DNA of 52,881 nt from Spirochaetaceae bacterium (lineage in GTDB: Bacteria; Spirochaetota; Spirochaetia; DSM-2461), in NCBI GenBank assembly GCA_029210985.1, contig JARGFR010000003.1:1-52881 (forward strand), written 5' to 3'. Shown one piece after another: positions 1 through 52,881 of this stretch. The position numbers and the translations under genes were made by a program. The first letter of the stretch is position 1; each line of letters starts with the position of its first letter. The notes beneath the pieces are model-generated. The model made no database searches. It was not told the origin of the DNA and was given only the letters and a program-made list of their open reading frames with translations.

Positions 1-304
1 CGTCGATCGTGCAACTCTGATCTGCAGAAAAAAATTCATCGAGGAATCCGCCCTGCTGCTCCCCGGTACGGCGGATCAACTGGGGCGGGGTGTGACTTCG
101 GGAAACGACCGGTCGTCCGATGAGCACACCGGAGAAGGAACCTTTTACATTAAAAATCCCATACCGCTGAAAGATGTGGAAAATGCCTATCTGGAATGGA
201 TGCTGAAACGGTTCGACGGTAATCGGACTCGGTGTGCCAAAGCCTTGGGAATCTCAATCAGAGGGCTTCGCTACAAGCTCAACACCGAAGGTGAAAAGAA
301 TTGA
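1..304 (+). CDS. C-terminal fragment of a sigma-54-dependent response regulator (NtrC/DctD-like) with Fis-type HTH; 5' end outside window
   Basis: Frame 2 is open from the window edge: VDRATLICRKKFIEESALLL...NPIPLKDVENAYLEWMLKRFDGNRTRCAKALGISIRGLRYKLN, typical AAA+ EBP tail plus Fis HTH. Confidence 0.88.
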   Translation, partial: VDRATLICRKKFIEESALLLPGTADQLGRGVTSGNDRSSDEHTGEGTFYIKNPIPLKDVENAYLEWMLKRFDGNRTRCAKALGISIRGLRYKLNTEGEKN

Positions 305-1980
305 GGAAAATTCGCAATCGGATTTTCTTGCAGATTCTCTTTCCCATGCTTGCCGTCTACGGCCTCATCGTCGTCGGTGCGATCCGATATCTGGGAGATT
401 CGTTCAGGGGCGATGCTCTCCACCAAAAGAACGCGGCGATCGAAAACCTTTCCCGGGGCCTGGATGACTGGCTGCTTTCCCGTGTATCCGAGCTACTTCA
501 GCTCTCCCGAATACCCCTGTTTGAATCCCCCGACAAGGAGGGTATCCAATCCTATATGACGGATTGGCAGGATACACTCTCATTTCTCTATGACGATCTC
601 TACCTTGTGGAATCCGACGGCCGCTGGTGGTCGGCAACCGGCCGTACCGGAATCCTGGACGACAAGACCTATCTGGATAGATTTTTCAAGGAAAACCGGT
701 TGTTCAGCTACGCCGGACCCCACCGTTATTACGGGGACATATTCTCCGACAAGTTTGTCATCGGTGCGCCGATTTACTCGTCCGCCGGGAAGACCACCGG
801 TATTCTGACCGCCACCATTTCGCTTGAGACGCTGAATAAAACCTTCGGATTCTTTACTTTTGAAGATTTCGACTCATGGATGGTGGTGAATCCCGAATCA
901 ATAATCATCCTCCACCAGGACATGGATATGTCGGGACATTCCGAGAAGGATTCGTATGGGCGAATATTCCTGGAGGACGGATCCTGGGCCGACCAGGAAG
1001 TGTTCGTCCAGATTATGCGCAACGGATGGAAAATGGTGACCTTCCTCTCCACCGAAGTATTGATGGCACCGTTTCATCGAGCCCTCACCTTCGTCATCCT
1101 CCTTGCGGCCTCGCTGGTTGTCCTGGTCACCCTGGTGGTTCTAATGCTCAGTGCGGCGGTATCCAAACCCATCAATGAGCTGACCGAGGGTGTCCATAGA
1201 ATCATGGCCGGTGATTATAGTCAGAAAATTTCCGGGAAAACCAACGATGAGCTGGCGGACCTGGCCGATTCGTTCAATCGCCTGGCTTCAAGGATGGTGA
1301 CTCTGCGAACCGACGACCGATTCAGCTTCCTGGGCCATGTGGCGGCCCGGATGGCTCATGAGCTCAGAAAACCCCTGCATGTGATACAGCTGGCGGCAAA
1401 GGCGCTGGAGAAGGACACTCCGGATAGAAAGCGATACCTGGACATCATCGATGAAGAAATTGCCGCCGCCGATAGATTTGTCGGTGAGATTCTCTCCTTT
1501 TCCCACGATGAAAGTCTGGATAAACAGCTCTACTCACCCGAATCCCTGATGTCCAGGGTGGTGGACAAATTCAGACTCCTGGCAGGTGAACTCGATATTC
1601 CCATACTGACCGAAACCCGAACCACCATCCCTCAAATCTATATGGATGTGATGCGCATGGAGGAGGTGTTCAGCAACATTCTGCAAAACGCCATCGATGC
1701 GGCTGATGAATCTGTTAACTCAAACTCATCACCGATGATCCGGATCACCCAGGAACTCACCCATGATAGCGAGATTCATATCGTCGTCACTGATTCGGGC
1801 GATGGGTTTGACGAAAAAAACATCGATCAGCTCTTCGATCCCTATTTCACCACCCGGGAGAAGGGAACGGGACTGGGATTGTCGCTCTCCTATCGAATCC
1901 TTATGGCCCATGGAGCCCGAATTGAACTGTCGAACACCGCGGATGGACACGGATCGGTTCGTATTGTCTTTCCCGTTTAG
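301..1980 (+). CDS. Membrane sensor histidine kinase (extracytoplasmic Cache-like sensor, HAMP, HisKA, HATPase_c)
   Basis: H-box AARMAHELRKPL, N-box NILQNAIDAA, G-box GTGLGLSLSYRI; TTG start overlaps the RR stop (TTGA). Confidence 0.9.
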   Translation: MRKIRNRIFLQILFPMLAVYGLIVVGAIRYLGDSFRGDALHQKNAAIENLSRGLDDWLLSRVSELLQLSRIPLFESPDKEGIQSYMTDWQDTLSFLYDDLYLVESDGRWWSATGRTGILDDKTYLDRFFKENRLFSYAGPHRYYGDIFSDKFVIGAPIYSSAGKTTGILTATISLETLNKTFGFFTFEDFDSWMVVNPESIIILHQDMDMSGHSEKDSYGRIFLEDGSWADQEVFVQIMRNGWKMVTFLSTEVLMAPFHRALTFVILLAASLVVLVTLVVLMLSAAVSKPINELTEGVHRIMAGDYSQKISGKTNDELADLADSFNRLASRMVTLRTDDRFSFLGHVAARMAHELRKPLHVIQLAAKALEKDTPDRKRYLDIIDEEIAAADRFVGEILSFSHDESLDKQLYSPESLMSRVVDKFRLLAGELDIPILTETRTTIPQIYMDVMRMEEVFSNILQNAIDAADESVNSNSSPMIRITQELTHDSEIHIVVTDSGDGFDEKNIDQLFDPYFTTREKGTGLGLSLSYRILMAHGARIELSNTADGHGSVRIVFPV

Positions 1981-1981
1981 G

Positions 1982-2020
1982 CGGCAATAATTGCCGATTC
2001 AAACGGGCAATTATTGCCGG
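1982..2020. promoter_or_regulatory. Candidate upstream activating sequence: two inverted dyads CGGCAATAATTGCCG and GGCAATTATTGCC
   Basis: Two 13-bp near-palindromes (GGCAAT-A/T-ATTGCC), centres at about 1989 and 2012 (23 bp apart), directly after the HK stop codon. Confidence 0.65.
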
Positions 2021-2137
2021 TCGGAAGAAATCGGTCCATGAGAATGCGACTCCAACGCAGTACAGTCTCAAAGGATTCATAGCGTATATTCCTACTGGAT
2101 AACGATTTAAGGGCCAATAAAGAAAACTGAAATTAAC

Positions 2138-2155
2138 TTGGCACATAATGTGCTT
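2138..2155 (+). promoter_or_regulatory. Predicted sigma-54 (-24/-12) promoter of dctP
   Basis: TTGGCACATAATGTGCTT: GG-N10-GC spacing, matches TGGCAC-N5-TTGCW well; dctP ATG is about 33 bp downstream of the GC element. Confidence 0.8.
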
Positions 2156-2185
2156 ATGTAATGGAAACCAACAAAGGAGAGTTTC

Positions 2186-3184
2186 ATGAAGAAACTATTC
2201 ACTGTCCTTCTCGTTCTGGCCGTCGCGGGCTTCGCATTCGCCAACGGCGGATCCGAGTCCTCCGATACGGCATCCGCCGAACCTATCGTTCTCAAAGCCG
2301 CCGACACCCACGCCATCGACTATCCTACAGTTCTCGGCCTGATTAAAATGGGCGAACTCCTTGATGAATGGACCGACGGTCGGATCACCATCGAAGTTTA
2401 CCCTTCCAAACAGCTGGGTGAAGAGAAAGAAACCATCGAGCAGGTCCAGCTCGGCGCTTTGGACATCGTCCGAACCAGCGTCGGTCCGGTGGGAACCATC
2501 GTTCCAGAACTTTCGGTTCTCTCCCTTCCCTACATCTTCCGTTCTGCCGAACATAGCTATAAAGTCGTTGACGGCGAAATCGGCGATGAGCTGCTGGCCC
2601 TCTGCGAACCCCACGGGTTCGTCGGTTTGGGCTGGTACGGATCCGGTCAACGGTCCTTCTACAACACCAAGCGACCTATCCGAAGCTTAGAAGATCTTGA
2701 CGGATTGAAATTCCGCGTCATGCAGAATCCCGTATTTGTCGATATGGTGGATGCGCTGGGCGCCAGCGCAACTCCCATGGCCTACGGCGAGGTCTATACC
2801 GCTCTGTCCACCGGCGTCATCGACGGTGCCGAGAACAACTACCCCTCGTTCTACACGTCAAACCACTACGAAGTGGCCGGCTATTACACACAGGACGAAC
2901 ATCTCCGTGTTCCGGAAATCATCCTGATGTCCAAGAAAGTGTTCGACACTCTGAGTGCCGAAGATCAGGAATTGATTAAGAAAGCGGCAGCCGAATCCGT
3001 CCCTTACCAAAGAGAACAGTGGGACCTGATGGCTGCCGAATCCCGCAAGAAGATGGAAGAAGCCGGTGTTGAGATTATCACCGACGTCGACAAGACACCC
3101 TTCATCAATGCCATGGCTCCCGTATACGAAAAGCATGCCGCCACGCTTGGTCCCTGGATTGAACGAATCCAGGCGGTCAAATAG
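2186..3184 (+). CDS. dctP: TRAP transporter substrate-binding protein, DctP family
   Basis: Signal peptide then DctP-family body (LGEEKETIEQVQLGALDIV..., NYPSFYTSNHYEVAGYYTQDEH); SD AAAGGAG. Confidence 0.92.
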   Translation: MKKLFTVLLVLAVAGFAFANGGSESSDTASAEPIVLKAADTHAIDYPTVLGLIKMGELLDEWTDGRITIEVYPSKQLGEEKETIEQVQLGALDIVRTSVGPVGTIVPELSVLSLPYIFRSAEHSYKVVDGEIGDELLALCEPHGFVGLGWYGSGQRSFYNTKRPIRSLEDLDGLKFRVMQNPVFVDMVDALGASATPMAYGEVYTALSTGVIDGAENNYPSFYTSNHYEVAGYYTQDEHLRVPEIILMSKKVFDTLSAEDQELIKKAAAESVPYQREQWDLMAAESRKKMEEAGVEIITDVDKTPFINAMAPVYEKHAATLGPWIERIQAVK

Positions 3185-3207
3185 CAGATTTCATCTGATA
3201 TAATTAT

Positions 3208-3240
3208 AAAGCCGCTCCTCATGGAGCGGCTTTCTTAAAT
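3208..3240 (+). terminator. Intra-operonic hairpin (attenuator or 3'-stabilising element) between dctP and dctQ
   Basis: Perfect 11-bp stem AAAGCCGCTCC-TCAT-GGAGCGGCTTT followed by CTT. Confidence 0.75.
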
Positions 3241-3296
3241 CCCCCGCCGGTTCGTCGTACCGGTCGATTCCATTATCCTAATCAAGGGAGCGAAAC

Positions 3297-3818
3297 ATGG
3301 AAAAATACACAAAGGCGATGGACTGGTTGTACCGCATCGTTCTGATTTTCAGTAGCCTATGTGTCATCTTTATGGTTCTGATTATCACCTATCAGGTGTT
3401 CATGAGATTCACTTTTTCTAATACCCCTCGATGGTCTGAAGAGTTCACTATTTCGATACTGATGCTCTATGCCGGTTTCCTCGGGGCCACCGTTGCCTAC
3501 AGGCAGCGCATGCACATCGGCATCAAGATTATCCTAATGAAGCTGCGTTCAACAGTGAGAGGATGGTTCTACTTTGCCATTGATATCATGGTCGGCTCCT
3601 TCGCCATCGCCATGATCGGATGGGGAGGCAATCTGGCGTGGGGATTCCGCAACCAGATCCTTCCCGCCACAGGTATATCTGTAGGACTCAGCTACTTACC
3701 CATTCCGCTGGCCGGAATTGTCTTTCTGTTATTCGTCATTGAAAAACTGTTGACGGATTTTTCCAAGAAAGGCACGGACGATGCGTTCCTGGCCACAATC
3801 GGCATTAAGGAGGATTAG
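3297..3818 (+). CDS. dctQ: TRAP transporter small permease, DctQ family
   Basis: 4-TM protein of 173 aa between dctP and dctM; TPRWSEEFTISILMLYAGFLGATVAYRQRMHIGI motif. Confidence 0.9.
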   Translation: MEKYTKAMDWLYRIVLIFSSLCVIFMVLIITYQVFMRFTFSNTPRWSEEFTISILMLYAGFLGATVAYRQRMHIGIKIILMKLRSTVRGWFYFAIDIMVGSFAIAMIGWGGNLAWGFRNQILPATGISVGLSYLPIPLAGIVFLLFVIEKLLTDFSKKGTDDAFLATIGIKED

Positions 3819-5111
3819 ATGGATCCATTCGCCGCATATATGCTTATCGGTTCATTCCTAATCCTCATCGCGGTGGGGGTTCCTATTTCATTTTCCCTTG
3901 GTATTGCCGCCTTTGTCACCGGTGCCTACCTGGGCATTCCGCTTATGACGATATTCCTGAAAGTCTCTGACGGAATGGATGTCTTTGCCCTATTGGCAAT
4001 TCCTTTCTTTATTCTGGCCGGCAGCATCATGGCTCAAGGCGGCATCGCCCGTCGCATCGTGGAGTTCGCCAATATTTTGGTGGGCTGGATGAGAGGCGGT
4101 CTTTCGTCGGTGAATATCATCGCCAGTATGTTCTTCGGCGGCATATCCGGATCTTCGGTGGCCGATACATCGTCCATCGGAGCCATCATGATCCCGATGA
4201 TGGAGGAAAAGGGGTACGACAAGGACTTCGCCGTTAATGTCACCATCACTTCATCCACTCAAGGTATCATCATTCCACCTTCCCACAACGCCATTATTTA
4301 CGCGTGGGTGGCTGGAATGGGTGTGTCGGTAAAGCAGCTTTTCGAAGCCGGAATCACACCCGGAGTCCTGGTGGGCATCAGCCTTCTGGTGGTGAGTCTC
4401 ATCATCTCCAAGAAGCGGAATTACCCCCGGGAAAAGATGGTGAGTTTCAGTGAAGCCGCAAAGATCGCCTGGGAAGCCCTGTGGGGCATGGGAGCCGCAC
4501 TCATCATCATAGTCGGTATTCTCGGAGGTATCGCCACTCCCACCGAAGTTTCGGCCATCGCAGCGGTATATGCCTTTATCGTCACGTTCTTCGTGTATAG
4601 GGATATCCCGCTCAAAGCCTTCCTTCCGATGATCGCCGAGACCGTAAAGACAGTGGCGATGGTGATGTTTCTCATCGGCTGTTCCAGTGCCTTCGGCTAC
4701 CTGCTGGCCTACCTGCAGATTCCGGCAGCCGTCACCAATTTTATGCTGAGCCTCACATCCAATAAGATCCTGCTGCTGATTCTGGTGAACATCATGCTCC
4801 TGTTATTGGGAACCATCATGGACATGGCGCCTCTGATTCTCATCACAACGCCGATTCTACTGCCCGTGATGGTGGCCATCGGTGTGAATCCGGTGCATTT
4901 CGGTATCATTCTGATGCTGAATCTTGGCATAGGCCTCTGTACTCCGCCGGTGGGTTCGACGCTCTTCGTAGGATGTGCGATCGGAAAAATCTCCATCGAA
5001 GAAGTCACTAAGACGATTTGGCCCTTCTATCTTGCGATGTTGACCGTCTTGATCATCGTGACCTACATACCGGCCGTGTCCATGTGGCTGCCCAGGCTTC
5101 TCGCCGGATGA
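3819..5111 (+). CDS. dctM: TRAP transporter large permease, DctM family
   Basis: 430-aa polytopic protein; GGISGSSVADTSSIGAIMIPMM and GLCTPPVGSTLFVGCAI motifs. Confidence 0.94.
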   Translation: MDPFAAYMLIGSFLILIAVGVPISFSLGIAAFVTGAYLGIPLMTIFLKVSDGMDVFALLAIPFFILAGSIMAQGGIARRIVEFANILVGWMRGGLSSVNIIASMFFGGISGSSVADTSSIGAIMIPMMEEKGYDKDFAVNVTITSSTQGIIIPPSHNAIIYAWVAGMGVSVKQLFEAGITPGVLVGISLLVVSLIISKKRNYPREKMVSFSEAAKIAWEALWGMGAALIIIVGILGGIATPTEVSAIAAVYAFIVTFFVYRDIPLKAFLPMIAETVKTVAMVMFLIGCSSAFGYLLAYLQIPAAVTNFMLSLTSNKILLLILVNIMLLLLGTIMDMAPLILITTPILLPVMVAIGVNPVHFGIILMLNLGIGLCTPPVGSTLFVGCAIGKISIEEVTKTIWPFYLAMLTVLIIVTYIPAVSMWLPRLLAG

Positions 5112-5166
5112 TGTTGAGATGCTGATTGACTAAAAGCCGGGCCGTCCCATGTATTTGGGGCGGCTT

Positions 5167-5976
5167 CTAGAAATGGAAGGCATTGCCGAATTCCAGGGTG
5201 TGAATGATGTCCTCGCCTTGATATTGCCCATAATAGCCGGTGAGCACCTCGAATCGATTTAGATGTACACCGATTTTGGCGCCCAGTTCGCTGATTTTGA
5301 CGTTCTCGGCGAGTATGGCTCCGCCACGTATTTCCAGAGATATCGGTCGGAACGGATATACGGTGACACGGCTTCCCAGTGCCGCGGCATTCAGTCGAAG
5401 CAAATCAAAATAGAATCCGCCGCCGATGTTCAAATCCCAGGAAAACCAATCGTTTTGCACAATGGGTATGGCAAGGCCCGTACGGAGATATTGCAGCTGT
5501 CCGGAATTGTCACTCCAGATTCGGTACTCGAAATCCGGTCCGATCAGAGCGCCGATTTTTCCATTGATCCTTGCCGACCCGCTCCAGCCCATGTCGGTGC
5601 CTTCCCAAAAGGCGCCGCCGGCTGAGCTGACCACCAGACGACTCTGTTTCTCCGCATTTTCCCAGTCATAACCGATCAGGGCCGGTCTTTCATGTCCGTA
5701 TTCGTAAGGATACTCGGTATACCAGACGCTGCTGTTGTGATAGAGCCAAAGTAAAGCGGTGATGGATAAGAAAAAATCGATAAATCCGCCCTCCTCCTCA
5801 TCGTCATCGTTTTCGTCATCATCATATGATTCACTCTTATCTGTATCGGATTCGTTCTTCTCTTCTTCAACGGATTCGGCGAAATCACCCAAATCGGCGA
5901 ACAGAGAGGGTGATGGAGCGAGAATCAACAGGACGATAAACAATACCGTCAGACGTCCAAAAACCGTGGTCTTCAT
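5167..5976 (-). CDS. Hypothetical exported protein with acidic low-complexity segment, possible beta-barrel C-terminus
   Basis: Signal peptide; EEEKNESDTDKSESYDDDENDDDEEEGG; C-terminus ends in Phe (FGNAFHF). Confidence 0.65.
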   Translation of the reverse strand: MKTTVFGRLTVLFIVLLILAPSPSLFADLGDFAESVEEEKNESDTDKSESYDDDENDDDEEEGGFIDFFLSITALLWLYHNSSVWYTEYPYEYGHERPALIGYDWENAEKQSRLVVSSAGGAFWEGTDMGWSGSARINGKIGALIGPDFEYRIWSDNSGQLQYLRTGLAIPIVQNDWFSWDLNIGGGFYFDLLRLNAAALGSRVTVYPFRPISLEIRGGAILAENVKISELGAKIGVHLNRFEVLTGYYGQYQGEDIIHTLEFGNAFHF

Positions 5977-5985
5977 TTTTGTATT

Positions 5986-6585
5986 TTAGCCGTCGATAGA
6001 CCGTTTCGCCAATTTCGCGGCGAGTTCGGCGATCATTCGCGGGTAAAGAATGTGTTCCTTGGGTAGAATCCGCGCTGCAAGTGTTTCGGGTGTGTCCTCG
6101 GTAAGAACCTTTACGCGCTCCTGCCCCAAAATCTCACCGCCGTCCACCTCTTCGGTGACAAAATGGACCGAGCAGCCGCTCCAATGGTCTCCTGATTCCA
6201 AGACCGCTTTATGGACCCGCTCACCATACATCCCAGGGCCTCCGTGGCGCGGAAGGAGGGAGGGATGAATATTGATGATACGTCCGTCCCAGACCCGGGT
6301 GAACTCCCGATCCAGGATGCTCAGCCATCCGGCAAGGGCCACCATGTCGATTCCATGAGCGTCAAGAACACTCTGAAGTTCCGTCGAAAGGTTCCGTTTC
6401 AAGACCCGTCGATCCAGTACGACAGACTCGATACCGGCACGGTCGGCCCTGTCGATGCCGCCGCAGTTCCGATCGGCTGCGACCAGGACCGGAGATGCTG
6501 ACCCGAGATGACCGGCCGACGCCGAATCGAGAATAGACTGGAGATTCGTTCCGCCACCGGAGACCAGGACGGCTAGGCGTACCAT
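5986..6585 (-). CDS. purN: Phosphoribosylglycinamide formyltransferase
   Basis: LVSGGGTNLQSILD..., ALAGWLSILDREF, INIHPSLLPRHGGPGMYGERVHKAVLESG. Confidence 0.95.
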   Translation of the reverse strand: MVRLAVLVSGGGTNLQSILDSASAGHLGSASPVLVAADRNCGGIDRADRAGIESVVLDRRVLKRNLSTELQSVLDAHGIDMVALAGWLSILDREFTRVWDGRIINIHPSLLPRHGGPGMYGERVHKAVLESGDHWSGCSVHFVTEEVDGGEILGQERVKVLTEDTPETLAARILPKEHILYPRMIAELAAKLAKRSIDG

Positions 6586-7613
6586 ACGTCTCCGGCGCCG
6601 TGCCTCAGTTCTCCGATCCGATAGGCTTTTTCTCCTGAGTCTCGAAGTTTTCTTATCACGGCCTCCGCGTCCACCCGACGAACGATGAGAATAAAGCCGA
6701 TTCCCATATTGAACGTGCCGCGCATTTCATCCTCTTCCACACCGACGGATCGGAGATGGGAGAAAATCTCCGGCTCATCCCAAGAAGACGCATCGAGAAT
6801 GGCTTCAAGTTTCTTTCCCGCGAAGGCTCTGGGGAGATTCTCGGGGATACCACCGCCGGTAATATGCGCCATACCCCGGACAACCGCTCCCGAATCAATG
6901 AGGGAACGAACAGACCGGCCGTACAAACGGGTCGGCACCAGGAGTGTTTCAAGAATCGGTCGGCCGCCGAAATCGATGCCGGTATCAGGAATGAGCGTCC
7001 GCACCAGGCTGAAGCCGTTGGAGTGAACTCCGTCGGATGCCAGGCCGATCACCACATCACCCTCCTGAACGTCACTGCCGTCCACCAAATCTTCGCGTTC
7101 CACGGCGCCGACACAGAATCCGGCCACATCGTAGTCTCCCGGAGCGTAGAAACCGGGCATCTCTGCGGTTTCGCCCCCGACAAGAGCACAGCCGTCTTCC
7201 AGACAGGCCTGAGCCATACCCTCAACAATACCGGCGGCGGTATCGGCATCCAGCTTGCCGCAGGCCAGGTAGTCCAAGAAAAACAGCGGGGCGGCCCCAT
7301 GACAAAGAATGTCGTTGGCCACCATGGCATAGCAGTCCCGGCCGATGACGTCCAATCGCCCGGCATCCAGGGCCAGGCGGAGTTTGGTACCCACGCCGTC
7401 GGTACCCGACACCAGAACCGGATTTTTCCACCCGGTCATGGAATACAGGCTGGCGAAGGCACCCAATCCGCCCAGAACACCAGGTCCCTGAGTAGCCGCA
7501 ACGGATTTTTTCATCCGTTCCACGGCACGATAACCTTCGGCCTTGTCGACCCCGGCATCTCTGTAGCTGACGGATTTGGGGGAATCGCCGTTTTTCCGAA
7601 TAGGATCTTCCAT
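6573..7613 (-). CDS. purM: Phosphoribosylformylglycinamidine cyclo-ligase
   Basis: SYRDAGVDKAEGYRAVERMK, LVSGTDGVGTKL, HITGGGIPENLPR; overlaps purN by 13 nt. Confidence 0.96.
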   Translation of the reverse strand: MEDPIRKNGDSPKSVSYRDAGVDKAEGYRAVERMKKSVAATQGPGVLGGLGAFASLYSMTGWKNPVLVSGTDGVGTKLRLALDAGRLDVIGRDCYAMVANDILCHGAAPLFFLDYLACGKLDADTAAGIVEGMAQACLEDGCALVGGETAEMPGFYAPGDYDVAGFCVGAVEREDLVDGSDVQEGDVVIGLASDGVHSNGFSLVRTLIPDTGIDFGGRPILETLLVPTRLYGRSVRSLIDSGAVVRGMAHITGGGIPENLPRAFAGKKLEAILDASSWDEPEIFSHLRSVGVEEDEMRGTFNMGIGFILIVRRVDAEAVIRKLRDSGEKAYRIGELRHGAGDVWYA

Positions 7614-9008
7614 TTATTCAACTCCCCGCAGTTTATGCGGCGGGATGGGATATCGGCCGGTGAGGCAGCCCAGGCAGTGCCCCTCGTTCTTTTCTATGGC
7701 CTTTTTGAGTCCGTCCAGGCTCAGATAGGCCAGATCATCGGCTCCCAACGCCGCTCTAATTGCTTCAATGTTCATACCGTGAGCGATGAGATCCGCGGCA
7801 ACCGGTGTATCGATGCCGAAATAGCAGGGATGGGTGATGGGCGGTGATACGACGCCGAAAAGCACTTTTTTCGCTCCGGCCTCCCGCATAAGAGTCACCA
7901 ACCTTCGGCTTGTCGTACCCCGAACGATGGAATCGTCGATGAGGAGCACTTTTTTCCCTTTGACTTCATCCCGCAGTACGTTGAGTTTCACCGACACCGC
8001 CCGCTCTCTCAGCACCGGATCAGGATTGATAAAAGTCCGGCCGACGTAGTGATTCTTGATGAAACCCATGCCGTAGGGCACTCCGGACTCTCTGGAGAAT
8101 CCCAGGGCCGCGGGAACACCTGAGTCGGGAACACCGCAGACCAGATCGGCCTCGACACTCCATTCATGGGCCAGTTCCCGGCCCATGGCCAGCCGGCTGT
8201 TCATCACCGATATGCCGTCGATATGGCTGTCCGGTCTGGCGAAATAAATATACTCGAACACACATGTGGCCCTGTCGTTTGACAGATCCTGGACGATGCT
8301 TCGCGGGCCGGATTCGTCGATCAGGATGACTTCCCCCGGTGCGATGTCCCGGACAGTTTCGGCGCCTACGGATTCCAAGGCGCAGGACTCCGAGGCCAGA
8401 TACCATCTGTCTTCACGGCGTCCCAGTACCATGGGTCGGATTCCGAAGGGGTCCCTGGCTCCAAGCAGTTTGTCTCCGGCGGCCATCACAAGGGCATAGG
8501 AACCTTTCACGGCGCTCATGGCTTCGGCGACGGCACTTTCCAGACCTTTATCGGCCCGCCGGGCGATCATGGCCAATAGAACTTCAGAATCCGCTTCGGA
8601 TCGAAAAAGAACACCGCCGTCCTCCAGGAGGGACCGTAATACATCGGCATTCACCAATGTCCCGTTGTGGGCGACGGCCATATCCCCCAGCTTGCCGTGG
8701 CCCTCCAGAGGCTGGGCGTTCTCAATATTGCTGGAACCGGCCGTGGAATATCGAACATGACCGATGCCCATGTGACCGTTCATACCTTTGATATCTTCAG
8801 CACTGAAGACTTGAGAAATGAGCCCCATACCCTTTTCGGTGCTCAATGCACCGTCGATGCAGACTGTAATGCCGGCACTCTCCTGCCCTCGATGCTGAAG
8901 AGCCAGCAGACCGCGATAGAGATCATCGGCTGCATCATGGACGTTTTTCGGGGCCCACATGCCGAAAACACCACACTCTTCATGGAGCTTGTCGTCGTCG
9001 GGTATCAT
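7614..9008 (-). CDS. purF: Amidophosphoribosyltransferase
   Basis: HEECGVFGMWAP with N-terminal Cys after short propeptide; GLLALQHRGQESAGI; PRT loop VLLIDDSIVRGTTSRR; C-terminal CLGCLTGRYP. Confidence 0.96.
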   Translation of the reverse strand: MIPDDDKLHEECGVFGMWAPKNVHDAADDLYRGLLALQHRGQESAGITVCIDGALSTEKGMGLISQVFSAEDIKGMNGHMGIGHVRYSTAGSSNIENAQPLEGHGKLGDMAVAHNGTLVNADVLRSLLEDGGVLFRSEADSEVLLAMIARRADKGLESAVAEAMSAVKGSYALVMAAGDKLLGARDPFGIRPMVLGRREDRWYLASESCALESVGAETVRDIAPGEVILIDESGPRSIVQDLSNDRATCVFEYIYFARPDSHIDGISVMNSRLAMGRELAHEWSVEADLVCGVPDSGVPAALGFSRESGVPYGMGFIKNHYVGRTFINPDPVLRERAVSVKLNVLRDEVKGKKVLLIDDSIVRGTTSRRLVTLMREAGAKKVLFGVVSPPITHPCYFGIDTPVAADLIAHGMNIEAIRAALGADDLAYLSLDGLKKAIEKNEGHCLGCLTGRYPIPPHKLRGVE

Positions 9009-9019
9009 TTCAGGTGACC

Positions 9020-9745
9020 TCAGGCACCGGCCGAGGAAACTCTGGAGAGCATCTCGGCATACGCGTCCTCCACGTCTCCCAAATCACGGCGGAATCGATC
9101 CTTGTCCAGCTTCTTTCCGGTTTCTTTATCCCAGAATCGGCAGGTATCCGGACTGATCTCGTCCGCCAGTAGGAGGCGGCCCTGGGAATCCTTGCCGTAC
9201 TCCAGCTTGAAATCCACAAGAGTAATGCCCAGAGTGTCAAAGAACTCTCTCATCAGGCTGTTCACCCGACCCGTGATTTCATGGATTTCCGTCAGCTCAT
9301 CCTGTGTGGCCAACTCAAACGCCAGCGCATGATCGTCATTCAGGAGGGGATCGCCTTTCTCGTCATCTTTCCAACAGAGTTCCTGAATCGGCCTGGGCAG
9401 GATGATGCCTTCGTCAATTTTGAGGCGTTTAGCCATACTGCCGGCCGTGACGTTACGGACGATCACTTCCACTGGAATGATGGTCACTTTGCGGCAGAGG
9501 GTTTCCCGATCCGAGAGCTTCTCCACGAAGTGGGTTTTGATGCCCTTCTTTTCCAGCATGGCGAACATCAAATCACTCATCGTGTTATTGACAACACCTT
9601 TGCCGAGAATAGTTCCTTTCTTTACACCGTTGAATGCCGTCGCATCGTCTTTGTAGTCCACGATGACATATTCGGATTTGTCGGTGGCCCAGACTTTCTT
9701 GGCCTTTCCTTCGTACAATAAATCCGTTTTCTTCGCGTTTGTCAT
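9020..9745 (-). CDS. purC: Phosphoribosylaminoimidazole-succinocarboxamide synthase
   Basis: [35 protein letters not shown]. Confidence 0.96.
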
Positions 9746-10221
9746 AAATCCACTCCCCCGCCGTTATCGGTGATAAAGTCGGCTCTCATTTTTTGGCGCC
9801 ATTCATCCAGACGGCGCGAGAGGTCATCATTTCCCAATGCCAACATCTGAACCGCCAGCATTCCCGCGTTATACGCATTGTCGATCCCCACACATGCCAC
9901 AGGAATCGGTTTGGGCATCTGGACGATGGAATACAACGCATCCAAACCGTTGACTTTGGCGGAAATGGGCACTCCGATAACCGGCAGGATCGTCTTGGAC
10001 GCCACCACTCCGGGAAGGTGAGCCGCCAGGCCGGCACCGCAAATGAACACTTTCACGCCGTCGGCCTGCATGCGCGCCAACTCCTTTTCAAGCTCATCCG
10101 GTATGCGATGCGCGGAAAGAACATGGGCTTCCCATGGAATATCAAACTCTTCCAGGCATCGCGCAGCTCCCTTCATGCGATCGGTGTCGCTCCGACTTCC
10201 GAATAATATTCCGACTTTCAT
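9742..10221 (-). CDS. purE: 5-(carboxyamino)imidazole ribonucleotide mutase, class-I-like PurE
   Basis: [39 protein letters not shown]; overlaps purC. Confidence 0.93.
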
Positions 10222-10238
10222 CGTACGTTATCTCCTTT

Positions 10239-13200
10239 CTAGATAAACCAGGATACGCCGCCCTTGATGAGGGGCTGCTCGGTTTCCATACCCGGTACGT
10301 CGATATACGTCCCTTTTCGCCACCGTTCGCTGTGCCCCATCTTCCCCAGGATGCGTCCGCAGGGCGAGAGAAGCGCCTCGACGGCGCCTGCCGAACCATT
10401 CGGATTGAACTCACCGGCCATGGTGGGACGTCCCGCCATATCGCAGTAGCGGAAAGGAATACGGCCTTCACCTTCCAGTCGGGCCAGAAGCTCAGGCGAT
10501 GCGGAAAAACGGCCTTCTCCATGGCTCACCGGTACGCTGTGAACGTCCTTCGGTCGGATGAGGGACATCCATGGACTCGATGACTCCGAGGCTACGGTTC
10601 GAACAATTCTGGCCACGTGGCGTCCGATTCGATTACGAACCAGCGTCGGCTCATCCGGACCCGGCACTCCCGCTTCTCCGTTGATGAGCCAGCCGCTCTT
10701 TATCAGCGCCTGGAAACCGTTGCAGATTCCAAGAATCAACCCATCCCGGTCCAGCAGGCCGCGAACAGCATCGGCGATTCGCTCATGCCGCAGGATGGCG
10801 GCGATGTATTTTCCGGCGCCGTCCGGCTCGTCTCCCGCCGAAAACCCTCCCGAAACATAGAGAATCTGGCTTCTCCTGATATCCGCGGCCATTTTGGAGA
10901 GCGCATCGTCCAACCTGTGAGGATCTCGATCCAGCAGGATATGTTCCAACGGCTTGGCACCGGCCCGCAGGAAAGCTCGGCGGGCATCGTCTTCGCCGTT
11001 TGTTCCGGGAAACACCGGGATGCAGACCCTGGGACGTCCGCCGCCTAAGGACGGGCCGACATTTCCAGAGCGGAGGGCATTGCCCGGCGGCCGCGGCGAC
11101 CGCAGCGAGCGTGTCGACAAGGGTTTGGCCGTCTCCAAATGATCCTCCGAGTTATCTTCAGGCCACACATCCGCAAATGTCTTCCGCCAGGCTTGCTCGG
11201 CTTCTTCCAGGGGCAATTCTCCGCCGGGCCAGCGTATAATCGAATCGGCGATGCTGCGGCCAAGAATAGAAACCGATGCTCCCGCGGATTCGGCATCCCT
11301 TCTCAGCTCGTCAGGTGAAAGATCGGAGGCGATGATGATGGAGCCGTAATCCGACGCGAAGGGCCGTTTACCGGAAGTTTCATCCAAATCGAATCCGACG
11401 GCGTTTCCCAAAGCCATCATCACCAACTTTGACGCCCAGCCCCCGGCGCCCACCGTGGCGGCGGCCTTCACCGAATTTCGTTTGTTCAACGATTCCAGCC
11501 AGTCCCAGGAGGTTTCCAGGCCGTGGAAGTCCGGCGCCTGCGATTCATCGGCAGAGAACCGGAAAGGAGGCGTGAGAGCAAGGGTGAGATTTCCACCCGG
11601 GAGAGCGGCACCCACCGCTAGACGCCTGTCCATCCAGGCGGCGGCAAAGGCGATGATGGTTGGCGGAACATCCAATTCCTCGAAGCTGCCGCTCATGCTG
11701 TCTTTACCGCCGATGGCCGGCAATCCCCAGCGTCTCTGCACCGTCAAGGCGCCCAGAAGCGCCGCCAGAGGCGCTCCCCAGGATTCCTCACCTCTGTCGG
11801 TCCGGCCGAAGAACTCCTGCAGGCTGAATCGAGTCCGTCTCCAGGATCCGCCGGCGGCGCACATCCTCGCCAGGGCTTCGATCAAAGCCGCCTGGCCTCC
11901 CCGGAAGGGACTGATTTCCGCCAGATCAGGATCGAAACCTACCGTCATGATGCCGGCGGTCTCCACATCGCCGTCGACAGGCAGAAGATGGACCGAGGCT
12001 TCCGCAGGCGTGGCCTGCCGGACTCCGCCGTGAGGCGCCAATACGGTTGTTCCTCCGACACTGGCGTCGAATCGCTCCATTAAACCGCGCCGTGAAGCGA
12101 CGGCCGGAGAACAGAGATGTTTCAGCAGACTCTTAACCGTCAAAGCGTCGGAATCTGCCGCTTCGGAAATTGAATACCCTGCCCCGGACGTACCGCCGGC
12201 AGGAATCAGTGCCCGGGCTCTCCGGCGCACACCGTTTGTATCCAGGAGACGACGGTCGAGGTCTATCACCAACTCGCCCTTCCATGTCATCCGCAGCCGC
12301 CGTGACGATGTTACCCTGGCTGCCGCCACCGCTTCGAGGTTTTCCTCTTCGGCCAATCTGATAAAAGAAACGGCGTCGTTTTCCCGAACCACCACCGCCA
12401 TGCGCTCCTGGGACTCGGAGAGGGCCAATTCAAGACCGTTGAGTCCCTCGTACTTCACCGGCAGGGCATCCAGGTTGATGTCCAAACCATCGGCCAGCTC
12501 GCCGACGGCAACAGCCACGCCCCCGGCGCCGAAATCATTGCAGCGCCGGATCAGACCCGCGGCATCGGGATTCCGGAACAATCTCTGGAGCTTGCGTTCC
12601 TCGGGGGGGTTTCCTTTCTGCACTTCGGCTCCGGCTTTCTCCAGTGAGCTGCCGTTATGAGCCACAGACGACCCGGTGGCTCCGCCGATTCCGTCCCGGC
12701 CGGTTCTGCCGCCCACCACAATCACAACATCGCCGGACTGAGGGATCTCCCGGACAACATGGCCGGCCGGGGAGGCACCCATGACCGCTCCGCATTCCAG
12801 CCTCTTGGCTTCAAACCCCGGATGATAGTGCTCCCTGACCACGGCGCAGGCCAATCCCAGCTGGTTTCCATATCCGGCATACCCTTCGGCGGCGCCGTGA
12901 GCGATGAATCTCTGGGGAAGTTTCCCGGGACGGGTCTGTGCCGCATCCCTTCTCGGGTCGGCGCCCCCGGAGACCCTGAGCGCCTGATGGACATAGGCCC
13001 GACCGGAGAGCGGATCCCTCACGGCCCCGCCGAGGCAGGTGGAGGCGCCGCCGTACGGCTCGATTTCCGTGGGATGGTTGTGGGTTTCATTTTTAAAAGA
13101 GAGCAGCCACGGATGGTTTTCTCCATTGATTCGGGCATCCACCTTCAAGGTGCAGGCGTTGATTTCCTCGGAAACGTCCCAGTCATCCACCAGGCCCATA

Positions 13201-14045
13201 ATTCTCGCCTCCCTGGCGGCGATGGTGGCCAGATCCATGAGCGTCTTGGGACGGTCTGAACGGCCGCATACGGTCCTGGCCTCGTCCCATTGGGAGAGTG
13301 CTTCGACGATATCGTCCGAGTCCCCTCCGGCGGCGATGCGAATGGATTCCAATTCTGTTTCAAACGTGGTGTGTCTGCAGTGGTCGGACCAGTATGTATC
13401 CAATGCCCGAAGTTCCGCCAATGTGGGATCGCGAGATTCCTCCCGCGCAAACCAATCCCGGATAAAAGCCAGATCTTCGGTATTCAACGCCAAGCCGAAA
13501 TCGGAACGAAGGAGATCCAAATTTTCTTTCGTCTTGGAAACAAATCCGTCCAGGCGGGTGATTGAGAGGGGTTCCCGGGAAGACCTGCCCAGAGAGGATC
13601 TATTCAGGTCTTTCGGGCGGGAGTCCACTGGGTTGATCAGCCAGGAGCGGATTTTTTCCATCGCTTCATCATCTAAATGACCGGAAAGAACGAAGATGTC
13701 GGCACGCTTCACATCGATATCCCGTTCCGGCCAGAGGAGCCGAAGACACCGCTCCGCGGAATCCGCACGCTGGTCGAACTGACCAGGCAGATATTCCCTG
13801 GCGATAAAGCGGCCCTGGGGAACGAAAGATGGAAGGAGACGATCCGTGGGCGCCTCATAGAGAATACCCGCTGCGGCGGAGCTGAGTTCCCGCTCCTCCA
13901 ATCCGGATATTTCATAGAGGCTGATGAGACGAAGGTGTTCCAGATCCGGCAAATGCAGGACAGATCGGAGCTCGGCCGCCAAGCTCATCGCCTCAACGTC
14001 CCGACCACTCTGACGTTCTACATATATTTGGTGATTCTGACTCAT
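10239..14045 (-). CDS. purL: Single-chain phosphoribosylformylglycinamidine synthase (synthase plus fused glutaminase domain); start placed at internal ATG 14045, ORF-track start 14123 considered less likely
   Basis: About 1268 aa; NETHNHPTEIEPYGGASTCLGGAVRD; GATase domain VCIPVFPGTNGEDDA... LGICNGFQALIKSG; ATG at 14045 follows GGGGGAAGG, whereas 14123 abuts the riboswitch P1. Confidence 0.93.
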   Translation of the reverse strand: MSQNHQIYVERQSGRDVEAMSLAAELRSVLHLPDLEHLRLISLYEISGLEERELSSAAAGILYEAPTDRLLPSFVPQGRFIAREYLPGQFDQRADSAERCLRLLWPERDIDVKRADIFVLSGHLDDEAMEKIRSWLINPVDSRPKDLNRSSLGRSSREPLSITRLDGFVSKTKENLDLLRSDFGLALNTEDLAFIRDWFAREESRDPTLAELRALDTYWSDHCRHTTFETELESIRIAAGGDSDDIVEALSQWDEARTVCGRSDRPKTLMDLATIAAREARIMGLVDDWDVSEEINACTLKVDARINGENHPWLLSFKNETHNHPTEIEPYGGASTCLGGAVRDPLSGRAYVHQALRVSGGADPRRDAAQTRPGKLPQRFIAHGAAEGYAGYGNQLGLACAVVREHYHPGFEAKRLECGAVMGASPAGHVVREIPQSGDVVIVVGGRTGRDGIGGATGSSVAHNGSSLEKAGAEVQKGNPPEERKLQRLFRNPDAAGLIRRCNDFGAGGVAVAVGELADGLDINLDALPVKYEGLNGLELALSESQERMAVVVRENDAVSFIRLAEEENLEAVAAARVTSSRRLRMTWKGELVIDLDRRLLDTNGVRRRARALIPAGGTSGAGYSISEAADSDALTVKSLLKHLCSPAVASRRGLMERFDASVGGTTVLAPHGGVRQATPAEASVHLLPVDGDVETAGIMTVGFDPDLAEISPFRGGQAALIEALARMCAAGGSWRRTRFSLQEFFGRTDRGEESWGAPLAALLGALTVQRRWGLPAIGGKDSMSGSFEELDVPPTIIAFAAAWMDRRLAVGAALPGGNLTLALTPPFRFSADESQAPDFHGLETSWDWLESLNKRNSVKAAATVGAGGWASKLVMMALGNAVGFDLDETSGKRPFASDYGSIIIASDLSPDELRRDAESAGASVSILGRSIADSIIRWPGGELPLEEAEQAWRKTFADVWPEDNSEDHLETAKPLSTRSLRSPRPPGNALRSGNVGPSLGGGRPRVCIPVFPGTNGEDDARRAFLRAGAKPLEHILLDRDPHRLDDALSKMAADIRRSQILYVSGGFSAGDEPDGAGKYIAAILRHERIADAVRGLLDRDGLILGICNGFQALIKSGWLINGEAGVPGPDEPTLVRNRIGRHVARIVRTVASESSSPWMSLIRPKDVHSVPVSHGEGRFSASPELLARLEGEGRIPFRYCDMAGRPTMAGEFNPNGSAGAVEALLSPCGRILGKMGHSERWRKGTYIDVPGMETEQPLIKGGVSWFI

Positions 14046-14125
14046 TCCTTCCCCCGAGGAATTCACGGGAGAATTTCCAACTCGACGGATTTCATCGGAA
14101 ATCCACTGATTCGAGGAGGTCATTC

Positions 14126-14190
14126 GCCCATAGTAGTTCGTTTACGGCGAACTGTAGAAACTCCCGCCCGTATCGCAGGATTATATGGAC
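14126..14190 (-). ncRNA. Purine riboswitch aptamer, guanine class
   Basis: Minus strand GTCCATATAATCCTGCGATACGGGCGGGAGTTTCTACAGTTCGCCGTAAACGAACTACTATGGGC: P1 GUCCAUA/UAUGGGC, P2 CCUGC/GCGGG with L2 GAUACGG, J2/3 GUUUCUAC, P3 AGUUCG/CGAACU with L3 CCGUAAA, J3/1 A-C-U (C74 equivalent). Confidence 0.95.
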
Positions 14191-14199
14191 TTGTTTCAA

Positions 14200-14225
14200 G
14201 CCAACTTATACCAAGAACGCTACCA
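14200..14225 (-). promoter_or_regulatory. Candidate extended -10 promoter for the purL transcript
   Basis: Minus strand TTCTTGGTATAAGTTGG contains TGG-TATAAG about 15-25 nt upstream of the aptamer; no convincing -35. Confidence 0.4.
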
Positions 14226-14268
14226 TGGAGGCGGGCTGAGGGACAAGCTCTTCGCCTTGCCCGGCAGG

Positions 14269-15723
14269 CTACCCTCCCAAGGCCTCCCAGTCCAGCCCGC
14301 TTAATTCCTCACAGACTTTTTTCACCGTGCTCTCGCTCTCAGGAAGCATGTCTTTTCCGGCTTTTCGGCGGTCCAATTCATCACGGAGAATGCCGTGGGA
14401 GTCAGGGGTGACCGGGAACCGACCGGCGAAAAAAATGCCCAGTATCAAGATGGGAACCGTACCGAACACCAGAAGCAGCCGCAGTCCGTCGGTGTTCGCC
14501 GACTGGGCCGAGCTCCCGTCCCCGAAACCCAGAAGACTCAAGGCAACACCAACGAGGGGAACCGCCAGGGCGCCTTGAGTGAGCTTTCTGGCCAGAGTCA
14601 TCGCCCCGGCATACAAACCCGCTCTTCTCTTACCGTCGATGAGTTCACCGACGTCGGTCACCGACGGAAGAACAGCCCATGGAACAAAGACTCCCGCCGA
14701 AAGGCCGATGCCCAGAAGTGCGCAAACGGCAAGAATGGCCAACAAGGACGAGGAAGAGTTGAGAAACAATGTCATGAGCAGACCCAAGACCCAGATCGAT
14801 ACACCGACGGCGTAAGACCGCCCCTTTCCCCGTCGATTCGCCAGACGAACCCAAAGGAGCAGGGACAGAATTTCACAGCCCATCATCGTCCCCATGGCCA
14901 CCGAATACATTCCGGGGCGAACCAGCACATAGGAGAGATAATAGGCAAAGAGCAGCATAACGACGTCCATCGCGGTATATGCACAGATATACAGACCCAT
15001 ATGGTGTCGGAAACTCCGATTTCTCACCAATCCGGCAAAGCCGGCCATGAGATCTTTCAGCCCTCCGCCCAACTCGGCTTCTTCTTCCGTCGGCAATTCC
15101 CGGGTTCCAAACACGACGGGAATCAGGATGATCGCGTAAAACGCGCCGAAGAGGGCACCCATCAAACCGTAGCCTTTCGGTCCGCCGCCCGAGGTATTGA
15201 TGATAATCTTGGGCAGCGTGCCGGCCAACAGGGCCGAAATCATACTGAAAGCCATTCTGGCGCCGCTCAAACGGCTCCGTTCGCGATAGTCCCGAGTCAT
15301 ATCCGCATTAAGTGCGCTGTAAGGCACCATCACCATGGTGAAGACAGTGCTGAAGAACACATATACGGCGGTATAGTAAGCCACTTGGAGGGTTGCCGAG
15401 GCATTCGGCAAGGCCGTCCAGAGAAGGAAGAAACTGAGGAATACAAGCGGTATGGCAATGAGTATCCAGAATCTCCGACGGCCCATCCGGGTGCGGGTAC
15501 GGTCTGATATCCGGCCCATCAGAGGATCCGAAACGGCGTCCCAGACTTTTCCGATGCCGAATATCAAGGCACCCGACCACGGAGGAAGGCCGACGGTTTC
15601 GGTGAGAAAAAACAGAAATAGCATTCCGATGATGAGGAATGCCCCTCCGCCGTACATGTCGCCGAGCCCGTAGGAAAGAAGGTGTCTGATTCCGATGGGG
15701 GATGGAGCCGATCTCTGCTGCAT
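14269..15723 (-). CDS. MFS transporter, GPH (glycoside-pentoside-hexuronide:cation) family
   Basis: 12-TM protein; FGIGKVWDAVSDPLMGRISDRTRTRMGRRRFWILI is a GPH/MelB-type N-terminal motif. Confidence 0.87.
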   Translation of the reverse strand: MQQRSAPSPIGIRHLLSYGLGDMYGGGAFLIIGMLFLFFLTETVGLPPWSGALIFGIGKVWDAVSDPLMGRISDRTRTRMGRRRFWILIAIPLVFLSFFLLWTALPNASATLQVAYYTAVYVFFSTVFTMVMVPYSALNADMTRDYRERSRLSGARMAFSMISALLAGTLPKIIINTSGGGPKGYGLMGALFGAFYAIILIPVVFGTRELPTEEEAELGGGLKDLMAGFAGLVRNRSFRHHMGLYICAYTAMDVVMLLFAYYLSYVLVRPGMYSVAMGTMMGCEILSLLLWVRLANRRGKGRSYAVGVSIWVLGLLMTLFLNSSSSLLAILAVCALLGIGLSAGVFVPWAVLPSVTDVGELIDGKRRAGLYAGAMTLARKLTQGALAVPLVGVALSLLGFGDGSSAQSANTDGLRLLLVFGTVPILILGIFFAGRFPVTPDSHGILRDELDRRKAGKDMLPESESTVKKVCEELSGLDWEALGG

Positions 15724-15943
15724 ATCGGCAGTACAGCACGGGTCTGATCAGCGGTCAAGAGAATGTACTCTGTCGTTACGGCATCACCTTGCCGCGTAGT
15801 CATCAGGAACGACGGATTGTCCTACATTCTTGTATCTTTTGTTCAATCTTAGCGCCAATATGTGCCTTTTTTGCCGCAAAGACTTTCGCCGACTCCGAAT
15901 CATCGTGTATAAAAATGGAAGTATTTATCAAAAAGGAGACAAC

Positions 15944-16700
15944 AATGAAAAAGATTCTATTCGCGATTCTGGTTATGGCGGCCATACTCGTCGTTCCTTT
16001 ATTCGCCAATGGCGGTTCCGATGACGGTGAGAAGGTGTATGTATTCGCGTCCGACGCCACATGGCCCCCCATGGAATTCGTCGATGAAAACGGCGATATC
16101 GTCGGTTTCGATATGGACCTTCTGGACGCTGTGGCGAAAGCCGCCGGATTTCAGTACGAGGTGCAGAACACCGGATGGGACGGGATTTTCGCCGGTCTGG
16201 CCAACGGATCCTACGATGCCATCATCAGCTCGGTCACCATTACCGAGGAGCGCAAGGCCGCGATGGACTTTTCAGACCCGTATATCAACGCCGGTCAGAT
16301 TCTGATCGTACCCGCCGGCTACTCGGGCGGAGAGATGCTGTCTGATTTCGTCGGCAAGAAAGTCGGCGTGCAGCAGGGCACAACAGGCGATTTCGCCGTC
16401 GAGGAAGTCTCAGGTATCGACCGCAGAGCTTATGACGATGTCGGCTTGGCCGTGGAAGATTTGGTGAACGGCAATCTGGATGCCGTGGTCTGCGATTCCG
16501 TGACCGCTGTCGACTATGTGGCCGCCAATGAGAACTTCAAAGGAAAGCTTGAAATACTCGGCGAGCCCTTCACCGAAGAAGAATTCGGCATCGCCGTTCA
16601 GAAAGGCAGTGACGAACTGCTTTCCATGATCAATGAAGGACTGGCCGCAGTGTTTGCCGACGGCACACAGGCTGAATTGGTCGAGAAGTGGCTGCGCTAG
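15944..16700 (+). CDS. Polar amino-acid ABC transporter substrate-binding protein (SBP family 3)
   Basis: MKKILFAILVMAAILVVPLFANGGS signal; ATWPPMEFVDENGDIVGFDMDLLDAVAK; SD AAAGGAG upstream of ATG 15944. Confidence 0.93.
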
Positions 16701-17482
16701 ATCAGCCCGGGGGGTCCCGCATTGATGTCACCGACGGGGCCCTTCTTCCCAGAAAGGGTGAAAAACATATCGTCGATTCCTGGCGGCTGACCATCGCGTT
16801 CGCCTTCCTGGGTATCATGACGTTGGTGTTCATCGCCAAGGATCCCTTTGATCAGATTTTCCAGGTGATTATCAAGGGAGCACCCCTCACCTTCGGTGTC
16901 ACCGCCGGCGCCATCATGGGATCGGTGGTTCTGGGATTATTCACCGGCCTGGGACAGATTGCCCGGGCAAGGGCCATCAACCTGGTGGCCGGTGTCTATG
17001 TTGAACTGATACGGGGTATCCCTCTATTGGTTCAGCTCATCTTCATCTATTTCGCCCTGGGGAAATTTTTTCAACTGGACGGCATTCCCGCGGCGATTAT
17101 TGCCCTCTCCATCTGTTACGGCGCATACATGGGGGAGATTTTTCGGGCGGGAATCCAATCAATCCCGAAAGGTCAGATGGAAGCCGCCCTGGCATTGGGT
17201 CTCACCAGAGGTCAGGCGATGCGGTATATCATCCTCCCCCAGACAATGAAAATCATACTGCCGGCCATCGGTAATGAGTTCATTGCCATGCTCAAGGATT
17301 CGTCTCTGATTTCGGTCATTGCTTTGAGGGATATACTCCGTCGTGGACGGGAGCACGTCGCCCGAACATTCCTTTCACTGGAAACATACGCCATGGTGGC
17401 CTTGGTCTACCTGGTTTTCACGCTGGTCCTCTCCAAATTGGTGGCCTTGATGGAAGATAGGATGAAGAAAAATGAGCGATAA
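16688..17482 (+). CDS. Polar amino-acid ABC transporter permease (start codon uncertain)
   Basis: HisM/GlnP-type: [46 protein letters not shown]. Confidence 0.92.
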
Positions 17483-18212
17483 GAAAATCATGGTAGATAT
17501 CAGAGCGGTGGAAAAGGATTTCGGAGTGGTCATGGCCCTCAAAGGGGTCGATCTGGAAGTGAGAGAGGGTGAAGTGGTGCTGATCATCGGACCATCAGGA
17601 TCCGGGAAGAGCACCCTGCTGCGAAGCGTCAATAAGCTGGAACCCCTCACCGGCGGGCAGATTTTTGTTGACGGAGACCCTCTGATCGGTCCCGACGCCG
17701 ATATCCGCAAGATTCGGGAAGAAACAGGAATGGTGTTCCAGGAGTTCAATCTTTTCCCTCACATGACGGCTTTGGAAAACATTTCACTTGCACCGATCAA
17801 AGTGAAGGGGAAGTCCAAGGACGAAGCGCATTCGAAAGCCAGGTCGCTGTTGAAGCGTGTCGGTCTGGGAGACCGGGAGGCAGCCTACCCGGGTCAGCTT
17901 TCAGGCGGACAAAAACAGCGTGTAGCTATTGCCAGAGCCTTGGCGATGGAACCGAAGGTGATGCTGTTCGACGAGCCCACCAGTGCCCTGGATCCTGAAA
18001 TGGTGAAAGAAGTACTGGACGTGATGCTGGATTTGGCCAAGGACGGCATGACAATGATGGTGGTGTCTCATGAAATGGGTTTTGCCCGGGCCGCTGCCGA
18101 CAGGGTGGTCTTCATGGATGAGGGTGAAATCGTGGAAATCGGATCGCCGGATTCCATCTTCAGCAACGCCAAGGAAGAACGAACCCGAAAATTCCTCAAA
18201 CACATACTTTGA
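17472..18212 (+). CDS. Polar amino-acid ABC transporter ATP-binding protein
   Basis: Walker [10 protein letters not shown], signature [15 protein letters not shown], Walker [15 protein letters not shown]. Confidence 0.95.
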
Positions 18213-18280
18213 AATCATCATATGAGGGAAGAAACCGATAGCCCTTTACCAGAGCGGTCCTTACTCTATATCTTGGTTCA

Positions 18281-20068
18281 ATGTCGTCGAAAAAAAATGG
18301 TTCCAAATCTGAGAAACTCAGCTTCTTCAAGGAGTTCCGGACACTGGGTGTCCATGTCAGGGAATACCGAAGCGCCTATATAGTCGGACTTTTGTTTCTG
18401 ATCCTGACCGACGCCGGTCAAATCGTCATCCCCAGGCTGATGGGTCGATCTGTCGACTTGATATCCGCCGGCCGGGGCGCGGCCCGGGAGGTTGGGGTCC
18501 TGATGCTGGCCGTCGTACTCCTGGCCATATTGGTGGCTGTGGGCCGTTATGGCTGGCGAAACTATATCATCGGTTCAGCCAGGCGAATCGAAGCCGATCT
18601 TCGTGTTCGACTGTATGATAAAATGCTCACCCTCTCGGGATCGTTCTATTCCCGTCACAAGGTGGGCGACCTGATGGCTCGGGCCACAAACGACCTGGAT
18701 TCGGTACGTATGGCCACCGGAATGGCGCTGATTGCCTTTGTTGACGGTGTCTTCATGACCATCGTTATTCTGACCACCCTTTTTATCGGATACGGCCGTC
18801 TCGGGCTCCTGGTTGTCGCTCCTCTTCCTTTGGTGACTTTCATGGCACTGTTTCTGGGACGGCTGGTGGGGCCCATGTTTCGCCGGGTACAGGAGAGCTT
18901 CGCCCGAATCAGTGAACACGTCCAGGAGACGCTGGCGGGGATCAGAGTCATCAAATCATTTGTGCGGGAAAAGAGAGCCCTGGATGCATTCCAGGTCATC
19001 AATGCCGACTACGGAAGAGCCAACATGTCACTCATTCGGTTCTGGGGAATGCTGTTCCCGGCCATGGGCTTTGTTGCCGGTCTCTCGGTACTTCTGCTGC
19101 TGTATTTCGGCGGCATCCGCGTGATTGACGGCCGTATGAGTCCCGGCGACTTCATCGCGGCCCTATCCTATCTCGGTATGCTCATCTGGCCCGCCATGGG
19201 CGCCGGGTGGGTGGTGAACATGATGCAGCGCGGCGCCGCGTCCATGCATCGCATCAACGAGGTACTGGACGAAATTCCCGATATTATCGACGATCCGGAT
19301 GCCGATGACACCGTGTCATTAGGGGATTTGGAATTCCAATCCGTCAGCTATTCATACGATGATGCAAAGCCCGTACTGAAGGACGTCAGCTTTACGGCCC
19401 CAGCGGGTCAGTCCACCGGGATTCTGGGCCGTACCGGAAGCGGCAAGACGACGCTGGTAAAACTGATACCGAGACTGCTCGATCCTCCTCCGGGAACGAT
19501 CCTGATCGGTGGGCGGGACATCCGCATGTCCACCCGAAGTGCATTGAGGAAGAAGTTGGGCATCGTTCCCCAGGATGTCTTCCTGTTCTCCGATACCATC
19601 AAAGCAAACATCGTATTCGCCAATCCTGATGCATCGCCGGAGGAAGTCGAAACTGTGGTGGATGCGGCGGGACTGCGGGCTGATCTCCCCTTCTTCCCCC
19701 AGGGACTGGATACACTTGTCGGCGAACGGGGGGTCACTTTGTCGGGAGGTCAGAAGCAGCGCATCGCCATCGCCCGGGCCATCATCGCCGATCCGGATAT
19801 GCTGGTACTGGATGACGCTCTCTCAGCTGTCGACGCCGATACCGAGGAACGGATTCTGGGAAATCTCTTCGAAGTCCGTCGAGGCCGAACAACACTGATG
19901 ATTTCTCACCGCGTATCGGCTTTATCCCGCTGCGACAGATGCATTGTTCTGGAAGACGGCATGGTGAGTGCCGACGGCACACACCATGAACTGCTGGCCA
20001 TGGACGGATTCTATCGGGAAATCGCCGAACTGCAGAAACTGGAGCACATCGAGGAGGAATCTGCATGA
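18281..20068 (+). CDS. ABC exporter half-transporter with degenerate catalytic site (Walker B ends LDD)
   Basis: 6-TM ABC exporter plus [42 protein letters not shown] (Asp in place of catalytic Glu). Confidence 0.92.
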   Translation: MSSKKNGSKSEKLSFFKEFRTLGVHVREYRSAYIVGLLFLILTDAGQIVIPRLMGRSVDLISAGRGAAREVGVLMLAVVLLAILVAVGRYGWRNYIIGSARRIEADLRVRLYDKMLTLSGSFYSRHKVGDLMARATNDLDSVRMATGMALIAFVDGVFMTIVILTTLFIGYGRLGLLVVAPLPLVTFMALFLGRLVGPMFRRVQESFARISEHVQETLAGIRVIKSFVREKRALDAFQVINADYGRANMSLIRFWGMLFPAMGFVAGLSVLLLLYFGGIRVIDGRMSPGDFIAALSYLGMLIWPAMGAGWVVNMMQRGAASMHRINEVLDEIPDIIDDPDADDTVSLGDLEFQSVSYSYDDAKPVLKDVSFTAPAGQSTGILGRTGSGKTTLVKLIPRLLDPPPGTILIGGRDIRMSTRSALRKKLGIVPQDVFLFSDTIKANIVFANPDASPEEVETVVDAAGLRADLPFFPQGLDTLVGERGVTLSGGQKQRIAIARAIIADPDMLVLDDALSAVDADTEERILGNLFEVRRGRTTLMISHRVSALSRCDRCIVLEDGMVSADGTHHELLAMDGFYREIAELQKLEHIEEESA

Positions 20069-22239
20069 GCGGCGTCGAACGTGGCTCCGATGAGGGAGAC
20101 ATTGTCCGCGGTTACTCTCCGGAGGTGATGAAGCGGCTCCTGGGATATCTGAAACCCTACACGCCGGCGATGATTCTGACCATTATCGCTTTAACTCTGG
20201 CAACCGGATCCGAACTCCTCTCGCCCATCGTCATGCGCCGAGCCCTGGACGACTATGTTCTTCGTCGAGAATACAGTCTTGATGTCTCCACTGTGGAGGA
20301 ATTGGCCTCAGGAAGCGGCCCGGCGGCCGAAGATGCCTCAGCATATCTTGAAGAAGGTATACCGATCTCAGATCGGCTGTTTGTCGCACCATCGGTGCTC
20401 TCCGACATGGATCTTGACGCGAAAGACGCCGCACGGGAAGCCGGCTGGCTGGATGAAAATGATTGGTTTGTCTACATACTGGATGACGAAGAATCCCTGC
20501 AGGTGATAGAAGACAACCCCGGTGCATTCATTATCGACGGGAACGGAAAGTATGCGGCCATAACCATAGAGGGGCGCCGTGAACTGGCCCCAGAGGAGCG
20601 TCGGACACTTCGTTCCGCCGATATTGCCGGACTGGGCCGTCGTTCCGTTCAGTACTTGGTGCTTCTTACGGCGGTCCTTATTTTTACTTTCGCCCAGGTC
20701 TATTTGGCTTCCTGGATAGGTCAGAAAATTATGGCCGATATCCGGCAAGGTTTATTAGGACATATCATGCGGCAATCCCTCCGATACCTGGGCAAAACGC
20801 CTGTGGGAAGTCTGGTATCACGAACCGCCAACGACGTGGAAACCATCAACGAGTTTTTCTCCAATGTCACGATTTCTTTTCTCAAGGATTTTGCCGTCAT
20901 GATTGGTGTTCTTGTCGTGATTTTCGCGCTGGATACACGCCTTGCCCTGATATCTCTGACAACTGTTGTTCCCACACTTTTTCTCATCGTGATATTTCGC
21001 AACCGGATGCGAGAATCATTTCGTCGGGTGCGCTCCAGGGTGAGCGCGGTAAATGCCTATCTGTCGGAGCGCATCGGAGGAATGGGCACTCTCCAGCTGT
21101 TCGACGCCGAAAGACGCAGTGCAAAGGAATTCCGTGAGAAATGCGACGGACTGCTGAAGGCGGAATTGCTGCAGATGCGCATTATGGCCGTGTTCAGGCC
21201 CTTGATTGAACTGATTGCCTCGGCGGCCGTCGCTCTGGTGATTTGGTATTCAACGGGGCTGCACGACAGGGGGCTGGTGACCCTTGGCGTTCTGATTGCA
21301 TTTCTCAATCTAATTCAGAAATTTTTCGAACCTGTGAAAGACATCGCCGAGAAATTCAACATCCTCCAGAGTGCCATGGCTGGAAGTGAACGTATTTTCG
21401 ACATGATGGACACGGTGGATCGGGTACCCGACATCCAGGGGGCGGGCGGCGAACTTTCCTCACCCACAGGACCGAAAGAGCATGCCGTCGGCAGAGTGCG
21501 CTTCGAAGATGTGCACTTCTCCTATGTTTCCGGGGAGCCGGTGCTTCGGGGACTGAACTTCACCATTGAACCGGGAACCACTGTCGCTGTCGTGGGGGCC
21601 ACCGGAGCGGGGAAAACAACAATTGCGAATCTCATGACACGTCTTTGGGATTCCGACTCGGGCCGCGTTCTCTTGGACGAGAAGGATATCAGAGAGATTC
21701 CGCTGGATCGTCTCAGGAGGACGATACAGCCGGTTCAGCAGGATGTATTTCTGTTCGCCGGCACCATGAGGGAAAACATCGATTTAGGTCTGGGTCTGGA
21801 CAGCGAACGGATTATCGAAGCGGCCCGTATTTCCAGAGCCGATGCGTTTATTCGATCTCTTCCAAAAGGCTACGAGACCTACGTCACCGAGGGTGCCGGC
21901 AATCTATCGGCCGGTCAGCGGCAATTAATCGCATTTGCGCGTATTATTGCCCATGATCCGTCTGTGATTATTCTCGACGAAGCCACGGCAAATGTGGATA
22001 CCGAAACCGAATCATTGCTTCAGGAAGGATTGGAGCATCTTCTCACGGATAGAACCGCATTGATTATCGCTCATCGCTTATCCACAATCAGGCGGGCGGA
22101 CCTCATCATGGTTCTCGGTCATGGGAAGCTGATCGAAGAGGGTACACACGCGGAACTTCTGGCACGAAAGGGCGTTTATCACAACCTCTACAAACTCCAA
22201 TTCGGTCAAGGTGAAATAGAACGGGAGACCGCCATCTAA
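20065..22239 (+). CDS. ABC exporter half-transporter with long insert after TM1 and non-canonical signature motif
   Basis: 724 aa; about 110-aa insert VLRREYSLDVSTVEELAS...RSADIAGLGRR between TM1 and TM2; LSAGQRQLIAFARI; canonical VIILDEATANVD. Confidence 0.92.
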   Translation: MSGVERGSDEGDIVRGYSPEVMKRLLGYLKPYTPAMILTIIALTLATGSELLSPIVMRRALDDYVLRREYSLDVSTVEELASGSGPAAEDASAYLEEGIPISDRLFVAPSVLSDMDLDAKDAAREAGWLDENDWFVYILDDEESLQVIEDNPGAFIIDGNGKYAAITIEGRRELAPEERRTLRSADIAGLGRRSVQYLVLLTAVLIFTFAQVYLASWIGQKIMADIRQGLLGHIMRQSLRYLGKTPVGSLVSRTANDVETINEFFSNVTISFLKDFAVMIGVLVVIFALDTRLALISLTTVVPTLFLIVIFRNRMRESFRRVRSRVSAVNAYLSERIGGMGTLQLFDAERRSAKEFREKCDGLLKAELLQMRIMAVFRPLIELIASAAVALVIWYSTGLHDRGLVTLGVLIAFLNLIQKFFEPVKDIAEKFNILQSAMAGSERIFDMMDTVDRVPDIQGAGGELSSPTGPKEHAVGRVRFEDVHFSYVSGEPVLRGLNFTIEPGTTVAVVGATGAGKTTIANLMTRLWDSDSGRVLLDEKDIREIPLDRLRRTIQPVQQDVFLFAGTMRENIDLGLGLDSERIIEAARISRADAFIRSLPKGYETYVTEGAGNLSAGQRQLIAFARIIAHDPSVIILDEATANVDTETESLLQEGLEHLLTDRTALIIAHRLSTIRRADLIMVLGHGKLIEEGTHAELLARKGVYHNLYKLQFGQGEIERETAI

Positions 22240-22295
22240 CACCGAATTATTTATGATGTATAATGAATTGAAACTCTTGCCCCGGAGTGAAACTC

Positions 22296-23018
22296 GTGAA
22301 CAATCGACTCAATCTTATCGCTCTGCTCATAGGGTCCTTTTTCTTTGTCTCCTGCACCACTGCCGCCGACTCTATTCCGACGAGTGTGAAGGGAATTCTA
22401 TCGTCGGTCGACTGGAATCTGTCGGAGCTGCGATGCAGCGATGTCAGCGACTTGAGCTTGTTTCAGCAGCACACCCGTTACTATCTTGTGAGCGGATCTG
22501 CCGACGAGGTTTGGAGCAGTTATAAGAACGCCGATCTGTCAGCCGGCTGGAGAGGACCCATAGGACGTTTTGGAGCGCTGTATGATCCCTATTCGGATGT
22601 CCTCTACACACCGGGGAGAGGACCAGTTCCCGGTATCAGAACCGGTCAGATTGTATTTCTGGATCTGCTCATCGAAGCGTTCCTGCACATCACAGCCGCT
22701 TTTCAGATATCCGATATTGACGACGATCTGCATTTGATCGAGTTTACTTATCTGGAACAGAATATCTCTCAGGGCCGCCAGGAGATCAGAATCTTTCCTG
22801 TCCAATCCGACGAAAAATTCAGGACCATTGTTCGCCATCGCACATGGTACAGAAGCGGATCGAATATCAGGGACCGATTTTTCTACACCCCATATCATAC
22901 CCAGACAATTGACGAGTACCACTTCCGAATTGCAATGATGAACAACCTGCTCCTCACCGCCGTCACTGAGAGAATGATGAAAAAAAGAGGGCTGATCCCT
23001 TCGGACCAGCCCCTCTGA
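22296..23018 (+). CDS. Hypothetical lipoprotein
   Basis: Lipobox LLIGSFFFVSC; GTG 22296 better spaced from CCCGGAG than GTG 22287. Confidence 0.65.
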   Translation: MNNRLNLIALLIGSFFFVSCTTAADSIPTSVKGILSSVDWNLSELRCSDVSDLSLFQQHTRYYLVSGSADEVWSSYKNADLSAGWRGPIGRFGALYDPYSDVLYTPGRGPVPGIRTGQIVFLDLLIEAFLHITAAFQISDIDDDLHLIEFTYLEQNISQGRQEIRIFPVQSDEKFRTIVRHRTWYRSGSNIRDRFFYTPYHTQTIDEYHFRIAMMNNLLLTAVTERMMKKRGLIPSDQPL

Positions 23019-23019
23019 T
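22981..23019 (-). terminator. Intrinsic terminator of the minus-strand outer-membrane protein gene, embedded in the 3' end of the convergent lipoprotein CDS
   Basis: Minus strand AGAGGGGCTGG-TCCGAAGGGAT-CAGCCCTCT followed by TTTTTT. Confidence 0.75.
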
Positions 23020-23037
23020 ATTCGGCGGATTATCGGC

Positions 23038-24399
23038 TTAGAAGTGAAACCTCACCATCAGATCACCGCCGATGGGAATATCACCCATGGTGTCGGCCTG
23101 AATGGCCTGGTCCTGTATCTTGAATTCGCCGTACAGCTCCAGGAAAAGAAGATCCAGCCCCATTCCCGCACTCAAGTAGTGGTCGTAATATTGAGCACCG
23201 ACTTTAAGAAAATCGAAGAACGTGAAATTCGCGCCGACACGTATATGCTCCAGACTCCGGTACATGGCGGCTTCAAAATCATCGTTATTGTCGATGACGG
23301 CCCGGCCGTAACCGATGGCATTATACACATCGAGATTCAGACTGGGTTTGACGAATCGCCAGTCGGGCTGCCAGGAAACACCGGCATCCATATCCATGGT
23401 GAATTCATAGTCGTAGCTGGCCATTATCATGGCGTTGTCGTTAATGAATCCTTCAAATCCATCGGCCGTATAGGGTGTATCAGCCTGTGTGTAACCGAGG
23501 ATGTCGTTGAATACCACACCGATACCCAGAGCGGGTGTGGGCCGCCAGATCGCACCGGCATCCACACCCCAGCTGTATCCGTAATTGACGGACCCAGGAC
23601 CGTTAATGAGGGTATCGAAGGTATCGAACCCTATGGGGCTGGCGTTGCGCATCAACACGCTGTAGTTTCCCGAGAGACCGACGGCCAGCTTCCCGTCCAT
23701 CAAATGAATGCCGCCCCCGGCAATCACGCCCAATTCGTTGTAGATGGTTTCCAGACCGTATTCCTGAGTTGTCGGATCCATAAAAGCAACGGCTGTGGCG
23801 AAGTCATAGACGCCCAAGCCGAAGCCTTTGATGAGCAGACCGGTTTTGAAACTGGCCAGGGTTTCCATGGAGACTTTTCCGGGAAGGCTGGAATAGAAGG
23901 CGGCGTTGCTGCCGTCCACAATACCCTCAACACTGGTTTGAATAGTCGCGATTTCCCCGGGGGCCAAGCCCTCTGCCGCCGCTTGAACAGCCGCTGGGTC
24001 GCTCCAATTAATAGAAGAGTCCATTGTGGTTCCACCAAAAATCGAATCAATGAGACCGTCATTGATAAACCCCGAGTCATACAGCTCGGACATCGTTTGA
24101 CCGACATCAGCTAATGTTTCTGTCGTCAAGCCATCGGAAGAACCGATCGCCGTCGCCATATCAGCCATCGAAGTAATCAATTTCATATCATTAGAAGTGG
24201 TGCGCACGCCCATATTGACGGCCATTTCAAAGCCGCTCTGACCGGCCGCCCCGGCCGGGTTGACGAAGAGGGAATTGAATCCTCCCCGAGATGCGACATA
24301 AGGATCCGAAGTCCTTTTCTCATCTTCGAATAATGTACCGGCAAACAATACCGCCGGAATACTGATCAGGATTGCGATGAGAATGATTCTGTTTCTCAC
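23038..24399 (-). CDS. Predicted outer-membrane beta-barrel protein
   Basis: Signal peptide (AILISIPAVLFAG), alternating amphipathic strands, repeated G-x-G/aromatic pattern, ends MVRFHF. Confidence 0.7.
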   Translation of the reverse strand: MRNRIILIAILISIPAVLFAGTLFEDEKRTSDPYVASRGGFNSLFVNPAGAAGQSGFEMAVNMGVRTTSNDMKLITSMADMATAIGSSDGLTTETLADVGQTMSELYDSGFINDGLIDSIFGGTTMDSSINWSDPAAVQAAAEGLAPGEIATIQTSVEGIVDGSNAAFYSSLPGKVSMETLASFKTGLLIKGFGLGVYDFATAVAFMDPTTQEYGLETIYNELGVIAGGGIHLMDGKLAVGLSGNYSVLMRNASPIGFDTFDTLINGPGSVNYGYSWGVDAGAIWRPTPALGIGVVFNDILGYTQADTPYTADGFEGFINDNAMIMASYDYEFTMDMDAGVSWQPDWRFVKPSLNLDVYNAIGYGRAVIDNNDDFEAAMYRSLEHIRVGANFTFFDFLKVGAQYYDHYLSAGMGLDLLFLELYGEFKIQDQAIQADTMGDIPIGGDLMVRFHF

Positions 24400-24407
24400 G
24401 TGAGTAC

Positions 24408-24432
24408 CTCCAGATCGGTTTGGAGACCGATC
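24408..24432 (-). promoter_or_regulatory. Mutually exclusive 5'-UTR hairpins around the SD of the outer-membrane protein gene
   Basis: Minus strand GATCGGT-CTCCAA-ACCGATC-TGGAGG-TACTCAC-GTG: GATCGGT/ACCGATC hairpin competes with CTCCA/TGGAG (SD). Confidence 0.5.
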
Positions 24433-24788
24433 AACTTGGTCGCCGAAGCGACACTGATTTGTAACGCAATGTCTGTGCCAACGGTACTTTTCGTTATGAT
24501 GTACTTTTTAAATGCCACGTAATCACTTTACCACGTCATTTGTGACAGTTCAAAGCGTGAAAAGTATTACATCCAATATCGGCACCGTATCTTTTTTCGT
24601 ACAGTGCCGATTATTCTTTTACTAGTTATGATTTATCAATCTGTAGCTGATTCTTGCATAGAGTGTAGGTGCCATAGATTTTCCGTGAAGATGATGTGAT
24701 TCACCTTTTTCTCTATGGTCGACACTTCAGCGGTTTCATTGCTGCAGGGAAAACTCACACATTCTTCTGCCTTCGACGGAGCCTATTC

Positions 24789-24820
24789 CAAAAAAAGGAC
24801 CGCCGAAGCGATCCCTTTTT
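24789..24820 (-). terminator. Intrinsic terminator of the TetR-family gene
   Basis: Minus strand GGATCGC-TTCG-GCGGTCC-TTTTTTT (one G-U pair, UUCG loop, U tract). Confidence 0.88.
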
Positions 24821-24841
24821 GGTACCTGATGACAAGAAGCG

Positions 24842-25390
24842 TCAGGCAACGCGATTGGCGATATCAACCATCATGTAATTCAGGAAGTCGTCGGCCAGAT
24901 CACCGTTCTTGCTCTTATCGGAGCGCAGGATGGTGTTCAGGCCGTAAATGATGGCCGATGCCACCGGCACGGCAATTTCAGGTCGGCGACCGGCTTTTTC
25001 AAGAACTGCCTTGAGAGTATCCCTCAGGATATTGTGGATATCGTCGGCAACTTTCTGGTATTTTGTGCCGGTGCTTCCCCCAAAGAGCGTCAACCACTCG
25101 GATCTGTGGTCTTTCTGAAGCTCTTTGAAATTCTCCAGGAGGTGATTCAACCGAATTTCCGGTTCCTCCGGAAGAGAGTTTTTCAGTGCTTTGATCTCAT
25201 CGAAGAGACCGCCGATGATGGCACCGTAAAGATCTTCTTTATTTTTATAGTATCGATACAGATTGCCCACGGTCATATTGGCACTGGATGCAATTGACCT
25301 CATTGACGCTTTTTCAAAACCATATTTCTTGAACTCACGTCTGGCGGACTTGATTATCCGTTGCCGGACCTCTTCTTTCAAAACTTGCAT
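24842..25390 (-). CDS. TetR/AcrR family transcriptional regulator
   Basis: RQRIIKSARREFKKYGFEKASMRSIASSANMTVGNLYRYYKNKEDLY. Confidence 0.92.
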   Translation of the reverse strand: MQVLKEEVRQRIIKSARREFKKYGFEKASMRSIASSANMTVGNLYRYYKNKEDLYGAIIGGLFDEIKALKNSLPEEPEIRLNHLLENFKELQKDHRSEWLTLFGGSTGTKYQKVADDIHNILRDTLKAVLEKAGRRPEIAVPVASAIIYGLNTILRSDKSKNGDLADDFLNYMMVDIANRVA

Positions 25391-25762
25391 ATCTAATCCA
25401 CCTCCGAATCCATTTTCCGTTTCAACAGTTTAGAATTTACACGATCAACGATCATCCGTCCAATGTTGAGACGTTCACGGGTCCCGCTATGGATCACCAA
25501 GTGTTTACAGTTTCTCCACATGAAACACAAAGAACGCCGCCCCTCACGGCAAAAAAGAACTCAGCCATATCGAATTGCTGATATGCGACTGTTGAGACGG
25601 GCATATTATATAAGACTCACTATGTAATAATCAACAAAAAATCACGAAGAATACATATTATAGTTCACGAGGTTTCATTTTTTTATTTTCTGCTTCAACT
25701 GCTCCATGTTCTCAACCACTGTTCGCAGGAGTACCGACTCCCTATAATGCCCCTACGGTAAA

Positions 25763-27091
25763 TTGACCATGACGACTGTACTTGTATTCGGCACATTTGA
25801 TGTTCTCCATCCCGGTCATCGATGGTTTCTTCGGAAAGCTCGGAGACTCGGCAATCAAGTCGTCGCCGTCGTGTCCAGGGATGACTATGTCATGGAGTGG
25901 AAAGGACATCCTCCACTCTCCGATCAGCAATCCCGCATCGACGCGCTGCAAGAGTCCGGATTGGTGGATAGGGCGGTATTGGCCGACGAACGAATCCGAA
26001 CTTACGGTGTAATCGATGAAATTCGTCCCGATATCATTTGCCTGGGGCATGATCAGAAAGCCTTGAAAGACGATCTGGAACAATGGCTTACGAAACGAGG
26101 CGATGAACGGTCCGATCTGGATATTCATGTGCTGCCTGCCTGGAGACGGGGAATCTACAGCTCGACACGCCGAAATAATCTGGTTCGCGGTGCCGGACGA
26201 GACGAGTCCCCCACACTCACATGGGTTCTGTCCCTGGCTATGGTGGCGGCCATGATGATATTCGGCTTCAGCTGGGTATCGGGCAAACGGATCAGCGACT
26301 CCGGCGGTCCGGGGACATTGGCGTTCATCAGGTTCGTTATGACGACCGTCTTTTTTCTCCCTTTGTTTTTCAGCTCGGTTCCGGTAAAACTGACGGCGGA
26401 CCAGAGGCGGAGAGGCTGGATGTGGACCGCTTTCTCCGCGATGGCGATCTGCTCATACAACACATTCTTTTTCCTCGGCCTGGATGCGGGTCTGGCTGGA
26501 AAAGGCGGCCTGATTGTCACCACACTCAATCCCCTTTTCACCTTTCTGATCGTCCTCTTTATCGGGCGAAGCCGCCCGTCGACAATGGCCGTCCTGGGCA
26601 TTGCCGTCGGTGTTCTCGGCGGCATTCTTCTATTTCAACCCTGGAACTACACGACTCCGGACTGGAATGATTCGGGGAATTTCGCTTTTCTCGGTGCGGC
26701 ATTGTCATGGTCCACTCTGACGGTATTAAGTCGGAAAGCACAGCAGTACATGGGTTTCCGGCGCTTCAACATCGGACTTTACATCATCGCTGCGGGTTTC
26801 ATGCTGATTCCGGCCCTGGTTGAGACCGGTGGTGTGATTCCCGCCGATCTGGATTGGCTGTTCTGGAAAGATATGCTGTTTATCAGCTTGGCGGTGGGGG
26901 CCTTCGGCACAGGAATGTATTTCATCGCATCATCCAAACTGGGCGCATCCAGGGGAAGTGCGTTTACCTATCTTGTACCGGTGTCGGCCATACTGTTCTC
27001 CTCCATTATCCTTGGAGAAAAACCGGAACCCGTTATGCTGATCGGAGGGCTGCTGGCCGTCCTGGCGGTTATTCTGATCAATCGGCGTTAG
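25763..27091 (+). CDS. Fusion protein: N-terminal HxGH nucleotidyltransferase (RibL/TagD-like) plus C-terminal EamA/DMT-superfamily transporter
   Basis: GTFDVLHPGH...ICLGHDQKAL...GIYSSTRRNNL (complete nucleotidyltransferase, about 140 aa), then about 300 aa of EamA-like multi-TM sequence in one continuous frame. Confidence 0.85.
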   Translation: MTMTTVLVFGTFDVLHPGHRWFLRKARRLGNQVVAVVSRDDYVMEWKGHPPLSDQQSRIDALQESGLVDRAVLADERIRTYGVIDEIRPDIICLGHDQKALKDDLEQWLTKRGDERSDLDIHVLPAWRRGIYSSTRRNNLVRGAGRDESPTLTWVLSLAMVAAMMIFGFSWVSGKRISDSGGPGTLAFIRFVMTTVFFLPLFFSSVPVKLTADQRRRGWMWTAFSAMAICSYNTFFFLGLDAGLAGKGGLIVTTLNPLFTFLIVLFIGRSRPSTMAVLGIAVGVLGGILLFQPWNYTTPDWNDSGNFAFLGAALSWSTLTVLSRKAQQYMGFRRFNIGLYIIAAGFMLIPALVETGGVIPADLDWLFWKDMLFISLAVGAFGTGMYFIASSKLGASRGSAFTYLVPVSAILFSSIILGEKPEPVMLIGGLLAVLAVILINRR

Positions 27092-28110
27092 GATCTTTTC
27101 TCCGCGTAGTGGAACATGGCATCCACACATGCCCTGGCCCTGTCCATAATACCCGGATCAATTTTAATGAAATCCTCTTCCCGCGGCTCGGCCAAAACTC
27201 GCCGTATTCCCTGGAGTGAGTTGGATTTCATGTATTTGCAGAGCTGGCATGTACCGACGAAATTTCGCCCGGGCATTTCCGCTTCGATTCTGCTGATCAG
27301 ACCGCATTCGGTGAGCATCAGGTAATTCCGATTCACGTCCATGCCTTTGATGACATTGAACATCTGCGACGTACTCCCCACATAGTCGGCCTGACGGACG
27401 ACTTCGGGGCGACACTCGGGATGGGCCATGATATAGAGATCCGGGTATGCCGCTTTGAGCCGGGGAACCAGATCCGGATCGAACTCCTCATGCACGTAGC
27501 AGGTTCCTTCGGAGAGTCTGATATCTTTCTTAACGCCCCTGGAGGTCATTTCCTCAATAAGATTTCGCCCCATGAGTTTGTCGGGCAGAAAAAAGATCTT
27601 GTCGTTCTCGATGCGTTCCACGATATCGTAAACGTTGGATGAGGTGACGCAGACATCGCATTCGGCTTTGACGTCGGCGTTGGTGTTGATGTAGCAGACG
27701 TAGGTGTAGTCGGGATACTGAGCCCGGAGTGCCCTCACCTCTTCGCCGGTAATCGAATCCGCGAGAGTGCAGCCCGGATCGTCTCCGGGAATCAGGACGT
27801 TCTTTGCGGGATTCAGCAATTTGGCCGTTTCTCCCATGAACTTCACCGCCGCGAACACGATTGTGTCCTGAGATGCGGCCAGGGCATCTTTACTCAGACC
27901 GTAGGAATCGCCGACGTAATCGGCCACCGAATATATGATGGTGGGAGGAACGTAGGAATGGGCCAGCACTACGGCATTGCGGGCCTTTTTCAGATCTTCT
28001 ATTTCCTCGATGAGGGGCATGACACCTTCAACATGCGCCCTGAGATTCTCTTCTTCGACACCGAAGCGGAGTCTGTTCAGTTTTTCAAATAATTCATCGG
28101 CTGTAACCAT
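27088..28110 (-). CDS. nadA: Quinolinate synthase
   Basis: AHSYVPPTIIYSVADYVGDSYGLS, AHPECRPEV, VGTCQLCKYMKSNSLQGI. Confidence 0.94.
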   Translation of the reverse strand: MVTADELFEKLNRLRFGVEEENLRAHVEGVMPLIEEIEDLKKARNAVVLAHSYVPPTIIYSVADYVGDSYGLSKDALAASQDTIVFAAVKFMGETAKLLNPAKNVLIPGDDPGCTLADSITGEEVRALRAQYPDYTYVCYINTNADVKAECDVCVTSSNVYDIVERIENDKIFFLPDKLMGRNLIEEMTSRGVKKDIRLSEGTCYVHEEFDPDLVPRLKAAYPDLYIMAHPECRPEVVRQADYVGSTSQMFNVIKGMDVNRNYLMLTECGLISRIEAEMPGRNFVGTCQLCKYMKSNSLQGIRRVLAEPREEDFIKIDPGIMDRARACVDAMFHYAEKRS

Positions 28111-28243
28111 GTCACCTCCAGGAGGATGAATGATAGCGCATCCGGATAGACCAGTTCAACGAGGCAGGCCTTTTTTGGAGGGGGTGATTATCAACCTCGC
28201 TTCTTCACTGCTCATCCGCCGAAATATCGTCGGTGATTTTTCG

Positions 28244-29380
28244 TTACGATCCGCTTTGACTCTTAGACCCGTTTTTCAGATTCTTCGGCGATACCAGTCG
28301 AACAAACAGCGGAGTTTTACCTTTTCCGGGCTTTCCGGGCTTTCCCGGATTTCCCATCAGCCTGGCGATGATGGAGAGATCTTCCGAGCGTTCAAGCAGG
28401 AGCCTGATCATCACCATCAGCGGCACCGAAAGCAGCATTCCCGGGACTCCCCAGATGTAGCCCCAGAAGAGCAGACCGAATATGACGGTGACGGTGTTCA
28501 GCCGGAGCCTGTTCCCCATGATCATGGGGTCGATGACGCTGCCGATGAGGAACTGCGTGACTCCCAGGAGAATACCGAGAGCCAATATGGGACCCACACC
28601 GTTGAATTGTATGACGGCCATGAAGACAGGCAAAGCCGTCGCGACGATGGATCCGATGGACGGGATATAGTTGAGCAGGAACCCCATGAAACCCCAGAAA
28701 AGGGCGAATTGAAGCCCGAATGCCCAACAGATCAGGCCTGCCGTGAGTCCGGTGATAATACTGATGAGGGTTTTGATTCCCATGTAGGCGGAGATGCTTT
28801 CCTGAGTAAGGGCCCAGATCTGCCTGGTTTTGCCATCCTTATCCGATCCGGCCACATATTCGATGTAGCCGTGATAGCGGGTGGCTCCGGACAGGAGAAT
28901 CAAGTAATACACGAGGAAAAGAACTGATGAGGACCCCACATTCCCCAGGGTGCCGAAAACAGTACCGAGAAGTGAGGCGACATTCTTCGGAGAGATGATT
29001 TTGTCAATCTCGACCCAAAGAAGATCAACGTTGAATCCCGGAACAGTGGCGGCCAACCATTCAATTGATGTGTTGATCTTCCTGTAGAATTGCGCGGCGA
29101 GAAAATCCTTATCCTGAATGAGCTGCTCCACTGTTCCGCTGATGAGAGTGAAAACCAGAAAGAGGAGTCCTAATGTGGTGACCGCCACAAGCAGAGTGAT
29201 GAGAATTTTGGGGATTTTTTTTCTCTCAAGGAACATCACCACAGGCAGATTGAGGATGGTGAGCAAAGAGGCCAATACCAGGGGCAGCATCAACCTGGAG
29301 AGCTCTTTGAGGACGGCAAAAATCAGAATGATGAGAAGGATCAGCAGAATATTTCGAATACTCTTCGCGTAGGTGTCCAT
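28244..29380 (-). CDS. AI-2E family transporter (PerM/TqsA-like)
   Basis: Multi-TM 378 aa; FLLNYIPSIGSIVATALPV, GSVIDPMIMGNRLRLNTVTVIFGLLFWGYIWGVPGMLLSVPL. Confidence 0.92.
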   Translation of the reverse strand: MDTYAKSIRNILLILLIILIFAVLKELSRLMLPLVLASLLTILNLPVVMFLERKKIPKILITLLVAVTTLGLLFLVFTLISGTVEQLIQDKDFLAAQFYRKINTSIEWLAATVPGFNVDLLWVEIDKIISPKNVASLLGTVFGTLGNVGSSSVLFLVYYLILLSGATRYHGYIEYVAGSDKDGKTRQIWALTQESISAYMGIKTLISIITGLTAGLICWAFGLQFALFWGFMGFLLNYIPSIGSIVATALPVFMAVIQFNGVGPILALGILLGVTQFLIGSVIDPMIMGNRLRLNTVTVIFGLLFWGYIWGVPGMLLSVPLMVMIRLLLERSEDLSIIARLMGNPGKPGKPGKGKTPLFVRLVSPKNLKNGSKSQSGS

Positions 29381-29513
29381 GATCGGCTCTCCTACTCAAG
29401 AAATATACCGTCCTTCGGCCCTATGGGGGAATCCCGTCTTAACCGGGGAGACTCGCCGCGGGGAGGCACCCCTCCGTGCGGCTCGCATTATCCGACGGCA
29501 TAATCCGTTCGAC

Positions 29514-30275
29514 TCATCCGAATCTTCCATGGATATAGTCGGCGGTTTGCTGCATTTTCGGCTCGTGGAATATCTGGTGTGTTTCCCCGAACTCGATGAG
29601 CTCACCAAGAAGAAAAAACGCCGTCTTATCGCTGATTCTTGCCGCTTGGTGCATGGCGTGGGTGACAATGATGATGGTGTAATCCTTTTTGAGCTCTTCC
29701 ATGAGTTCTTCGATCTTCTTGGTGGCAATAGGATCCAGTGCGCTGGTAGGCTCGTCCATCAAAATGACTTCAGGCTCCATGGCGATAGTCCGGGCGATGC
29801 ACAAGCGCTGCTGCTGTCCGCCGGAAAGGCCCAGGGCGCTTTTCTTGAGCCGGTCCTTCACTTCGTCCCACAATGCGGCCTTCTTCAACGACATTTCAAC
29901 CAACTCACTCAGATTGGCTTTATCCTTGAGACCCTGCATCTTAGGCCCGTAGGCCACGTTGTCGAAGATGCTCATGGGGAAGGGGTTGGGCTTCTGAAAT
30001 ACCATACCCACTCTGGTGCGCAGCTCCGTCGCGTCCATTTCACCCATGATGTCCTCACCGTCGATGGTGATCCGGCCGTCCCACCGACAGATATCGATCA
30101 GATCGTTCATTCGGTTCAGATTGCGCAGAAAGGTCGATTTCCCGCAGCCGGAAGGCCCGATACACGCGATAATTTCCTTGTTGGGAATGTCCATGTTGAT
30201 ATCCTTAAGGGCCTGGAAATCTCCATACCAGAGGTTCAGGTCTTCAACGACGAATTTTCCTTCACGATTGCTCAT
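29514..30275 (-). CDS. pstB: Phosphate ABC transporter ATP-binding protein
   Basis: [57 protein letters not shown]. Confidence 0.97.
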
Positions 30276-31123
30276 ATGACGCTCCCCATACGTTTTTCGT
30301 AGTTCCGAGTGAGTGCCCGGGTAATGGTGTTGATGATGATGACAAAGACCACGAGGATCGTGGCTGTGGCGAAGGCCTGCTGGAAGGCATTTTCCTCAAC
30401 AGCTTCTTTGGTCAGGTAATAAAGATGAATGGTTAAGGTTCGTCCGGAATCCATGATGGATTTCGGAACATTTTTTGCAATGCCCACCGTCAACAGCACG
30501 GGAGCGGATTCGCCCACAACACGCCCGATGGCCAGAATAGCTGCGGTGATGATTCCCGGCATGGCGCTGGGAAGCACCACCTTGCGTATGGTCTGAATCT
30601 TGGTTGTGCCCAAGGCCAGGGAACCTTCCCGAAACGACATAGGCACCGTTTTCAGGGCCTCTTCAGTGCTTGTGATCACCACCGGCAGAATCATGATGCT
30701 CAGTGTCAGTGCTCCGGCGATGATGGATTGGCCGAATCCGAAGAATCGGCAGAAGACCAAAAGTCCAAACAGACCATAGATGATGGATGGAATACCCGCC
30801 AGAGTTTCGATGGCCAGTCTCAATGCCCGAATCAGCTTGGGATTACTGGCATACTCATTCAGATAAACCGCGGTGATGATGCCGATGGGGAAAGACACCG
30901 CCAGAGACACAATCACAACATAAATAGTGGTGAGCAGCATAGGCCAGATACCGACACGCCAGTCTGACGAAGTCAGGAACGTCCAGGTGAGTCCGGGAGC
31001 ACCTTGAATCACCACGTAAGCGATAATGAAGCCCAATACCGCGAGGATGAATATCGTGGCCGCCGCCATGGCGATGTACATTCCTCTGTCTTTGAGCTGC
31101 CGGGTTCTCATGTTACCCCGCAT
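30272..31123 (-). CDS. pstA: Phosphate ABC transporter permease
   Basis: PstA-type TM pattern; [43 protein letters not shown]. Confidence 0.95.
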
Positions 31124-32334
31124 TATTGTTCCTCCGTCAATCGTTTCTTCAGTACCAATATGAGTGTGTTTAAAATCAGAATCATCAAGAACAAGACGAT
31201 TCCCACCGAAAAAAGAATCCGATTGTGACGCCCTTGAGCGTATCCCATCTCCAAGGCGATCGTCGCCGTGAGTGTCCTGATTCCATCGGTAAGTTTCCCG
31301 GGCATCTGGGGCGAGTTTCCCGCCACCATAATCACGGCCATGGTCTCACCCACAGCGCGGGAAGTTCCCAGGATGATGCTGGCCAGGATGCCGGACTTGG
31401 CTGCCGGAAAAACCACCCGCCAGGCGGTCTGCATTTTCGTGGCGCCGAGTGCCAGGGATCCTTCGCGATAGGCCATGGGTACCGATCTGAGGGTTGTTTC
31501 CGAGATGGAGATAACCGTCGGGAGCATCATGATCGCCAAGATGAAAATTGCGGCGAGTAAACCACCGCCGGAGGAGGCGCCGCTCATCTCCTTGATGAGA
31601 GGGACCACCATCATCAGTCCGAAAAAACCGTAGACAACCGAGGGGATGCCCGCCAGTAGGTCGATTCCGCCTCTGACATACCGACCGATGCCCGAGGGGA
31701 CAAAATCAGCCATGTATACGGCGGTGAGCAATCCCAGCGGAACACCGATGATAACCGCTCCAAGGGTAGAGAGAATCGTGGCAACGATCATGGTCAGGAT
31801 TCCGTACTGTTTGTTGTATGTGGGTCTCCAATCCTTGGCGAAGAAAAACTCTGAGAAGAAATTGGTCGGCGTCTGGGGGATGGCGATGTAGAATCCCAGG
31901 AGCTGCCCGGCAATGGTACCCTTATAGGTAACCTCAAAGACATATTCCTCGGCGTACTCAACCTCTCCGCCGTCACCGGTGCGGATTTTCACGCGGTCCC
32001 GGACAATATCGTTCTCCAGGTCGAGGTCCAGATCGATGGCCACCGTTTCGCCTTTATTGACAAAGCCGACGGTATAAGCACCCGACGGCTCATCGAGCTC
32101 GACAAACTTTTCGGTCCGGGGCAGATCGTCCAACTTGTAAGGAGTGCCGTTTATCGTGAACTCTTCGATACCGAAAGGAATGAGGTGCACGTTGTCGGCT
32201 GTCGAAGTCAGGAACGGAACCGCACCCTGGGCAAACACAAAAACGATGATGGCGATCAGGGCGATAACTGAGAATGTGGAGACAACGAGAAAAAAATTCT
32301 TGAATATCTTATCGACGACTTGTTTGCGTCCCAT
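31123..32334 (-). CDS. pstC: Phosphate ABC transporter permease
   Basis: [50 protein letters not shown] 32334 preceded by CAGGAGAG. Confidence 0.95.
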   Translation of the reverse strand: MGRKQVVDKIFKNFFLVVSTFSVIALIAIIVFVFAQGAVPFLTSTADNVHLIPFGIEEFTINGTPYKLDDLPRTEKFVELDEPSGAYTVGFVNKGETVAIDLDLDLENDIVRDRVKIRTGDGGEVEYAEEYVFEVTYKGTIAGQLLGFYIAIPQTPTNFFSEFFFAKDWRPTYNKQYGILTMIVATILSTLGAVIIGVPLGLLTAVYMADFVPSGIGRYVRGGIDLLAGIPSVVYGFFGLMMVVPLIKEMSGASSGGGLLAAIFILAIMMLPTVISISETTLRSVPMAYREGSLALGATKMQTAWRVVFPAAKSGILASIILGTSRAVGETMAVIMVAGNSPQMPGKLTDGIRTLTATIALEMGYAQGRHNRILFSVGIVLFLMILILNTLILVLKKRLTEEQ

Positions 32335-32347
32335 GGCCTCTCCTGCA

Positions 32348-32376
32348 AACCGCCCCCTCAATGTGAGGGGGCGGTT
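32348..32376 (-). terminator. Perfect 13-bp hairpin between pstS and pstC (attenuator, processing or stabiliser element)
   Basis: AACCGCCCCCTCA-ATG-TGAGGGGGCGGTT; no U tract on either strand. Confidence 0.75.
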
Positions 32377-32422
32377 CAATCGGTTTTTAATGGATGGTGA
32401 TCTGCTTAGAGCAGAACTCCAT

Positions 32423-33244
32423 TTACTTCGCCGGAACCCACTTGGTCGCGGCGATTTCCTGACCCTCGGAACTCATGGCCCAATCCAGGAATGCTTGGGT
32501 CTGCGGAGCGATTGAATCACCCCGGTAAAGAACCAGGAGAGGTCGGGCGATGGGGAAGCTGCCGTTCACCACATTGGCGACGGTGGGCTCGGCGCCCTCA
32601 ACAGCAACTCCCTTCACCGAATCGTCAAGGTAGCCCAGAGAAAGATATCCCATGGCGTCTTCGTTGGACGCGACAGCGGCTTTCACGCCGCCGTTGCCGT
32701 CAAACTCGGATGCACCGGCAACCAGCTGATCCTTGTAGTCGACAATATCTTCGAATGCGCCCCGGGTACCCGAGCCGGGCTCCCGGCTCACAACGGCAAT
32801 GGCACCGGATTTCTCACTGGTCAGTTCGCTCCAGTCGGTGATCCGGCCGGTGTAGACGGCCTGGATTTGCTCAAGTGTCATGGCGCCGACAGGGTTGGAG
32901 GGATGAACCACCGGAGTGATGCCGTCGTAAGCGATGGCCAGTTCATCCAGACCGAAACCTTTCTCTTCGGTCTTCAAGTTGCGGCTGGACATTCCGAGCT
33001 CACTGGTGCCCTGGTTGGCGGCCTTGACGCCGTCGGAAGAACCGGTGCCGTTGGCATTGATGGAAATCTCCGGGTTCAGTTCGGTGTAGCGCTCACCCAG
33101 GAGCTCCATCAGGGGATAGACGGTGGTGGAACCGGAAACTTCGATGGTATAGGACTCGGCCATATCACCTTCGCTGCCGCCGTTGGCAACCACGGGAAGA
33201 ACGGCCAATGCGGCCAGAACGACGAAAATCATTGTTTTCTTCAT
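32423..33244 (-). CDS. pstS: Phosphate ABC transporter substrate-binding protein
   Basis: IEVSGSTTVYPLMELLGERY, GTGSSDGVKAA, SREPGSGTRGAFED. Confidence 0.95.
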   Translation of the reverse strand: MKKTMIFVVLAALAVLPVVANGGSEGDMAESYTIEVSGSTTVYPLMELLGERYTELNPEISINANGTGSSDGVKAANQGTSELGMSSRNLKTEEKGFGLDELAIAYDGITPVVHPSNPVGAMTLEQIQAVYTGRITDWSELTSEKSGAIAVVSREPGSGTRGAFEDIVDYKDQLVAGASEFDGNGGVKAAVASNEDAMGYLSLGYLDDSVKGVAVEGAEPTVANVVNGSFPIARPLLVLYRGDSIAPQTQAFLDWAMSSEGQEIAATKWVPAK

Positions 33245-33322
33245 AAAAAATGTCTCCTTTGGACATGTACTCAGCCTTGGCCGAGTGTTTGAGATTATTA
33301 AGCCGGGGTCCTGTTATGGATT

Positions 33323-33350
33323 TGTATGTGATTGGTTAATTTTACGTTAA
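33323..33350 (-). promoter_or_regulatory. Candidate Pho box upstream of pstS
   Basis: Minus strand TTAACG-N5-TTAACC-N5-CATACA, three hexamers at 11-bp period resembling PhoP TTAACA repeats. Confidence 0.4.
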
Positions 33351-34703
33351 TCCGCCGATTGACGTCTTCCACCGAATCTCAACATTGAAGTCACCGGCAT
33401 CAACGGGTTGTCCCCGATTCCAGTCGTCGGGCAAGTCCGCCAGAAACACACGCATGATAATTTCATTGGGGCCGAAACGACACCGGCACTTCATACCGAT
33501 ATCCCAAAGCAGACCGTCATCCACGGTTCGAAGGGAGGTGTTCATGGAACCGGAAAACGGTCCGATCTCCTGACACCCAAGTCCAAATGACGCTTTCCAT
33601 AAGTCTTCCACATCGTATTTAACGGAGCCTTCTACATACCCGTTCGGACTGAACAGACGCATGGAAAAGGAGCATTTTTTGAACTTTCGAGTGTCTTCTT
33701 CCAATGACGGCGGCGACACGATTCGATTCCAGTCGGTGGTGACGTCGAGCTGCAGGAATTCAAATTTCCAGCCAAAAGAGAGACTGCCTTCATCCTCATA
33801 TTGATGCCCGACCGGAAACCGGTGATGCGAACCTGCGCGATAGTCAATGCCGAATCTGAAGCCATGAGCCGGTCTGCGCCGCCAATCCATTGCCGATTCG
33901 AGGCGGCATTCGGTCCGCTCTCCGTCGGCACTTCGAAAATACGGCGTGGTGTATATCGATCTGGAACGAAATCGCCATGGTCCTCCTGAGACACCCAGAG
34001 ATAAGGAGCAGAGCACACCCGGCCGCAACGTTCCGCCGGCCGACGCTATTGAGCTCATACCAAGGACATATTTCCCGGAATAGAATCGCCAGCGCAGGGC
34101 CGCAATCCCGAGGGAGCCTGCCGGGGTTCCCTCTGTGTCCGGATACCATCCCGCATCAACGTCAGACTCCCTCAGGTGTGCCGCCTCTCCAAGGAGCTCC
34201 AGTTCAAACAGTTCCGTCTTCACCGGTACCGCCCAAAGAATCCCGGCGTCCAGATTCTCCCTCCGTTCCCATGAAACACCGGCCCTCCCGTCCCAGGGCA
34301 TGACGGCAATGCCTATTCGTGAACGGGACACCGAGCGCACATCCGAACGATAAAAAGTGCGTTCCGACAACCGTCCCAGAGCGTCAGCATCGGGGTTCCG
34401 GACTTCAGAGGCCAATCCCGCGTCGCTTAGATGCCCCAGTGAAACCAGGGATGTATTCAATCCGAGCATGAAGTCGTTCGGGCATTCCGGAACAAACCGA
34501 TAGGATGCACCGAGGGAATAGGCGGGGCCTCGAATAACAACGCCGGTGATGAAACGTTCCGCGCCATCCATACTTGCGATTGTTTCCAGTGTCTCTCCGC
34601 CTATAATCGGAATCCCGCAGAGGGAGTGATAAGCGAGGAGCACGAGCGGGGCATATTTAGCTTTTTTAAGGAACATAATTCCTTTGACTCCGAAAAGGTG
34701 CAA
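33342..34703 (-). CDS. Hypothetical protein, possibly outer-membrane beta-strand-rich
   Basis: Hydrophobic N-terminus, many short alternating strand-like segments; no recognised motif. Confidence 0.55.
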   Translation of the reverse strand: MHLFGVKGIMFLKKAKYAPLVLLAYHSLCGIPIIGGETLETIASMDGAERFITGVVIRGPAYSLGASYRFVPECPNDFMLGLNTSLVSLGHLSDAGLASEVRNPDADALGRLSERTFYRSDVRSVSRSRIGIAVMPWDGRAGVSWERRENLDAGILWAVPVKTELFELELLGEAAHLRESDVDAGWYPDTEGTPAGSLGIAALRWRFYSGKYVLGMSSIASAGGTLRPGVLCSLSLGVSGGPWRFRSRSIYTTPYFRSADGERTECRLESAMDWRRRPAHGFRFGIDYRAGSHHRFPVGHQYEDEGSLSFGWKFEFLQLDVTTDWNRIVSPPSLEEDTRKFKKCSFSMRLFSPNGYVEGSVKYDVEDLWKASFGLGCQEIGPFSGSMNTSLRTVDDGLLWDIGMKCRCRFGPNEIIMRVFLADLPDDWNRGQPVDAGDFNVEIRWKTSIGGLT

Positions 34704-34830
34704 TTCGCTTCAACGCAATTCGCTTGCCCTGCCCTCAGCCGATATGAGAAGATAACGTCAATCAATTCTTTGGTATCGACCTCCCCGGAGGGCGATGACC
34801 TTGCATGTCTTCGGAGGCAAAATCTTCATG

Positions 34831-36159
34831 GTTATTCTGACACTCAATTGCGGCAGTTCCTCCGCGAAATATCAGGTATACGATTGGGACAAAAAGGACG
34901 TACTCGGAGTCGGCGTTGTGGAACGCATCGGCCAGGAAGTATCAAATATCGAACACAATTCTCCGGGCAAGGCTGAGCACGATGCTCAGAAGCCTTGTCC
35001 CGACCATAAATCGGCCGTTGCCTGGATTATGGAAACTCTGGTTCATCCGGAACACGGATGTATGTCGGATATGAGCGCGATTAAAGCTGTCGGACATCGT
35101 GTCGTTCACGGAGGCGAAACCTTCACCAAATCCGTTATTGTTGATGACAAGGTGCTGGCCGATCTTGAGTCGGTTTCCCACCTTGCCCCTCTCCACAATC
35201 CGGCGAATCTCACCGGCATCCGAGCCGCCCAGGAGATACTGCCGGATGTGCCGCACTGTGCGGTGATGGACACAGCTTGGCACCAGACCATGCCCGACAC
35301 GAGCTACATGTATGCCCTGCCTTATGATTGGTATACCGAACACAACGTTAGACGATACGGATTCCACGGCACAAGCTACATCTACACGGCCAAGCGGGCG
35401 TCGGTTCTTTTGGGGAAAGACCCAATGAAAACGAATGTGATTATTGCCCACATCGGAAACGGAGCGTCTATCTGCGCCGTCAAGGATGGAAAAGGATTCG
35501 ATACCTCTATGGGCATGACTCCCCTGGAAGGTCTTGTGATGGGTACGCGTTCCGGCGACATCGACCCGGCCATAGTCACCTACATGATGAAATCCAAGAA
35601 CATGACGCCCGGCGATATGGACAGCACACTGAATAAGAAAAGCGGCATCCTTGGTGTCACCGAAAAATTCATCGATAGACGGGACGTTCACGCCGGGGTG
35701 GAAAAAGGTGATAAACGCTGTGCTCTGGCGCAGAACATAGAGACATACCGCATTCGGAAATATGTCGGAGCGTATTATGCGGCTTTGGGAAAACTCGATG
35801 CCATCGTGTTCACGGCCGGAGTCGGTGAAATGAACCCGACATACCGTTGGAAGTCACTCAAGGGCCTAGAGGACCTGGGAATCGTCATCGACGAGAAGAA
35901 GAATGCCGCATCACGAAGCAGAAATGCCGAAACCTGTATTTCTACCGATGATTCTCCGGTGAAAGTTTTCGTGATTCCGACAGACGAAGAGTTGGTGATG
36001 ACTGAAGATGCTTATGCACTGATGAGCGGCACTTATGATGTGCATACCTCATTTTGCTACTCGTTCCAGAGCAAAGATTATCGAAATAAGACACGAGATG
36101 CCGGCCTCGTGGGAGATATAGCCAAGAATCCCGATCTGGAACGGATTCTGGTTCGATGA
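34831..36159 (+). CDS. ackA: Acetate kinase
   Basis: [81 protein letters not shown]. Confidence 0.97.
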
Positions 36160-36905
36160 AAGAGAGGCGCCCGATTCGACTGTCCATACCCAATGCGATT
36201 ACCCTCGCCAATCTGGCGGTGGGTTATTTCGCTGTCATGGCGGCGTGGAATGGTCAGATCAGCACCGCCGCCATCTATATCCTGGTATGCGCCGTACTTG
36301 ACTTCTTGGACGGATTCGCAGCAAGGCTGCTGAAAGCATATTCCGAATTGGGAAAACAGCTCGACTCCCTGGCCGACTTGGTCAGTTTCGGAGTCGCTCC
36401 GGCCGCCATCGCCGCGGTTCTCTTACGCAATGCCACGATATCCCGGGGATGGGACGATTCAGGTGCCGTACTGCTGACCATTATCGCCGGGAGTGCGATG
36501 ATTCCTCTGTTTTCCGCACTGCGTCTGGCACGTTTCAATATCAGCACATACGACGATACGAATTTCCGGGGATTACCCGTTCCTGCCGACGCCGTGGCCT
36601 TCGCGGCCATGGGACTCATCGCCATGGACGGCGGCTGCCAGGTTCTGGATGCACTGATACTCCACCCGGTGTTTGTCTTATGTGTGATATTCCTGAACTC
36701 CTGGTTGATGGTGAGCCCTGTATCGATGTTCTCATTCAAACTCAAGAGCTACCGGCCCGCCGCCAATCGGTGGAGATATGTCTTCGCCGCCGGAGCGATC
36801 GCACTGGTTGTGATACTCAAGGGATATGGGCTTTTTCTTTCCTATCTGATGTATATACTGGCGTCTCTGGGCATGAATTTGCGAAACAAATACGGTCGAA
36901 CTTAG
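36156..36905 (+). CDS. pssA: CDP-alcohol phosphatidyltransferase, probable CDP-diacylglycerol--serine O-phosphatidyltransferase
   Basis: CDP-AP motif [27 protein letters not shown] overlap with ackA. Confidence 0.88.
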
Positions 36906-36913
36906 AAGCCTGT

Positions 36914-37459
36914 CTAAACCAACAGGGTGTCTTTCTCGAGAGATTCCGAGGCCTTTTTTCCGACAAGATATCGGACGATAGCCGAAGCGAAGAACGCCGC
37001 CGTGCCCGGACCGCGGCTTGTGATGAGGTTTCCGTCAACGACGACTTTTTCCCCGGAGAATTCCGCATCATTCACGCTCTTTTCGAACCCTGGATAGCAG
37101 GTGAACCGCCGTCCGGTCAGCAAACCGAAATGATCCAGAGCGACGGCCGGTGCGGCACATATGGCCGCAACCAGTCCGCCTTTCATCGAAACCTCTTTAC
37201 AGACACGTTCCACATCCTTCGAACCGGCCAGATTCGAGGCACCGGGCATACCGCCCGGAAGGACGACACCGTCAAATTCACCACTTAAGGATGCGGCATC
37301 GACATCGGCGGCAATTCGCAGTCCGTGAGCACCGGTCGGTGTCATGGTTCCCACACCAGCCACCACAACTTCGACACCGGCACGCCTGAGATAATCTATC
37401 GGAGTCACCGCCTCCACTTCTTCGAAACCGTCGGCTAGAAATTCTACAATCCGTGCCAT
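36914..37459 (-). CDS. DJ-1/PfpI family protein
   Basis: LADGFEEVEAVTPIDYLRRAG, LPGGMPGASNL, AICAAPAVAL, SRGPGTAAFFA; start at MARIVEF, ATG 37459. Confidence 0.92.
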   Translation of the reverse strand: MARIVEFLADGFEEVEAVTPIDYLRRAGVEVVVAGVGTMTPTGAHGLRIAADVDAASLSGEFDGVVLPGGMPGASNLAGSKDVERVCKEVSMKGGLVAAICAAPAVALDHFGLLTGRRFTCYPGFEKSVNDAEFSGEKVVVDGNLITSRGPGTAAFFASAIVRYLVGKKASESLEKDTLLV

Positions 37460-37535
37460 GATAACCCCCGAAAAAATATTCAACGTACTATTATACAATA
37501 ATTCGATCCGGCAGAATGAGGCAAGGAGAATCCTT

Positions 37536-38339
37536 TTGACACAAGACGGTATGCAACCCCACAGACATGAAGGAATCAACTGGTACACTTGGAATATATT
37601 TGAACCCTGGAAGGACCGACTCAGTGTTGTTCTCACCACACGTTCAGAGGGCGTCAGCCCGTTTCCGAAAAACAGTTTGAACCTGGGTCGTCGTATCGAG
37701 GATTCGGAGGCGAACATCCGTGAGAACCGACAGCGCATCTCATCGGCTCTCGGTCTGGATGGGTATTCCTGGATAGCCGCCAATCAGGTACATGGCACCG
37801 GAATCCGGAGGGCAACCGCTTTGATGTCCGAATCCCCGGGGGCCTGTGATGCAATTTTTTTAAATTCGACCGAACTGATCGCCGCAATTCTTCTGGCCGA
37901 TTGCCTGCCTTTGATTTTATACGATCCTGTGCGCCATGAAGGAATGGTTTGCCACGCCGGATGGCGAGGCACAATTTCCGGTATGGCCCAAGCGGCGGTT
38001 GGCCGTATGGTGGATGTAGGAAGTCGTCGGGAGGATCTGATTGCCGCAGTCGGTCCGGGAATCGGACCATGCTGTTACGAAGTGGGAGAAGAAGTTGCCG
38101 AGATATTCCGCAAGAAATTCGGCGCCGACGACGGAATTATCACGGACAGAACGGATGCCGGTGGTGCCGTCATTGACCTTGAAGCGGCAAACCTGGCAGT
38201 TTTTCGTCAATCGGGGATTCCGAGTGAACACTTGGGCAGGGGCGGATTCTGCACGGCCTGCCGTTCCGCGGAGTTCTTCTCTCACAGAAAAGAACGAGGG
38301 CTCACCGGTCGCCATGCGGCGATGATGGCCCTCGTCTGA
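37536..38339 (+). CDS. pgeF: Polyphenol oxidase/laccase-domain protein (YfiH/PgeF family)
   Basis: LLADCLPLILYDP, VCHAGWRGTISG, GPGIGPCCYEVG, CTACRSAEFFSHRKE; TTG 37536 preceded by AAGGAG. Confidence 0.9.
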   Translation: MTQDGMQPHRHEGINWYTWNIFEPWKDRLSVVLTTRSEGVSPFPKNSLNLGRRIEDSEANIRENRQRISSALGLDGYSWIAANQVHGTGIRRATALMSESPGACDAIFLNSTELIAAILLADCLPLILYDPVRHEGMVCHAGWRGTISGMAQAAVGRMVDVGSRREDLIAAVGPGIGPCCYEVGEEVAEIFRKKFGADDGIITDRTDAGGAVIDLEAANLAVFRQSGIPSEHLGRGGFCTACRSAEFFSHRKERGLTGRHAAMMALV

Positions 38340-38354
38340 AACAGCTTTTTCGAA

Positions 38355-40268
38355 TTATTTTTCGAACAGTCTTCCGATCAGACTTTTTTTGGGTTTCACA
38401 GGTGCTGTTTCGGATACCTTGGTTTCGGGTGCTTTTACACCATCAGTCTTGTCGAGAGTCTTTTCGGGAGGATTGATTTTGACCGCCTCTCCTTGTTTCC
38501 CGGCCGAAGGTTTTTTCTTTTTTTTCTTCTTTTTCCGACCACCGGATTTTGACGATCCACCGGCTCCGGTCAGTTGGAAATCTTCTCCGTATTTTTTCCG
38601 GTAGTATGCCAATCGTTCATCGATGCTGCTGTCCGAACTAATCCGTTCAACATCGGTTTTGTTAACTTTCGGTACGTTTTTACCGTCCTGAGGTTTTCGT
38701 GACGGATGAGGTTGTTTGACTTTTTTCTCATCACTCCGGCCGCGTTCCGGTCGTGATCGGTCGGAACGAACGTCCGCTCGAGGTTTCTCATGGCGGCCAT
38801 CTTTTTTTGTTTCGAAATCATCCAGGCTGCCCCCGGCAATGGATGAAACCGTGGATTGTATTTTTACCGCACGAGGATCCAAAGGACGTTTGCCGCTCTT
38901 GGGAGGTTTGCTTCCCCGGCCTGATCCGTCTTGTTTTTCGATTTTCGGACGTTTTGCTTCCTCGGGACGTTTGTCTTCCCTGGGTTGCTGCGCCTCCCTA
39001 GGTCGACTGTCTTCCCTGGGTCGTCGGTCATTTCGAGGTCTTCTGTCATCCCGGCCGTCTCGACGTCCGTCTCCAACACCCATTTCCTTATATCTGTCCC
39101 GCGGTGGGAAGCGCATGCCGGTACTCTTGTCCTCGACAAGCAATTCCTCGTCGGCCCAGCTTACCGGAAGTTTCTGTCCCAGAAGTTTCTCGATAGGCCC
39201 TAATCCATAGACGTATTCTTCACACGCCATGGTAATCGTTTTTCCGGATGCACCCGCACGGGCTGTTCGACCAATCCTGTGGACATAGCTTTCCGCTTCC
39301 AGAGGAACATCGTAATTAATCACCATTTCCAATTCGTCAATATGCAGACCTCTGGCGGCGACGTCGGTGGCAACCAGGAATTTGTGATGTCCTTTCTTCA
39401 CCTCGTCAACGATTTTCAGCCGTTTCGATTGAGGAAGATCGCCCATGAGGAATTCGACGGTATATCCGTTCACCTCGAGGCGCTTCGCGACTTCCCAGGC
39501 ATTGTGACGAGTATTGGTGAAAATGACCGCGTTCTCCGGCTCGTCCCTCTTGAGAACACCCAGAAGCAGTTTCATCTTTTCGTCTTTACCGACGTGATAG
39601 AGTTCCTGAGTGACGGTGTCGACGGTGACTTTCTCGGGTTCAATAATCACTTCACCCGGATCGTTCATATATTCCCAGGCCAGATTCCCCACCCGAGGGT
39701 TCAGTGTGGCACTGAACAGGAGAGTGTGCCTCTCGTTGTAGGGTTTCATTGCTTTGAGGATTCTTCTGAGATCGGGGAGAAAGCCCATGTCAAACAGACG
39801 ATCTGCTTCATCAATAACAAGAAAACCAAAGTCTTTCATATTGAGTTTTCGCTGCTTGCTGAAGTCAATCAGGCGTCCCGGTGTACCGATGACAATATCC
39901 AGACCTTTCTCGAGCATCTTCTCCTGAGCGCCGTACCCAACGCCGCCGTAAACAGATCCGATGGTAAAATCCAGATATTTACCCAGTAATTTGCCTTCCG
40001 CCTCGATTTGAACAGCCAGTTCACGAGTGGGAACAACAATGAGAGCTTTCTGACCGGCGTACTTCTCATCTTTCAAAAGAAGCTGGAATATTCCCAGCAG
40101 GAAGGCCGCTGTCTTTCCGGTGCCCGTTTGAGACTGGGCATAAATGTCACGATGGTTCTTGATGAGGAGGTCGAAGCATTGAGCCTGGACAGGCATCGGT
40201 GTCTTGAAACCGGCCTCATCGATTCCTTTCTGGATTCGTTCATCGAATCCGAAGTCTTCGAATGTCAT
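38355..40268 (-). CDS. DEAD-box RNA helicase with long basic low-complexity C-terminal tail
   Basis: SQTGTGKTAAFLL, VIDEADRLFDMGF, FSATLNPRV, YVHRIGRTARAG; tail RRPRNDRRPREDSRPREAQQPREDKRPEEAKRP ... KKKKKKKK. Confidence 0.95.
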   Translation of the reverse strand: MTFEDFGFDERIQKGIDEAGFKTPMPVQAQCFDLLIKNHRDIYAQSQTGTGKTAAFLLGIFQLLLKDEKYAGQKALIVVPTRELAVQIEAEGKLLGKYLDFTIGSVYGGVGYGAQEKMLEKGLDIVIGTPGRLIDFSKQRKLNMKDFGFLVIDEADRLFDMGFLPDLRRILKAMKPYNERHTLLFSATLNPRVGNLAWEYMNDPGEVIIEPEKVTVDTVTQELYHVGKDEKMKLLLGVLKRDEPENAVIFTNTRHNAWEVAKRLEVNGYTVEFLMGDLPQSKRLKIVDEVKKGHHKFLVATDVAARGLHIDELEMVINYDVPLEAESYVHRIGRTARAGASGKTITMACEEYVYGLGPIEKLLGQKLPVSWADEELLVEDKSTGMRFPPRDRYKEMGVGDGRRDGRDDRRPRNDRRPREDSRPREAQQPREDKRPEEAKRPKIEKQDGSGRGSKPPKSGKRPLDPRAVKIQSTVSSIAGGSLDDFETKKDGRHEKPRADVRSDRSRPERGRSDEKKVKQPHPSRKPQDGKNVPKVNKTDVERISSDSSIDERLAYYRKKYGEDFQLTGAGGSSKSGGRKKKKKKKKPSAGKQGEAVKINPPEKTLDKTDGVKAPETKVSETAPVKPKKSLIGRLFEK

Positions 40269-40490
40269 GTTGCGAAATCGTTCCTTGGTATAGAGGATAC
40301 ATCGTCCATTTGACGAGCCTCAGTGATATTCTGCGCTTTTCGGGCCGATATCCGTTGGAAAGGATCGGACGTGGCTGACAGGATTTGATTATTCGGATAT
40401 CGGATCATCAAAACCGTAAGTGTTGAATCTCCGCTTGGAAGGCATGGGTACGATCCTTCCGAGTCGTCCGTATTCCGAAGTTACCTGGTG

Positions 40491-40539
40491 ATGTTCGCTT
40501 TCGGCTCATTGCCGAAACGCCGCCACGCGGACCGAACAT
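40491..40539. other. Candidate structured RNA: compact three-way-junction fold
   Basis: ATGTTCG...CGAACAT outer stem enclosing TTTCGGC-TCATT-GCCGAAA and CCGC-CAC-GCGG; intergenic between divergent genes. Confidence 0.35.
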
Positions 40540-40635
40540 GTCTCTTTGGCCCGATAGTTCACTGTAAATTACTATATACTTTGTGTTAACGAATGTCGAT
40601 AGAAGAGACAAAGGCCCTCAAGTAAGGAAAGGTCC

Positions 40636-42630
40636 GTGCATCGAATAACCACCATCACTCTTCTCTTGTTTCTGAATACAGTACTTTGGTCTCAGACTTG
40701 GTATATTGCTCCGGCCGGGGCTTCCGGATCTCCGGAATCCGCCAGATCGGCGTCGTTTCGACCGCTTGGCGAAGGCGATGATCTGGGTGACTGGCTCCTC
40801 GATTCTCAGGGGTGGTACTGGATTCGAACCGACGTCGGTCTGGAGAGACCCACCGACGGGATTCTATTCGACGGCACCGATTTGGGCTGGACGGCGTGGT
40901 GGAATAATGTTTATGTCGGAGCTTCAGGATCCCCTCCCCCTCTGTGGGGGCCGTCTGATCCTGTGCCTCACATTGCCGATATATCCGGAACTGAGGGGCT
41001 GTCCGGCGAACTGCTGATGAAGGTGTATCTCAGGAAAGGATTCACTGCCGTTCCTCCCCTCCCCGTCACCGGGAATCTGGCGGAACTTCGGACAAAACAA
41101 GTTTACCGAGCGTTGATGGAGTACGGCATTCCTGCCTTTGTGTTCCTCTCAGGGCTGCTGCTGTTTTTCGGTTCTTTATCAGGTGGCATTATAGGCCGGA
41201 ATCCCTGGAACCTGAGCGTGTCCATGTTCGGTTTCTTCACGGCTGTTTACCACATCGGGACCGTGTTTTCCATCATACCGAACATCAGTGCCGTCGTGCC
41301 GTGGATGATTCCGATCATCGCATCACGTATCGCGGCGCCCTTCGCGGTGAGTTTCTGGCGCCGTTCCATCAGTGTCGCCGGGAAGAAAGATCCCGCCGTC
41401 ATATCCCTGATCGACTTTGTTCTGGCGGCATTCGTTTCAATTTGGGGTGTCATAGACCTGCTCTCACCTTCAACTCTTCCGAAATTCGCATATGCGATTC
41501 TGAGTGTCGATCCGATGCCCTGGTTCCTGGTGTGGTCGGCGACGGTCGCCTTGGTCTTATGGTTTGCAAAAACCATCGGGCGGCGTCCGAATCGCCTGAG
41601 TTCTTTGTTTCTCTGGCTGATCTCTGTCGCGGTACCGGCGGTATTCTTCTCACTGGGCTCAGGCCTAATGGAATTACCCGGTATTTTCATTGATTTGGGC
41701 TTGTCTGTATCCATCGCTGCGACGATTCCCATCGCCATTTCCAGCATGAAATCAGACAGGAAAGTTACTCATTTCGATATACTCGAGGCCCAGGAAGAAG
41801 AACCTGAAGAACTCGAACCCCTCCTTGAAGAAGCCGACAATGATGAAATCGAAATGAAAACTGTCACGGCCTCAGCACCGAAAGTCCCCAAGAACGACAA
41901 CTTATTAGTCAGCCTTCGGTCCGGTCTGTATCCCGAGTCCATCCCCTGGGATATGAATTGGGACCTGGCGTCGGCCAGACAGGGATCGGCACATCCCTCA
42001 ACAGGTTTCCATGAGATCTACACGGCGCCCGAGGGGAACCTCTCAGGATTTTCATTTATGGATGTCGGATCTTCGGATCTTGAATCCATGCTGTTCGCCC
42101 ATATCGCCCGGAGCGAGATATTGCGGCTGCACAAACCCGGAATCCCTTTACCTCGAATCGCCCGAAGGGTTCACCGCAAAACCTCGGCGGCGGCCGGCGC
42201 GGCCGGCAGCACAATGAACGGTGTCATCGGTCGGTTTCGAGATGATACACTGTCGTTCCTGCCTCTCTCACTGCCCCCTCTGCTTCTGAAACGAAACGCT
42301 GCAGGCAAAATCATCACTCTCCAGCCATTCGAGGGGCAGGCCGCCAATCCGGCTTTGGGAAGTCCGAGATTTGGCGAAAAGGGATTGAGAACAGTGAATG
42401 TCTCCATGTTCGGCGGAGATGTTATGGCCATCTATACGCCGGCCCTGCTCGAAGCGGTCTCACCCGGGGGTCGGTTATGGGGAGTACGGGGATTGGCCGA
42501 GGCATTGAAGAATTCCAAGGGAATGAAATCTGAAGAAATTGTGGCGGATATCATCGGTTCTTTGAAGGATTTCATCGCCAGGGACAGACTGGATTTTCCA
42601 CTCCAGATTCTAATAATCAGAAAACGCTGA
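40636..42630 (+). CDS. 7TM membrane protein with N-terminal extracytoplasmic domain and C-terminal degenerate SpoIIE/PP2C-like domain
   Basis: Signal peptide, jelly-roll-like N-domain, 7 TM, then SpoIIE-like pattern STGFHEIYTAPEGNLSGFSFMDVGSSDLESMLF ... LPPLLLKRNAAGKI ... LWGVRGLAEALKNSKGMKSEEIVADIIGSLKDFI. Confidence 0.65.
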   Translation: MHRITTITLLLFLNTVLWSQTWYIAPAGASGSPESARSASFRPLGEGDDLGDWLLDSQGWYWIRTDVGLERPTDGILFDGTDLGWTAWWNNVYVGASGSPPPLWGPSDPVPHIADISGTEGLSGELLMKVYLRKGFTAVPPLPVTGNLAELRTKQVYRALMEYGIPAFVFLSGLLLFFGSLSGGIIGRNPWNLSVSMFGFFTAVYHIGTVFSIIPNISAVVPWMIPIIASRIAAPFAVSFWRRSISVAGKKDPAVISLIDFVLAAFVSIWGVIDLLSPSTLPKFAYAILSVDPMPWFLVWSATVALVLWFAKTIGRRPNRLSSLFLWLISVAVPAVFFSLGSGLMELPGIFIDLGLSVSIAATIPIAISSMKSDRKVTHFDILEAQEEEPEELEPLLEEADNDEIEMKTVTASAPKVPKNDNLLVSLRSGLYPESIPWDMNWDLASARQGSAHPSTGFHEIYTAPEGNLSGFSFMDVGSSDLESMLFAHIARSEILRLHKPGIPLPRIARRVHRKTSAAAGAAGSTMNGVIGRFRDDTLSFLPLSLPPLLLKRNAAGKIITLQPFEGQAANPALGSPRFGEKGLRTVNVSMFGGDVMAIYTPALLEAVSPGGRLWGVRGLAEALKNSKGMKSEEIVADIIGSLKDFIARDRLDFPLQILIIRKR

Positions 42631-42636
42631 AAGATT

Positions 42637-43950
42637 TTACCAGCGATCCTGCTTCACGTCGTCAACAGTCCGCCGAAAACGGTTTTCTCGATGTATTTTC
42701 GAGGCAAGTTCGGCCAGAGACTTGCCGTCTGTCTCAGATGCCGCAATCACGGCGTTGATCGAACGGTTCTCAAGAAGCGGCAGTCCTACGGTCCAACCCA
42801 GTCCTTTTCCCTCACCGGGAGTATCGACAATAATGACAAGATCATAATCGGCGGCCATGGCCGAAAGTACATCGTTCTCCACCGGACAGATAAATCTCAT
42901 GGAGAATACCCTCACAGAGAAACCTATCTTGATAAGGCGATCAGCTGCTCTCACGGCCTCTTTTGCCATATGACCGGCTGCGATGAAGAGAACCTTCCCG
43001 GCGTTGCCGGCGACATTCTCCTTGACGATTATCCCTGTTCCGGTCTGCCAGTCGGACTTCAGCACGGTTCTCGGAGACAGCGCTGCAGTCCCCGGTTGAA
43101 CCATCAATATGGATTTCTGATGCTCCAGAGCCCAATTGATGCCGCCCGCCAAATCCGTATCGTTGGCTGGAGTGAGGATGGGGCTCGAGGTGACAGCCTG
43201 AAGTATTGCCGCCCCCGGGCTATGGTTTTCAGAAAGGAAAATCATCCTTGGTATCGCTGATTGACCGACCAGATAGGCGGCGTGAACAGCCTCGTCCCCG
43301 GTAACGGCCATTATCGGAACCAGATTGGCGGCAGCCAGGCATCTTGCCGCGAGAAACCTCTCATTGATTTCCAATTTTTGGTCAAGATAGATCGGTTTTT
43401 CCCCTGTCCAGGAGCCGCAAGAGAACGGCAGCTCCCACTGAAAACTTCTCGGCTTGATGTCTGTTTTCGGCCATGAAGCCACATGATGGAAATTGATGAC
43501 CCCGGTGTCGTCATTACTGAAAAAACCACTTTCATTTTCCCGGACCAAGGGGAAAAAACGTTCGAGGATTCTGGTGATGAATACAGGATAGCGATGCCCC
43601 GATTCTCCGGGAGTTCTGGGAAGTGCTGCCAGCAGTATTCGTCGTACATTTCGACCCTGAGTCGAAACAGCTTCGTCAATACGTTTCCAGAGTTCGGGAG
43701 TTGCGGCGAATCCATCGAATGTCACACAGAAAATACGGGCAGTTCCGCCATCACCCCGGGTACGGCGGCCTTTATCAACCGCTTCCCAGGCCAGACCGCC
43801 TTGTTCCACCGGCCATATCACCTTATCGCTTTCAGTCACTTTACGGCGCAGCGACAACGCTGCCTCGGAGGCTGATAAAGCGGGTCTCGGATCGATGCCG
43901 CGATTTCCGGCCAGGGAGATGATGGATTCGTTAAGAGACTCGAAGGTCAA
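42637..43950 (-). CDS. Transketolase pyrimidine/C-terminal-domain-like protein (probable catalytically divergent DXS/transketolase relative)
   Basis: KVLFIAAGHMAKEAVRAADRLIKIGFSVRVFSMRFICPVENDVLSAMAADYDLVIIVDTPGEGKGLGWTV resembles transketolase_C; no recognisable TPP motif. Confidence 0.6.
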   Translation of the reverse strand: MTFESLNESIISLAGNRGIDPRPALSASEAALSLRRKVTESDKVIWPVEQGGLAWEAVDKGRRTRGDGGTARIFCVTFDGFAATPELWKRIDEAVSTQGRNVRRILLAALPRTPGESGHRYPVFITRILERFFPLVRENESGFFSNDDTGVINFHHVASWPKTDIKPRSFQWELPFSCGSWTGEKPIYLDQKLEINERFLAARCLAAANLVPIMAVTGDEAVHAAYLVGQSAIPRMIFLSENHSPGAAILQAVTSSPILTPANDTDLAGGINWALEHQKSILMVQPGTAALSPRTVLKSDWQTGTGIIVKENVAGNAGKVLFIAAGHMAKEAVRAADRLIKIGFSVRVFSMRFICPVENDVLSAMAADYDLVIIVDTPGEGKGLGWTVGLPLLENRSINAVIAASETDGKSLAELASKIHRENRFRRTVDDVKQDRW

Positions 43951-43970
43951 TTCTCTATATCTCCGGACAT

Positions 43971-44007
43971 GAAAAAGCGGTCACGCATTGGCAGTGACCG
44001 CTCTTCT
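43971..44007 (-). terminator. Intrinsic terminator downstream of the bS22-like gene
   Basis: Minus strand AGCGGTCAC-TGCCAATGC-GTGACCGCT-TTTTC. Confidence 0.8.
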
Positions 44008-44032
44008 TTAGTTTTTTGGATAGTCAGAACCG

Positions 44033-44122
44033 TTACTTGTTCTTGTGGCGGTTCTTTCTGAGTTTTTTCTTTCGCTTGTGAGTGGCTATCTTCTTTCTCT
44101 TGCGTTTTCGTCCACAGGGCAC
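44033..44122 (-). CDS. 29-aa AURKAIP1/COX24-domain basic protein, bS22-like small ribosomal protein
   Basis: GTG start, (M)PCGRKRKRKKIATHKRKKKLRKNRHKNK*, SD TTAGGAGACC upstream, terminator downstream; not in ORF track (too short). Confidence 0.85.
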   Translation of the reverse strand: MPCGRKRKRKKIATHKRKKKLRKNRHKNK

Positions 44123-44206
44123 TGTATTGGTCTCCTAAAAAAATGTTCTGGTGCTGAGTGCTCGGGAAGTATGACGTTAGGCGTCAACTTGGTCAAGGGA
44201 GAGGAT

Positions 44207-45166
44207 TTACCTCGCCGAAGCCATAAACGACTCGATTGTGTCTACGAGGCCCCCGGATATCCGAGGATTGAGGGAGACGTCAAACCATAAAACGTTGGGA
44301 AGGGAGTTGAAAAATGTCATCTGTCTCTTGGCGTAACGTCGTGTATTGCGGAGAATAAGTTCTCTGGCCTCTTCCACCCGGCGCATCTCTCCCTCATCAT
44401 TTCTGAACCACTCTCTGTAACCAATGGCCTTCATACCGGGATGATGCGGTCGGGCACCGCCCGATATCAGCGTTTTTACCTCGTTTTCCAGCCCGGCGTT
44501 CAGCATGGATTCAACTCGTTCTTCGATGCGCCGGTACAGTTCCGCCCGCTCACGCTTGAGGCCGACGCACAGGATACGGAAATCGGTCCTCGGAATATCC
44601 GGAACCGGATAATCCGAGAGAGGTCGGCCGCTTTGGGCATACACCTCCAAGGCTCTGAGTATTCGATATCTGTCGGCGGGAGCGATTCGTCCGGCGCTGA
44701 CCGGATCGATACCGGCCAGTTCTCTGTGGATATCGGCATCGTCCCTGTCCCCCCATTCCTTTTCTATACGGGCGCGAATTTCCGGATCCGCCGGCGGCGT
44801 CTGCGGAACCCCGACCAGCCATGCCTTGAGGTAATACGCCGTTCCTCCTGAGATGAACGGCACACGGTTTCGTTGAAGAATATCCGCAATGGAAACGTCG
44901 GCTCGATGGCAGAATTCTCCCACGTCGAAACGTTCGGTATAATCGAGGAAGTCGATAAGATGGTGGGGAATATTTCGAAGAGTTTCAGTGTCCGGTTTGG
45001 CGGTTCCAATGTTGAGGCCGCGGTATACCTGAAGAGAATCGGCGCTCACGATCTCGGCCCTGCCGGCGAAATATCGCGCCAATAGAGAAGTTTTTCCGAC
45101 ACCCGTGGGCCCGAAGACTATAATGACTTTCGGAGGATCAGTCCTGCTTGATGCTGTACTGGACAT
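44207..45166 (-). CDS. miaA: tRNA dimethylallyltransferase
   Basis: IIVFGPTGVGKTSLLARYF, VSADSLQVYRGLNIGTAKPD, HHLIDF; start at MSSTASS, ATG 45166. Confidence 0.94.
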   Translation of the reverse strand: MSSTASSRTDPPKVIIVFGPTGVGKTSLLARYFAGRAEIVSADSLQVYRGLNIGTAKPDTETLRNIPHHLIDFLDYTERFDVGEFCHRADVSIADILQRNRVPFISGGTAYYLKAWLVGVPQTPPADPEIRARIEKEWGDRDDADIHRELAGIDPVSAGRIAPADRYRILRALEVYAQSGRPLSDYPVPDIPRTDFRILCVGLKRERAELYRRIEERVESMLNAGLENEVKTLISGGARPHHPGMKAIGYREWFRNDEGEMRRVEEARELILRNTRRYAKRQMTFFNSLPNVLWFDVSLNPRISGGLVDTIESFMASAR

Positions 45167-45347
45167 CTTCCGTGACGATCTCTTTGATGGCCAGGGACAC
45201 AATTTTGCCCCCGGCGGATTCCAATTCCTCGGAACCGGCCATACTGATCTGTTTCGCACGGTGAATTGCCGCGTTAGTGAGTTCGTACATGTTCTTATCT
45301 GCGGAAACCAAGTTTCCCAGAGGGATATTCGAGTTATGCTTTGTCAT
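45138..45347 (-). CDS. rpoZ: RNA polymerase omega subunit
   Basis: 69 aa; NMYELTNAAIHRAKQI...KIVSLAIKEIVTEDVQY; position 5' of miaA. Confidence 0.8.
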   Translation of the reverse strand: MTKHNSNIPLGNLVSADKNMYELTNAAIHRAKQISMAGSEELESAGGKIVSLAIKEIVTEDVQYSIKQD

Positions 45348-45427
45348 GGAAGCGCCTCAAGTTTTTCAGAGTGAACATATTATAGCGAAACCGCCCGCTG
45401 ATAGTCTATACGGGCGGGTCGGCACGC

Positions 45428-45934
45428 CTATTTCATTTCCGGAATAACCGGTCTCCAAGAGGAGGGATTACCATAGTCCAATCCCTCAGGCAGGTCGGAT
45501 GGCCGGACAGGCTGCCAGACCTGATTTCGCCCGAATGGTCCAATCTTTCCTCGGACCACCAGGTTGTTTCCCTCCCGCCACATTTCGCTGGCGTAGACTT
45601 TTCCTTCCTTAGGATCGCAAATATTGCCTCTCTTCCACTTGCTGCCGCGATCTTCCATGTCCCAGATGATATCCATACCGGCATAGAATGGATCGCCGAT
45701 GACTTTTTCAGCCCGATCGCCGGGTCGATTGATCATATCTTTCATGACGCCTTCGTCAAAAGTGACTACCATGCGGCCATAGAGTTTACCCCGATATTCG
45801 TAAATGTAGGTGAACATCGTCGAGTCACCCGTGTTCTCGTCCACACCACGCCAGAGGCCTGTGACATCTTCTGCTGCTGACAAGGCGAAAGCGGTAAGCA
45901 GAAACAGAGAAATGATAAGGAACCCTTTTTTCAT
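45428..45934 (-). CDS. DUF2147 domain-containing exported protein
   Basis: Signal peptide MKKGFLIISLFLLTAFALSA; DVTGLWRGVDENTGDS..., GKLYGRMVV, GKVYASEMWREGNNLVVRGKIGPFGRNQVWQPV. Confidence 0.85.
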   Translation of the reverse strand: MKKGFLIISLFLLTAFALSAAEDVTGLWRGVDENTGDSTMFTYIYEYRGKLYGRMVVTFDEGVMKDMINRPGDRAEKVIGDPFYAGMDIIWDMEDRGSKWKRGNICDPKEGKVYASEMWREGNNLVVRGKIGPFGRNQVWQPVRPSDLPEGLDYGNPSSWRPVIPEMK

Positions 45935-46191
45935 GAAGTACTCCTGAAAGTGATTTGACGCGATTATATTCCGGAGTGAAGCCGTTCGCAATCTGATGTT
46001 TCATTCCCCGGGGGTGAGAAGCCATGTCCTTGCGAGTTTCCCGATCGAAGAAATTGACCGAAAAGAGCAGTGTCTTCTGATTCGGCCCATCCTTGGAACT
46101 GGTCGTGTGGCGACGGCCCGAGGGAACGGTGTTGAATGAGACGTAAGAGAACTCTAGATTCTATCACCTTGAACATTCTATTCTTCATATC

Positions 46192-46929
46192 ATGACACTT
46201 GAAGGCCGCACGGCGATGGTGACAGGCGGTGCCAGGAGACTCGGAGCAGCTATTGTCCGAGGACTTGCAGCAAACGGATGCCGAACAATTATCCATTGCC
46301 GCAATTCGATGGAGGAAGCGAAAATACTTGCCGGTGAAATCAGAAACGGCGGCGGTAAAACCCAGGTTGTCCGGCGAGATCTTGCTGATCCCGACGACAT
46401 TGCGCTCTGGTTCGAATCTTTAAGCGAAGAAATCGGAGAAATCGATATCCTGGTCAACTCCGCATCGGAATATATCCGCGACCGGTACGAGACGATGAGC
46501 CCCGCGGACCTGAACCGATCGATGGCGATTCACGCCGTCTCTCCTCTGGCCATGATAACCGCCATGAAAGGCCGGAACACGCCGGGAGCTGTCGTTAATT
46601 TACTTGATACCCGTACATCCGGTCCGGATCCCGGGCACGCCTCCTACCATCTCGGCAAGCGGGCACTCGCCGCATTGACTCGTGAACTGGCCGTCGAAAT
46701 GGCGCCTAATATCCGGATAAACGCCGTCTCTCCGGGCATAGTCCTTCCAGCCGAAGGCAAAGACCCGGATTGGATCGAAAGAATGGCCTTGACAAACCCT
46801 ATGGGCAGGTGGGGACACGAAGGGGATGTGGTGGATGCCGTGCTGTATCTGATTCGGGCTGATTTCGTCACCGGAGAGATTCTCCATGTCGACGGCGGAC
46901 GTCATCTGAACGGCTGCAGAAATGAATAG
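46192..46929 (+). CDS. Short-chain dehydrogenase/reductase, FolM/pteridine-reductase-like by context
   Basis: TGGARRLGAAIVRGLA, ILVNSAS, SYHLGKRAL, INAVSPGI; directly followed by folB. Confidence 0.85.
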   Translation: MTLEGRTAMVTGGARRLGAAIVRGLAANGCRTIIHCRNSMEEAKILAGEIRNGGGKTQVVRRDLADPDDIALWFESLSEEIGEIDILVNSASEYIRDRYETMSPADLNRSMAIHAVSPLAMITAMKGRNTPGAVVNLLDTRTSGPDPGHASYHLGKRALAALTRELAVEMAPNIRINAVSPGIVLPAEGKDPDWIERMALTNPMGRWGHEGDVVDAVLYLIRADFVTGEILHVDGGRHLNGCRNE

Positions 46930-47299
46930 CAATCCGGGAGACAGAATTCACATCCGCGATCTCACCGTAACCACGGTGATCGGTGTGTACCCCGAGGAAC
47001 GTGATATCAGGCAGGATCTGATTCTCAACGTTGAAATCATGACGGACCTGAAGGAAGCCGGTCTGACGGATGATTTTGAGCGAACCATCGATTATGACAC
47101 ACTGACCGAAAAAATATCGGAATTGGTGGAGAACTCGTCATTTAAGCTCATCGAATCCGTGGCGGCATCTGTTGCTGATTACATTCTGGGCGTAACGGGT
47201 GTGAATGCATGCAGGGTGACGGTAGACAAGCCCGGGGCTGTTCGCCGGGCACGAAGCGTGGCGGTGGAAATTTTCAGAGATCAGCAGTCCGGGGGCTGA
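46922..47299 (+). CDS. folB: Dihydroneopterin aldolase
   Basis: IHIRDLTVTTVIGVYPEERDIRQDLILNVEI, IDYDTLTEKI, KLIESVAASVADYIL, VTVDKPGAVR. Confidence 0.93.
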   Translation: MNSNPGDRIHIRDLTVTTVIGVYPEERDIRQDLILNVEIMTDLKEAGLTDDFERTIDYDTLTEKISELVENSSFKLIESVAASVADYILGVTGVNACRVTVDKPGAVRRARSVAVEIFRDQQSGG

Positions 47300-48347
47300 T
47301 TCGGCATTGGCGCCCCAGCATGCCGCACGCGGCTTGTATGCCTTTACCCTTGCTTTTACGGGTCCGGCATTCTCTCCCCGAGGATCTTATGATATCGAAA
47401 AAACGATCCACCGAGTCATCGGACGGCGCCGGCCAGGGAGATGAAGACCGGGGATGGTAGGGAATCAGATTCACTTTCGCCTCCAGGCCGTCCATCCATT
47501 GAATCAGCTTCTCCGCATCGTCTTGAGAATCATTCACCCCGGGTATCAGGACATATTCGACGAACAGGGCGTCTTTGATCCGGGATTGAGGCGCGTCCAA
47601 CAGCGCAGATTTTAACACGCCCAAGGGCCAGGTCTTATTGATCGGCATCAGCCGGTTCCGGACCCGGTCGGTGGGAGCGTTCAGACTGACCGCCAGGTGA
47701 AGAGTTCTGTAGGCCCGATCAGGATAACGATGTTCCAATTCCGTCAGCTTCCTGATTCCGTCCACATGACCCGAGGTGGAGATGGATATTCGTCTTTTGG
47801 GAACGCCCGGTCCTTTGGGGTCCGAGAAGATATCCACCGCCCTCATGACATTGGTGAAATTATCGAACGGTTCACCCATTCCCATGAAGACCAGATTTCG
47901 GGGTATGAGGGATAATCCGAATTTGACCGACGCCCATTGGGAAACGATTTCTGCTGTGGAGAGATTGCGTATGAATCCCATTTGAGCTGTTTCACAGAAT
48001 GAACAGCCTCGAGCACAGCCAACCTGGCTCGAAACACAGAGGGTGTGCCATTCGGCCATGGGTATGAGGACGGTTTCGGTTAATGCCCCGTCGTTAAGCT
48101 TGAGTGTAAACTTTTTTGTTCCGCCGTCATCGATGTTGTCACCGATGTCCGGGACTTCCACGGACAAATCCTCGCCGATACGTCGGGCCAGATCCGGCAC
48201 CGGCCGGAATTCCGGCACCCCCCCGACATCGGCGTTCCCCTCCTGATACAGATGGCGGAAGAATGCTTCGGCGTGGTAGGGACCCTTGCCGTAGTTTTCT
48301 TTGAAATCTCGTATGAGATCGTTTCTGCTTCTGTCGAATCCGCTCAA
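47274..48347 (-). CDS. rlmN: 23S rRNA (adenine(2503)-C(2))-methyltransferase (radical SAM)
   Basis: CARGCSFCETAQMGF, NLVFMGMGEPFDNF, C-terminal IQAACGML; TTG 48347 suggested as start (preceded by GAGGG), ORF-track start overlaps asnS. Confidence 0.92.
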   Translation of the reverse strand: MSGFDRSRNDLIRDFKENYGKGPYHAEAFFRHLYQEGNADVGGVPEFRPVPDLARRIGEDLSVEVPDIGDNIDDGGTKKFTLKLNDGALTETVLIPMAEWHTLCVSSQVGCARGCSFCETAQMGFIRNLSTAEIVSQWASVKFGLSLIPRNLVFMGMGEPFDNFTNVMRAVDIFSDPKGPGVPKRRISISTSGHVDGIRKLTELEHRYPDRAYRTLHLAVSLNAPTDRVRNRLMPINKTWPLGVLKSALLDAPQSRIKDALFVEYVLIPGVNDSQDDAEKLIQWMDGLEAKVNLIPYHPRSSSPWPAPSDDSVDRFFDIIRSSGRECRTRKSKGKGIQAACGMLGRQCRISPRTADL

Positions 48348-48462
48348 AAAATCATCCCTCACACCGTATCCGGTCGATTCCAGAAAACTACCGCCAGACA
48401 CCGACCAAAGCAAGTCCCAATGAGCTTGACTCAGCCGTTTCCCGGCCTTAGTGTGATGTCTT

Positions 48463-49854
48463 ATGAGCCAATCGACCGTTTTTGACTTACTTGGAAGCAC
48501 CGGAGACAACCGGGAAGTCCGTGCAAAGGGCTGGATTCGCACGAAGCGCGACAGCAAAAACATCATATTTTTTGAAATCAACGACGGATCCTGCATGAAG
48601 GGTCTCCAAGTCGTCGTGGACAAGGAACAAGGGATCGTGGATGACGTCCTGAATCCCAAGCTGACCACCGGAGCCAGCGTGGATGTGGAAGGCCGGCTTG
48701 TTCCGTCACAAGGTAAAGGACAAGGTGTCGAGCTTCTCGCAGAGACCGTGGAAGTCCTAGGTGAAGCTCCCGAAGACTATCCTCTTCAGAAGAAACGACA
48801 TTCCTTTGAGTTTCTCAGGGATATCGCCCATCTTCGCCCGAGAACCAACACCTTCGGTGCCGTCACCCGGGTCAGAAATACACTCTCGGCAGCCGTCCAC
48901 GTTTTTTTCCAGGAACGCGGCTTCCTGTGGATTCACACACCCATCATCACCGGCAGTGACGCGGAGGGGGCCGGGAACATGTTTCAGGTCACCACCCTGG
49001 ATCCATCAGCTCCCCCAAGGAATGCCGAAGGAGAGGTGGATTACAGCCAGGATTTTTTCGGCAAAAAGGCCCACTTGACCGTCAGCGGGCAGCTGCAAGT
49101 GGAGAATTTCGCCTGTTCCATGAGCAATGTTTACACATTCGGTCCGACATTCCGGGCCGAAAATTCCAACACATCCCGACATCTCTCGGAATTTTGGATG
49201 ATAGAACCCGAAATGGCATTCTGCGACCTGGATGGAAATCGTCACCTTGCCGAGGATTTCATCAAATATCTTCTTTCCCGGGTTCTTGAGAATTGCGAGG
49301 AGGATATGGATTTTTTCAATCGCTGGATTGAAAAGGGTAATCTGGAGAACCTGAGAAAAGTTCTGGAGACGCCTTTTGCCCACCTCACCTATACCGATGC
49401 CATCGCCGAATTGGAAAAGGCCTCATCCTCATTCGAGTTCAAACCTTCTTGGGGTATTGACCTCCAGGCCGAACACGAAAAATTTCTGACCGAATCCGTG
49501 GTTGGCGGGCCCCTCACCGTGACCGATTACCCGAAGGATATCAAAGCATTCTACATGAAGCAGAACGACGATGGTAAAACAGTCCGGGCCATGGATGTCC
49601 TGGTTCCCAGGCTCGGTGAAATCATCGGCGGCAGTCAGCGGGAAGACAATTTTGATAAACTCCATTCCCGTATCACCCAGATGGGGATGGATCCGCAAGA
49701 ATATGACTGGTACCTCGATCTGAGAAAATACGGCAGTGTGCCGCATTCCGGATTCGGGTTGGGATTCGAAAGGATGGTCCAATATGTCACCGGCATGCAG
49801 AATATCCGGGACGTCATTCCCTTCCCCAGGGCGCCAAAAACCATATCGTTCTGA
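48463..49854 (+). CDS. asnS: Asparagine--tRNA ligase
   Basis: [73 protein letters not shown]. Confidence 0.96.
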
Positions 49855-49965
49855 ACTCCCGGAGTGAAAACACGGTCGCTTCATGAAATCAACCGGAACG
49901 GTTCACATACTGAACAAAAAGAATGACTAAATTCCGCTTCACCGACATCACGGAGGTGAGACAGT

Positions 49966-50139
49966 ATGAATGAATTGCAGCAAGCCTACGGAGTTGCCAG
50001 AGAAATCTATTCCACAAACCGCAAATCCGGGATGACTCCGGATACGGCGTTCAGTCGGGCGGTATCCAAGCTGACAATCCTTTATCCTGGACTGTCACCC
50101 CTAAGAATCCGGGAAATTGCCACACTGGCGATGGTTTAA
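49966..50139 (+). CDS. 57-aa hypothetical protein
   Basis: MNELQQAYGVAREIYSTNRKSGMTPDTAFSRAVSKLTILYPGLSPLRIREIATLAMV*; SD GGAGGTGAG 6-7 nt upstream; between asnS and prs; absent from ORF track. Confidence 0.7.
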   Translation: MNELQQAYGVAREIYSTNRKSGMTPDTAFSRAVSKLTILYPGLSPLRIREIATLAMV

Positions 50140-50189
50140 TCCCACCAAGAATATTTCCCTCAAATCGGATATCCCGTTAGAATACAGTT

Positions 50190-51137
50190 ATGGCTGATGA
50201 AGAGATTCTGATATTCTCGGGTACGGCGAGTATGGCACTGACAAAGTCCATATGCGAATGGCTGGAGGTTCCGGTTCGGAAGGCCCATTGTCGAACGTTC
50301 TCCGACGGGAACACCTTTGTCCAAGTCGGCGAGAACGTTCGGGGACATGATGTTTTCATCATTCAGTCGACGATCCATCGAACCAACGATAAATTCATGG
50401 AACTTCTCTTCTGGGTTGATGCCTTCAAACGGGCCAGCGCAGCCACTGTCACCGCCGTGATTCCGTATTTCAGTTACGGCAAGGGTGACAAGAAGGATGA
50501 GCCTCGAGTGTCCATACGCGCCCGGGTCTGCGCGGATGCCTTGGAGGCCGTCGGATGCGACCGGGTGGTGACGATGGATCTCCATTCGCCCCAGATTCAG
50601 GGTTTCTTCCGCATACCAGTGGATAACTTGCTGGGGCTTAGGGCCTTGGGCGATCAAATCAGGAAAGACGGCTATGACGATATTGTTGTCGTGGCGGCTG
50701 ATACAGGTTTCGCCGAAGAGGCCAGGAAGTTCGCCCGATACCTCGGCGCACCGGTGGCCATCAGCGTAAAGCAGCGGCCGAACCACAACGAAAGAGCGGA
50801 AGTCATCGATATAATCGGCCAGGTTGACGGCAAAATTGCTCTTCTGGTTGATGATTTCGTTATCTCAGGCGGGACACTGATTGAAGATGCGCACTATTTG
50901 ATGAAAAAGGGCGCCAAGAAAGTGATGGCGGCGGTCACTCACGGTGTATTTTCCGAAGGAGCACTGGCCCGGCTGGGGAGTTCAGACATTGACGCGCTTT
51001 ATGTGACCGACAGTGTTGAAAACAGGCCGGAGCCCTTAACCGACATCATCCGCATCGTCCCTGTTGCCGCGTGCTTCGGTGAGGCGATACAAAGGATTTC
51101 CCGTCGTGAATCCATCAGCGCAATGTTCAAGGACTAG
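50190..51137 (+). CDS. prs: Ribose-phosphate pyrophosphokinase-like protein (divergent)
   Basis: GENVRGHDVFIIQST, NDKFMELLFWVDAFKRASAATVTAVIPYFSYGKGDKKDEPR, MDLHSPQIQGFF, LVDDFVISGGTL. Confidence 0.88.
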   Translation: MADEEILIFSGTASMALTKSICEWLEVPVRKAHCRTFSDGNTFVQVGENVRGHDVFIIQSTIHRTNDKFMELLFWVDAFKRASAATVTAVIPYFSYGKGDKKDEPRVSIRARVCADALEAVGCDRVVTMDLHSPQIQGFFRIPVDNLLGLRALGDQIRKDGYDDIVVVAADTGFAEEARKFARYLGAPVAISVKQRPNHNERAEVIDIIGQVDGKIALLVDDFVISGGTLIEDAHYLMKKGAKKVMAAVTHGVFSEGALARLGSSDIDALYVTDSVENRPEPLTDIIRIVPVAACFGEAIQRISRRESISAMFKD

Positions 51138-51236
51138 ATTTCTGAAAACGTTACCACTCCTTTACGAGGCCGGTCCATCCGTCCTATTCTGGATCTGAAA
51201 TCAAATGACCGGGAAACCGGTGCAGGAGAGACATAC

Positions 51237-52130
51237 ATGACTTTGGTGATTATGGCAGCCGGTATGGGCAGCCGATATGGTGGAATCAAGCAAATCGATC
51301 CCATGGGTCCCAGCGGTGAAATAATTCTGGATTATTCTGTGAGAGATGCCGTGAAAGCCGGTTTTGATCGGGTCGTCTTCATCATCCGTAAAGACATAGA
51401 AAAAGCCTTTAGAGAAACCGTAGGCAATCGTTTTACGGGTAAGGTTGATGTTGAATACGCCTTTCAGGAACTGGACGATCTCCCGGCCGGATTCACTGTT
51501 CCTACCCAACGCGAAAAGCCATGGGGCACCGGCCAAGCCATACTGGCGTGCCGGGACATCATTGATGAATCCTTCATTGTTATCAACGCAGATGATTTTT
51601 ACGGGGCCGAAGCCTTCATTGAAGGAGCCAAAGGCCTCAAATCCGTGGATCCGGCAAAGCTCGACGGCTTTCTGGTTAGTTATCGTCTCTCCAATACACT
51701 CAGCCCTCACGGATATGTCACACGAGGGGTATGCGAAGAACAAAACGGATTGCTCTCATGTGTGACTGAGCGGTTCAAAATCGGCAGAAATGCAGACGGT
51801 GTGGTGGAATACCAGGAAGAAGACGGAAGTCATCCCATGACGGGCGAGGAACTTGCGTCTATGAATTTCTGGGGGTTCTCCCCGGCGATTTTTCCCGAAC
51901 TCGAACGACGTTTCATTGAATTCCTGAAAGAGAACGGGCATGGAATGAAGACCGAATACCTCATCCCTTCTGAAGTTGATGCGTTAATCAGTTCCGGAAA
52001 GATGTCGGTGAAAGTACTTAAAACCGAGGCATCTTGGTTCGGTGTCACATATCCGGAGGATAAACCTTCGGTCAAAGCGACATTGAAATCCCTGGTTGAA
52101 CAAGGTATATATCCCTCCCCGCTCTGGTAA
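51237..52130 (+). CDS. Sugar-phosphate nucleotidyltransferase-like protein
   Basis: LVIMAAGMGSRYGGIKQIDPMGPSGEIILDYSV; GTGQAILACRDIIDESFIVINADDFYG. Confidence 0.87.
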   Translation: MTLVIMAAGMGSRYGGIKQIDPMGPSGEIILDYSVRDAVKAGFDRVVFIIRKDIEKAFRETVGNRFTGKVDVEYAFQELDDLPAGFTVPTQREKPWGTGQAILACRDIIDESFIVINADDFYGAEAFIEGAKGLKSVDPAKLDGFLVSYRLSNTLSPHGYVTRGVCEEQNGLLSCVTERFKIGRNADGVVEYQEEDGSHPMTGEELASMNFWGFSPAIFPELERRFIEFLKENGHGMKTEYLIPSEVDALISSGKMSVKVLKTEASWFGVTYPEDKPSVKATLKSLVEQGIYPSPLW

Positions 52131-52864
52131 TGAACCCAAGTCCCGCCGAAGCAGTTCGTACAGCGCGAGTTTTACTCTGGGGCGATAGTCTCACTGAGGG
52201 AAGACCGGGAGTGGCGTTCGCCGATTTCCTCGCTGAATCCAACCCACATGTACGTTTTGAGAACAACGGTCGAGGTGGTGATACGGTATCCAGTCTGTTA
52301 ACGAGATTATTGGAAGTACCGGCGCCTCCGGAGAATGAAAAAGCCGATCTTGCCGTCCTGTGGATCGGAGTCAATGATCTTTTCGCTGAAGTTCTACCCG
52401 GATATGCCCTGTGGAAGACCGCCTGGGGACAGCCGCCTTCCCGGGATATTGATGCCTTCATCGACATTTTCAAATCTATCCTCGAACGACTCACCACCCA
52501 CGCCCACCGGATACTGGTTCTACCACCCCTTTTTGTGGGAGAAGATCCGAGGACGGAAATGAATCAACGAATTCGTGAGTGGGGAGACAGAATATCCGTG
52601 GAAATCTCAGGTCTTGGAAACTGCCGCTTCGTGGATATCAGACCGTTGATGCCGCTGACACCCACAAAACAGTCCCGCTTCCTCCCGGTGAATCCGTGGG
52701 CAAAGATTGCCGAATCCGTGAAAAACCTGGCGCCCGCCGACTATGATGAAGCCAGCATCAGACGGGGACTCACCTGGACTTTCGACGGCATACATCTGAA
52801 TTCGAACGGTGCAAGAACGGTCAGTCGCATTCTCACAAATATTTTTCCGGAAGAAGGATTGTAA
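52130..52864 (+). CDS. SGNH/GDSL-type hydrolase
   Basis: VLLWGDSLTEGRPGV, NNGRGGDTVSSLL, LWIGVNDLF, WTFDGIHLNSNGART. Confidence 0.9.
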   Translation: MNPSPAEAVRTARVLLWGDSLTEGRPGVAFADFLAESNPHVRFENNGRGGDTVSSLLTRLLEVPAPPENEKADLAVLWIGVNDLFAEVLPGYALWKTAWGQPPSRDIDAFIDIFKSILERLTTHAHRILVLPPLFVGEDPRTEMNQRIREWGDRISVEISGLGNCRFVDIRPLMPLTPTKQSRFLPVNPWAKIAESVKNLAPADYDEASIRRGLTWTFDGIHLNSNGARTVSRILTNIFPEEGL

Positions 52865-52881
52865 TGCCGCCGCAAATCCCG

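Follow-up and report, generated by a model that had tools for sequence, protein, structure and literature searches.

A RibL-like nucleotidyltransferase fused to an EamA/DMT transporter in spirochaetes: a candidate FAD synthetase joined to a possible flavin carrier

To our knowledge, the delivery of FAD to periplasmic flavin transferases has been described for very few bacterial systems. One is the ECF flavin exporter EetB-FmnA of Listeria, which supplies extracellular ApbE with FAD produced in the cytosol; EetB (PF07456) is required for FAD export and binds FAD, and eetB often adjoins apbE (PMC9973259). In spirochaetes, the ApbE/Ftp flavin transferase handles FAD in the periplasm, where the source of the flavin has been described as unknown (PMC4767422). 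On the enzymatic side, FAD synthetase activity is proven for two enzymes of the RibL kind, that of M. jannaschii and the archaeal-type FADS of E. histolytica (PMC11423594), and on the side of uptake, RibN imports riboflavin and FMN under the control of an FMN riboswitch and has been reported only in Proteobacteria (PMC4418817). YddG and LicB, bacterial DMT carriers whose structures are known, transport amino acids and choline and carry no fused enzyme.

The window analyzed here, a 52,881-nucleotide stretch of contig JARGFR010000003.1 from a Spirochaetaceae bacterium, contains a gene in which an HxGH nucleotidyltransferase (NT) and a ten-helix EamA carrier lie on one open frame. Its parts and neighbors are these:

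24842..25390, minus strand: TetR-family regulator, divergent, kept beside NT with or without the transporter (PF00440; in the slot in 12 relatives)
25769..27091, plus strand: fused gene, RibL-like nucleotidyltransferase plus EamA/DMT transporter, 440 amino acids (open reading frame and translation, Pfam, stop-free full-length homologues, structure model)
25784..26167, plus strand: nucleotidyltransferase domain, NT (PF01467 at residues 8–135, profile alignment, Foldseek match to 3glv)
26168..26206, plus strand: linker, positively charged, low-confidence structure, RRN..L.GAG kept in same-genus fusions (pLDDT, linker alignment)
26207..27088, plus strand: EamA/DMT transporter domain, two EamA repeats, DMT fold (PF00892, profile, Foldseek)
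27088..28110, minus strand: nadA (quinolinate synthase), convergent, overlapping the stop of the fusion by 4 bases, marker of the syntenic slot (PF02445, synteny)
28244..29380, minus strand: AI-2E family transporter, syntenic marker (PF01594, synteny)

Positions 25763–27091 of the plus strand translate without a stop, and although TTG 25763 offers an alternative start, ATG 25769 is the more likely start codon. Pfam finds CTP_transf_like at residues 8–135 (E 7e-12) and two EamA repeats from about residue 150 to 440 (E 3e-32). Pfam, Foldseek and motif conservation agree on the HxGH nucleotidyltransferase fold for the first half (about 140 residues), with GTFDVLHPGH, SRDDYV...KG, CLGHDQ and YSST recovered by profile alignment and the archaeal HxGH protein 3glv as the nearest solved structure (TM 0.86 by target). 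In the AlphaFold model (mean pLDDT 82.6, pTM 0.65) both folds are formed, a Rossmann-type nucleotidyltransferase and a helical DMT carrier, with a poorly ordered linker between them; residues 126–146 alone are poorly placed, with pLDDT <50 at 126–129 and 131–146. The two EamA repeats and the ten-helix DMT fold of the second half are supported by Pfam, AlphaFold and Foldseek, the fold matches being LicB (the top match), SLC35B1, YddG and nucleotide-sugar transporters. YddG and LicB share this ten-helix fold, but their identity to the EamA half is below 20%. In DMT carriers such as YddG both the N- and C-terminal ends face the cytosol, so the NT enzyme should be cytosolic.

An initial sequence-only reading of this DNA had described one uninterrupted frame running from NT into EamA, with neither a stop nor a good start codon at the junction. 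Translation, Pfam and the relatives bear this out; every in-frame start codon near the junction falls inside the first transmembrane helix, and none has a ribosome-binding site. The architecture also recurs, as that reading had asked of it: stop-free full-length homologues are present in nine other genomes, four of the same genus (G006, G004, G003 and G005), four more of the same family (G017, G021, G012 and G013, the last with its first residues cut off by a contig edge) and one from another family (G046). The second half of the G005 protein gives no Pfam match, its EamA domain being beyond recognition. The linker motif RRN..L.GAG is common to the window and the fusions of G004, G006 and G005, and dN/dS is below 0.25 for both halves in all four pairs compared. 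Separate genes in relatives had been named as a sign of an assembly artefact; two relatives do have the domains on separate, overlapping genes, but many others have true fusions, and the stop-free homologues in nine genomes together with purifying selection on both halves rule an artefact out.

The fusion occupies a slot between the divergent TetR gene and the convergent pair of nadA and the AI-2E transporter. Besides the window, the slot holds the fusion in G004, G005, G006, G012, G013, G017 and G021, and it holds NT and EamA as two genes with a 14-base overlap in G020 and G023. NT stands there alone in G011, G016 and G024, and also in G008 and G002, where neighboring genes are missing as well; NT is thus conserved irrespective of the transporter. 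Downstream of the fusion, genera g5 and g6 have partly different neighbors, among them a SurA_N-like gene that we judged uninformative, and the G003 fusion lies in a different genomic setting. We tried to read a function from the syntenic neighbors (TetR, nadA, AI-2E), but these are kept regardless of the transporter and therefore say little. In the NT tree, the NT-only genomes G002 and G008 nest within the fused same-genus group, so that loss of the transporter is likely in these two. Fused EamA copies from g1, g5 and g6 form one group in their own tree (81/81), whereas the unfused g4 copies are placed beside orphan copies from another family (80/89); EamA may for this reason have been recruited more than once, which is possible but not certain.

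We consider NT to be very probably a RibL-type FMN adenylyltransferase (FAD synthetase). This agrees with the sequence-only reading and is well supported by indirect evidence: RibF is lacking, other nucleotidyltransferases can be eliminated, one relative shares an operon with riboflavin kinase, and others are fused to the EetB family. None of the 26 genomes of the family, that of the window included, has the RibF FAD-synthetase domain (PF06574), a lone match in G017 falling below the family cut-off; the search covered FAD synthetases of the RibF type. As a control, the same search recovered PF06574 from 10 of 14 control genomes and from the majority of the class's other families. The genome of the window encodes only three CTP_transf_like proteins, of which context and sequence identify one as NadD (beside obgE) and one as CoaD (beside rnc), leaving NT as the third. 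The curated HldE, TagD and CoaD models score NT far below their cut-offs (HldE, 55.2 of 181.5 bits; TagD, the glycerol-3-phosphate cytidylyltransferase, 39.2 of 165.4 bits). In a tree that did not include proven RibL and CoaD proteins, NT groups with nucleotidyltransferases of DPANN archaea and Patescibacteria and is split from the HldE and TagD-type rows with support of 91/94. With archaeal RibL and the E. histolytica FADS, NT shares a small HxGH nucleotidyltransferase domain, archaeal-type relatives and an occurrence where RibF is missing, but those enzymes are soluble and single-domain, whereas NT is bacterial and fused to a transporter.

The relation between NT and PF06574 extends across the class. 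Among 327 genomes at least 80% complete, PF06574 is missing from 25 of the 27 with a strong NT match (E <1e-40), compared with 66 of the 300 others (Fisher p 2e-13; 5e-8 at genus level; both values uncorrected for shared ancestry). The two exceptions, G184 and G199, which have both NT and PF06574, belong to one genus. Within family f36 the two alternate, genus g61 having NT without the FAD-synthetase domain and genus g91 the reverse. Neither the RibF domain nor a close NT was found in G010, G015, G019 and G025 of the same family as the window, nor in some other genomes.

The linkage of NT to flavin metabolism is seen in relatives of NT and not in the window itself. In locus L132 (4022–6039) the operon order is NT, a CTP-dependent riboflavin kinase (PF01982, E 1.6e-40) and EamA. 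The L132 contig is binned as Aminicenantes but reads as archaeal, probably a binning error. In the Spirochaetia we found riboflavin kinase of the PF01687 type in 1 of 61 genomes and of the PF01982 type in none of the 61, and, as judged from these domain searches, the FMN-making enzyme appears to be a missing gene in the class. In one RibF that we examined (L044:1213–2103), Pfam recognizes only the FAD-synthetase half and leaves the C-terminal part unassigned.

The joining of NT to transporters is not confined to EamA, and the suggestion of the sequence-only reading that nucleotidylation is coupled to transport gains support from recurrent fusions of NT to unrelated transporter families. In the f1 slot NT and EamA are fused or adjacent, and they are fused in G046. 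In the spirochaete genus g61, NT is fused to PF07456, the EetB family, at three loci (L109, L110 and L111; L110:4959–5984 and L111:4959–5984). In L110 the fusion is followed by a 205-residue hydrophobic protein with no Pfam match, possibly an ECF-T-like subunit. A single case in a Woesearchaeota locus (L146) joins NT to a LysE exporter. Outside the spirochaetes the link is rare, with this one fusion and the L132 operon among about 60 loci. Two further candidates from Patescibacteria were not counted: the N-terminal extension of L145 looks like a spurious upstream reading, and no domain was found in the probable fusion of L152.

A search of 61 genomes found ApbE in 54, and the genome of the window (G000) has it too; PF07456 was likewise found in 54 of 61, most fusion-bearing genomes included. 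The idea that EamA replaces EetB is unsupported; since EetB occurs in most fusion-bearing genomes, EamA is at best a second route beside it. EetB-FmnA is one of the nearest known systems, and its S-subunit family is fused to the same NT family in g61; it differs from the window in being an ECF system with ATPases, where the fusion has an EamA/DMT carrier, and the sections of the Listeria report cited here make no mention of a fusion to an FAD synthetase. At E values of about 1e-70 or lower, the EamA subfamily of the fusion is found in 25 genomes, and it occurs without NT in many RibF-bearing genomes; its own gene contexts were inconsistent and gave no function. By analogy, a nucleotide conjugate is a plausible cargo for a DMT carrier, because the fold carries ADP/ATP and nucleotide sugars (SLC35B1 and the CMP-sialic acid carriers).

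The direction of transport was approached through flavin import in the same genome, whose only FMN riboswitch leads an operon with the layout of RfuABCD: a binding protein of the Bmp type, an ABC ATPase and two permeases. No FMN riboswitch was found in the window or at the relatives scanned. A purine riboswitch in the window (14111–14208, minus strand, 62.6 bits) lies at the start of the gene for a 1294-residue FGAM synthase of the PurL type (10239–14123), and in G011 one of two FMN riboswitches appears, as judged by eye, 5' of an ADP-ribosylglycohydrolase-like gene (L187, G011:C1 2133000–2141000), an unusual neighbor. With RibN placed in the EamA/DMT group, a placement that we take over as an assumption, the sequence-only reading had speculated on metabolic trapping of an imported vitamin or nucleotide precursor; in specific terms, a RibN-like EamA half would import riboflavin or FMN and the NT half would trap it as FAD. 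RibN does ease the entry of both flavins (PMC4418817), lumazine synthase was not found in the genome of the window, which therefore probably needs external flavin, and riboflavin kinase lies between NT and EamA in L132. We nonetheless think uptake improbable, given the RfuABCD-type importer already present and the lack of a riboswitch at the locus; moreover, fusions occur in genomes both with and without lumazine synthase, so that riboflavin auxotrophy does not account for the presence of EamA, trapping would normally act at the kinase step, and the fused analogue elsewhere belongs to an exporter subunit family, EetB. Neither mark of a RibN-type carrier, an FMN riboswitch or linkage to riboflavin synthesis genes, was found at the fusion, and the import direction and Proteobacteria-only occurrence of RibN do not carry over to it.

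Two other readings would separate the carrier from flavins. NT could be a real FAD synthetase with an EamA partner of unrelated cargo, overlapping neighbors having been fused by a frameshift with the tether remaining neutral. The 14-base overlap in G020 and G023 offers an easy mechanical route to such a fusion, the EamA subfamily is found in scattered contexts elsewhere, and in several relatives the EamA half is lost or decayed while NT stays. Against these points, the NT family has joined EamA, PF07456 and LysE independently, L132 has EamA in one operon with both NT and riboflavin kinase, and both halves are under purifying selection; we hold a chance partnership to be rather unlikely. Less likely again, NT could be a glycerol-3-phosphate, phosphocholine or phosphoethanolamine cytidylyltransferase, or a heptose-1-phosphate adenylyltransferase, whose EamA half carries choline, as LicB does, or an intermediate. 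Profile matches to PCYT2 (E 5e-25), TagD and HldC structures favor this, as does LicB, a choline carrier, as the top fold match of the model, but the identity to LicB is 15% and a DMT fold match names no substrate. No equivalog model reaches its cut-off on NT, and the genome would be left with no recognized FAD synthetase. RTxGIST, the signature of cytidylyltransferases, is replaced by YSSTxxN in NT.

The explanation that we prefer, and to which we give about an even chance, is that the protein unites a membrane-tethered FAD synthetase with a transporter of flavin, the carrier most likely delivering FAD to the periplasm. Export of FAD is more likely than vitamin uptake because the genome already has its riboswitch-controlled importer. 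The cytosolic N-domain would convert FMN and ATP to FAD and PPi in the manner of RibL, replacing the missing RibF domain, for which the indirect evidence is strong. Sequence and model show a flexible, positively charged linker that joins it to the ten-helix DMT/EamA carrier; with such a tether, FAD would be synthesized right at the entrance of the exporter. We regard the cargo of the EamA half as probably a flavin and its direction as probably outward, a view that draws on the EetB and LysE fusions of relatives; by the same analogy, the carrier would deliver fresh FAD to the periplasm, where ApbE/Ftp could use it to flavinylate proteins such as Rnf subunits. Several observations weigh against this explanation. 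NT is often alone, and G005 has no recognizable EamA half, which indicates that transport is not essential to NT; the EamA subfamily also lives without NT in RibF genomes and has no consistent context; four genomes of the family have neither RibF nor NT; and no known riboflavin kinase was found in almost the whole class, which leaves a gap in the FMN supply.

A stronger form of this explanation, which we put forward tentatively, is a vectorial FAD synthase, in which one polypeptide would make FAD on the cytosolic face and release it into the periplasm through a DMT-type carrier of its own. A full-text search of open-licence papers found no report linking an NT-EamA fusion to flavins. If true, we would know of no earlier EamA/DMT flavin exporter; in other lineages the enzyme has partners from the EetB and LysE families. 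The distribution of NT suggests that one bacterial lineage exchanged RibF, otherwise the standard FAD synthetase, for an enzyme of archaeal type. A natural fusion between a transporter and the enzyme that makes FAD, recurring with transporters of unrelated families, opens FAD channeling through a membrane to direct testing and would point to new flavin carriers.
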